Source: Candidatus Zixiibacteriota bacterium (GTDB taxonomy: Bacteria; Zixibacteria; MSB-5A5; UM-FILTER-46-8). From it: 49,116 nucleotides of DNA. Numbering within the stretch: position 1 is the stretch's first letter; each line of letters starts with the position of its first letter. The notes under the pieces were generated by a model, which was not told where the DNA came from, did no database searches, and was given only the letters and a program-made list of their open reading frames with translations. Location of the stretch: assembly GCA_014730345.1 (NCBI GenBank), contig WJIJ01000016.1, positions 1-49,116 of the forward strand, written 5' to 3'. Shown here in pieces: positions 1 to 49,116 of the stretch. A program made the translations under genes and the position numbers.

Positions 1-49
1 CCTTTAAAACATCTTTGAGCTGATTTAGTTTTTGAGCGTTTTTCTCCAT
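1..49 (-). CDS. 5' end of a CDS truncated by the window edge (MEKNAQKLNQLKDVLK...)
   Basis: ATG on the minus strand at 49-47 with an open frame to the window edge; only 16 codons visible. Confidence 0.3.
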   Translation of the reverse strand, partial: MEKNAQKLNQLKDVLK

Positions 50-305
50 TTTCCAATAGAAACAGAATAGTTTTTCCCTGTCAATATAATAAATAACAAA
101 TGATTTATGAATAGGAATACGTATGGGATTGTTCCCATAGCAAATAGATTATTCCCGCCATTATTTTAGGCCGCGTTATTCACTGCTGTCTTGTAAATAA
201 TTTGATATCAATAACTTATTTTTGCTATTGCCGCAGCTTTTAGAGGAATGATATTTGCGTAAATAGGATGCGAAAAATCAATAATTATTATAGAGGGGGC
301 TGAAA

Positions 306-659
306 TTGAAAAAGACAATCTTAATTTGCTCGATATTGATTGCCGCTATGGCCGCGTCGGCTTTAGCCGAAGTAACCATTTATCAAACCAGCGGTTCAGC
401 CGGCGATGAGTTGAGGATTTATGCAAACGAAGGAAAGCTTTATTGGACTGCCGGGGATACCACCTGCAGGATCGCGGTAATCGATGGAAATGTATATTGT
501 AAAAATGGGGACGCTGTCGTGAAATACGGCGCAGCCAACCGGGATTTTGTTGATTGCACATTGTACGCGTATGGCAAGGAAACCGCTATTGGAAGATACA
601 GCAGTTCAACAGAAACTTACAACGCGGTCAAAGCGATTTTGGATTATTCCCGGAAGTAA
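306..659 (+). CDS. small secreted protein, member 1 of a tandem paralog family
   Basis: TTG start after a G-rich ribosome-binding site (agagggggctgaaa); N-terminal signal peptide MKKTILICSILIAAMAASALA; C-terminal YNAVKAILDYSRK shared with the following ORFs. Confidence 0.75.
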   Translation: MKKTILICSILIAAMAASALAEVTIYQTSGSAGDELRIYANEGKLYWTAGDTTCRIAVIDGNVYCKNGDAVVKYGAANRDFVDCTLYAYGKETAIGRYSSSTETYNAVKAILDYSRK

Positions 660-689
660 AGGAATTTTAATTAACTACAGGGGGAGATT

Positions 690-1073
690 ATGAAATATAA
701 AACTATATTGGCCGCCGGCCTGCTTTTCATAACTCTTACAGCATCTCCGTTATTGGCAATGGATGTTCTATTCCAGGCCGAGATGGGTAATGGCGAAAAG
801 GTTGCCGTCTTTATAGATACGGGAATTTGCTATTACTATTCCAATGGAGAAGCGGAGGAAGTTTATATGGATGGCGACGCGGTTGTTTGCGGCGATGAGC
901 AATTTTCAATCAGGTATCATGATTTTAATGAAAAAGAAGTTACCTGTTCGGTGTATTTCGATGGCGAAAGGGTCGATACTTATAAATGCGACAATCAGAC
1001 AATAGGTTACAATGCTATCGAAGCGATTCTTCACTATTATATTGGTGAGGAATTAGCGGTTGATGAAAAATAA
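690..1073 (+). CDS. small secreted protein, paralog family member 2
   Basis: Signal peptide; VYMDGDAVVC and YNAIEAILHYY motifs shared with neighbours; preceded by aggggga. Confidence 0.8.
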   Translation: MKYKTILAAGLLFITLTASPLLAMDVLFQAEMGNGEKVAVFIDTGICYYYSNGEAEEVYMDGDAVVCGDEQFSIRYHDFNEKEVTCSVYFDGERVDTYKCDNQTIGYNAIEAILHYYIGEELAVDEK

Positions 1074-1088
1074 TGTCAGGGGGAATCG

Positions 1089-1499
1089 ATGAAAGCAATA
1101 GCTATCCTATCAGCAATTTCAGCACTGGGTATGTTCGCGTTTTGCTCGACCTGCGCCGCCGGGGAACTCTTTGCCGGTGATAACAGCGAAGGTAATGAGA
1201 TTCAAATCATCCAGGAGGATGATGGGGATTATTACTGGACCGATAACAGCGGCAAGTATAAAATCCTTGACGTAGATGACAACCATATCGAATTTTTGCG
1301 CAATGGGTACCGGCTTCGGTATGTGATCAATAGCCGCAACGAGATAAATTGCCTGAAAACCGACCCCATGCGGGTTTTCGATTCGAAGCGGGAAGAACCC
1401 GATGTTACCAGTTACACCAATGAGAATATTGAATATCACGCGGTGAAATGCGTGATAAACCACTACAGAAAGGGGCAGATAGCCGCTCGTGATGAATAG
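1089..1499 (+). CDS. small secreted protein, paralog family member 3 (divergent)
   Basis: Signal peptide MKAIAILSAISALGMFAFCSTCAA; C-terminal YHAVKCVINHYRK matches the family signature. Confidence 0.75.
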   Translation: MKAIAILSAISALGMFAFCSTCAAGELFAGDNSEGNEIQIIQEDDGDYYWTDNSGKYKILDVDDNHIEFLRNGYRLRYVINSRNEINCLKTDPMRVFDSKREEPDVTSYTNENIEYHAVKCVINHYRKGQIAARDE

Positions 1500-1875
1500 C
1501 AACACGGCGAAAATACTTTCCGGGGTAATAAAAGGGGCGGTCATAGCCGTCCTGCTTTTCTATTTCCAGATGGCCGACGCCCGTAATTATATCTTTAAGG
1601 AGCGGTCCAATGTCGGGGAAGTAGAGGTCTTTGTGGAAAACGGCATCTGTTTCTGGAGAAGCGAAGATATTACTAACACTGTAAGGGTTGATGGTGACGC
1701 GGTGATTTGTGAAAATGGCCCTGTATTAATCCGGTATTATGATATCGATTCCAGCGGCGTATCCCGTTCCCTCGAAGTTTACGGTGAGGATGTGCAGGGC
1801 GGCCGCTACAACTCTGTTTCTACCGAATACAGGGCGATACAGGCAATTTTGGACTATTATGATATAAAGAGGTAA
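1489..1875 (+). CDS. small secreted protein, paralog family member 4
   Basis: VRVDGDAVICENG and YRAIQAILDYY motifs; overlaps the previous CDS by 11 nt. Confidence 0.75.
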   Translation: MMNSNTAKILSGVIKGAVIAVLLFYFQMADARNYIFKERSNVGEVEVFVENGICFWRSEDITNTVRVDGDAVICENGPVLIRYYDIDSSGVSRSLEVYGEDVQGGRYNSVSTEYRAIQAILDYYDIKR

Positions 1876-1878
1876 TTT

Positions 1879-2442
1879 ATGATGAACCCAAAGACCGCTA
1901 TTACCGCGATGATTACCGTATTCGGTTTGTGGGCGGCGATGAGTTATGTGGGTGACAGGGGTTATGACAAGGTGATGCCCAAAATCAAGGCGCAGCAGGA
2001 GAAGATAGAAAAACAAAAAGCGGAGTTCCTGAACCAGGTGCGCCAGGACATGGCTGGAATGGGCGTTTCCGAGGAGTATATAAACGAGTTCGAGAACTAT
2101 CCCGACCAGCTTGACCCGGAGTTTCAAAACCAGGTAATGCAAATGCGCCCGCGGCGTCCGGTCGGACGCTGGATGGGCGTTTGTAAGAACAATGGAAATA
2201 ACCTGGCATTTTTCGAATTCGAGGACCATGAATACAAATACATGGTTAAAAATCCCGGCGGCGAGGATATTATTGAAGAAGGGGATTATGAATACTACAT
2301 GATGGAAATAGTATTCAAACCGGATAACGGAAATGATTACACCATGGAATACTACATGTATGCCCCCGACGCTATCCAGCTTTTCGGAAGGAATATGACT
2401 TTCAACCTCGAGAAGGATAATTCCCTGAAGATAGATTTTTAA
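1879..2442 (+). CDS. hypothetical exported or membrane-anchored protein, possibly with a lipocalin-like beta-rich C-terminus
   Basis: N-terminal hydrophobic segment; GRWMGVCKNNGNNLAFFEF...EYMMEIVFKPDNG resembles lipocalin-type strands; same operon as the preceding four ORFs. Confidence 0.65.
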   Translation: MMNPKTAITAMITVFGLWAAMSYVGDRGYDKVMPKIKAQQEKIEKQKAEFLNQVRQDMAGMGVSEEYINEFENYPDQLDPEFQNQVMQMRPRRPVGRWMGVCKNNGNNLAFFEFEDHEYKYMVKNPGGEDIIEEGDYEYYMMEIVFKPDNGNDYTMEYYMYAPDAIQLFGRNMTFNLEKDNSLKIDF

Positions 2443-2470
2443 CCAGGCGTTACCAAATCCGTATTTTTTG

Positions 2471-2509
2471 CCCGGCGCTTGTTATCAAAGAGCGCCGGGT
2501 TTTTCTTTT
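2471..2509 (+). terminator. rho-independent terminator
   Basis: cccggcgct...agcgccggg stem followed by tttttctttt. Confidence 0.85.
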
Positions 2510-2689
2510 CTTAAAGATATACTTGTCCTCCCGAACTGATATTTCATCCACCTTTTCAGATATTATATTTATCGGGATTATCGCGAATTTACATTTTTAC
2601 CCTCGAAGATTTTAAATATTCTTGACCTCGTATTAAGGCGGCTCTATATTAGCCGGTGAATTGTCTAATCAAACGGAGGAGATTAATTT

Positions 2690-4156
2690 ATGGGTAAAAC
2701 CCTTGCTGAAAAACTTATTGGGGAGCATGCCGGCAAAGATGTCAGCGCTGGAGAAATCACGCTGGCCAGCGTGTCGGTGGCTTTAACCCAGGACGGAACG
2801 GGGCCCCTCGCGGTCAAACAACTCCAAAAACTGGGGTTGGAGAAGGTTGCCAATCCGGATAAAACGGTGCTGTTTCTCGACCACAGCGCCCCGGCATCGC
2901 GTAAAGAACTTGCCAACGACCACATGACCCTGCGGAAGTTCGCTGAGAAAACCGGGGCTCAACTATCCGATGTCGGCAACGGCGTTTGTCACACTGTTGT
3001 CAACGAGGATTATGTCTCGCCGGGCGACCTGTTAATCGGCGCCGATTCGCATACATGCACCGGCGGCGCGCTTTGCGCTTTTTCCACCGGTATGGGCTCC
3101 ACCGATGTCGCCATCGGCATGGCTTTGGGCAAAACATGGCTGAGGGTGCCGGAAACCATCAGGGTAAACGTAACCGGAAAATTCCCTCCGGGAGTTTATC
3201 CCAAAGATTTGATCCTCCATTTAATCGGCATGATAGGCGCGGATGGCGCTACCTACAAAGCCCTCGAATTCGGCGGACCCGCTATCGATAAGCTGGAGAT
3301 GGAAGGACGCTTCACGCTTTCAAACATGGCCGTTGAAGCCGGCGCTAAGGCCGGGCTTATAGCCAGCGACAATATTACCCGTGAATATCTCAAGAGAATG
3401 GGGCGCGGAGGAGAATGGAGAGAAATTAAACCCGACCCCGATGCGGTCTACGAGAGAGTAATCGACATAGATGTTTCTCAACTGGTTCCCACGGTAGCTT
3501 ATCCGCACACGGTGGATAATACCCGCACCATCGATGAAGCCGTTAAAGACCACGTCAAAATCGACCAGTGCTACCTCGGCACCTGCACCAACTCCCGCGT
3601 GTCCGATTGGGCGATAGTGGCCCGTATGGTCAAAGGGCGGAAAATCGCTCCGGGGATGAGATTTATCGCCTGTCCAGGTTCGAGAAAAGTCCAGGAAGAT
3701 TTGGTCAAACTCGGATATTTACAAACGCTTATAGAGTTCGGCGCGATGATAATCCCTCCGGGATGCGGACCGTGTGTCGGCGTCCATGGCGGTATCCTCG
3801 GCGATGGCGAGAGAGTTGTCGCTTCCCAGAACCGCAATTTCCAGGGAAGAATGGGCAACCCGGAAGGTTTCATCTACCTCGCCTCTCCGGCAACTGTAGC
3901 GGCAACCGCGATAAAAGGAGAACTTGCTGATCCCAGGGAATTTGCATCCACGCTGAGGTCACTGGGAACAGTGCCCATGCCCCACGCCCCCAAAAAGAAA
4001 GCGGCCAAGAAGAAGAAAGCCAAAAAGACGGCCAGGAAAAAAGCGAAAAAAACCGTGAAGAAGGCGGCTAAGAAGAAAACCGCGAAAAAGAAAGCAGTGA
4101 AGAAAACTGCAAAAAAGAAAACCGCGAAGAAGAAAAAAGCGGCTAAGAAGCGTTAA
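2690..4156 (+). CDS. aconitase/3-isopropylmalate dehydratase large subunit family protein with a Lys-rich C-terminal tail
   Basis: DHSAPASRKELANDHMTLRKFA, GADSHTCTGGALCAFSTGMGSTD, YLGTCTNSRVSDW and PPGCGPCVGVHGGILGDGERVVASQNRNFQGRMG are LeuC/homoaconitase Fe-S signatures; followed by 54 residues of K/A/T repeats. Confidence 0.93.
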   Translation: MGKTLAEKLIGEHAGKDVSAGEITLASVSVALTQDGTGPLAVKQLQKLGLEKVANPDKTVLFLDHSAPASRKELANDHMTLRKFAEKTGAQLSDVGNGVCHTVVNEDYVSPGDLLIGADSHTCTGGALCAFSTGMGSTDVAIGMALGKTWLRVPETIRVNVTGKFPPGVYPKDLILHLIGMIGADGATYKALEFGGPAIDKLEMEGRFTLSNMAVEAGAKAGLIASDNITREYLKRMGRGGEWREIKPDPDAVYERVIDIDVSQLVPTVAYPHTVDNTRTIDEAVKDHVKIDQCYLGTCTNSRVSDWAIVARMVKGRKIAPGMRFIACPGSRKVQEDLVKLGYLQTLIEFGAMIIPPGCGPCVGVHGGILGDGERVVASQNRNFQGRMGNPEGFIYLASPATVAATAIKGELADPREFASTLRSLGTVPMPHAPKKKAAKKKKAKKTARKKAKKTVKKAAKKKTAKKKAVKKTAKKKTAKKKKAAKKR

Positions 4157-4203
4157 GGGGCGAACTGATATTCAGCAAATAATAGGAAATTGAGGAGAAT
4201 AAT

Positions 4204-4704
4204 ATGTTAATAAAAGGAAAAGCGCACAAGTTCGGAGACGGTATCTCCACAGACCATATCGCCCCCGGACGCCTGTTTCATTTGCGCAGTAATCTTCCGG
4301 AGCTGGCCAAACATGTCCTGGAGGATGCAGACCCGGAATTCCCCAACAAGGTCCAGGAGGGTGATTTCGTGGTGGGCGGAAAGAACTTCGGTCAGGGTTC
4401 TTCGCGGGAACATGCTCCCACAATCATCAAACTCGCCGGAGTGGGCGCGGTGATGGCTAAATCATTCGCGAGGATATTTTTCCGGAATTCTATCAATGTC
4501 GGTTTGCCGGTGTTGATCTGCGATACGGATAAAATCAATCCCGGCGATGAACTCGAGGTCGACCTGACCGGAGGCGTGGTCAGAGACTTGACCAATGGAG
4601 AAACTTTGACATTTTCACCGCTGCCCGATGTGATGATCAAAATACTAAATGATGGAGGTCTCGCCGCGCATATTCAAAAATACGGGGACTTCAATCTCGA
4701 TTAG
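4204..4704 (+). CDS. leuD: 3-isopropylmalate dehydratase/homoaconitase small subunit
   Basis: KAHKFGDGISTDHIAPGRLF, GKNFGQGSSREHAPTIIKLAGVGAVMAKSFARIFFRNSINVGLP (LeuD swivel domain); adjacent to the large subunit. Confidence 0.92.
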   Translation: MLIKGKAHKFGDGISTDHIAPGRLFHLRSNLPELAKHVLEDADPEFPNKVQEGDFVVGGKNFGQGSSREHAPTIIKLAGVGAVMAKSFARIFFRNSINVGLPVLICDTDKINPGDELEVDLTGGVVRDLTNGETLTFSPLPDVMIKILNDGGLAAHIQKYGDFNLD

Positions 4705-4720
4705 TACTTCTGATATAAGC

Positions 4721-4747
4721 GCCCCGGCTTTTTGTCGGGGCTTTTTT
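4721..4747 (+). terminator. rho-independent terminator after leuD-like gene
   Basis: gccccg...cggggc stem followed by tttttt. Confidence 0.88.
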
Positions 4748-4835
4748 ATGTAATATTTTAAAATAATACAACCGCGCTTTGATTATTCCGTAGTAATATA
4801 GAGATATGAAAGTAATTTAAGTCGAGGAGCGCAGT

Positions 4836-5402
4836 ATGAGAGAAAATTTCTGGAGAGTATTCTGGGGGATAATCCTTATAGTCGTCGGCGGGCTCTATCT
4901 TCTGGATAACATCGGTTTAATTGATTTCGAATTATGGAGTACAATCGCCAAGCTGTGGCCCGTAGCTTTAATCGTCGTGGGGTTATTGATAATCTTTTCA
5001 AGGGGAGGACGCGGTAAAGTTACAACTTTGAAGGATGGTAAATCACTTAGCCGCGTCGTTGGAGATATCGATTTAGAAATCTCATCGAAGGATATCGACG
5101 GTACCAGGTTCAGCAGTTTCGTGGGAGACATGGAGTTCCGTTTAACCGACGGCGGTTTGAATGATGGCGAAAACAAAATGGTTACCAGCACATTCATTGG
5201 AGATATCAGTATGACCGTCCCCCGCGGTTTTCCCATTCAGGCACGTTTCTCCTCTTTTATCGGGGATTTTAAAATTTACGACAGCGACGGAACCATAGTA
5301 GGCAAAGAATCCTACAAGTCGGCGAACTATGATGAATCATCTTCGAAGCTTTTTGTCCATTGCAGTTCGTTTATAGGCGACTTTAAACTTCATATCCGTT
5401 AG
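4836..5402 (+). CDS. LiaF-like membrane protein (DUF5668-type transmembrane N-terminus, adhesin-like repeats)
   Basis: N-terminal ILIVVGGLYLLDNIGLI and LWPVALIVVGLLIIFS helices; repeated 'SSFIGD' beta-repeat C-terminus. Confidence 0.75.
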   Translation: MRENFWRVFWGIILIVVGGLYLLDNIGLIDFELWSTIAKLWPVALIVVGLLIIFSRGGRGKVTTLKDGKSLSRVVGDIDLEISSKDIDGTRFSSFVGDMEFRLTDGGLNDGENKMVTSTFIGDISMTVPRGFPIQARFSSFIGDFKIYDSDGTIVGKESYKSANYDESSSKLFVHCSSFIGDFKLHIR

Positions 5403-5605
5403 CAGATGAAGCCACGGGCGCTTTTCGCGCGCATGTTTAGATCAACATAATGATCTATATCGTAATTATATAAAGTTTGAAGAAAAACTTTTTGCCGCCA
5501 AAACAAATTTTCTCACGGTAAAGTTAATAAAGTTATTGACAAGTCGCTTATAATTCCTTACCTAAAAAACGAGCACAGGGGTTAATTCACAGGTAAAAAC
5601 TGAAG

Positions 5606-7342
5606 ATGATTCCATCGGAGCAGATCGAAAGAGTAAAACAATCGGCAGACATCGTCGACATAATCGGCTCGTTTGTTAAACTTACCAGGCGGGGCAGGAA
5701 TTTTGTCGCCCTTTGTCCTTTTCATTCCGAAAAGACCCCGAGCTTCTCGGTTTCTCCCGACAAACAGATTTATTATTGCTTCGGGTGTGGTACAGGCGGA
5801 AACGTCTTCAAGTTTATCATGGAACATGAGAAAATGAGTTTTGTTGAAGCGGTAAAGTATCTCGCCGAAAGAACCGGAATTACTATAGAGGAAACTCAAT
5901 CATCCTCGAAGCAGTCCGCCGAATCCACTGACAGACTGTATAATGCCAATAATATAGCGTTTGAATACTTCCGTTTATGCCTGGATAAAATCGAGGGGAA
6001 TACCGCCCAGAAATATATAAAACAAAGAAAAATATCATCATCCGCGGTGGAAGAGTTCGGGATTGGCTACGCCCCCGATAAAACTTCGGGGCTAATTAAG
6101 TTTGCCAATAAAAAGGGCGTTAAAACCGATGACTTGCTTGCCGCCGGCCTTGTGTCTAAAACTACTTCCGGTTATCGTGATTTTTTCCGTGAGAGGTTGA
6201 TATTCCCCATAATGAACCTCAGCGGGAGGGTGGTCGCTTTTGGCGGCCGCACTTTAAGCGACGGCGAAAAAGCCAAATACATCAACACCCCGGAAACACC
6301 GGTTTTTAAGAAGGGAAGCCAGCTGTTCGGCCTTAACCTGTCCCGCGAGGAAATCCGCAAAAAGCGAGAGGCTATCGTTGTCGAGGGTTATACCGATTTG
6401 ATCTCGCTCTACAGCTCCGGCATTAAAAATGTGGTCTGCTCCTCGGGCACCGCGTTTACTCCTTCACAGGCGGCCCTCCTCTCGAGATTCGCCGAAAAGG
6501 TCATAATCCTTTTCGACAGCGATGCCGCCGGATTGAAAGCCGCGGGAAGAAGCGTCGGCGAACTCCTCTCCAAGGGACTGGACAGTTTCATCTGTGTCCT
6601 CCCCCGTGGTGAGGATCCGGACTCCTATATTAAAGCCCAGGGCGCCAAATCCCTTATGGAGTTACTGGACGAAGCCCTGCCGTACCCGGAGTTTAAGAGG
6701 ATGGTTGTTGGCAAACCTTTCTCTGTTTTGAGCGTCAATGAGCAGGACGAGTTAATAATGGAGCTGACCGAGGTTATCTACACCATTGACGACCCCTTGA
6801 AAAGAAGATTGCTTACTGACCGCATGGAAAAAGTTTTCGATTTTCCCATCTCGGCTTTCGCACGTAAGAAACCTTCGAGGCCCGGCGATGATACACCCGC
6901 TAAAACCAAAACACGAAGCAAGGTTACTCTCGAGCGCGAATTCCTATCGCTTCTCGCCGATAATCCCTCCCGAATTCCCGAAATAACGCGTTCTGTAGAG
7001 CCGGAATGTTTTTCCGATGACGGATGCCGCATGGTTTTCGTGAGGATGATAGACGAATACTCACGCTACAATTCCGTGGATATTGACAAATGGGTCGATA
7101 ATGATACTCCGCGGCAGTTACTTGAAACATTGGCAAGTATGGACGAATCCAGGTCTCTCGCCCCGACTGCCGAAGAGGTTTTGGATGATTATGTGAAACA
7201 TTTCAAGTTGCTAATCAATAAAAATACCTTGAGAGCATTGAAAGAACAAATTATTGAAGCGGAATCGAAAGGCGATTATCTCAAAGCTAATGAACTTCAG
7301 AAAAGATATTTACGAATATTGACCGGGGCTGGAAATAGATGA
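5606..7342 (+). CDS. dnaG: DNA primase
   Basis: [39 protein letters not shown] zinc-binding domain; [51 protein letters not shown] core. Confidence 0.97.
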
Positions 7343-8895
7343 GTAATTCAACTTCAATGAATACGATTATAGACGTCTGTCCGGATCTCTCCCGCAGGTT
7401 GCTTATACTTTTGAATGAGATAAAAGACCTGTTTAGACAGGTCCAGCAGGTTGGCGGCGTGAGTAATCCCGGTGATGCTACTAAACCGAAGGCGGTTGGA
7501 AATAAAAAGGCCGAAAAAAAGGAATCTGTCGATCCCAAAGAACGGAAATCCTTCGAGATTGATATAAAAACTTCCAAAACCGGCGATCCTGTCAAGGTCT
7601 ATTTTGATGAACTCGCGCGTAAGAGAACCATGTCCCGCGAAGAGGAATTGCATTACGCCCGTGAGCTCGAATCCAGCAGGTTGGAAATCACCAAGATAGT
7701 ATTTTCATGCACCAATGTGATCGAAGCTTTCATCGAACTCGCCACCAAAGCATTAATCGGTGAGAGTGATTTGGGCGAAGTCATGGAACTTCCCGGAGGC
7801 GGTTTCGTCCCTGAAGAAAAGATTACCAAAGCCCGTACCAATCTGGAGAAAGCTGTCGAGGAGCTTTCGGTTTGTCACCGGGAGCTGAACCGCTATCAAA
7901 CCCGGATTTCTCACATGATGCCCGGGGAGGATACCAGCGAATTCCTTTCGAAAGCTTCCAAAACCCGCAACGAGATATACAGAATCATATCCGGTCTCGA
8001 GTTAAGCAGTAATCTCATCGTGTTCTTGAGCGATATATTCCTCAACAGGGTGGATATCCTCAAAAAGGAAACCGGCAGGGCGCAGTTTATCGAGATGGAA
8101 ATGGGCGCCAGCAGGTACCAGATAATCGGCTGGGCAAAAAAGCTCGAGGATAACCGGGCAAGGCGCAACAGCGCTATCGAATCGATGGTCAGCGGGAATA
8201 TGCGCCTGGTTATTACCATCGCTAAAAAATACCAGAACCGCGGCCTGGAATTCCTCGATTTAATCCAGGAGGGTAACGGGGGTCTGCTCAAAGCGGTCGA
8301 GAAGTACGATTATCATAAGGGTACTAAATTCTCTACCTATGCCGCCTGGTGGATTAAACAGGCCATCAACAGGGCTATCGCCGACCAGTCCCGGACAGTC
8401 AGGGTTCCCGTGTATATGAATTCCGTTGCTCAAAAGGTATTCAAGGAAACCCAGAATATAATCCAGGAAACCGGCAGGCAACCCACCACCGAAGAACTTT
8501 CCGACAAGCTCGGGTTTTCCGAGGATAAGGTTAAGCATGCCATGCGCTCTTCCAGCAGAGAAGTCTCCCTCGATGGCTATTATTACCGTGATGAGAATAA
8601 AACCATCATGGAGTTTATCGAAGACCCAAAAAGCGCGGAAATGATGGGCAAGACATCATTCGTTCACCTCCAGGATACACTGGAACAGGTCCTGAGCACC
8701 CTGACCGAAAGGGAACGTCAGGTTTTGAAACTTCGCTATGGTCTCGTGGACGGTTTGCCGCGCACCCTCGAAGAAATCGGCCTTATTTTTAATCTTACCA
8801 GGGAACGCATACGGCAAATCGAGGCCAAAGCGTTGAAAAAACTACGCCATAAGAGTCGTTCTGAAATCTTAAGGGAATGCGTGGAATTGCTTTAA
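7339..8895 (+). CDS. rpoD: RNA polymerase sigma-70 family (RpoD-like) factor
   Basis: ATGA overlap with dna[22 protein letters not shown] (region 1.2), [56 protein letters not shown] (region 2), [29 protein letters not shown] (region 4.2). Confidence 0.93.
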
Positions 8896-9070
8896 AGCCG
8901 CCTTTTTTACTCTTGACAATCTTACATTTTTAGCTATTTTAAATGATGGTAAAACTTGACAATTATTCTATTTTATCAGGTAGTTTCCAAATAGAAACAT
9001 TACGCAGGTTTAAATTGTTATTAATAATAGGTACTGATAAGGGATTGGTCCCGAAGTACATGGAGGAGAG

Positions 9071-9604
9071 ATGCTGAAAAAATCACTTATTTTTACAGCT
9101 ATTGCGTTCATCTTTCTTTCCGCGGTCTTAGCGCAAGCCGCCGATAAGAAAGCGTTTGATTTCACCCTTAATAATTTAAAGAATCAAAAAGTAAGTCTTG
9201 ATGATTTACTCGGAAAGGGTCCTGTTTACCTGGCTTTTTGGGCAACATGGTGCAAACCATGCGTTAAGGAGCTTGAAATCGTTACTAAAATTCACCAGGA
9301 CTACAAGGACCGGGGCTTTCAACTCGTGGGAATAAACGAGGACTCCGGCCGCTCCCACAGCAAGGTCAAATCCTTTGTAAAATCAAAGGGATGGGATTTC
9401 CCGGTTTTGATGGACAATAATGAAAAAGTGAAAAGAGATTATAAAGCTTTCGGATTGCCATATTCGGTCATTCTCGACTCCGAAGGCTATATTATACATA
9501 CAGCTTATGGTTTCCGTCCCGGTGATGAAGCCAAAGTCAAAAAGATAATTGAAGAGCATCTTTTGACACAGGAGGCTGATTCTACCGAAAGCGAGGCGAA
9601 TTAA
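9071..9604 (+). CDS. TlpA/ResA-like secreted thiol-disulfide oxidoreductase
   Basis: Signal peptide; FWATWCKPCVKELEI (WCxPC) and FGLPYSVILDSEG (cis-Pro loop). Confidence 0.92.
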   Translation: MLKKSLIFTAIAFIFLSAVLAQAADKKAFDFTLNNLKNQKVSLDDLLGKGPVYLAFWATWCKPCVKELEIVTKIHQDYKDRGFQLVGINEDSGRSHSKVKSFVKSKGWDFPVLMDNNEKVKRDYKAFGLPYSVILDSEGYIIHTAYGFRPGDEAKVKKIIEEHLLTQEADSTESEAN

Positions 9605-9634
9605 TTTTTAACAGCTAAGGATTGGGACGGAAAG

Positions 9635-11137
9635 ATGAAAAAAACATCTATATTTCTACTGATTTTAGGAGCAGTTATTTTCAACATCTCGATAGCGACA
9701 GCAGACGACGTAACTATCCAGGCTCATAACAAACTGGAATACTACTGGGAGCGGGAACCCGATTCTATGGGTGTTCACAGCGACAGCCTGCGCAACAAAC
9801 TGGTTGTGGATTTACTGTACGGCGATTTCTATGCCGGAGTATGGTTTGAAGCGTATCACCCGCTGGCTACTCCGAATGCGGTTCCTTCGGATACTTCTTA
9901 CGAGGGTATCACCCAGAGGTATTTTGGCTGGAGGCATGACAACGCCGAGATAAGGCTGGGTAATTACTATGCTAACTTCAATCGAGGCATGATATTACGC
10001 GCGTACGAGGCCGAGGATATTCAGGTTGATAAGAATATCTACGGCGCATGGGGTTCTTACAGCGGCCGGTTCTACAACTTCGAACTATTGTCCGGCAAGA
10101 TCCTGCTCGCTGATAACCAGGCAATTACCCCGCTAATACGCCATCGCAGGAACACAGTTACCGGCGCGCGCGCGGAGCTGACCCCAATCTATAATTTCAG
10201 GGTTGGAGCCGGCGCTGTTCGTTATGAAGAAAAAGATCCATTCATCGACGAAACTTATTATACCAACGCCTGGGAAATTATCGGCGGATTTAACTATGGT
10301 ATTTTCGATTTCTACGGCAACTATGCCCGCCAAAACGGCACCAGAGGGTTTTCGTTGGGAAGGTTCGACCTCGAGGAAGGCGACGGAACCTATCTTACCG
10401 CCGGAATCTCAACTTCCCTGATCGGGATTGCCGCTGAGTATAAGAACTATTATAACCTCGGTATGGCTTTTAACGCTCCCCCGGCCGCCAATCACCGTAA
10501 TCAATCTCCAAACACGGTCAGCGGCGGCTTGAACGGCGCTAACGACCGCGGTTTCCAGATATCGACATTTCTTTCTCCATTCGATAACTGGACTTTCCAG
10601 GCCGATGTAGCTCAGTCTCAGGAAAGGCCGGATCCTGAAACCGGACACGCCCGGGCGATTCTCTACAATAATTTTTATGAGGTCCGCGGCTATATCGGGC
10701 GCCACAATGTTATTCTAAACTACGAACGCACTGATATGGGCTTTGAAGGACTGGAACACCTCCCTTATGGGGAAATTACGTATTATCTGAATGATAGATC
10801 GACGGTTACCGCTACCGGGCAGGTGAGAAAATATGAAAACCAGAGGAAGTCCAAGGGCAAGGATGATTGGAACGAGATCGATTACTCGGTTACTTTGAAT
10901 TACTCTTATTCGTTATCTATCACCGTATCCGGAGGTTTTACCTCAGAGGAATTTACCCAGTTCGATGACCCGTTCCCATCAAGAAGTGGAGCGGTTTCGG
11001 TGAATATACGTTACGGTGAACATGATTTGAATATTTTTTACGGCGATCAGCGCGGCGGTTTCGTATGTACAGAAGGAGCCTGCCGGGAAGTTCCTCCTTT
11101 CAGGGGAATGAAAATGATCCTGGTATCGAGGTTTTAA
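9635..11137 (+). CDS. predicted outer-membrane beta-barrel protein
   Basis: Signal peptide; alternating amphipathic strands rich in Tyr/Phe throughout; terminal Phe (ILVSRF). Lies directly between thioredoxin-family genes. Confidence 0.65.
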   Translation: MKKTSIFLLILGAVIFNISIATADDVTIQAHNKLEYYWEREPDSMGVHSDSLRNKLVVDLLYGDFYAGVWFEAYHPLATPNAVPSDTSYEGITQRYFGWRHDNAEIRLGNYYANFNRGMILRAYEAEDIQVDKNIYGAWGSYSGRFYNFELLSGKILLADNQAITPLIRHRRNTVTGARAELTPIYNFRVGAGAVRYEEKDPFIDETYYTNAWEIIGGFNYGIFDFYGNYARQNGTRGFSLGRFDLEEGDGTYLTAGISTSLIGIAAEYKNYYNLGMAFNAPPAANHRNQSPNTVSGGLNGANDRGFQISTFLSPFDNWTFQADVAQSQERPDPETGHARAILYNNFYEVRGYIGRHNVILNYERTDMGFEGLEHLPYGEITYYLNDRSTVTATGQVRKYENQRKSKGKDDWNEIDYSVTLNYSYSLSITVSGGFTSEEFTQFDDPFPSRSGAVSVNIRYGEHDLNIFYGDQRGGFVCTEGACREVPPFRGMKMILVSRF

Positions 11138-11204
11138 CCAAAATAAATAGATAAATGGAAAATAATTTTAGTAACAATAACCAAAATTGATGGAGGAAAA
11201 AGTC

Positions 11205-12242
11205 ATGAAGAAAACCGCGATATGCTTTGTTCTGGCTTTCCTGGTTCTAACAGTTAGCGCTTCGGCGGCCTGGAGGATGGTCCTCGGTGAAAATTTCACT
11301 AACACCAGTTGCGGACCGTGCTTCTATGCCGACCCGACCTTGAACTACCTTGCCGAAGAATTTTCGGAAGAGATTTCATTAATCCGTTACCATGGATGGT
11401 GGCCCGGAAGCGACGACCCCTTTTACAATCATAATATCCCGGAAAATACCGCGCGGATTAATTATTATGGGGTCAATTCCGTACCCGATTTCCAGATTGA
11501 CGGAATAATCGACGCCGGTTATCAATACCAGCAGTATGAAAACAGGTTTTTACAGCGGCTCGATGAAGAAAGTCCCTGCACCATTACCATAACCGGTAAT
11601 TACGAGAGCGGTACCCGTGAAGTTCACCTCGAGATTTCGGTTTATGCCGAAGAAGCCGTTCCCGGCAGTTCCCTGAGATTATTCTGTGTATTGATTGAGA
11701 ATTATATATCTTATAACGCTCCCAACGGGGTATTGGAACACAATCAGACCATGCGCGATATGGTCCCCTCATCTAATGGCGAAACATTTACAATCAGCCA
11801 GGGAGAGACGGTAGATTTCGCCCGCGATTTCACGATTGATAATATTGTCGATGAAATGAACGCGCAGGTTGTTGTTTTCGTGCAGGATTACAGCACCAAG
11901 GAAGTCCACCAGACCGCGAGGGTAGATGTTACCGACATGCCGACCGGTATAAATGATTTCCCCCAGGGTGAAATACCGAGAGTGGTTAAGCTGGCCCAGA
12001 ATTACCCCAATCCGTTCAACGCCACTACTAACATCGCCTTTGCTCTTAAAAGCGATACCGATGTGAACCTTTCGGTTTATAATATTGCCGGGCAGAAAGT
12101 TGCCGAATTGGCGGATGGATTTTTCGAAGCCGGAAATCACGTTGTAAACTGGGATGCTTCGGAAGTTTCCTCCGGGGTTTACTTCTATCGCCTGGAAACA
12201 AATGATGAGGTCAAAGCCCGTAAGATGATATTAATGAAGTAA
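11205..12242 (+). CDS. secreted thioredoxin-fold (Omp28-like) protein with C-terminal sorting-type domain; Cys (CGPC) paralog
   Basis: ORF track begins at 11187, but ATG at 11205 follows tggaggaaaaagtc and begins the signal peptide MKKTAICFVLAFLVLTVSASA. GENFTNTSCGPC redox motif; SVPDFQIDG cis-Pro-like loop; C-terminal NYPNPFNATTNIAF...SSGVYFYRLETND..KARKMILMK (FlgD-Ig/T9SS type A-like tail). Confidence 0.88.
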   Translation: MKKTAICFVLAFLVLTVSASAAWRMVLGENFTNTSCGPCFYADPTLNYLAEEFSEEISLIRYHGWWPGSDDPFYNHNIPENTARINYYGVNSVPDFQIDGIIDAGYQYQQYENRFLQRLDEESPCTITITGNYESGTREVHLEISVYAEEAVPGSSLRLFCVLIENYISYNAPNGVLEHNQTMRDMVPSSNGETFTISQGETVDFARDFTIDNIVDEMNAQVVVFVQDYSTKEVHQTARVDVTDMPTGINDFPQGEIPRVVKLAQNYPNPFNATTNIAFALKSDTDVNLSVYNIAGQKVAELADGFFEAGNHVVNWDASEVSSGVYFYRLETNDEVKARKMILMK

Positions 12243-12262
12243 TTAATTACCTAAATTTCGAG

Positions 12263-12298
12263 ATAGCCAGGTATTGTACATAGTACCTGGCTATTTTA
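12263..12298 (+). terminator. stem-loop between the Cys paralog and the first UGA paralog (terminator or attenuator-like)
   Basis: atagccaggta ... tacctggctat inverted repeat followed by a short T tract (ctatttt). Confidence 0.6.
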
Positions 12299-12328
12299 AG
12301 ATTAACTATTTCACTCCAGGAGCGATTT

Positions 12329-13336
12329 ATGAAAAAAGCGTTATTGTTGACTGTATTGGCATTGTTCGCTCTCGTTCCCGCCGCCCGGACAGCTGACAGG
12401 CTTGTCCTGATTGAAGGGCAAACCGGCACCTGGTGAGGCAGTTGCCCCATGGCCGAAAGAGCTCTCGACCAATTGGTCGAAGAATTCGGGGACGAGATCG
12501 CCGTGATAACATGGCACATCGGAAACAATGATCCCTTCTATCTCTATGATACCCAAACCGCCTGGGCTCGTTTTGATTATTATCCGGGCAATTATGTCCC
12601 CCATGGATTTATCGATGGTATAATAGACGGGGAGCATTTGTACAACTCTTGGCGCAGTATATATTTAAGCAGGAAAGAAGACGACAGCCCATTGATATTC
12701 ACCGTTGACGGCAATTATAACCCTGTTAATAGAGAAGTAAACCTCGATGTCGATATCGAAGCCGTCAGTCCGGTCGATTTTGATGACCTTAGGCTGTTTT
12801 GTGTCCTGATCGAAAATGAATTAGATTATCACGCGAGAACCTATAATTTCGTTATGCGCACCGCGGTTCCGGATGTTTACGGCGAGCAATTCGATATATC
12901 CGAGGGCGAAACATTGAACTTCCTCCGCCAATGGAATATCGATGAGGAGCTCGTTGCTGAAAATTCGGAGATCGTTCTTTTCGTGCAGGATTATACAACC
13001 AGGGAAATACTCCAATCTTATAAAATGACTGTCGCGGGAATGACTGGTATAGATGACAATCCCGAACTGCCGGTATCGACCGCGCTATTGAGGAATTATC
13101 CCAATCCGTTCAACGCCTCCACCAACATCAACTTCAAGCTCGAAGCTGAAACCGATGTAAACCTTTCTGTGTATAATATTGCCGGGCAGAAAGTCGCCGA
13201 ACTGGTTAATGGCAAGATGGATGCTGGTGAACATGTTATCAACTGGGATGCTTCCGATATGGCTTCCGGGATTTACTTCTATACCCTGAAGACCAATAAC
13301 GCTTTGGAAACAAAACGGATGTCGTTGGTTAAATAG
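12329..13336 (+). CDS. predicted selenoprotein: secreted thioredoxin-fold (Omp28-like) protein, redox motif W-U-G-S-C-P, Sec at codon 36 (TGA 12434-12436)
   Basis: ATG at 12329 after aggag; MKKALLLTVLALFALVPAARTADRLVLIEGQTGTW-U-GSCPMAERALDQLVEEFGDEIAVITWH. Frame is continuous with ORF-track 12449..13336. YVPHGFIDG cis-Pro-like loop and NYPNPFNASTNINF tail shared with paralogs. Confidence 0.88.
12465..12480 (+). promoter_or_regulatory. SECIS-like hairpin 1
   Basis: TCGACC-AATT-GGTCGA at +29 to +44 after the TGA; perfect 6-bp stem. Loop lacks G, unlike the other two copies. Confidence 0.7.
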
Positions 13337-13358
13337 GCATTCGGCATATTTATGGCTT

Positions 13359-13391
13359 AAACCGGATTTGCCCATGCATATCCGGTTTTTG
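13359..13391 (+). terminator. rho-independent terminator-like hairpin
   Basis: aaccgga...tccggtt followed by tttg; between Sec paralogs 1 and 2. Confidence 0.65.
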
Positions 13392-13457
13392 TTTGCGATT
13401 ATGTTAATTTTTGCTATATTATAGAAGGTAGAGTTAAACATAAAGAGGACAGAGTAA

Positions 13458-14495
13458 ATGAAAAAGGCGCTGATTACGCTTATCATACTGCTTTACGCGG
13501 TGTTGGCATCTTCGCTTTCATACGGAGTAACCCGTGTGGTTATCGGGGAGTATTTCACAAATACCGGGTGAGGGTCCTGCGGCATACCCGACCAGCTACT
13601 CGTTCAGTTGAGCGACCAGTACCCCGATGAATTCGCGTTCATCCAGTATCATACTAATTTCCCGGATATTAATGACCCATTTTATCTCTTTAATTCCCAG
13701 GAAGTAAATGCCCGGCGTACATTCTATACTAACGGGTACGTCCCGCAATTTTATGTCGATGCCTACGATGCCGGTTCCGGTTATCAAAATTGGGAAAATA
13801 TCCTGCTTGTCCGGTATAACCAGCCTTCCGATTGGGAGATTATGACCGATGGTTCATATAATGAAACCACCCGGGAAGCATTTTTAAATATTGATGTCTT
13901 TCTTTATGGCGACGACCCTGATGGTGTTGAGTATCTCAGGATTGCCTTGGTCGAAAACGACATTTATTATCCGGGTTCCAATGGCACCGACTACCATCAG
14001 CAGACATTCCGGGATATGATACCCGATGTTACCGGGCAGGTTATAGAGGTTGACGATACCGGAATCTGGGAAGGTTCTGTACAATTTACCGTAGATGAAG
14101 TAATTGCCGAGCAGAATTGCGAAATTGTGGTTTTTATCCAATCCTCGGTGCAGAAAGAAGTCCTTCAGGGTTACAAAATGCCTTTCGATGATCTCGGTCC
14201 TGTTTCAGTTGACGATGATGAACCCCGCCCCCAATCCTTCCGTTTGCTGGGCAATTATCCTAATCCCTTTAACTCATCGACGAATATACGATATATCCTC
14301 GATGAAAATGCCGATGTTCGCATAGATGTTTTCAATATCCGCGGAGAATATGTTGCCACGCCGGTTAACGAATTCCAGCAGAAGGGCTTGCATAGCGCGC
14401 GCTGGGACGCGTCCTCCATTCCATCGGGAATCTATTTCTATACCCTCAAAGCCGGAATGAATTCCGCTACCAAACGGATGACATTGGTTAAATAG
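13458..14495 (+). CDS. predicted selenoprotein: secreted thioredoxin-fold protein, redox motif G-U-G-S-C-G, Sec at codon 38 (TGA 13569-13571)
   Basis: MKKALITLIILLYAVLASSLSYGVTRVVIGEYFTNTG-U-GSCGIPDQLLVQLSDQYPDEFAFIQYH; FTNTx(C/U) aligned with the Cys paralog; continuous with ORF-track 13608..14495; YVPQFYVDA loop and NYPNPFNSSTNIRY tail. Confidence 0.9.
13600..13615 (+). promoter_or_regulatory. SECIS-like hairpin 2
   Basis: TCGTTC-AGTT-GAGCGA at +29 to +44 after the TGA; 6 bp including one U-G; GU in the apical loop. Confidence 0.8.
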
Positions 14496-14636
14496 TTAAC
14501 CCAATACCATCTTTACCTTTGATATTTGTGTAATTTTCGTAAAATACGATTAAATTGGTAAAAATTTAAACTTTTATTATTGAAAATAGTTATTATATTA
14601 CGGCAAAACATTATAACTCTGAAATGGAGGAAAGGT

Positions 14637-15677
14637 ATGAAACAAGCGCTTTCGATGATTCTCACCCTTGCTTTAATGTTCGTATTCGCAAACGGCGCAT
14701 TTGGCGTTGAACGGGTAGTAGTGGGCGAGCTTTTCACTAACACCTCGTGACCGAGTTGCGGCCCGGCAGAGATCCGGCTCGATCAGTTGATCGAACAGTA
14801 TGAAGAAGAAATCGCCGTTATCCAATACCATGTATGGTGGCCCAGTTCAGGCGATCCTTTCTATCAATTCAACATTGAAGAAAACACAAATCGAAACAAC
14901 TTTTACGCTAACAACTATACGCCCCATTTCTTCGTTGATGGGGATGACGCTGGTTCTTCTTACAACAGTTGGGAATCCATCCTGATGAGCCATTATAATG
15001 AGCCGTCCGACTGGGAAGTTGAGGTAACCGGCACCTATGATGAAGACACCCGGATGGTGCATCTGGACATCGCTGTGACGCTTCATGGAGAAGACCCCGC
15101 CGGAGTTGAGTTTTTACGGGCGGCGGTTTGCGAAAGCGATATCTACTACCAGGCACCCAATGGGAATAACACTCATAACCAGACTTTCCGGGATATGATA
15201 CCTGACATCTATGGTTTACGGATTGAACCCGACAGCAATGGTTACTGGGAAGGAACAATCGATTTCGAACTTCACGATGAAGTTTTATCCGAGAATTCTA
15301 ATATAGTATTTTACATACAATCGACCCGCGAACGCCAGATTTTCCAGGGTCACAAAATATACTTTGATGAACTCGGTCCCGTTTCGGTGGATGAGAACGG
15401 CAGTTCTACTCCCGAAAATTATGCCTTAATAGGAAATTACCCCAATCCCTTCAACGCGTCGACTAACATTAGCTATACACTCGCGGATGAAAGTGTCGTT
15501 AAACTGGATATATACAACCTTCGCGGAGAACATGTAGAGACACTAATCGATGGTATTCAACAGCCGGGAATCCAGGATGTAAACTGGAATGCCCATGATA
15601 TGCCCTCGGGGATATATTTTTACCGTTTGAATCTGAACGGCGAAAGTTTCACTAAGACCATGACCTTGTTGAAGTAG
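14637..15677 (+). CDS. predicted selenoprotein: secreted thioredoxin-fold protein, redox motif S-U-P-S-C-G, Sec at codon 38 (TGA 14748-14750)
   Basis: ATG after tggaggaaaggt; MKQALSMILTLALMFVFANGAFGVERVVVGELFTNTS-U-PSCGPAEIRLDQLIEQYEEEIAVIQYH; continuous with ORF-track 14787..15677; YTPHFFVDG loop and NYPNPFNASTNISY tail. Confidence 0.9.
14779..14794 (+). promoter_or_regulatory. SECIS-like hairpin 3
   Basis: TCGATC-AGTT-GATCGA at +29 to +44 after the TGA; perfect 6-bp stem; GU in the apical loop. Confidence 0.82.
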
Positions 15678-15702
15678 TTTTTTAACTGCTATGGGATTGT
15701 AG

Positions 15703-15733
15703 CCGCCCGCGGAAACGCGGGCGGTTTCTTTTA
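15703..15733 (+). terminator. rho-independent terminator at the end of the selenoprotein array
   Basis: ccgcccgcg-gaaa-cgcgggcgg followed by tttctttt. Confidence 0.9.
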
Positions 15734-15759
15734 TGTATCCAATGGAATTCGAGTTTCCA

Positions 15760-18700
15760 TCAAGCAACCTTCTTTCTCTCCATTATGTAATAAAGCGCTG
15801 GTACGATTATCAACGTCAATACCGTTGATGATATCAAGCCGCCTATCATCGGAGCGGCTATCCTCTGCATTACTTCCGAACCGGTTCCATGACCGAGCAT
15901 TATCGGAAGCAACGCGATAATTGTGGTGGTTACGGTCATCAATTTCGGTCGCACCCTGTCCACGGCTCCTTCGATAATCGCCGATTTAAGCTGGGAAGCG
16001 GTTTTCAATTTTCCCTCTTTGCGATACCGGTTTACCGCTTCCTCCAGGTAGACCAGCATCACCACCCCGGTCTCCGCCGCTAATCCGGCCAGGGCGATGA
16101 AACCCACGTAAACGGCTACCGATGTATTGTAACCAAAAAGGTAGAAAAGCCATATACCGCCGACCAGCGCGAAGGGCAGGGACAGCATCACTATAAGGCT
16201 GTTGGCGAAACTCTTGAAATGAAGATATAGCAGGAGGAATATGACCAATACGGTCAGTGGCACGATTATCCGCAGGCGTTCGGCGACCTCCATCATGTTT
16301 TCGTATTGACCGGACCACACAATCGAATAACCGGGCGGCAATGTGATATCCTCGGATACTATCTCCCGGGCGTTATTAACATAAGTTCCCACATCTATAT
16401 TATTCAAATCGACATACACCCACGCAGTAGGGCGGGAGTTTTCCGATTTTATCATCACCGCCCCCTTGCTGAATTTCAAATCTGCCACCTGCCCCAGGGG
16501 AACCGGCTTGCCTTGCTGATTATAGACAAGTACCCTTTTTATGGCATCCGGGTTATCCCTTAGTTCCCGTGGGTAGCGTACGTTTATCGGGTAGCGCTCA
16601 AGTCCTTCAATAGTACGGCCGATATTCATCCCCCCGATTGCCGATTTTATCGTGTTCTGTATATCCTCTACTCTTAACCCGTATCCCGCCGCCCGGCGCC
16701 TGTCGATCTCTATATCGAGGTAATTCCCCCCGGTTACCCTTTCGGCGTAAACCGAACGTACTCCCTCGGTCTTTTTGATAACGACTTCGATTCTCCGCGC
16801 GATTGCATTCAGGCTGTCCAGGTCCGGTCCCATTATCTTAATTCCCACCGGAGTTTTAATGCCGGTGGATAACATATCGATACGGGTTTTTATGGGCATG
16901 GTCCAGGCGTTGGTTAATCCCGGGAATTGGATGGCCCGGTCCAGTGAATCAACCAGCATCTCCGGGGTCATCCCATCCCTCCATTGGTCCTCCGGTTTTA
17001 GCATTATAGTGGTTTCAATCATGGTCAGCGGCGCGGGGTCGGTCGCAGTTTCCGCTCTGCCGATCTTGCCGAAAACCCGTTCCACCTCGGGAAAAGAAGC
17101 GATAATCTTGTCAGTCTGTTGTAGAAGTTGCTTCGCCCTGGTAATTGAAATTCCCGGTAATGTGGTGGGCATGTACAGCAAATCGCCCTCGTAAAGCGGG
17201 GGCATGAATTCAGAACCGATACGCGACAGCGGTATCACGGTCAACGCCATTATCACCAGCGCGATAGTGATCACCAGTATCCTCCTGCGGAGTACGAAAT
17301 CTATAACCGGCCGGTATAACCTGATGCTAAATCTCGATATGGGATTATTCGATTCTGATATTACCTTCCCCCTGATAAAAATGAAAATCAATGCCGGGAT
17401 AACCGTAACCGAAATCAGCGCCGACGCGGCCATGGCAAACGTCTTCGTATATGCCAGCGGTTTGAAGAGCCGTCCCGATTGCCCCTGCAGGGCAAGTATC
17501 GGCAGGAAGGAGATAGTGATAATTAGCAGGGAGAAGAACAAAGCCGGTCCGACTTCTTTGGCCGAATCTATAATGATCTCCCTGCGGTTTTTCTTTCCGG
17601 CGTCCCTTTCAAGGTGTTTATGAGCATTTTCCACCATGACCACCGCCGCGTCGACCATAACCCCGATAGCGATGGCGATTCCTCCCAAAGACATTATATT
17701 GGCGTTTATCCCCAGCGCGTGCATCAGCAGAATAGAAACAAGAACTCCCGCGGGCAGGGTAACCGCGGCCACCAGAGTAGAGCGGACATGGAACAGGAAA
17801 AGCAGAGTAATCAGGAAAACAACCACTATTTCCTTAAGTAGTGTATCGCGTAAATTATCCACCGCCCTGTCGATTAATCCCGAACGGTCATAAACGGTTA
17901 CAATGTCCACACCTTCGGGAAGCCCCGGCTTGAGTTCCTCGATGCGCTCCTTTACCCGGGAGATAACTTCACGGGCATTTTCGCCCCATCGGATGACCGC
18001 GATGCCTCCCACTACCTCACCTTTACCATCGAGTTCAGCAACTCCTCTCCTGATTTCAGGTCCGTACTGCACATCCGCTACCGATGAGAGCAGGACAGGC
18101 GCGCCGTCATCGGGAGTATGAACCGGAATATTACGCAAATCATCAAGGGCTCCGATATAGGCGATAGAACGCACCATGAATTCTGTCTCACCCAGTTCGA
18201 TTAGTTTACCGCCGGCGGCGCTGTTCGATTTTTTTACCGACTGGATTACATGGGATAAGGGAATATTGTAATAATCCAGCTTGCGGGGATCGACCTCGAT
18301 TTGATATTGGCGCACGAATCCGCCCACCGAGGCGACTTCCGATACGCCTTTTACAGCCGATAACTCGTATTTCAAGAACCAATCCTGTATTGAGCGTAAT
18401 TCGGCAAGGTCGTTTTTGCCGGTTGTGTCCACCAAAGCATATTGATAGACCCAGCCCACACCTGTAGCATCCGGCCCGAGCCGGGGAGTTATCCCTTCGG
18501 GCATCCTGCCGGAAATGGCGCTTAAACTTTCCAGCACCCTGCTTCGCGCCCAATAGATATCGGTGCCGTCCTCAAATATTACGTAGACGAAGGACAGACC
18601 GAAATATGAGAATCCACGTACAGATTCCGCTTTCGGAACCGCCAGCATCGCTGTCGACAGGGGATAGGTTACCTGGTCTTCTACTATCCGGGGCGGTTGT

Positions 18701-18867
18701 CCCGGATAATCAGTCTGGATAATTATCTGAACATCAGATAAATCAGGGATAGCGTCAACGGCGATCTCGTTGGAGGCATATACCCCGAGTATTAGTATAA
18801 TCGCCGTTACCGACAGAATCAACCATCGATGGTTTACCGAGTACTCAATTATTTTATTTATCATCAC
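15760..18867 (-). CDS. cusA: CusA/CzcA-type heavy-metal efflux RND transporter
   Basis: Full-length HME-RND: DAIPDLSDVQIIIQTDYPGQPPRIVEDQVTYPL, GVMVDAAVVMVENAHKHLER, GSEFMPPLYEGDLLYMPTTLPG, AAETGVVMLVYLEEAV. Confidence 0.95.
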   Translation of the reverse strand: MMINKIIEYSVNHRWLILSVTAIILILGVYASNEIAVDAIPDLSDVQIIIQTDYPGQPPRIVEDQVTYPLSTAMLAVPKAESVRGFSYFGLSFVYVIFEDGTDIYWARSRVLESLSAISGRMPEGITPRLGPDATGVGWVYQYALVDTTGKNDLAELRSIQDWFLKYELSAVKGVSEVASVGGFVRQYQIEVDPRKLDYYNIPLSHVIQSVKKSNSAAGGKLIELGETEFMVRSIAYIGALDDLRNIPVHTPDDGAPVLLSSVADVQYGPEIRRGVAELDGKGEVVGGIAVIRWGENAREVISRVKERIEELKPGLPEGVDIVTVYDRSGLIDRAVDNLRDTLLKEIVVVFLITLLFLFHVRSTLVAAVTLPAGVLVSILLMHALGINANIMSLGGIAIAIGVMVDAAVVMVENAHKHLERDAGKKNRREIIIDSAKEVGPALFFSLLIITISFLPILALQGQSGRLFKPLAYTKTFAMAASALISVTVIPALIFIFIRGKVISESNNPISRFSIRLYRPVIDFVLRRRILVITIALVIMALTVIPLSRIGSEFMPPLYEGDLLYMPTTLPGISITRAKQLLQQTDKIIASFPEVERVFGKIGRAETATDPAPLTMIETTIMLKPEDQWRDGMTPEMLVDSLDRAIQFPGLTNAWTMPIKTRIDMLSTGIKTPVGIKIMGPDLDSLNAIARRIEVVIKKTEGVRSVYAERVTGGNYLDIEIDRRRAAGYGLRVEDIQNTIKSAIGGMNIGRTIEGLERYPINVRYPRELRDNPDAIKRVLVYNQQGKPVPLGQVADLKFSKGAVMIKSENSRPTAWVYVDLNNIDVGTYVNNAREIVSEDITLPPGYSIVWSGQYENMMEVAERLRIIVPLTVLVIFLLLYLHFKSFANSLIVMLSLPFALVGGIWLFYLFGYNTSVAVYVGFIALAGLAAETGVVMLVYLEEAVNRYRKEGKLKTASQLKSAIIEGAVDRVRPKLMTVTTTIIALLPIMLGHGTGSEVMQRIAAPMIGGLISSTVLTLIIVPALYYIMERKKVA

Positions 18868-20344
18868 CGCCCCCTTCGTATTTTACCAGGAACATACCGC
18901 AGTCAGGGCACCGGCCTTCCTCATCGGATATAGTTTCGCATACAGCCATGGGGCAATGATAGAATCCTTTGTTATTGGTGTGTTCCACCGGGATTAAGTC
19001 CATACCGCATTCTTCACATTTCCCTTCACCGTATTGCAGGATATGGTAATGCTCGGGCATGGGGCAGGTGTAAATGCCGGTAAGGTCTTCTCCCGCGTGT
19101 TCATCGGAGGGGTCATAAACTCGAGAATTGTTTTCCAGGGATTCACTCAGGCGTGATTCGGAGTCGAGAAGGAATTGCCCGGAGGTAACCACGCGTTCGC
19201 CCCGGGTTAAACCATCGAGTATCTCAACATAATCATCATCGCCCACGGCTCCAGTTTTTACCGCGCGCGCCTGATACGCTCCTTCGCCCGCTTCGACATA
19301 TACCAGCCTACGGGTACCGCTGTTGATAACCGCTTTCAAAGGTATGGACAGTTGATTCGAGCGTTCGGTTGAATTTACATTTATCTCTGCGTACATATCC
19401 GGCTTCAGTTTCAGTCCGCGGTTGGGAATATTTACTCGAATCTCTATTTGACCTTTGTTATTTAAAAATGGCGAGATGTATGTTATTTCCCCTTTATACA
19501 ATTCACCCGGCAGGTTGGGAACGCGGACTTCCGCCATCTGTCCTTCTTCCAGGAAGGGGAAGTCTTGTTCATAGACATATCCGACAGCCCATACTTCGGA
19601 AACATCCGCTATCCGGTATATACTTTTGCCTTCCATGATGTGGTCGCCGGAATTGATTTTTTTCTCAATTACGATCCCGTTGACAGGTGAACGGATGACC
19701 ATATTCCGCGTTATTTCCCCGTTGGTTTCAAGAGCTTTTAGCTGGTCTTCGGAGATATCCCAATTCTTTAATCGTGCCAGGGAAGCTTCAACCAGTTCGC
19801 CGGGATCGAAATTGCCACCGGTACCAACAGTTTTCAAGTTGGCGCTGTTTTTTAATGCCGATAGATATTCACGTTGGGCCGCTACCAGTTCCGGAGAATA
19901 AAGTTCAAGCAACGCCTGTCCTTTCGATACACGCGCGCCGGTGTAATCAATGTATAGCTTTTCGGCCCAGCCGGAAGTTTTAAGGTTCACAGTTTTAACC
20001 ATCGGTTCAGCATATTCAATTTTGCCGAATGCCCTGATAGTTTTGGTGATGATTCGGGATTGCGCGGTTTCGGTTGTCAGGCCGATATTATGAGTAGTAA
20101 CCGGATCAATAGTAATCGATGAGCCGTTGCCGCCGGCTCCATCTTTTTTAGGCGTTAGTTTCATACCGCACAACGGGCAGTAGCCCGGTTCTTCGCTGAT
20201 AATCTCAGGGTGCATTCCGCAGGTGTATAATTGGGTATTATCTGAAACAGCCTTCGCGGCATTATTAGAACCTGACACGAAGATAAAGTACCCCGCTCCG
20301 AATCCGATTATAAGTGATATTGTTATTATAATTATATTTTTCAT
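18854..20344 (-). CDS. cusB: CusB-type membrane fusion protein with three heavy-metal-binding-domain motifs
   Basis: YTCGMHPEIISEEPGYCPLCGMKLTP at the N-terminus; RND adaptor core; C-terminal YTCPMPEHYHILQYGEGKCEECGMDLIP and FYHCPMAVCETISDEEGRCPDCGMFLV. Confidence 0.92.
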   Translation of the reverse strand: MKNIIIITISLIIGFGAGYFIFVSGSNNAAKAVSDNTQLYTCGMHPEIISEEPGYCPLCGMKLTPKKDGAGGNGSSITIDPVTTHNIGLTTETAQSRIITKTIRAFGKIEYAEPMVKTVNLKTSGWAEKLYIDYTGARVSKGQALLELYSPELVAAQREYLSALKNSANLKTVGTGGNFDPGELVEASLARLKNWDISEDQLKALETNGEITRNMVIRSPVNGIVIEKKINSGDHIMEGKSIYRIADVSEVWAVGYVYEQDFPFLEEGQMAEVRVPNLPGELYKGEITYISPFLNNKGQIEIRVNIPNRGLKLKPDMYAEINVNSTERSNQLSIPLKAVINSGTRRLVYVEAGEGAYQARAVKTGAVGDDDYVEILDGLTRGERVVTSGQFLLDSESRLSESLENNSRVYDPSDEHAGEDLTGIYTCPMPEHYHILQYGEGKCEECGMDLIPVEHTNNKGFYHCPMAVCETISDEEGRCPDCGMFLVKYEGGGDDK

Positions 20345-21633
20345 TGTATCGCCTCCATTTTAGCTCCGGTTAATTCATCGATATCAGCCAGGGCGGAGTT
20401 ATATTCCATCAACAGTTTGAGCCGTTCCAGTTCAAATTCCATCAACCTTGTTTGAGCCATAATACGGTTTAAAAAATCGGTCTTTCCCACGCGGTAGGCA
20501 ATATCCGATGACTCCAGCGCCGCCTTCGCCAGAGGTATTATCGAATCCTCGTACAGCTTTATGCTCTCCGCCTTTCTATCAATTTCCAATAATGTGTTTT
20601 CAATTTCGTTTTTAATGAATAGCTCGATCGAGTATCGTTCGCTTTCGCTGGTAGAGCGCATCGCCGATGCTTCATCCACTTTATGGTTCTGTTTGAACCC
20701 GAACCATAACGGGATAGAAAAACCGACCTTCGCCGATACAAAATCCTCTCCCGGCAAGGCGTCCATAGCCACTTCCTCCCGGATCCGGTACTCGAATCCC
20801 AGGAAGATATCCGGCATATATTCCGCCTTCGCCAGCGATTCGCGTTTCTCGCTTATCGCGATATTGCTCTCAGCGGATTTTATCAGGGGATTATTCTCCA
20901 TAGCCAGCGCTATCAGCGGATCAATCGCTATAGGTTGCCGTAGGACACCCGGCAAATCTCCTTTCAGGTCATCGATTTCTTCCGGGATTCCAGTCAACCG
21001 ACGCAAATCGGAAAGGGCCGATTTGGTCATCCTGACAGCTTCGCGTTCTCTATCCTCCAGTTTCACCAGTGATGTTTGGGCATTTAAAACATCCTGGGCT
21101 AATCCATCGCCGTTGGCGTAGCGGGTCTGGGCAACTTCAACCAGAGCTTCTGTCAAATCGGTATATCGGTCAAGAATGCTGTCCGCCAGTTTCCAATAAG
21201 AGTAGTTATAATAAACCTGTTTTATCTTCATCTCGGTCTCATTGGCGATTAACTCCTTATTAAACCCGGCTTTTTCAGCGTCTAAATTAGCTATTGAACT
21301 GAGATTGCCGAGTTTCGAAAACCAGGGTATCTTCTGGGTTATGCCGATTGCTATACCTGTCATGGGAGTTTCATCCAGCGCCAATGAACTGCGAGGCAAG
21401 TTGGACGCCGCAATCGATAAAACAGGATCCGGCAGGGCCCCCGCGTATTTGGATTTGTAATTTTTCGCCCGATATGCATAATCGGCGCCCTGTATTCCCG
21501 GATTATTTATCATAGCCCTCTCAATCAAACTATCGAGTTCTGAATCCCGTTTTGGGGCGTTTTGGGCAATGATGATATCCGGTATAAACAGGGCAATTAC
21601 AACCATTATCCAGTAAATGGTCGATTTTAACAT
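20341..21633 (-). CDS. cusC: CusC/TolC-type outer membrane efflux protein
   Basis: Signal peptide; TolC-like coiled-coil repeats; ATGA overlap with the membrane fusion protein gene. Confidence 0.88.
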   Translation of the reverse strand: MLKSTIYWIMVVIALFIPDIIIAQNAPKRDSELDSLIERAMINNPGIQGADYAYRAKNYKSKYAGALPDPVLSIAASNLPRSSLALDETPMTGIAIGITQKIPWFSKLGNLSSIANLDAEKAGFNKELIANETEMKIKQVYYNYSYWKLADSILDRYTDLTEALVEVAQTRYANGDGLAQDVLNAQTSLVKLEDREREAVRMTKSALSDLRRLTGIPEEIDDLKGDLPGVLRQPIAIDPLIALAMENNPLIKSAESNIAISEKRESLAKAEYMPDIFLGFEYRIREEVAMDALPGEDFVSAKVGFSIPLWFGFKQNHKVDEASAMRSTSESERYSIELFIKNEIENTLLEIDRKAESIKLYEDSIIPLAKAALESSDIAYRVGKTDFLNRIMAQTRLMEFELERLKLLMEYNSALADIDELTGAKMEAIQ

Positions 21634-21714
21634 TGTATCCTTCCTTAAAAATTGTATTCAAGCATCATTCGCTTATAAACTAAGCGTCAATTAGAATAGA
21701 ACTAAGGAAGTATA

Positions 21715-22113
21715 TCAATTCAGGAAACTGTGGTTGCTGAGATAAATCGGAGGTGGTTTGTAGTTTGATGAATAAAAAACACCGATAATTCCGGGTTCAA
21801 AACCGGGAGCAATTATATGATTATCTTCCTCCGCGGAGGTTTGCATTGGATCGTTTATCCGGATTTGCGGTTTTTCAACTATGCCTCTTTCCGCGGGGGG
21901 CATCGCCGGAGTTTCATTCATCCGGCAGTTGCAGGCGGATGAAAGACCATCAGCGCTTTCAGCGCGGTCCATACCGGTACAACAGCATATAGAGCCGCAA
22001 TTCGAGCTGTACATGGCCGCTTCTATGGACATAGCCGTAAATGGCGTTGTCAGGAGCATCCCCAATGTCAATAAGTTGAGAACCAACCTGTATATTTTAA
22101 CATTTAACAGCAT
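21715..22113 (-). CDS. small Cys-rich exported protein upstream of the efflux operon
   Basis: Likely start at internal Met (MLLNVKIYRLVLNLLTLGMLLTTPFTAMS...) of ORF-track 21715..22176; Cys cluster SNCGSICCCTGMD...ACNCRM. Confidence 0.55.
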   Translation of the reverse strand: MLLNVKIYRLVLNLLTLGMLLTTPFTAMSIEAAMYSSNCGSICCCTGMDRAESADGLSSACNCRMNETPAMPPAERGIVEKPQIRINDPMQTSAEEDNHIIAPGFEPGIIGVFYSSNYKPPPIYLSNHSFLN

Positions 22114-22434
22114 ATTTTCGCCGGTCGTTATTGGTGTCATATTCCAATAAACGGCAAAACCCGACCAAAGTTCCATGATTTCGTAACTCCATGTATCGTA
22201 GGGAATAAACCGTCGGCAATTACGGATGATTGTATACCGGTTTCATTTATTTATCGCTTCTATTATCAAAATATAATTTTCAAATAAATGTACAAAAACG
22301 CAATTTTTAACGAATTCTAAATCTTTCCCTCACATATAACTAAAGTTAAGATGTAATTATAGCCATCTTGTGTAACGTCATGAAATCCATCCTTATAATG
22401 AGTAAGGTAGCTTCATAGAAAAGAGAGAAGAACT

Positions 22435-24825
22435 ATGGTAAAAGCCGATTTACATTTGCATTCGAAATTCTCAGAACGCCCCAGTGAATGGTTCTTAAAT
22501 AAACTGGGCGCCGCGGAATCCTATACAGAGCCGGAGACAATATACCAGATGGCGAAAGAGCGGGGTATGGATTATGTTACTATCACCGACCATAACCGTA
22601 TCGGGGGTTCCCTCGAATTAAAGGCGAAGTATAACGATGTTTTTACCGGAGTAGAGGCTACTACCTATTTCCCCGGGGACGGCTGTAAAATCCATCTTTT
22701 GATTTACGGCCTGAATGGAGACCAGTTCGATGAGATCCAGCGTTTGCGGAACGACATTTACCAACTCCGTGAATATGTTCTGGAACAACGACTTGCGCAC
22801 TCGGTTGCCCATGCCACCTATTCGGTTAACGGCAAGTTGAGCATGGAGCATCTGGAAAAGCTGGTGCTTATGTTCGATGTTTTTGAAGGTATCAACGGCG
22901 GACGGAACAAACCGAATAACCAGGGATGGATGTATTTCCTGAAATCCTTGAACAAGGAAAAGATAAATGAATTAAAAAAGCGCCATGGTATTAAACCCGC
23001 CCGGCGGGATCCATGGGTAAAAGGTTTTACCGGCGGCTCCGATGACCATGCCGGAATCTATATAGCTCAGACCTACACCCTGGCCGGCGCCGGTTCAATA
23101 AAAGAATTTTTAGCGCAGATAAGGGACCGCAAAACCTTTGCCGAGGGCCGTTCCAATGATTACAAGTCGTTGGCGTTCACAGTGTATAAAGTTGCCCATG
23201 ATTTCTCGCGCGACCGGAGCAAACCCCTCATTAATGCATTCCCGCTTTCCAAACTTGGTGATTTAATATTTGAAGACAAGAAGCTTTCATTCGCCGATCG
23301 CATGATGTTAGCCGTTAGCAAGTCCAACGCCCAGGCCGGCTACCAGAAAAAGATTACTGAATTCGTGGACCAGCTCAGTAAACAGAAAATCGCCGCCTCC
23401 ACCGAGTCCAACCTCGATTTGCTCTACGATAAAATCGCGGAAATAGTTGATGACATGAGCGCCAACCTGGTCGATTCGGTGGAAAGCAACCTTAGCAACA
23501 AAGACGTGTTCTCTGTAATGGGCAATTTATCAGGAGCGATCCCCGCCGTCTTCCTGCTGGCGCCGTTTTTCTCCAGTTTCAAGCATCTCAACAGCAACCG
23601 CCAACTCCTTAATCGGTTAACCGCCGATTTACAACCGCAGAACGAACGTAAAATTCTGTGGTTTACCGATACTTTCAATGATTTGAACGGCGTCTCGGTT
23701 ACCCTTAAACATCTCGGGTGGGAATTCTACGCCAAGGGGGTCAACATCCAGTTTGTAACATCTTTGTTAGACAGCGAAAACAGCAGTGATCTTCCTCCAA
23801 ATGTCATCAACCTGCCCCAGGCGGGAACATTCAGACTGCCTTATTATGAAAACTATATCATGAAAGTCCCTTCGTTGCTAAAGACATTGAAGATTCTGCA
23901 TAATGTCAATCCGGATGAGATATTTATCAGCACCCCCGGTCCCATAGGAATAACAGGCATGGTCATGGCCAAACTTTTCTCCATTCCCACAACCGGCATC
24001 TACCACACCGACTTTACTCTCGAATTAAGCGAGATAGCCAAGGATGCCGAGTCAGTGGTCAACCTGGTCGAAAGCGGTACCCGCTGGTTCTATTCGCTTA
24101 TGGACCATATCAAAGTTCCCACCAACGCCTATATTAATATACTCGGCGAAAGGGGTCTTGATAAATCCAGGATGAGCGTATTCCCCAGGCATATCGATAT
24201 GGAACTGTTCAGCAAAAAGGACCCCGCCGAATGGGACGGCTATAAAGTTGACCTTCCCGATGGACTGAACCTGCTGTATGTCGGACGGGTCTCAAAAGAT
24301 AAAAATCTCGAATTTCTAATAGAGGCTTATCGCGAGTTACGTTCCCGGAAGGATAATATTAATTTAATAGTAACCGGCGATGGGCCGTATCTCGAGGAAA
24401 TGAAAAAAGAATTGAACGGCGACGGCCGCGTGGTTTTCACCGGCAGGGTTCCATCCGAACATCTGCCCCAGATTTACTCCCAGGGACACGCCCTCATCTT
24501 CCCGAGCGTTACCGATACTTTTGGGATGGTCGTTCTCGAAGCCCATTGTTGCGAGCTTCCCGCGTACGTATCCGACCAGGGCGGGCCGCAGGAGATTATC
24601 GTGGATAAGGAGACCGGCTACGTTCTTCCCGCTCTCCACAAGGAAAGCTGGGTGGACTCGATTCTTAAACTCGATAAAATGGTCAACGAAAATTCTGAAG
24701 AATACTTCCGCATGCGCCAGAACGCCCGCTCTCGGGCCGCGCAATGGGCCAGCTGGGAATCCCTTATAAAGGGTTTGGTTGACCACGAGCCGCAGATTAA
24801 GCCGGCTCACGCAGGGGATAATTAA
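22435..24825 (+). CDS. PHP-domain/glycosyltransferase family 4 fusion protein
   Basis: N-terminal DLHLHSKFSERPS...YVTITDHNRIGG and GGSDDHAGIY (PHP metal-site motifs); C-terminal GT4: LLYVGRVSKDKNLEFLIEAY, VVFTGRVPSEHLPQIYSQGHALIFPSVTDTFGMVVLEAHCCELPAYVSDQGGPQEIIV. Confidence 0.88.
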   Translation: MVKADLHLHSKFSERPSEWFLNKLGAAESYTEPETIYQMAKERGMDYVTITDHNRIGGSLELKAKYNDVFTGVEATTYFPGDGCKIHLLIYGLNGDQFDEIQRLRNDIYQLREYVLEQRLAHSVAHATYSVNGKLSMEHLEKLVLMFDVFEGINGGRNKPNNQGWMYFLKSLNKEKINELKKRHGIKPARRDPWVKGFTGGSDDHAGIYIAQTYTLAGAGSIKEFLAQIRDRKTFAEGRSNDYKSLAFTVYKVAHDFSRDRSKPLINAFPLSKLGDLIFEDKKLSFADRMMLAVSKSNAQAGYQKKITEFVDQLSKQKIAASTESNLDLLYDKIAEIVDDMSANLVDSVESNLSNKDVFSVMGNLSGAIPAVFLLAPFFSSFKHLNSNRQLLNRLTADLQPQNERKILWFTDTFNDLNGVSVTLKHLGWEFYAKGVNIQFVTSLLDSENSSDLPPNVINLPQAGTFRLPYYENYIMKVPSLLKTLKILHNVNPDEIFISTPGPIGITGMVMAKLFSIPTTGIYHTDFTLELSEIAKDAESVVNLVESGTRWFYSLMDHIKVPTNAYINILGERGLDKSRMSVFPRHIDMELFSKKDPAEWDGYKVDLPDGLNLLYVGRVSKDKNLEFLIEAYRELRSRKDNINLIVTGDGPYLEEMKKELNGDGRVVFTGRVPSEHLPQIYSQGHALIFPSVTDTFGMVVLEAHCCELPAYVSDQGGPQEIIVDKETGYVLPALHKESWVDSILKLDKMVNENSEEYFRMRQNARSRAAQWASWESLIKGLVDHEPQIKPAHAGDN

Positions 24826-24898
24826 TTTCTGTCGTCAATGACGGCGCGTGGTTGAGTTACATTGAGAATAATTACACAGCAAACGTGTGAGGAGTGTC

Positions 24899-26317
24899 AT
24901 GAATATATGCGTTGTAGGAACCGGATATGTTGGTCTTGTCGCGGGAACAGGTCTTGCCGATTTCGGCATGAATGTTACCTGCGTTGACAACGACCCCGAA
25001 AAAATCGAAATATTGAACAACGGCGGCGTACCAATTTATGAAATAGGCCTGGCTGAATTAATCCAGCGGAATGTACGCCAGAACAGGCTTCATTTCACCA
25101 CCGACCTGGCTTCCGCCGTGGAAAAAAGCCTCGTTATCTATGTAGCCGTGGGAACGCCGTCGCGTCCCGATGGCAGCGTTAACCTCGAATATTTCGATAA
25201 AGTCGGCGTAGAAATCGGAAAGGCGATGAAGGATTACAAGGTTATCGCCATTAAAAGCACCGTGCCGGTCGGTTCGGCAAAAAGACTTCGCCAAATTGTC
25301 GAAGAAAACCAGTCCGAACCAGTGGAGTTCGATATAGTTTCCAATCCCGAATTCCTCCGTGAAGGCGCCGCCGTTCAGGATTTCACCCACCCCGACAGGG
25401 TTATCCTCGGCTCGGATTCCAAAAGGGCGCTGGCTATCATGAAAGATATCTACCGCCCGCTCTACTTGCTGGAAACGCCGATTATCACTACCAATAACGA
25501 AACTGCCGAGATGATAAAATACGCGTCGAATACCATGCTCGCCCTGCGTATCTCCTTCATCAACGAAATCGCTAACCTGTGCGATGAAGTGGGCGCCGAT
25601 GTCTACGATGTAGCCCGCGCCGTGGGTATGGACAAACGTATCGGCCCCAAGTTTCTGCATCCCGGACCCGGTTTCGGCGGCTCATGCCTGCCCAAGGATG
25701 TGAAAGCTTTAAACGCCCTCGCCAATGAAAACAGCTATGAGTTCAAACTGACCCGGGCGGTTATCGATGCCAACGAACGGCAGAAAAACCTTATCGTGGA
25801 AAAGGCCGAGAAATTCTTCGGCACCCTCGCCGGCAAGAAGGTCGCCCTTTTGGGAATGGCATTCAAGCAGAACACCGATGATATCCGCGAAGCGCCCTCT
25901 CTTTCGGTAATACGCGATCTAAAACGCGCCGGAGCGGTTATCAATGTTTTCGATCCCATCGCTCTTGATTCAGCCAAACGGGAAGTCGATGGCGTTAATT
26001 TCTGCGAGGATGCTTTTTCCGCGTGCCGGGACGCGCATTTGGCGATTGTAATCACCGAGTGGAACGAATTCCGCAACCTGAACCTTAGCAAATTGAAAAA
26101 TGTAATGGCCCAGGCGAATATCTTTGATACCCGCGATATTTACAATCCCGAACGCCTGCGCGAGATGGGTTTCTCGTACCTTACTATAGGGCGCGGTTCG
26201 TACCGGCATATTGCTCCTTCCTTCAATGATATAACCTTCGCCTTGCCCGAAAGGATAAAGCGCAGGATCAATTTCGAAGTAACCGACATTTCCAATCATG
26301 TCGGCGCGAATAATTAA
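24899..26317 (+). CDS. ugd: UDP-glucose 6-dehydrogenase
   Basis: MNICVVGTGYVGLVAGTGLADFG, VNVGTPSRPDGS-type motif, SNPEFLREGAAVQDF, NEIANLCDEVGADVYDVARAVGMDKRIGPKFLHPGPGFGGSCLPKDVKAL. ATG at 24899 preferred (gaggagtgtcATG). Confidence 0.95.
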   Translation: MNICVVGTGYVGLVAGTGLADFGMNVTCVDNDPEKIEILNNGGVPIYEIGLAELIQRNVRQNRLHFTTDLASAVEKSLVIYVAVGTPSRPDGSVNLEYFDKVGVEIGKAMKDYKVIAIKSTVPVGSAKRLRQIVEENQSEPVEFDIVSNPEFLREGAAVQDFTHPDRVILGSDSKRALAIMKDIYRPLYLLETPIITTNNETAEMIKYASNTMLALRISFINEIANLCDEVGADVYDVARAVGMDKRIGPKFLHPGPGFGGSCLPKDVKALNALANENSYEFKLTRAVIDANERQKNLIVEKAEKFFGTLAGKKVALLGMAFKQNTDDIREAPSLSVIRDLKRAGAVINVFDPIALDSAKREVDGVNFCEDAFSACRDAHLAIVITEWNEFRNLNLSKLKNVMAQANIFDTRDIYNPERLREMGFSYLTIGRGSYRHIAPSFNDITFALPERIKRRINFEVTDISNHVGANN

Positions 26318-26518
26318 TTTATTGCTTATCGCTTAAAGCGCCCGGAAGATTTTTATAATTATTCCGACGAGAAGCCAACATCTTAATATGTCATTCCCGC
26401 GTAGCGGCTTGATGAAAAACGCGCTACGTATGGCATGTTTAGTTTGCCTCGTTTTATCGAGGTAAAATAAGCATGTTAAGTTAAAGAGCATGATCTTTGA
26501 ATAAATAGCACATCCTTC

Positions 26519-26568
26519 CTGTCATCCCCGCGAAATAGCCAGAGTCTATCGTAGGCGGGAATCCATTT
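26519..26568. repeat. degenerate dispersed-type inverted repeat (gtcatccccgcg...ggcgggaatcca)
   Basis: tgtcatccccgc ... gcgggaatccat resembles intergenic repeats in many genomes; a partial relative (tgtcattcccgcg) lies near 26390. Confidence 0.4.
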
Positions 26569-26744
26569 TCCCCCTTGACACCTCAACAAAGCCAGATCAT
26601 TAAACTGATGTATCTCAAATAACAAGAATCCCTCACCACCCCATTTAAACAAAACCCCCATTTTTTATTGCATATCGCTTCCCTTCCCATTAATAATAAT
26701 CCGTTGCAAAATTAATCATCAATTTCAGGTTACAGGATTATTTT

Positions 26745-27389
26745 ATGAAATATACAGAACATGCCCATCAAAAATACTCGGCCGAATGGGACCGTATGCT
26801 GTCCCATTCATTTATCACCGAGCTGGCGGAAGGCAAACTCGCCGATGAAATCTTCGATTTCTGGGCCCTGCAGGATTATATCTTCGTCCGCGAAGCCATC
26901 CGTTTCTTCGGTATCCTCATGGCCAAACTTCCCCGCGAATACCAACAGCCGATTCAGCAGAGCACTGCCGGACTCGAACACGAGTTGAAAATTTTCGAGG
27001 AATACGGCGAAAAGCGCGGGCTCGATTTCGCGGGCGCCCAACCCACGCCCATTAACGATGCCTACGTTAACTTCCTTATCGCGACCGCGTACAACGAGGA
27101 CCGGGACGCAAATTTCGTGGTGCTGTATACCGCGGAGAAGGCTTATCACGAAGCATGGAAAAAGGTACGCGCGGGATTAAAGCCGGGAACTCCTTACGAG
27201 GGATTTATCAACAACTGGGCCGGTGATGATTTTGCCAATTATGTTCAATGGCTGGATACCGAGCTGAACAAAATGGTTGAAGGCTACCCGGAAAGCAGGA
27301 TCGCGTATCTCGATGATATTTTCCTGAAGACTGTCCGTTATGAGCATCTTTTCTGGGAGATGGCTTACGGCAGGCTGGAATGGTTATAG
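26745..27389 (+). CDS. TenA/thiaminase II family protein
   Basis: All-helical; DFWALQDYIFVREAIRFFGILMAKLP, GLEHELKIFEEYGEKRGL, PTPINDAYVNFLIATAYNEDRDANFVVLYTAEKAYHEAW. Confidence 0.82.
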   Translation: MKYTEHAHQKYSAEWDRMLSHSFITELAEGKLADEIFDFWALQDYIFVREAIRFFGILMAKLPREYQQPIQQSTAGLEHELKIFEEYGEKRGLDFAGAQPTPINDAYVNFLIATAYNEDRDANFVVLYTAEKAYHEAWKKVRAGLKPGTPYEGFINNWAGDDFANYVQWLDTELNKMVEGYPESRIAYLDDIFLKTVRYEHLFWEMAYGRLEWL

Positions 27390-27393
27390 CGGA

Positions 27394-28812
27394 TTATCCA
27401 GGGACGCCTTTCTTCTGAATTCCTGAACCGGATATCTGCTCGCGAAGGAAGATACCATCTTCCTTCATGGGCAAATAAACTATTTTACCCGGGCGGAAAT
27501 ATACATCGGGGACCGAGTTAACGTCGCCGAAATCGCGGAATCTTGCTTTCGATGAACACGAAAGCAGGTAGTACCATACCGCGCGGGCAAACTCACCGGC
27601 TTCTTCCTCCTCAAGTGAACAGGGAGCGGTTTTGACATTCATGGAATCGCGGTACTCCAGATCCGGCTGGCACCGTGTTAAATCGGCGGCGAATTTCCAG
27701 GCGCTGTGGGGATTGGTGATTTTAAAGCCCGGAATGTAGAATTTGAATATTTCATCGGAGCTGTCATCGATGAACACCGAAAGACTGCTTCCGATTATGG
27801 CCATTGCTGATTGATATGTCAACAACTCGGCGCCATGGGCAAATGTGGTTTCGAACTGCCAGAACGGGTAGTAACTTACATCGTCGAACCCTTCATGTTT
27901 AGCGAAAAGAAATTCCTTTTGGGCGAGTCCGTTTTGCTGGAGATGCCATCCCCGTCCGCAATTCCCACAATGAAATGTAATCGCGCTTCCCCCGGCGGGT
28001 AAATCAGCCCCGCACTCCGGGCAGTGATGGGGCACTATTTTCTGGGAGGCGATGCTGTCGAAACCATCGGTTTCGGCAATTCCCCGCCATTCGCCTTTGT
28101 TCAATGACAACTCTTTTTTGGCAAGCCCATCGATTACCAGATGGAACATGCCTTCCTTGTTGATAAAGGGAGAAACCCATATCGGCATGTAGACCAGCGT
28201 TAATACTTCTCCAATAAGCTCATTGTAAAAAGCCCGTTCCTGGTTCCGTATTCCCCCGGTGCGTTCGTAGGCCATCTCCCGGGCGGTATCCATCAGGATA
28301 TCCGGTTGGATAATTTTAGCCACGCCCTCTAAATGCTCCGGCATAGTAGGGCAGAGTTCGAGGGTGCGGGAGCGGATTCCCATGAATATATTCCTGAAGG
28401 TCTCGATATTCGTCCCCGGAAAATTTAAATCGAATGGTTTGCTGATTACGTTGACCTTCGGTTCGGTTTCCAGTATTGTACCGTCCTCGAATTCATACCT
28501 GTCATTGTCTATCAACAGCGAATAATGCGCGCCCCGGAAACGCCAATAAGGGAGGTAGTACAATTTCGGGTCGTAAAATTGGGTTGGCAGGGGAACCCGC
28601 AGGCGTTTGCATGCCCCCTCGGTTACGAATTTTATGCTCCGTTCATCGAGTTCCGTGTTCAGGTAATACTTCAGCACCCTCTGCGGAGAAATCAACAGCA
28701 GTACTTTGGAGCAGTACGGGCATTTTACCGAGTGGTCCCCCTCGGGAAATGTTATCGGCGCACCGCACTGGGTGCAGTTTATCCGTATCTTTTCCGATGA
28801 TGAATCGAACAA
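27394..28812 (-). CDS. uncharacterised multi-zinc-ribbon protein
   Basis: INCTQCGAPITFPEGDHSVKCPYCSK and HHCPECGADLPAGGSAITFHCGNCGRGW motifs; no other recognised domain. Confidence 0.75.
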   Translation of the reverse strand: MFDSSSEKIRINCTQCGAPITFPEGDHSVKCPYCSKVLLLISPQRVLKYYLNTELDERSIKFVTEGACKRLRVPLPTQFYDPKLYYLPYWRFRGAHYSLLIDNDRYEFEDGTILETEPKVNVISKPFDLNFPGTNIETFRNIFMGIRSRTLELCPTMPEHLEGVAKIIQPDILMDTAREMAYERTGGIRNQERAFYNELIGEVLTLVYMPIWVSPFINKEGMFHLVIDGLAKKELSLNKGEWRGIAETDGFDSIASQKIVPHHCPECGADLPAGGSAITFHCGNCGRGWHLQQNGLAQKEFLFAKHEGFDDVSYYPFWQFETTFAHGAELLTYQSAMAIIGSSLSVFIDDSSDEIFKFYIPGFKITNPHSAWKFAADLTRCQPDLEYRDSMNVKTAPCSLEEEEAGEFARAVWYYLLSCSSKARFRDFGDVNSVPDVYFRPGKIVYLPMKEDGIFLREQISGSGIQKKGVPG

Positions 28813-28826
28813 TAAATCGCTCCCCG

Positions 28827-29945
28827 TTATTCGATTTTCTCACCGCAATTGGTACAGAATTTGGAGCCTGCCGGATTCTCATGCCCGCATTTGCCACATT
28901 TTGCTTTCTCTTTGCCCAGCTTATAACCGCAGGACATGCAGAACTTGGCTTCCGCGGGAAGGTCCTCTCCGCACTTAGGACAACGGTTGATTACCACCAT
29001 CTGGTGACCGCACTTGTAGCAAAAACGCGAATGTTCGGGTGTATCCGCGCCGCATTTGGGGCAGGTTACCGTGGGAAGGTCCATGGTTTTTAGATCCGTT
29101 TGTTCCGGCGAAAGCGCCTTGGAGAGCATGCCGGGAATCAGCATCCCGACCCCCGCGCCCATTCCCATACCGGCTCCAGCCTGGGTAAATCCCCCGTCTC
29201 CCTTGTTCATGGCTTTTGCAAGGGAGAATTTCAGAAACTTATCCAGGTCGCCTACCGCTTTCATGCCCGACTTCTGGTCAATCATCTTCTGCACATCATC
29301 GGGCGGGGTCAGCGATGTTATATAGAAATCCTCAAGCTCGATTCCATATTTATAGAATTCATCCTTGATACTCACTTTCGCGTCCCGGGCCAACTCTTCA
29401 TACTGGCTGGGGATATCCAGTATGGTATCCAGTTTCTCGCCGAAAAGGTCGTTCAACCTGGAAACCATAATATCCCTCAGGTAATCCTCGATCTGTTTGG
29501 TTGTGTATATCGCTTCCCTGCCCACGATGGTATTCAGGAAAAGCAACGGTTCGGTTATGCGCATAGAGTAAACGCCGTACCCGCGCAAGCGCACCAACCC
29601 GAGTTCGCTGTCCCGAAACGCCACCGGGTCTTTGGTGCCCCAGCGGAGATTGGTAAACAGCTTCATGTTGATAAAGTAGACTTCGCAGCGTATCGGCGAT
29701 TTGAATCCCCATGGCAGGGAGAGGATTTTTGTTACGATGGGAAGGTTAAGCGTGGTCAAAGTGTGCCTGCCGGTGCCGAGTACGTCGCATGCCCGCCCGG
29801 ACACGAAGAATACCGCGGTTTGAGAGTCGCGGACGATTAACTGCGCCCCCATTTTTATATCGGCGGAACCTTCCTCGGGGATGCGGTGTATCATCTCCGA
29901 TTCGGTAGGATCCATCCATTCAATGATTTCCATAGCAATACCCAT
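28827..29945 (-). CDS. SPFH (YdjI/virion-core-like) domain protein with C-terminal zinc ribbons
   Basis: GADIKMGAQLIVRDSQTAVFF, FKSPIRCEVYFINMKLFTNLRWGTKDPVAFRDSE, IKDEFYKYGIELEDFYITSLTPPDDVQKMID; three CxxC...CxxCG ribbons at the C-terminus. Confidence 0.85.
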   Translation of the reverse strand: MGIAMEIIEWMDPTESEMIHRIPEEGSADIKMGAQLIVRDSQTAVFFVSGRACDVLGTGRHTLTTLNLPIVTKILSLPWGFKSPIRCEVYFINMKLFTNLRWGTKDPVAFRDSELGLVRLRGYGVYSMRITEPLLFLNTIVGREAIYTTKQIEDYLRDIMVSRLNDLFGEKLDTILDIPSQYEELARDAKVSIKDEFYKYGIELEDFYITSLTPPDDVQKMIDQKSGMKAVGDLDKFLKFSLAKAMNKGDGGFTQAGAGMGMGAGVGMLIPGMLSKALSPEQTDLKTMDLPTVTCPKCGADTPEHSRFCYKCGHQMVVINRCPKCGEDLPAEAKFCMSCGYKLGKEKAKCGKCGHENPAGSKFCTNCGEKIE

Positions 29946-30086
29946 ATTGCCTCCCGAAAAGTATGTATATTTTCCTACTATTATCGGTATAGTAAGGAAT
30001 TACATTATAAGTGCCTTCGTTTTATTTAAATATTCCAATAATAATTCACTTGACATTATACATTTTGAGTATTAATTGGTAAAAAA

Positions 30087-30239
30087 CGGTTCGGTCCCGT
30101 TAGGGCGAACAGGGAAGGCGGTGTGAATCCGTCACAGCCCCGCTACTGTAAGTGGGTTAAAAGCCTTCATTACCACTGGAGTTTCTCCGGGAAGGGAAGG
30201 TGCAATATAACCCCACAAGTCAGGAGACCTGCCGAACCT
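30087..30239 (+). ncRNA. cobalamin (AdoCbl) riboswitch
   Basis: P1 ggttcgg(30088-30094)/ccgaacc(30232-30238); conserved agggaaggcggtgtgaatccgtcacagccccgctactgta and ccacaagtcaggagacctgcc; upstream of a TonB receptor. Confidence 0.96.
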
Positions 30240-30280
30240 TAAGAGATTAACCTTCTGCCTTCGAGGGAAGGAGGGAAGTT

Positions 30281-32476
30281 TTGTTGTCCTGTACCAAACG
30301 TCCCTTCCCGGACGTTTTTTTTGTCCTCAAAATTAACATCATAATCATTTGCTTATCGATAGCGCCATTTTCATCCCCCGCATCCGCTCTTGATTCCCAT
30401 AATCTACATGGCAGAGTGCTCGATATTCAAACCGGTTCCCCGGTTAAAGAAGCCCAAGCGCGTATTGAAAGAACAGGTCATATAATCGTTACCGGCCGTA
30501 ATGGGAATTTCACATTCAGCGAACTTCCTTCCGGCGAATACAAGATTGAAATAAGCGCCGAAGGCTACCATACGCTTCGCCGGATTATCGCTATCAACGA
30601 CGGTCCCGACATCGATATGGTTTTCCAGTTAACTCCCATAGTGGTTCAAATCCCCGGCACTGAAAGTGTATCCAGCCGGGACAGATACGACCCCCGCGGG
30701 ATATCCCGCCTCGGATTGAGGGAAATAGGTTCCGATGAAGAATTTACTCACGATAATATTGGCGAAATCGCGGAGCAACTGCCGGGAGTTTTCGTGCGTG
30801 AAAACGGACCCGGAGGCAAAAAAACCATTTCCATCAACGGCTGTGATCCGTCCCGTGTTGATGTGATCTACGATGGCATCCTTCTCAACAACGGAAACGG
30901 CCAACCGGTGGATATAAGCGTGATACCCATAACAGCTGTCGGCAGCATAGAAGTGTTTTCCAATAAAGGCGGCGTGGGCGGCCTGGTAGTGATAAAATCG
31001 AAAAGCTTCAATGATTTGGAAGCCCGCAAAGTCTATATCGATGAAACCGTCGCCGATTTCAAAACCAGCCGCACCCGAACCGGCGGAGAATTCCGTTATA
31101 TGCGAACAGGAATCAGAGTAAATTACGAGCGGGAAACCTCCCGCGGCGATTTCACCTATACCGACCCGCTTGGCGATGAGCAGACAAGAATTAACAATCA
31201 TACAAGTAAACATAACCTCCATGGCAAATTATCCCTTCCGGTTAAAGGCGAGTTGGATGTTATCTTCAATTATAACGAATCTGCCAAAGGCAGTGCGGGA
31301 CCGATTTATCAGCTTGACAGCACAGCTATCATCAAAAACGAAAGGTATCTCGCCAATATCAACTATTCGCTTGATATATCAAAAAACTCCGGCTTTTCCC
31401 TTCGCGCCGGGGGAATAAATAACCGCGACGGTTTTACGTCCAATTCCGGTTTCGTGAAATACGACGTTACCACCGATGAATCCCGCTACTTCCTCGCCGC
31501 CGGGTTCAATAATGAAAGTTTAATCGAGTGGGGAATGAAGGCTCAATACGCCTATGAAGACTTTAAAACCGATGACTACCTCGGTACGGCAAATAACATC
31601 GACCTGAAAGTACGCCGCAAACTCGATTTAAGCGCGGACGCGGCTTATAGCCTTAATCTTGATTTGAGCGGCTTTCCCGTTCTTCTGAATTCCTATGCCG
31701 AAATCAAAAACAAACACGCCACGGGCTATAAGTCCTATACCGGTTATAACTGGGGTTTAGAAAGCGTTTTCGCGAGTTATATAACCCTTTCTTCTGGTAT
31801 CTTTGGAGGCGCCAATTACAAACTTCCCGATTATTACTCCCTGTTCTTCAAGGAGGATATCTGGGCGATTGGCAATCCTTATCTTAAGCCGGAAAAAAGT
31901 AAATCGATTGGTTATAAGCTCAATGTTTCCAGGAGAATTGAAGATGTGCCTGTCGCCGCCGGTTATACATTTACGGTCAATTCCATCGATGATATAATCG
32001 TCTGGAAAAGGCGGTTCGATGGCAAATATACGCCGGATAATATCAGCAGGGCTGAATTAAGAACCGGTAGTTTTAACTTTTCGGTTGGTTCGATGGCGGA
32101 AGTATTACATATCCAGTTCCAGCATAACCGCTACCGGCCGGTCAATAAAAACGATTTTCGACTGCATCATGACAAGATACTTGTTTACCGGCCTCTTTAC
32201 ACCGCGTATCTGAATATCGACTTCGGCAGTAAGTGGACCCGGTTCGGGATAAGACATGAAATGGTCGGTAAACGGTTTACTACCATGGAAAACACCAAGT
32301 GGCAAAATCCATATCAGGTACTGTCATTATCCTTCAGCCAAAGAGCGAAATTTTTCAACTTAAGATGGAAATTCAGATTCGAGATAGAAAATATCGGAGA
32401 TGAAAGCTACGAAATTGTCGACCGCTATCCATCTCCGGGCAGGAATTACAAAGCGGGAATTAACTTAACATTTTAG
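30281..32476 (+). CDS. TonB-dependent outer-membrane receptor (BtuB-like, probable vitamin B12 uptake)
   Basis: N-terminal carboxypeptidase-regulatory-like domain (LHGRVLDIQTGSPVKEAQARIE), plug domain (IGEIAEQLPGVFVRENGPGGKKTISINGCDPSRVDVIYDGILLNNG), barrel ending in GINLTF; cobalamin riboswitch upstream. Exact start uncertain. Confidence 0.88.
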   Translation: MLSCTKRPFPDVFFVLKINIIIICLSIAPFSSPASALDSHNLHGRVLDIQTGSPVKEAQARIERTGHIIVTGRNGNFTFSELPSGEYKIEISAEGYHTLRRIIAINDGPDIDMVFQLTPIVVQIPGTESVSSRDRYDPRGISRLGLREIGSDEEFTHDNIGEIAEQLPGVFVRENGPGGKKTISINGCDPSRVDVIYDGILLNNGNGQPVDISVIPITAVGSIEVFSNKGGVGGLVVIKSKSFNDLEARKVYIDETVADFKTSRTRTGGEFRYMRTGIRVNYERETSRGDFTYTDPLGDEQTRINNHTSKHNLHGKLSLPVKGELDVIFNYNESAKGSAGPIYQLDSTAIIKNERYLANINYSLDISKNSGFSLRAGGINNRDGFTSNSGFVKYDVTTDESRYFLAAGFNNESLIEWGMKAQYAYEDFKTDDYLGTANNIDLKVRRKLDLSADAAYSLNLDLSGFPVLLNSYAEIKNKHATGYKSYTGYNWGLESVFASYITLSSGIFGGANYKLPDYYSLFFKEDIWAIGNPYLKPEKSKSIGYKLNVSRRIEDVPVAAGYTFTVNSIDDIIVWKRRFDGKYTPDNISRAELRTGSFNFSVGSMAEVLHIQFQHNRYRPVNKNDFRLHHDKILVYRPLYTAYLNIDFGSKWTRFGIRHEMVGKRFTTMENTKWQNPYQVLSLSFSQRAKFFNLRWKFRFEIENIGDESYEIVDRYPSPGRNYKAGINLTF
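30296..30322 (+). terminator. rho-independent terminator-like hairpin downstream of the riboswitch (expression-platform candidate)
   Basis: aaacgtcc-cttccc-ggacgttt followed by ttttt; loop cttccc is complementary to upstream gggaag copies (30265-30270, 30273-30278). Confidence 0.65.
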
Positions 32477-32485
32477 GAGTACAAT

Positions 32486-33775
32486 TTGAGATATTTGGTA
32501 TTATTTGCATTAACCTTTATACTGTTTTTATCCCCAACGGTTTACGCCCAAAATTGGCTATATGTTGTTAACAGCCTGGCCGAAACTATCAGCCGGGTAA
32601 ACCTCGATAATGGCAATGTCCAAAACCATATCGCTACCGTAGGTTCTGCCCCAAATGATATCAAAATTCACGATTACAGGGCCTACATCCTTAACTCTAT
32701 CTCCGATAATATTCATATTTTCAATATCGAAAGCCAGACCGTAGAGGGCACTATTGAATTCCATCGCTCCGGCAATCCCTGGGAAATGCTGTTCGCTGAT
32801 AACGGTTATGCCTATGTTACAAATTTTGTTAACGGTCAGTTATATGAAGTTGATGTGAACTCCGGTAACATCGTCCGCGATTTCCAGGTAGGCGCTACCC
32901 TTGAAGGGATTTACATCGCCGCCGGCAAATTATTCGTTACCGATGTGAATTATAATCCCGGCAACTACACCTATGGCGATGGCATCCTGTATTATTCCGA
33001 CCTGAACGATTTAAGCGATTGGGGGCAACTGGCTATAGGAACTAATCCTCAAAAGATTATAATGGGGCCCGATGGCAATCTACATATAGTTTGCACCGGT
33101 AATTATGTTGATATAATGGGTTCTATTTATGTCGTTAACCCGGAGACCGTCCAGGAAGTTACCCATTTCAATATCGGCGGCAGTCCGGGGCCGGGGATGG
33201 CTGTATCAGGAGAGCTGGTCTTCATCGGAGCCGGGGGATGGGTCGATAATGGGATAGTATTCTGCTACAACGGTAATACTTATGAAATCCTGAATGATTC
33301 CAATAACCCTATTACGGTTGGTACCGGCGCCATGGGGATAACTTCTGATAATAATGGTAACGCCTATAGCTGTAATTTCAATGCCGCTACAATCAGTAAA
33401 ATATCCCAATCCCGACAGGTCATTGATACTTACAATGTTGGCGACGGACCAAACTGCGCCGCCTTCTATAATCCCCAAACGGGTATCGATGATGACATTC
33501 CCTTGCCGAAATCAACCGAACTCGCGATTACGGCATACCCCAATCCATTCAATTCATCGACCACCGTCGGATTTGAGGGAGTTACCATGGGTACTGATTT
33601 AACCGTAAAGGTATATGATTTGCAGGGAACGTTGGTTGATAAAATCGACATGAAAATCAATCCTGACTATGATAAAATCAATTGGAATGCTAATGATTTA
33701 TCCTCTGGAATTTATTTCCTGAGAGCAGGGAATTATGGTAATTATGTGACCAAAAAAATCACCCTGATAAAATAA
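32486..33775 (+). CDS. secreted beta-propeller (YncE-like) protein with C-terminal sorting-type domain
   Basis: Signal peptide; repeats such as WLYVVNSLAETISRVNLDNGNV and NGYAYVTNFVNGQLYEVDVNSGNIV; tail AYPNPFNSSTTVGF...SGIYFLRAGNYGNYVTKKITLIK. Confidence 0.82.
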   Translation: MRYLVLFALTFILFLSPTVYAQNWLYVVNSLAETISRVNLDNGNVQNHIATVGSAPNDIKIHDYRAYILNSISDNIHIFNIESQTVEGTIEFHRSGNPWEMLFADNGYAYVTNFVNGQLYEVDVNSGNIVRDFQVGATLEGIYIAAGKLFVTDVNYNPGNYTYGDGILYYSDLNDLSDWGQLAIGTNPQKIIMGPDGNLHIVCTGNYVDIMGSIYVVNPETVQEVTHFNIGGSPGPGMAVSGELVFIGAGGWVDNGIVFCYNGNTYEILNDSNNPITVGTGAMGITSDNNGNAYSCNFNAATISKISQSRQVIDTYNVGDGPNCAAFYNPQTGIDDDIPLPKSTELAITAYPNPFNSSTTVGFEGVTMGTDLTVKVYDLQGTLVDKIDMKINPDYDKINWNANDLSSGIYFLRAGNYGNYVTKKITLIK

Positions 33776-33846
33776 AGTTAACCGGAATATTAATAGCCAT
33801 TTCCCGATTCCGATAGATGTAATAACACAACCGAGGGGAATCGGGA

Positions 33847-34692
33847 ATGGACTATTTAACAAAAAGAATCACAATTGATTTCGCGAGGACATACCTTCCG
33901 GAGATGGTGAAAAAGGCTTATGCCAATGCTCCGATAATAGCCGAAATCGTTCAAAATTACCATAATTGCGATTTTTACGCGGCTTTCAATGAAGGCTCGT
34001 TATCCGGTTTAATGTCTTATGACCTGCGTTCACAATTTAAGTCGGTCAATTTTTTCTGCACTGATCCGTATTGTATACCGCACCTGTTACGCAAGTTATT
34101 AAACGAGGAACCGGATATAAAATCGGAACCAGTATATTCCTTATTGGATTCGCGCTCCAAAGATATACTGGAGGATGGAGGGCATTTGATCGAGTTTATG
34201 CCCCAGTATAGAATGCGCTATAATCCCGCGCGTATAAAGCTCCACAAAATTCCCGATGATATATTGATTAAGAGACTTAATGATGAAGATATACCCGAAA
34301 TTTCCCGGATATACAGCACCGTGCCGGCTATGGCCTGGGACAGCAGACTGCTCCTCTGCGGACCTTACTACGGTGCCTTTGACCGTTCAGTTTTAGTAGC
34401 TATAGCAGGGGTCCAGTTTAATACCGGCTATGTAGCCGAAGTGGGTAATATAGTCTCGCTTCCAATGTACCGGAGGAAAGGACTGGCACGGGCATGCACC
34501 CAGGCGGTTTTAAGCGAAGTCGCCAGGGAAAACAAGACGGTATTTCTCTGCGTGGATACCGTTAATATACCGGCAATCAATCTCTACCTCGATATGGGTT
34601 TTGATGTAACGGACACCTCGTATATGTGCAAATTCACCGCCGTACCTATAAGTTTCCAAAGCGCTTACGGTTTAAATGATTCTGAGTATTGA
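33847..34692 (+). CDS. GNAT-family N-acetyltransferase
   Basis: VAEVGNIVSLPMYRRKGLARACTQAVLSEVARENKTVFLCVDTVNIPAINLYLDMGFDVTDT; ends in TGA. Confidence 0.85.
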   Translation: MDYLTKRITIDFARTYLPEMVKKAYANAPIIAEIVQNYHNCDFYAAFNEGSLSGLMSYDLRSQFKSVNFFCTDPYCIPHLLRKLLNEEPDIKSEPVYSLLDSRSKDILEDGGHLIEFMPQYRMRYNPARIKLHKIPDDILIKRLNDEDIPEISRIYSTVPAMAWDSRLLLCGPYYGAFDRSVLVAIAGVQFNTGYVAEVGNIVSLPMYRRKGLARACTQAVLSEVARENKTVFLCVDTVNIPAINLYLDMGFDVTDTSYMCKFTAVPISFQSAYGLNDSEY

Positions 34693-34856
34693 CCAGCCTT
34701 CATCATCGGTTACCACAAGTTGAGTATATAAATCCCCGTTTATGCCGATAGAATTATCAAACAGGAAAATTAGTGAGGAACTATTTGCGCGGCATCGATA
34801 TTTAGGGTATTATTTGCTAAAATATAGGAACTAACGATAATTACAGCTTACATGAA

Positions 34857-35813
34857 ATGTCAGCCGAGGAATACAAAAATCCGGATACAGTTTCTATGGC
34901 ATCAGAAATAGATGGCATTTTAAATACATCCGAATCAAAAATAAAAAATATCTTTACCGCCGATGTGGAGGATTATTTTCATGTCAGCGCGTTTTCCGAT
35001 GTAATCAAGTATTCCGACTGGGGCAAATACAAAAGCCGGATTATACCCAACATTCTTTCGCTTCTCGGTTTATTGGAAAAATATAAAATAAGGGGGACTT
35101 TTTTCATCCTCGGTTGGGTGGCTGAAAAATTTCCCGAGATTGTAACGTTAATCCACCAGGCAGGGCACGAAATAGCCTGTCATAGCTACCTGCACCGGCT
35201 GGTTTACAAACTCACCCCCCGGCAATTCTACGATGACACTAAAAAAGCCAAGGATATTATCGAGGAAATCATTAACCGCCCAATTCATGGGTACCGCGCT
35301 CCCAGTTTTTCGATCGTGAAGAAATGCCAGTGGGCATGGGACATGCTCGACCAGCTTGGATTTACTTATTCCTCAAGCGTTTACCCGATTAAGCATGACC
35401 GCTATGGTTTTTTGGGGATACCGCGTACGGCATTTCAGGTCAGGGTCAAGTCCGGCAGTTACATGAAGGAAATTCCCATGACCACTATTTCCATGCTCGG
35501 CAAAAACATACCGGTCGGCGGAGGGGGTTACCTGAGGCTTTTCCCATTGTGGTTTACGCGCATGGCTATCAGGAGGCTAAACCATGAGGGAATTCCGGCG
35601 ATTGTTTATATGCACCCATGGGAGATGGACCCGCATCAGCCTAAAATGCCCGGAAAACTGCTAAGCAGATTCCGGCATTACACGAATTTAAGCACAACCG
35701 AATATAAATTGGGATCGCTCTTCGGCGAAATGGAATTTACCGCGATGAACGATTATATAGAATCCATGCCGGAGGAAAACTTCAAAGTCCATAAAACCGG
35801 TGAACGAAGCTAA
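34857..35813 (+). CDS. polysaccharide deacetylase (exosortase-associated, DUF3473-type)
   Basis: FTADVEDYFHVSAF, GTFFILGWVAEKFPEIVTLIHQAGHEIACHSYLHRLVYKLTPRQFYDD, HGYRAPSFSI, VYMHPWEMDPHQPK. Confidence 0.9.
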   Translation: MSAEEYKNPDTVSMASEIDGILNTSESKIKNIFTADVEDYFHVSAFSDVIKYSDWGKYKSRIIPNILSLLGLLEKYKIRGTFFILGWVAEKFPEIVTLIHQAGHEIACHSYLHRLVYKLTPRQFYDDTKKAKDIIEEIINRPIHGYRAPSFSIVKKCQWAWDMLDQLGFTYSSSVYPIKHDRYGFLGIPRTAFQVRVKSGSYMKEIPMTTISMLGKNIPVGGGGYLRLFPLWFTRMAIRRLNHEGIPAIVYMHPWEMDPHQPKMPGKLLSRFRHYTNLSTTEYKLGSLFGEMEFTAMNDYIESMPEENFKVHKTGERS

Positions 35814-36678
35814 TAAACTGACATCTTCAACGAATATCTCCAGGTTGGACTACCTGCCGCCGGCATTGTTCTTCGGGCTTCTACTGCTTGTCTATCTGCC
35901 CGTGTTAATACCGATGGTTAAGGATTGGTACCATGATTCCAACTATTCCCACGGTTTCTTGATTATCCCTGTCTCTCTGTATCTAATATGGAACAAAAGA
36001 GCCGAACTGCTTAAAACACAATCGTCCCCATCCCCGTTATGGGGCTGGCTTTTTATACTCGGGGGTTTTGCCATACTCATAGTGGGCACCGCCGGCGCCG
36101 AACTTTTTTCGGTGCGTTTCTCCTTCGTGGTGGTTGTCTGGGGCGCCGTACTGCTGTTCTGGGGGTTTAATATCGCGAAGAAAATATGGTTTCCTATAGC
36201 ATTTATGCTGTTTATGATACCAATTCCATATACGATTTATTATTCGCTAACATTACCCATGCAATTGTTCGCCACCAAGGTTACTATGTTTATCGTCAAG
36301 GCAATCGGTGTTCCGGCTACGGCGAACGGCAATATTATCAACCTTCCCGGATACCGCCTTGAAGTTGCCGAAGCATGCAGTGGTCTGCGCTCGCTGGTCT
36401 CATTGATGGCACTGGGCGCGTTGTACGGCTATATCACCTTGAAGAAAAACTATAACCGTTGGATACTGTTTATCCTGACTGTACCTATCGCAATCGCCGC
36501 CAATGTCTTCCGCGTAACCGTTACCGTAATCGGCGCTTATGGAATCAGCAGGGAAATCGCCGAGGATTTCCTGCATGAGTTGTCGGGGATGATGGTGTTC
36601 GTCGTCTCAACAATTTGTATCGTTATCATAGGAGCATTACTATCATGGATTTCCGAAAGAAAAGCTACTGGGTCCTGA
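35800..36678 (+). CDS. exosortase
   Basis: Multi-TM; conserved EVAEACSGLRSLVSLMALGALYGY (Cys), ANVFRVTVTVIGAY (Arg) and FLHELSGMMVFVV (His). Confidence 0.92.
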   Translation: MNEANKLTSSTNISRLDYLPPALFFGLLLLVYLPVLIPMVKDWYHDSNYSHGFLIIPVSLYLIWNKRAELLKTQSSPSPLWGWLFILGGFAILIVGTAGAELFSVRFSFVVVVWGAVLLFWGFNIAKKIWFPIAFMLFMIPIPYTIYYSLTLPMQLFATKVTMFIVKAIGVPATANGNIINLPGYRLEVAEACSGLRSLVSLMALGALYGYITLKKNYNRWILFILTVPIAIAANVFRVTVTVIGAYGISREIAEDFLHELSGMMVFVVSTICIVIIGALLSWISERKATGS

Positions 36679-37301
36679 TTGCCGCTACCATCGCTGTCGG
36701 GATTTTTACATTACTATTGCGCTACCAGACGGTAACCGCCGATAAAATGGCCGATTTCTCGGACATGCCGTTGCAGATAGGGCAGTGGGAGGGTATCGAG
36801 AAATACTTCGACGAGAGCGTATACGCCATCCTGAATACCGATGTTTCGACCTATCGGATATATACCGGGCCGGCGGGAGAGAATATCGCCATTTTCATAG
36901 CATATTTCAAGGACCAGAAATACGGCTCCCAGATACATTCGCCAAAAAACTGTCTGCCTGGTGGTGGATGGGAGATACGCGACGCTGAAAATTTCCGGTA
37001 CACTGCCGAAGATGGCGAGGTAATCGATGCCAACCTGTTCTGGATCACCAAGGCCGGGACCAATCCCCAGTTGATGATTTACTGGTTCGTAACCCGGGGC
37101 GGAGTAATAGCCGATGAATATGGTTTAAAGCTCGATTTAGTTTCAAATTCTATACAAAGAAAACCTTCCGACGCTTCCTTTATCAGGATAACCACAAGAC
37201 TGATAGGAAACCAAAGCCGCGAAGAAGCTGTTGAAATGGTTTCAGAATTTTTGGATTTGCTATACCCGCATATTAAAAAATCTCTTCCTTTCTACGAATA
37301 A
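36645..37301 (+). CDS. epsI: EpsI family protein (DUF3485, exosortase-associated)
   Basis: VNIAIFIAYFKDQKYGSQIHSPKNCLPGGGWEI-type EpsI signature; start ATG at 36645 preferred over 36615. Confidence 0.87.
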   Translation: MDFRKKSYWVLIAATIAVGIFTLLLRYQTVTADKMADFSDMPLQIGQWEGIEKYFDESVYAILNTDVSTYRIYTGPAGENIAIFIAYFKDQKYGSQIHSPKNCLPGGGWEIRDAENFRYTAEDGEVIDANLFWITKAGTNPQLMIYWFVTRGGVIADEYGLKLDLVSNSIQRKPSDASFIRITTRLIGNQSREEAVEMVSEFLDLLYPHIKKSLPFYE

Positions 37302-37423
37302 ATCTTGACTACAGCCTGTTAAAACATTATTAAAACTTTTAACAATTGCGCTATATGTGGCATTTTTATAGGAAGCAGTTAATAATCATTTTATTTTAAA
37401 CCGTTTAACACATGAGGAATTAG

Positions 37424-37972
37424 ATGAAGAGAAGTGTAATTATTTTAGCCGTTTCGGCGATGATTTTCATGTTGCCGGTGTTCGCATCCGCGCAGACTGA
37501 CATCGGTTTGAAAGCTTTCGGAGTCAAGTTCGGTTACTATGACCCCGAAGAATGGGATGGGACAATTGGGTTTGGCGCGGTTGCCGACCTGGGAACTTTT
37601 ATCCCCCAACTGGGCTGGGAAGCCGAAATCGATTACTGGTCAAAATCCCAAGATGAACAAGGAGCAGAGGCTAAGTTAAGGGATATTGCATTTGCTACTA
37701 CAGCGAAATATGGTTTTCCAACTCAAACCGAGAAATTTACGCCGTTTATTGGCGGTGGTGTCGGCTTGCATTTAATGAAAGTCGAGGTTGAATATCTCGG
37801 TCAAACTCAGGATGATTCCGAGACCAAGTTTGACTTCCATTTCTGCGGCGGCACCGATGTGGTCTTAACTCCCCAAATCGATGGGTTCGCCGAAATCCGA
37901 TACTCCATCATTTCGGATATCAGCCAATTATGGATTACAATAGGCGCTAAATATAAATTGGGCGTTTATTAG
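37424..37972 (+). CDS. outer-membrane beta-barrel (porin-family-like) protein
   Basis: Signal peptide MKRSVIILAVSAMIFMLPVFASAQ; 8-strand-like pattern GVKFGYYDPEEW...YGFPTQTEKFTPFIGGGVGLHLM. Confidence 0.75.
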   Translation: MKRSVIILAVSAMIFMLPVFASAQTDIGLKAFGVKFGYYDPEEWDGTIGFGAVADLGTFIPQLGWEAEIDYWSKSQDEQGAEAKLRDIAFATTAKYGFPTQTEKFTPFIGGGVGLHLMKVEVEYLGQTQDDSETKFDFHFCGGTDVVLTPQIDGFAEIRYSIISDISQLWITIGAKYKLGVY

Positions 37973-37991
37973 AAACTACTTGCGAACACTT

Positions 37992-38019
37992 GCCCCGGTA
38001 TATGCCGGGGCTTTTTTTT
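37992..38019 (+). terminator. rho-independent terminator
   Basis: gccccgg-tatatg-ccggggc followed by tttttttt. Confidence 0.9.
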
Positions 38020-38102
38020 AAGATATCTTCCGAATCGTAAATTTAATTTACTTTATTATGGCTACCGGGGATTAACGGAACAATGAGAAAAGTATATCAG
38101 TT

Positions 38103-38139
38103 TTCTATTATGATAGTGGGTGTCATTATCATAATAGAA
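38103..38139. promoter_or_regulatory. 13-bp perfect inverted repeat, 11-nt spacer (operator or leader hairpin candidate)
   Basis: ttctattatgata-gtgggtgtcat-tatcataatagaa, 33 nt upstream of the 38172 start codon. Confidence 0.5.
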
Positions 38140-38171
38140 CGGAAAATGATTTTATTGAGAAAGGATTCCTT

Positions 38172-38606
38172 ATGAAGAAGATTACAGCATTGATTTTCAC
38201 GCTGGCTTTTATAGCGTTACTGCCCGGAGTTTCCTCTGCCCAGAGCGCGTTGCCTTATCCCGATCAGGTATGGGTTGATGGTATGGTTTATAACGCCGAC
38301 CTTTCCATAACCGGCCGGTCCGAGAATACCAACAGCAATGGCTTATATGTAGTTACCAACATGTTGGGTCAAAGGCCGATTGGTGAGGCTAAACCCGGGG
38401 ATAAGGATTATGCCGATGGCAACTGGCAGATTATTTATCTGGAATTTACCCAGCAGGGGCTTATATTTCATGACTTCAATGGTGATGGAATCGCCGATTA
38501 CGAAATGCAGAGCTGGGAAGAGGTTTATCAGCACATGTTGTTTGGTCATGTGGAGATATCCCATAATGGACGTATGATTACCAGACCGCTAAAATCGGAT
38601 TTTTAA
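38172..38606 (+). CDS. hypothetical secreted protein
   Basis: Signal peptide MKKITALIFTLAFIALLPGVSSAQ; no recognised domain. Confidence 0.7.
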   Translation: MKKITALIFTLAFIALLPGVSSAQSALPYPDQVWVDGMVYNADLSITGRSENTNSNGLYVVTNMLGQRPIGEAKPGDKDYADGNWQIIYLEFTQQGLIFHDFNGDGIADYEMQSWEEVYQHMLFGHVEISHNGRMITRPLKSDF

Positions 38607-38625
38607 TATCCGCTTTCGATTGAAG

Positions 38626-39213
38626 CTAATCCGCGGCATTTAATTTTTGAAGCTTATCGGCAAATACCCGGTAAGCTTCATCCCCATAAAGCACAAAGCG
38701 TACTTCTTTCGGTCTGCCGTTTTCGGTTAAATAGTCTATCGCTTCCCCTAACATAATATCAGCGCATTCATCGACAGGAAATCCGCCGACGCCGGTGCCG
38801 AATGCGGGAATCGCTACCGATTTAACCCCGATTTCATACGCCCGCATAAGGGAGTGAATAGTTGCCGAACGGATTTTCTCGGCATCGGTTACCAAATCAG
38901 GTCCCATCGCGGCCCCATGGATTACATAGTTAGCCTTTAAATTTCCGCCCGAAGTAACCACTGCTTCGCCTATTTCAATAGGACCCAGCCGGATAGCTTC
39001 TTCCTCGATCTTCTGACCTCCATGGCTCTTGATCGCCCCGGCTACTCCCGAGCCCATGTAAAGATGGCTGTTGGCGGCATTGACCACCGCTTCGCAATCC
39101 GCCAGGGAAACATCGCCCTCGGTTACTACGAGATCACATCCGTTGACTTCGATTTTTTTCAAAATCACCTCTTTTCTTTTCCCCAAGATAATGCTTATAC
39201 TTTTTGAGTTCAA
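38626..39213 (-). CDS. macro-domain (ADP-ribose-binding) protein
   Basis: EGDVSLADCEAVVNAANSHLYMGSGVAGAIKSHGGQKIEEEA and SVAIPAFGTGVGGFPVDECADIML; true start may lie within the first ~20 codons. Confidence 0.9.
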   Translation of the reverse strand: MNSKSISIILGKRKEVILKKIEVNGCDLVVTEGDVSLADCEAVVNAANSHLYMGSGVAGAIKSHGGQKIEEEAIRLGPIEIGEAVVTSGGNLKANYVIHGAAMGPDLVTDAEKIRSATIHSLMRAYEIGVKSVAIPAFGTGVGGFPVDECADIMLGEAIDYLTENGRPKEVRFVLYGDEAYRVFADKLQKLNAAD

Positions 39214-39376
39214 ATGAATTAAGCCCTTTGATTTATTTTCATTGACTGAAGGACGGCATTGCTATATCATTTTCACACAACATGAAAAATTTAAAAATAC
39301 TAAACAACTTTCCCATTCGGGCTTTATATATTTTCGCCGTACAAAAATCATTAACCACAATCCAGGTTGATTAGCG

Positions 39377-41392
39377 ATGAACAATTTCCCTTTTACACCC
39401 GAAGATTTCTATCTGAGCCTTCCGGCCAAAATAGCCTTTGCAGTAATTTTTCTCGCAGGTTTGTTTTTCTTTATTAAGCGTGTAATGTATCTCATGGAGA
39501 TGGTTAAAGCCGGGCAGGATGACAACCGTTTCGATCAGGCGGGGGCAAGAATTGGCAATGTTATTAAATTCGTATTTGGACAACGAAGGCTGTTAAACCT
39601 GGCTTATATAGGTTCCGCGCACTTCGTGATTTTCTGGGGCTTTGTTATAATCAGTTTTGGGACCCTATCGTTTTTGGGAAAAGGATTTATCTCCGGCTTT
39701 AAACTGCCTATCCTGGAAACCATGCTCGAAGCGCCGTTCCTGTTTCTCGTAGATATTTTTTCCCTTTTGGCGGTTATTGGTTTAATCATGGCCGCCCTGA
39801 GGAGAATTTTCGTCAAACCCGAGAAACTCTCCGTCCATGGAGAAGGTTATCTTTTGCTGTTGCTCATCTTTGTACTTATCGCGTCCGACCTTTTTGCTGA
39901 TGGCCTGTTTATTTCCATGACCGGCGCGCAAGAGGCGCAATGGATGCCCATCGGTTCGGCAATCGCCTCCATAATCGGTTACGGGGTGCAGGCTAAAACC
40001 CTTTATTGGGTTTTGTTTTGGCTTCATCTAATAACATTCTGGTTTTTGGCGGTTTTCGTGCTCCATTCCAAGCACCTTCACATCTTCGTTGCTCCTTTCA
40101 ACGTATTCTTTTCATCCCTCAAGCCCAACGGACAGCTCAGCAAAATGGACCTCGAGGATGAGGAAGGAACTTTCGGAGCCGGCAAAATTGAGGATTATAC
40201 CTGGAAACAGCTTTTCGACACCTATGCCTGTACAGAGTGCGGACGGTGCACCCGCGCCTGCCCGGCGTATAATTCGCAAAAGCCGTTGTCTCCCAGGGAT
40301 GTTATTATAGATTTACGGGACCACTTCCTCTCCTTTAAACCATCCGAGCTGGCAAGTTCCAACGGCGATGGCGCTGAGGAAGAAACCGACAGGCCGCTGG
40401 TGGACAAAGTAATCTCTCCGGATGTTATCTGGTCTTGTACCACATGTTTCGCCTGCCAGAATGAATGCCCGGTGTTTATTGAGCATGTGCCTGCAATTAT
40501 GGATATGCGGCGCAACCAGGTACTGATGGAAGGCGCCGCGCCCCCGGAAGTGGCTCCGTCGCTCCGCAATATCGAACAACGCCAGAATCCCTTCGGAAAT
40601 CCCCAAAACGAACGCGCCGAATGGGCCGAAGGACTCGATATCAAACTTCTGGCCGAGGATTCCGATGTCGAATATCTTCTCTGGGTAGGATGTTTCGGCT
40701 CATTCGATGAACGCAATAAGAGAGTTATGCGAAGTCTGGCGGAACTTCTTAAGAAGGCAGGCGTTAACTTCGGTATACTGGGAGAGGAAGAAAATTGTTG
40801 CGGAGAACCCCCGAGGAGGATCGGTGATGAAGACAATTTCCAGATGCTGGCTATGACCAATATTGAAACCATGAATGAATATGGAGTTAAGAAAATTATT
40901 ACGGCGTGCCCCCATGGATACAATACCATCAAGAATGAATATCCCCAGTTCGGCGGCAACTACGAAGTTTATCATCACGCGGATTTTCTGGATATGCTTA
41001 TAAAATCAGGGAAGTTGAAAGCATCGAAGAAAACCGAAGCCCTCGCCGCGTATCACGATTCTTGTTATCTCGGGCGTTATAATGATATCTACGAAAGCCC
41101 CCGCGATGTCCTCAAATCCATTCCCGGCGTAAAACTTACCGAGATGGAGAAAAATCATCGCAGGAGTTTCTGCTGCGGAGCAGGCGGCGGACGTATCTGG
41201 ATGGATGAACATACCGATCTGAAGGTCAACCAGCTTCGCGCCGAACAGGCTGACAGGGCGGGATGCGATAACCTGCTTACGGCTTGTCCCTTCTGCCTTT
41301 CCATGCTCGAGGATGGAATGAAAGGGAAAAACCTGGATGAGAAAATAAAAGTTAGAGATATTTCGGAAATACTCAACGAATCAATTGAATAA
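39377..41392 (+). CDS. membrane-bound Fe-S oxidoreductase with CCG domains (HdrD/GlpC-like)
   Basis: N-terminal TM region; YACTECGRCTRACPAYNSQKPLSPR and WSCTTCFACQNECPVFIEH 4Fe-4S motifs; EENCCGEPPRRIGD and RSFCCGAGGGRIWMDE CCG motifs. Confidence 0.92.
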   Translation: MNNFPFTPEDFYLSLPAKIAFAVIFLAGLFFFIKRVMYLMEMVKAGQDDNRFDQAGARIGNVIKFVFGQRRLLNLAYIGSAHFVIFWGFVIISFGTLSFLGKGFISGFKLPILETMLEAPFLFLVDIFSLLAVIGLIMAALRRIFVKPEKLSVHGEGYLLLLLIFVLIASDLFADGLFISMTGAQEAQWMPIGSAIASIIGYGVQAKTLYWVLFWLHLITFWFLAVFVLHSKHLHIFVAPFNVFFSSLKPNGQLSKMDLEDEEGTFGAGKIEDYTWKQLFDTYACTECGRCTRACPAYNSQKPLSPRDVIIDLRDHFLSFKPSELASSNGDGAEEETDRPLVDKVISPDVIWSCTTCFACQNECPVFIEHVPAIMDMRRNQVLMEGAAPPEVAPSLRNIEQRQNPFGNPQNERAEWAEGLDIKLLAEDSDVEYLLWVGCFGSFDERNKRVMRSLAELLKKAGVNFGILGEEENCCGEPPRRIGDEDNFQMLAMTNIETMNEYGVKKIITACPHGYNTIKNEYPQFGGNYEVYHHADFLDMLIKSGKLKASKKTEALAAYHDSCYLGRYNDIYESPRDVLKSIPGVKLTEMEKNHRRSFCCGAGGGRIWMDEHTDLKVNQLRAEQADRAGCDNLLTACPFCLSMLEDGMKGKNLDEKIKVRDISEILNESIE

Positions 41393-41404
41393 TAGGAGAA
41401 TATA

Positions 41405-42187
41405 ATGAGAAAATTAACATTTTATTCAGTATTACTATTGGCCGCTGTTGCTTTCACTGCCGCCAATGCCCTTGGAGGATATATTCTAAAGAATGTTTCC
41501 GAGGAAAACAGCAGTGTAATGGGCGCCGCTAACAAGGGAAAGACTAATACCACCATATACTATGAAGACGGCATGTTGAAAACGGTGGAAGAGGGAAGCA
41601 GGGAAGTTACCATTATCGATTTGAACAAGAATATATTATACAATATCAATCATGGCAAAAAGACCTATTCCCAGATTGACTTAGCTGAACTCCAGGCCAA
41701 AGCGGGAGCAATGAAAAAGCATGCGGAGAAGCAGATGGAGGATGCCATGGCCCGGATGGAAAATATGCCCCCCGAACAACAGGAGATGATGAAGCAGATG
41801 ATGGGGACTATGAATGCCAAATTTAAGGTTCAGAAAACCAGCGAGACCAAGGATATCCTTGGATATAAATGCACCAAGTACGTAATGACCCGCGGCAATA
41901 TGCTGAAAATAGATATGTGGGTTACCGATGATCTCGACGTCGGCGATAGTTACCAGAAGTTCATGCAATTCATGATGGCTCATGAGAGTGATGAAGGCAT
42001 GTTCGACGAATTGAAGAAAATTGACGGCGTTGCTCTTGAAACCGAAAGCTATATAAACATGGGACCTTCTAATGTCAGGAACCGGGATTATACCAAGGAA
42101 ATAAAAGAGACCAATATAGATGATTCCGAGTTTAAAGTTCCTGAAGGTTACAAAAAAGAAGAATTCAGCCTTGAGAACGCTGGTTAA
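41405..42187 (+). CDS. secreted DUF4412-like protein
   Basis: Signal peptide; YYEDGMLKTVEEGSREVTIIDLNKNILYNINHGKKTYSQIDLAEL, KTSETKDILGYKCTKYVMTRGNMLKIDMWVTDDL. Confidence 0.75.
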   Translation: MRKLTFYSVLLLAAVAFTAANALGGYILKNVSEENSSVMGAANKGKTNTTIYYEDGMLKTVEEGSREVTIIDLNKNILYNINHGKKTYSQIDLAELQAKAGAMKKHAEKQMEDAMARMENMPPEQQEMMKQMMGTMNAKFKVQKTSETKDILGYKCTKYVMTRGNMLKIDMWVTDDLDVGDSYQKFMQFMMAHESDEGMFDELKKIDGVALETESYINMGPSNVRNRDYTKEIKETNIDDSEFKVPEGYKKEEFSLENAG

Positions 42188-44802
42188 AACTGGTATCCCC
42201 AGGTCAAACTGAACTTATCGATAGTTTCATTATAGTATCCGTAGCTTATATCCAACGGACCCAGCGGAGTCGCGGCGGCGGCTCCGATTGTTATTGAATG
42301 CCGGAAATTCGAAAGGACGACATCGCTTCTCTCTGAATAAGTCCTTCCGGCATCATAGCGCGAATAAAGGTATATGCCCTTGCCCAGAGCTTTCCTCAGT
42401 TTTAAAAAATAAGCGAAGAAATTATCGCCGACGATCTCGTGATAATTAAATCCTCCGAATCCGTAGGGTTCACCAAGCCGGAACTTTTCAGGCAAAGGGA
42501 GACCATTTGTCGATATCCCTATAGCCCCCCGGGGATGGAAGTTGAAACCAAACGGCAGGGGATAATATGACTCCAGCGACATGTAGAACTTGCTGTAAAC
42601 ATCATTGCCGCCCAATATATCATTTGCCCACTCGAAGTACGTATGATGATACTTGCCCCGTTCCGGAAATGACTGTTTATCCTTAGTGTCTACAACCGAA
42701 CGAAGGGTAATACTCCTTATCCTGATAAAATCTTCCTTCCGGTTCTCGAATTTTTGGGTAATATCCGCAACCCGCAGTTCGAGAGACGCCGTTCCCAACC
42801 TTGATATCTGCTGGCCGAACTTGAAACCGGCGCTGATTTCGCTCTGGGTGTATAATTTGCGGGCGCGATGGTCGATAAAAATATCAATCTCACGCCTGCC
42901 GAATTGCGCGTAAACCGAGTAGGTCAGGTGAGTCTTGAAAAGACGGTCGGCGCGGAATTCGGGACGGATACTTCTCTCCCTGTCGCCGATTTTGCCCCGC
43001 ATGAACAGCTCGCTTCCGCTTCCGAACACATTGTAATCACCCAGTTCGACCATACCCTGCAGATTGTATTCATCGTCGTACCGCAATCCTATCCTGGCCG
43101 CCCATGAGTGCTTTTCTTTCAACTTCAGCCTCAATGTATAATTGCCTTTGCGTTCCCGCGGAATAATATTAGTGGCAACTTTCTCGAAGAGCCCGGTATT
43201 ATACAGGCGGTCGACGCCTTTCTGGATTTCGAGGGAGTTATATGGTTGTCCGGTCAGATCCGGGAAATCACGCATTACTATCCAGCGTCGGGTATGTTCA
43301 TTGCCGGTAATCTCAAAATTGCTAACCGTTCCTTCGCTTATCTCAACTTTCAGTTTATTGCCTTCAAGAAAAACCTGTTCGATTTTAATCAATGGATAAT
43401 GGGAGTTGCGGTACAGATTTTCTATACTTTCCAGGCCTGCTCTCAGGATGTTAGTATTAAGCCTTTCGCCGGGTTCGATACCTATATACTTCCGCAGGGC
43501 TTCGTCAGAAAAAATCGTATTACCATCGAACTCGATATATGAAACGACCGGGTATGGTTCCCGTTCTAAGCGTAAGGTATAGTGATCCGAGTGGCTTTCT
43601 ATGTTAGTTTTTACATCATGGTATAAGCCTGTCGATAACAAATAGTCCCGGACTTCTTCAATTTCCGAAGCGTGGACATCCCGGTAAAGAAATGAACTCA
43701 GTTTGTTCACTGCTGATGGGAAAGGTTCATCGGTAATATCGCCAGCGATTTCGTTGATAAAATAAGTGGTATCGTTCCCGGCGGGCTCTTTTTCGAGTAA
43801 TCGGTAAATATCCGGCAGGGCTTTTCTCGCGGCCTTCTCTCCTTCATCAATTAAAGATTTTATATCGTTAAATTCCATGTTGGCATAATGGCTTAAACGG
43901 GGTTCTATCACCAGGTCTGCCGAATTCAACTGTTCTTCGGTCTTTTCCATGACCATCACCGATGTAGCCTGGTTGGCTATATCGAGTGCATTTTTCAGTC
44001 TCTCTCTCGGGTAAAGAGGGGTTACGGTATTGATAGCCACCACTTTATCGGCTCCCATTTGCCTTGCTACTTCCGTTGGCACCGGACAGATGATACCCCC
44101 GTCCACGAGCAGGCTTTCGCCATATTCTACCGGTGTGAACGCCAGCGGCACGGAGATGGAAGCGCGCATTGCCTCGGCAAGGTCGCCGCTGGAAAGTATT
44201 ACCGGCGTTCCGGTTATCAGGTCGGTGGCTACAGCGCGGAAGGGTATCTTTAAATCATCGAAATCGGCGCCGGCGGTGTAACTTGAACCCACGGTGAATT
44301 CATATAGATAATTGGAAACTTTCTGGCCGCCGGTAAGCGCCTGGGGGATGTAAGGTTTTAAACCGTCGAAACGTACTTGGAGCAGATGACGCTCCCTCTG
44401 CTGGCGCTGGGTAAGAAACAAGCTTAAACGATTGGGGCTGTCGGAAAACATCTCCGTCCAATCCCGGCTCAGTACTATACTTTCGAGGTCCCTTGCTGAA
44501 TATCCGCTGGCGTATAAACCACCCACAACGGCGCCAATACTCGTGCCGGCGATATGCGAAATCGGTATATTATATTCCTCCAGCACCTTTATCACCCCTA
44601 TCTGGGCGAATCCCTGCGCTCCGCCTCCCGAGAGCGCTAATCCGATTCCTCCCGGTTTAGAATGGATTATATGGGTCAAATCAATCCGGGATTCGGCGCT
44701 ATGTACACCGCCTGATGGGTATGTAACACCCATCAGGAGAGTTATCAGGAATACTGCCGCTAAATAATTTCTAAGATAGAGTTTTATATCTTGAATCTGC
44801 AT
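42184..44802 (-). CDS. patatin-like phospholipase with POTRA and outer-membrane barrel (type Vd-like)
   Basis: GLALSGGGAQGFAQIGVIKVLEEYNIPISHIAGTSIGAVVGGLYASGY (oxyanion GGG and GTSIG), DGGIICPVP; POTRA-like YIEFDGNTIFSDEALRKYIGIEPGE; BamA-like C-terminus. Confidence 0.92.
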   Translation of the reverse strand: MQIQDIKLYLRNYLAAVFLITLLMGVTYPSGGVHSAESRIDLTHIIHSKPGGIGLALSGGGAQGFAQIGVIKVLEEYNIPISHIAGTSIGAVVGGLYASGYSARDLESIVLSRDWTEMFSDSPNRLSLFLTQRQQRERHLLQVRFDGLKPYIPQALTGGQKVSNYLYEFTVGSSYTAGADFDDLKIPFRAVATDLITGTPVILSSGDLAEAMRASISVPLAFTPVEYGESLLVDGGIICPVPTEVARQMGADKVVAINTVTPLYPRERLKNALDIANQATSVMVMEKTEEQLNSADLVIEPRLSHYANMEFNDIKSLIDEGEKAARKALPDIYRLLEKEPAGNDTTYFINEIAGDITDEPFPSAVNKLSSFLYRDVHASEIEEVRDYLLSTGLYHDVKTNIESHSDHYTLRLEREPYPVVSYIEFDGNTIFSDEALRKYIGIEPGERLNTNILRAGLESIENLYRNSHYPLIKIEQVFLEGNKLKVEISEGTVSNFEITGNEHTRRWIVMRDFPDLTGQPYNSLEIQKGVDRLYNTGLFEKVATNIIPRERKGNYTLRLKLKEKHSWAARIGLRYDDEYNLQGMVELGDYNVFGSGSELFMRGKIGDRERSIRPEFRADRLFKTHLTYSVYAQFGRREIDIFIDHRARKLYTQSEISAGFKFGQQISRLGTASLELRVADITQKFENRKEDFIRIRSITLRSVVDTKDKQSFPERGKYHHTYFEWANDILGGNDVYSKFYMSLESYYPLPFGFNFHPRGAIGISTNGLPLPEKFRLGEPYGFGGFNYHEIVGDNFFAYFLKLRKALGKGIYLYSRYDAGRTYSERSDVVLSNFRHSITIGAAAATPLGPLDISYGYYNETIDKFSLTWGYQF

Positions 44803-44865
44803 AAAACCATCGTATAGATTATATTACATAAAAGAAAAAAATCAATGTAAACTTGCGCTAAGATT

Positions 44866-45612
44866 ATGATAACCAACGCCCGTCTAAAATTCCTATCGTC
44901 ATTGAAACAGAAAAAATACCGCTGGAAAGAGCGGAAATTCTTAATCGAGGGAGAAAATCTCCTTAAAGCCGCCATCGTAAACAACATAGCAATTGATGAA
45001 ATTTACGTAGCCTCCGATTATGAAGGCGAAATCCTTCCTTTGCTGGACAATGAAAAGAAACTAATTAAACTTCCTCCCTCCAAAATGGCGCGGTTTTCAA
45101 CGGTTAAAACCCCGCCGGGGATAATGGCATTACTTCCCTTTTTCAGGTATAATGTCGATGAATTCCATAATGCCTTAAGGATATTATATCTCGAAAACCT
45201 TTCCGACCCGGGAAATACCGGCACCCTGATTCGCGATGCCCGCGCTTTCGGCTTTGATTGCGTTTTCATCTCTCCCGATGGCTGTGAAATCTACAACTCC
45301 AAGCTCCTCCGTTCAACCGCCGGTTATATATTCAGTATTCCTGTAGTCGAAGATGTAAAGCTGGCAATACTCCAAAATTATAAAAATCGGGGCTTTGAAT
45401 TAATTTCAGCCAATCCCCACGCCGAAATAACTATAGAAGAGGCGAAATGCCCTCAAAAGGCAGTTATAATGCTCGGAAACGAGCCGCGTGGTTTAAGCGA
45501 GGAAGCCGAAGGCATGGCCGATATTAAGCTTAAAATCGGCATAAAAGAGGATGTTGAATCGCTGAATGTGGCATCTGCCGGAGCTATTATAATGCACTGG
45601 GCTAAGCTGTAG
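44866..45612 (+). CDS. TrmH/SpoU family RNA 2'-O-methyltransferase
   Basis: LKQKKYRWKERKFLIEGENLLKAA; LENLSDPGNTGTLIRDARAFGFD; KAVIMLGNEPRGLSEEAE; IGIKEDVESLNVASAGAIIMH. Confidence 0.93.
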   Translation: MITNARLKFLSSLKQKKYRWKERKFLIEGENLLKAAIVNNIAIDEIYVASDYEGEILPLLDNEKKLIKLPPSKMARFSTVKTPPGIMALLPFFRYNVDEFHNALRILYLENLSDPGNTGTLIRDARAFGFDCVFISPDGCEIYNSKLLRSTAGYIFSIPVVEDVKLAILQNYKNRGFELISANPHAEITIEEAKCPQKAVIMLGNEPRGLSEEAEGMADIKLKIGIKEDVESLNVASAGAIIMHWAKL

Positions 45613-45680
45613 CCTTTTCCGTTGTAAGGGTTGTTAAATGTAAATATGGGCGGCTTAAATATAAAGGCGGAGATTTTATT

Positions 45681-47858
45681 ATGGCACAATCTGTTGCGGA
45701 AAAACCGGCAATACAGGAATCGAAATCGACCAATGTTATCAGCACCCTGATTAAGGCTCTTCTCTCCAACAAAGAGCTTACTGAAAAGGAGCTGGAATCT
45801 ATTCTCCAGGCGACATGTAAGAAGGCTCTCCAGGCGGTCAGCGGAGTGGCTATAACCATTTACCTCGTTGATAAAAATGTCGCCATCGACCAGTGTATTC
45901 GCTTCAAATACATCTACTACACTCCCCAGATGGAAGAGGTTAGCGATGAATACAAGGAGATGGCCGAGAAGACCAAGAACAAGCTAAAAGCATTGCCCTT
46001 GCGCCTCGGGCAGGGAATAGTAGGCAAGGTCATTCAGGAAGGCAAAGCGGTACTCACCGAGGATGTCCGCAATGACCCCAACTTTAATCCAGAGGTCGAC
46101 AAGATAACCGGGTTTAAGACCTATACCATGATTACCGCTCCTTTCGTCTGGGATGGCGTTGTCGGCGCTATGCAGGTTGTCAACAAAATGCCCGGCACCA
46201 AGAATAACCGTTTCACCGAGGAAGACCTCGGTCTCCTGCAGGAAGTCGCCGATTACTCAGCCCGTGTCTTAAAACGCGCCGTCAATCCCAACGAACCTCT
46301 TACGGATATCGACGCCGCCCAATACCTGGCCCGTCTGGCCAATACCAGATATGTTAATTTGGATTCCATTGATGATGTCGATGCCGAACTCGCCGCCGAA
46401 CTCGGGGAGAAACTGCTTAAAAAGTTGAATGTTTTTCCGCTGGGTAAAGCCGAAGACGGCGGGATTATCCTGGTGGTTTCCAATCCGCTCGATTTCGCGT
46501 TGCTTGATAAGTTCCGCTTCGCTTCCAAGGTGAAAATCTCCCGCCTGCTGGTCTCAACCGAGGAGAAAATAAAAAACCGGCTGAAGTCCGCGTTCCGCAT
46601 GGATTCCGAAATTTCAGATACCATCGCCGAGGTGGGCAAGGAATACAACGAGATTACCGATTCCCTCGAGATTCCCGAAGAAGAGGTCAATGAATCATCA
46701 GCCCCTATTGTCCAGCTGGCAACGAGGATTATCGAGGACGCTTATGTGAAAGGAGCTTCGGATATACATGTTGAGCCGTTCCAGAATGAAGTTAAAATAC
46801 GCTACCGCATCGACGGCGTGCTCCATGAAATGGTCTCCCTGCCGTACCGTACCATCCACGCGCTGGTTTCCCGTTTGAAGATTATGTCCGATCTCGATAT
46901 CTCCGAGCGGCGCCTGCCCCAGGACGGCCGTATCAAGTTCAGGCAGTTCACCAAGAAGGATATCGATATCGACCTGCGCGTGGCAACCGGTCCGATGGCG
47001 TTCGGTGAGAAAATAGTTATGCGTATCCTCGATAAAACCTCCGCGGCGGTTCCACTGGAGAAGATGGGCTATTCGGAGCATAATCTCGAGATATACCGTG
47101 ACCTGATAAAGAAACCCTATGGCATGATCCTCCATTGCGGCCCTACCGGTTCCGGCAAAACCACCGCCCTTTATGCGGCGTTGAACCATATTAACCAGCC
47201 GGAGATAAACATCCAGACCGCCGAGGACCCTGTTGAGTATATGCTAACCGGCATAAACCAGATGCAGATGCAGTCTGAAATCGGGTTGACCTTTGCCCGC
47301 GCCCTGCGGTGTTACCTGCGGCAGGACCCGGATGTTATCATGGTCGGCGAGATACGCGACCTCGAGACTGCCGAAATCGCCATCGAAGCGGCACTGACCG
47401 GGCATTTGATGTTTTCCACGTTGCATACCAACGACGCCCCCAGTACGGTAACCCGTTTCATCGATATGGGCATCCAGCCGTTTTTAATTTCCTCCTCCCT
47501 GCTTATGGTTGTCGCCCAGCGGCTCGCACGGCGTCTGTGCAAATGTAAAGAGGAATATGAACCATCCCAGCAGGAGTTGGAAGTTCTCGGTATCGACGAA
47601 CCGGGTATCAAACTTTTCAAGGCCAGCGGATGCCCTGCCTGCGGAGAAACCGGTTACAAGGGACGTATGGGAGTGCATGAACTGCTGACGCTGAGCGAGG
47701 GATTGATAGAACTCATAGAGCGTAAGGCATCATCCGATGAGCTTAAACGGCAGGCGCGCAAGGATGGCATGAAGACTCTTTTCGAGGATGGGGCGCTGAA
47801 GGTAAAACAGGGGCTTACTTCTCTGGAAGAACTATTGCGCGTAGTACGCCCCGATTAG
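45681..47858 (+). CDS. type IV pilus/type II secretion assembly ATPase (PilB/GspE) with N-terminal GAF domain
   Basis: N-terminal GAF (VAITIYLVDKNVAIDQ...LRLGQGIVGKVIQEGKAVLTEDVRND...TAPFVWDGVVGAMQVVNK); MshEN-like middle; ATPase GPTGSGKTTALYAAL, EIRDLETAEIAIEAALTGHLMFSTLHTNDAPSTVTRF, CPACGETGYKGRMGVHELL. Confidence 0.95.
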   Translation: MAQSVAEKPAIQESKSTNVISTLIKALLSNKELTEKELESILQATCKKALQAVSGVAITIYLVDKNVAIDQCIRFKYIYYTPQMEEVSDEYKEMAEKTKNKLKALPLRLGQGIVGKVIQEGKAVLTEDVRNDPNFNPEVDKITGFKTYTMITAPFVWDGVVGAMQVVNKMPGTKNNRFTEEDLGLLQEVADYSARVLKRAVNPNEPLTDIDAAQYLARLANTRYVNLDSIDDVDAELAAELGEKLLKKLNVFPLGKAEDGGIILVVSNPLDFALLDKFRFASKVKISRLLVSTEEKIKNRLKSAFRMDSEISDTIAEVGKEYNEITDSLEIPEEEVNESSAPIVQLATRIIEDAYVKGASDIHVEPFQNEVKIRYRIDGVLHEMVSLPYRTIHALVSRLKIMSDLDISERRLPQDGRIKFRQFTKKDIDIDLRVATGPMAFGEKIVMRILDKTSAAVPLEKMGYSEHNLEIYRDLIKKPYGMILHCGPTGSGKTTALYAALNHINQPEINIQTAEDPVEYMLTGINQMQMQSEIGLTFARALRCYLRQDPDVIMVGEIRDLETAEIAIEAALTGHLMFSTLHTNDAPSTVTRFIDMGIQPFLISSSLLMVVAQRLARRLCKCKEEYEPSQQELEVLGIDEPGIKLFKASGCPACGETGYKGRMGVHELLTLSEGLIELIERKASSDELKRQARKDGMKTLFEDGALKVKQGLTSLEELLRVVRPD

Positions 47859-48849
47859 ATGTCTCCGGTAACTCCGGCCAGAGAGGCGTATAGTTTTCAG
47901 AGGGGAAAATCTTGCGGTTTTGTATTGGCAGGAGGGTGATGCCTCCCCGGGCCAGCGCTGATTCGTAAAGATTCGCTAAATGCAGTAAACCGGTTAAACT
48001 GTCCGGGTGTACTGGTTCATCAGAATAGATTCCATATACGGTATCCACATTCGCCCAGTGCAGTAACCTCGCTTCAATAACATCGTCGTACATCTGATAT
48101 TCAATAGAAGCTATACCGGTATAACTGGCGGCAAATACCGAATCGATATACATCTCCCGCTTTCCGAAAGAATAAACGCGGTACTCGAATTCTCCTTTGG
48201 TCATTCTGTAGAATGAAAAATTCGAATCCCCGATCCAGACAAATGAAAATGGTTCAATGAAATAACTGCCATCGTCCACCAGCCATATCCTTTTCTTCTC
48301 ATGAAAAACGGTACTGTTATAACCGATTGAAATATAACCCAGCGTATCCAAAGGCGCGCCGCTGAAACCATTCACCGAATCGATGGCAATTTTAAAACGG
48401 ATAATATAATCTATCGCCCCATACAACAATGAATTCGGACCCTTGTTTAACAGCATGGTATCCGGCCCTGTAAATCCCGGCGCTCCCCACACTTTATTGC
48501 CATTAATACTATATATATCGCCATAGCAGGAATCATCGTGATATATATCGTTGATTTTACGGTTGATTCTCGGCTGAGCGCAATCGAAATAGCGGTAGTA
48601 TCGGATCCAACGACGCTGCGGCCTGAAGCCTTTTCTCTGCATCTCGATGGGTGGGTGGGGAGGTTGCAGGAATCGGACCCGATGTTGAAATTTGTAATAA
48701 GGATGCGCGCTGTCGGCAAGTTCTTCATGGGTGGCATTACCCCCCAAATACTCCAATATTGTTTGAGAAGATGATTCCTCGGCGTAACTTACGGAAGGAA
48801 GTAATATCCCCGCCAAAAGGATGATACTTAAGAGTATTTTCGTTTGCAT
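47815..48849 (-). CDS. hypothetical exported protein
   Basis: Signal peptide MQTKILLSIILLAGILLPSVSYAE; no antisense competitor over most of its length; overlaps the end of the GAF-PilB gene by 44 bp. Confidence 0.7.
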   Translation of the reverse strand: MQTKILLSIILLAGILLPSVSYAEESSSQTILEYLGGNATHEELADSAHPYYKFQHRVRFLQPPHPPIEMQRKGFRPQRRWIRYYRYFDCAQPRINRKINDIYHDDSCYGDIYSINGNKVWGAPGFTGPDTMLLNKGPNSLLYGAIDYIIRFKIAIDSVNGFSGAPLDTLGYISIGYNSTVFHEKKRIWLVDDGSYFIEPFSFVWIGDSNFSFYRMTKGEFEYRVYSFGKREMYIDSVFAASYTGIASIEYQMYDDVIEARLLHWANVDTVYGIYSDEPVHPDSLTGLLHLANLYESALARGGITLLPIQNRKIFPSENYTPLWPELPETSNRGVLRAIVLPEK

Positions 48850-48900
48850 CTTACATCCTTATTTTGAAAATTCATCTATCGGGCAGGTCGGCGAGCTTTA

Positions 48901-48957
48901 TCCGCCATGGGCGGACAAGTCCTCCATAGGCGGACAAGTCCGCCAAAGGCGGACAGG
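48901..48957. repeat. three tandem 19-nt palindromic units (tccgccatgggcggacaag-like)
   Basis: tccgccatgggcggacaag / tcctccataggcggacaag / tccgccaaaggcggacagg; units contain self-complementary arms (tccgcc/ggcgga). Confidence 0.8.
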
Positions 48958-49097
48958 CCCCGCCCGCCTGCCCAGAACATCGTGCCCGGCGTATGTCCTC
49001 ATGCGCCGGGTTGCGCATGTAATTAGATTTTGCGTTGCTCAAATAGGGACATGTAAACCGCTTTGTATTCGCTGACCTACTCGACTATTTTATTCCC

Positions 49098-49116
49098 GGC
49101 AGGTCAGGAGACCTGC
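49098..49116. repeat. inverted-repeat element gcaggtc-agga-gacctgc at the window edge
   Basis: Perfect 7-bp arms; truncated by the window end; related to gggcaggtcggcg at ~48881. Confidence 0.5.

Follow-up and report, generated by a model that had tools for sequence, protein, structure and literature searches.

Do three adjacent genes of a Zixibacteria genome, each with one in-frame TGA, encode selenoproteins, and does the RNA hairpin that follows the TGA belong to the codon or to the protein family? The question arises from four tandem paralogs in the window, by which we mean the whole 49,116-nucleotide stretch of DNA that was analysed; the genome that carries it comprises 3.58 Mb (G000:C44). 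The first paralog has a cysteine (Cys) codon, and the three copies that follow have the TGA (Table 1). Insertion of selenocysteine (Sec) under the direction of a SECIS element is textbook knowledge. We conclude from computational evidence, with a probability of about 0.93, that all three TGA genes code for selenoproteins, with UGA read as Sec through a bacterial SECIS (bSECIS) hairpin, and that the products are exported, Omp28-related UxxC/CxxC proteins.

Gene cluster and encoded proteins

Each of the four copies has a start resembling a signal peptide, a domain of the Omp28 or DUF1223 type, and a sorting tail at the C-terminus. The gathering score of Omp28 (PF11551; 34.9) is exceeded by three of the four, whereas TGA copy 3 scores 31.7, below that cut-off, and matches DUF1223. 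In the alignment, each TGA falls opposite Cys36 of the Cys copy, and read-through yields full-length proteins with the same domains. We infer that the products are probably thiol/selenol redox proteins partnered with the TlpA-like protein that is encoded upstream. Weak sequence matches, together with what PMC2398784 describes for GOS_C, hint at a relationship to thioredoxins. A structure predicted with AlphaFold for one TGA copy from the single sequence without an alignment was unusable (pLDDT 33.6).

The neighbourhood of the cluster has several further features. The genes for the TlpA-like and DUF6029 proteins are found upstream of the Omp28 cluster in three genera (window positions 9071-11137; L052; L062), and the C-terminus of the DUF6029 protein has a conserved CTEG[AT]C motif. 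On the other side, the cluster is adjoined by an RND efflux set on the minus strand (ACR_tran, HlyD with heavy-metal binding domains, and OEP; 15760-21633). Four small ORFs in succession (306-1875; 117-136 aa) resemble a tandem secreted-protein family.

Table 1. Features of the paralog cluster and its upstream neighbours (window positions).
Feature	Position	Strand	Description
TlpA-like thioredoxin (CKPC)	9071..9604	+	upstream neighbour, kept in two further genera
DUF6029 protein	9635..11137	+	kept upstream neighbour; C-terminal CTEGAC motif
Cys paralog (TSCGPC)	11205..12242	+	345 aa; Omp28-like, with a signal peptide-like start and a sorting tail at the C-terminus
TGC codon of Cys copy	11310..11312	+	aligns with TGA of the three neighbours
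Hairpin-equivalent register in Cys copy	11340..11357	+	no stem; 3/7 pairs of the class-2 register formed; -0.4 kcal/mol
TGA copy 1 (TWUGSC)	12329..13336	+	335 aa with TGA read through
In-frame TGA, copy 1	12434..12436	+	
Copy 1 hairpin UCGACC-AAUU-GGUCGA	12465..12480	+	6 bp; loop atypical, lacking the usual G
TGA copy 2 (TGUGSC)	13458..14495	+	345 aa
In-frame TGA, copy 2	13569..13571	+	
Copy 2 hairpin UCGUUC-AGUU-GAGCGA	13600..13615	+	satisfies the published bSECIS model
TGA copy 3 (TSUPSC)	14637..15677	+	346 aa
In-frame TGA, copy 3	14748..14750	+	
Copy 3 hairpin UCGAUC-AGUU-GAUCGA	14779..14794	+	-7.1 kcal/mol vs the model's -7.5

Absence of the hairpin in the Cys copy

In the initial annotation, the Cys paralog was described as having no hairpin at the offset equivalent to that of the TGA copies. 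We find the same: positions 11341-11356 (tgaactaccttgccga), which lie +29 to +44 after the codon, form no stem. When 28-nt windows were folded, the Cys copy reached -0.4 kcal/mol, compared to -9.8, -8.7 and -7.1 kcal/mol for the TGA copies, each of which has a stem of 6 bp. With the protein fixed and synonymous codons drawn at random, an equally good stem at the register arose with p = 0.03, 0.005 and 0.05 for the three TGA copies, so that each hairpin taken singly is only modestly unusual. Dinucleotide-shuffle z-scores of 50-nt windows are weak for each copy (-1.5, -0.5 and -0.15), the signal of the hairpin being diluted by weak structure on its flanks, and they were superseded by the synonymous-codon nulls and by register-specific counts.

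The annotation further took the Cys paralog as a built-in negative control. This is fair in the sense that the copy represents the family without TGA; however, a single neighbour (n = 1) is insufficient, and this one is no recent revertant. Two other clusters (G121 and G123) share the order TlpA-like thioredoxin, DUF6029 protein, Cys copy and TGA copies, and the Cys copies of the window, G121 and G123 clusters group together in the tree. Thus, the Cys copy of the window represents a stable Cys lineage inside a Sec cluster. It contains no SECIS remnant.

Association of stem and codon across the family

Using a sequence profile and reading through stops, we searched 134 genomes from the phylum Zixibacteria and found relatives in 21 of them. 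Strong matches were taken, and the codon at the site was read in 70 members, 43 with TGA and 27 with TGC or TGT. An uninterrupted stem of 6 bp or more whose loop lies 19-38 nt past the codon, a criterion that was set after first looks at the sequences, occurs in 34/43 of the TGA members and 2/27 of the Cys members (p = 2e-9, Fisher test). The published bSECIS model (PMC13188914), whose constraints, unlike the 6-bp criterion, come from the literature, asks for a loop of 3-9 nt, a G among the first two loop nucleotides, a UGA-to-loop distance of 16-37 nt, and MFE <= -7.5. It is satisfied by 37/43 TGA members, with six failing, compared to 2/27 Cys members (p = 3e-11). Of the three TGA copies in the window, copy 2 alone passes strictly. 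The mean folding energy from +10 to +51 is -12.0 kcal/mol for the TGA set vs -6.4 kcal/mol for the Cys set. A wider set of 80 homologs, nearly all from other phyla and mostly from Bacteroidota, has stems in 8/80 and folds at -6.3 kcal/mol at a G+C equal to that of the TGA set; its members are all Cys, with a bias towards Cys since one search pattern demanded a Cys codon, and three of them overlap Zixibacterial loci that were already counted.

Folding the equivalent windows of all family members and comparing the Cys and Sec sets had been proposed in the initial annotation, and across the 70 relatives the stem goes with the TGA set. The claim that the stem tracks with the TGA codon rather than with the protein family is thus supported. 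Stems in many Cys homologs, named there as the contrary case, were not seen: their frequency both within the phylum and in the wider set is about the chance rate. It is because of this family-wide comparison, and not of the window copies alone, that the association amounts to more than chance.

Could the stem simply follow the protein sequence, with the codons of an LDQL-type motif being palindromic by accident and the Cys members differing at that place? Random synonymous codons indeed give more stems for the TGA proteins (11.4 +/- 2.9 of 43) than for the Cys proteins (2.7/27), but the 34 stems observed lie beyond the maximum of 19 in 300 randomisations, and a raised expectation is what selection on the hairpin would itself leave. 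Furthermore, the LDQL residues also occur in Cys members (G115:C198:1394 and G116:C1:313138), which lack such a stem because they use other codons, and compensatory stem changes exist. We therefore consider it very improbable that the protein sequence accounts for the stem.

The hairpins fall into three classes, and since these were defined after inspection, class-specific counts lean towards structure. Class 1 (20 members) is of the GCUGAUCU-GGUC type with a stem from +16. Class 2, to which all three TGA copies of the window belong, is CUCGAUC-AGUU-GAUCGAG with a stem from +28 (12 labelled members and one reassigned by eye). Class 3 (seven members, genome family f14) has the form GCGGCAGUUGCUGC with a stem from +14/15. 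Pair counts reveal compensatory stem changes in each of the three classes, and most pair measures drop when the partner strand is slid. The codons of the class-1 hairpin are 100% identical where the residue is the same, compared to 35% in Cys members. A 39-nt class-1 pattern with at most three mismatches matched 9/134 genomes, mostly in known members and once in a frame-broken copy of G117, whereas the reversed control matched none.

The window's own genome contains another TGA member (L098; G000:C68:7506-8159). Its hairpin (CCGC-GGAC-GCGG) is different and shorter; with -8.2 kcal/mol, it satisfies the bSECIS model.

We also observed a preference for G directly 5' of the UGA, which in the window concerns positions 12433, 13568 and 14747. 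With Trp codons excluded, G precedes the codon in 25/33 TGA members vs 2/22 Cys members (p = 1e-6, kinship ignored). Serine before UGA is encoded by TCG in 19/20 cases vs 17% in gene bodies, again with kinship ignored. In SelD, GGG stands before UGA in 12/20 cases vs 22% (p = 3e-4), a count that likewise ignores kinship.

Interchange of Sec and Cys

When the hairpin columns were removed from the alignment before tree building, the state changed between Sec and Cys at least nine times on supported branches and 14 times on the best tree. Among independent pairs, 6.2 had the stem following the codon, 0.1 had the opposite pattern and 2.7 showed no difference (median p = 0.03). A tree with outgroups gave a similar picture with an uncertain root, and the direction of the Sec/Cys changes is therefore not settled.

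One Cys gene (G112:C94; L074) is placed beside a class-1 Sec group; it keeps 6/7 class-1 stem pairs and has lost the GGUC loop. Sequence identity to the consensus of class 1 gives p = 0.04, uncorrected and for one among several Cys members looked at. The gene possibly carries a decayed SECIS, and it is a better candidate for reversion than the Cys copy of the window. Another Cys gene with a stem at +28 (G114:C41) was rejected as a decayed SECIS: its loop is not of the SECIS type and its relatives use the other register, so that chance is likelier.

Sec machinery and SelD as a control

The genome of the window encodes a complete Sec system, with a tRNA-Sec (70.8 bits, anticodon TCA), adjacent selA and selB genes, and selD on the same contig. 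This selD in turn contains a Sec codon (SCAGUAS), followed by the stem UUUCCAG-GGUC-CUGGAAA with its loop at +33; this hairpin is of the same kind as those of the TGA copies and lies at almost the same distance. Across the phylum, 26 of the 30 TGA-containing SelD genes that were read have the stem, and the SelD loop of G121 is AGUU, like that of window copies. No Cys SelD bearing this motif turned up for comparison, and SelD therefore serves as a positive control only. A recoding function of the hairpin, as suggested in the initial annotation, gains support from the complete machinery and from the SelD hairpin of the same genome.

SelB scores over the cut-off in 119/134 Zixibacteria genomes and SelD contains TGA in most, so nearly the whole phylum appears to use Sec. 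Because 119/134 genomes have SelB, its presence cannot discriminate across the phylum. In one genome (G108), selD (2462807) and selB (2465324) are followed after a few kb, on the same strand, by four TGA copies of class 3 (L094, C1:2469422-2473314).

In the mechanism that we propose, the stem-loop about 28 nt past the UGA, a bSECIS element within the coding sequence, would recruit SelB with Sec-tRNA-Sec, and the UGA would then be read as Sec. The binding of SelB to the hairpin and the presence of Sec in the protein are thus predicted. The Cys copy would be decoded at its TGC in the ordinary way, and it would have no hairpin because TGC needs no SelB. The products would be exported, thioredoxin-like proteins related to Omp28, with a UxxC or CxxC motif and a sorting tail at the C-terminus.

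A different role of the hairpin, for example as an attenuator or a processing site that coincides with the TGA copies, might be considered since its role in SelB binding is predicted and an Rfam scan of the array gave no relevant match. However, the distance to the UGA is fixed within each class, the loops are of SECIS type (GGUC, AGUU), and the genome's own SelD, a canonical selenoprotein, has the same type of hairpin, which makes another RNA signal highly improbable. That the TGAs are premature stops, arisen in pseudogenes or through sequencing errors, is hardly credible: a few TGA family members with broken frames occur in other genomes (L057, G122:C80:6881-7551; L078, G117:C1:2410678-2411350) and are pseudogenes or assembly errors, but the 43 members from many genera have a single TGA at one aligned codon with the frame otherwise open, and three TGA genes share one cluster. 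A genome-wide code change to Trp, Gly or another residue is just as implausible, as TGA is the stop of 5/39 window genes, homologs have Cys at the aligned position, and a complete Sec system is encoded.

Going beyond Sec insertion at the three UGAs, we tentatively suggest, with considerable doubt, that the SelB of Zixibacteria recognises two or more kinds of loop (GGUC and AGUU/AAUU), placed at two or three set distances, plus a G directly 5' of the UGA. This would imply a looser register and an upstream element that is undescribed in bacteria. On the same reading, Sec-to-Cys reversion with SECIS decay would be frequent in the family.

Comparison with known systems

Our analysis extends the Omp28-related selenoproteins to many Zixibacteria genomes. 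What is new is a large Zixibacterial branch that mixes Sec and Cys copies and has three hairpin types, with a preference for G before the UGA and possibly a decayed SECIS in one Cys gene. With at least nine interchanges of Sec and Cys, and with copies often side by side in a cluster, the family is a natural experiment in which gain and loss of SECIS can be traced against the codon. The set of hairpins, together with the SelD control, could help to define recognition by Zixibacterial SelB. In addition, gene callers that treat UGA as a stop would truncate such genes.

The hairpins resemble bSECIS elements of the E. coli fdhF type (consensus in PMC13188914) in being stem-loops within the coding sequence, in spacing, in loop size and, for most members, in the G of the loop; the class-1 loop GGUC fits. 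They differ in having three registers within one protein family and, in the window, by the loop AGUU of copies 2 and 3 and the loop AAUU of copy 1, which has no G.

Remnant SECIS elements in Cys homologs have been described for the FdhA of M. succiniciproducens and a HesB-like protein of D. hafniense, and changes from Sec to Cys were found mostly in FdhA and SelD (PMC1794560). Like these remnants, G112:C94 keeps most stem pairs; unlike them, it belongs to an Omp28-type family, and the evidence for it is modest.

Among annotated protein families, the closest counterpart is NCBIfam NF045500, 'Omp28-related selenoprotein', which corresponds to GOS_C of PMC2398784 according to Table 1 of PMC13188914. 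The window copies share with it the relationship to Omp28, the UxxC motif and the existence of both Sec and Cys homologs, and a thioredoxin-like fold is reported for NF045500/GOS_C. They score 33-75 bits, whereas the curated cut-off is 200 bits; all members tested fall far below it, and none of the 134 genomes of the phylum has a match above it. We considered a wholly new family and rejected this, as the NCBIfam scan matches the NF045500 kind. The Zixibacterial genes are a new, divergent branch of the known Omp28-related selenoprotein kind.
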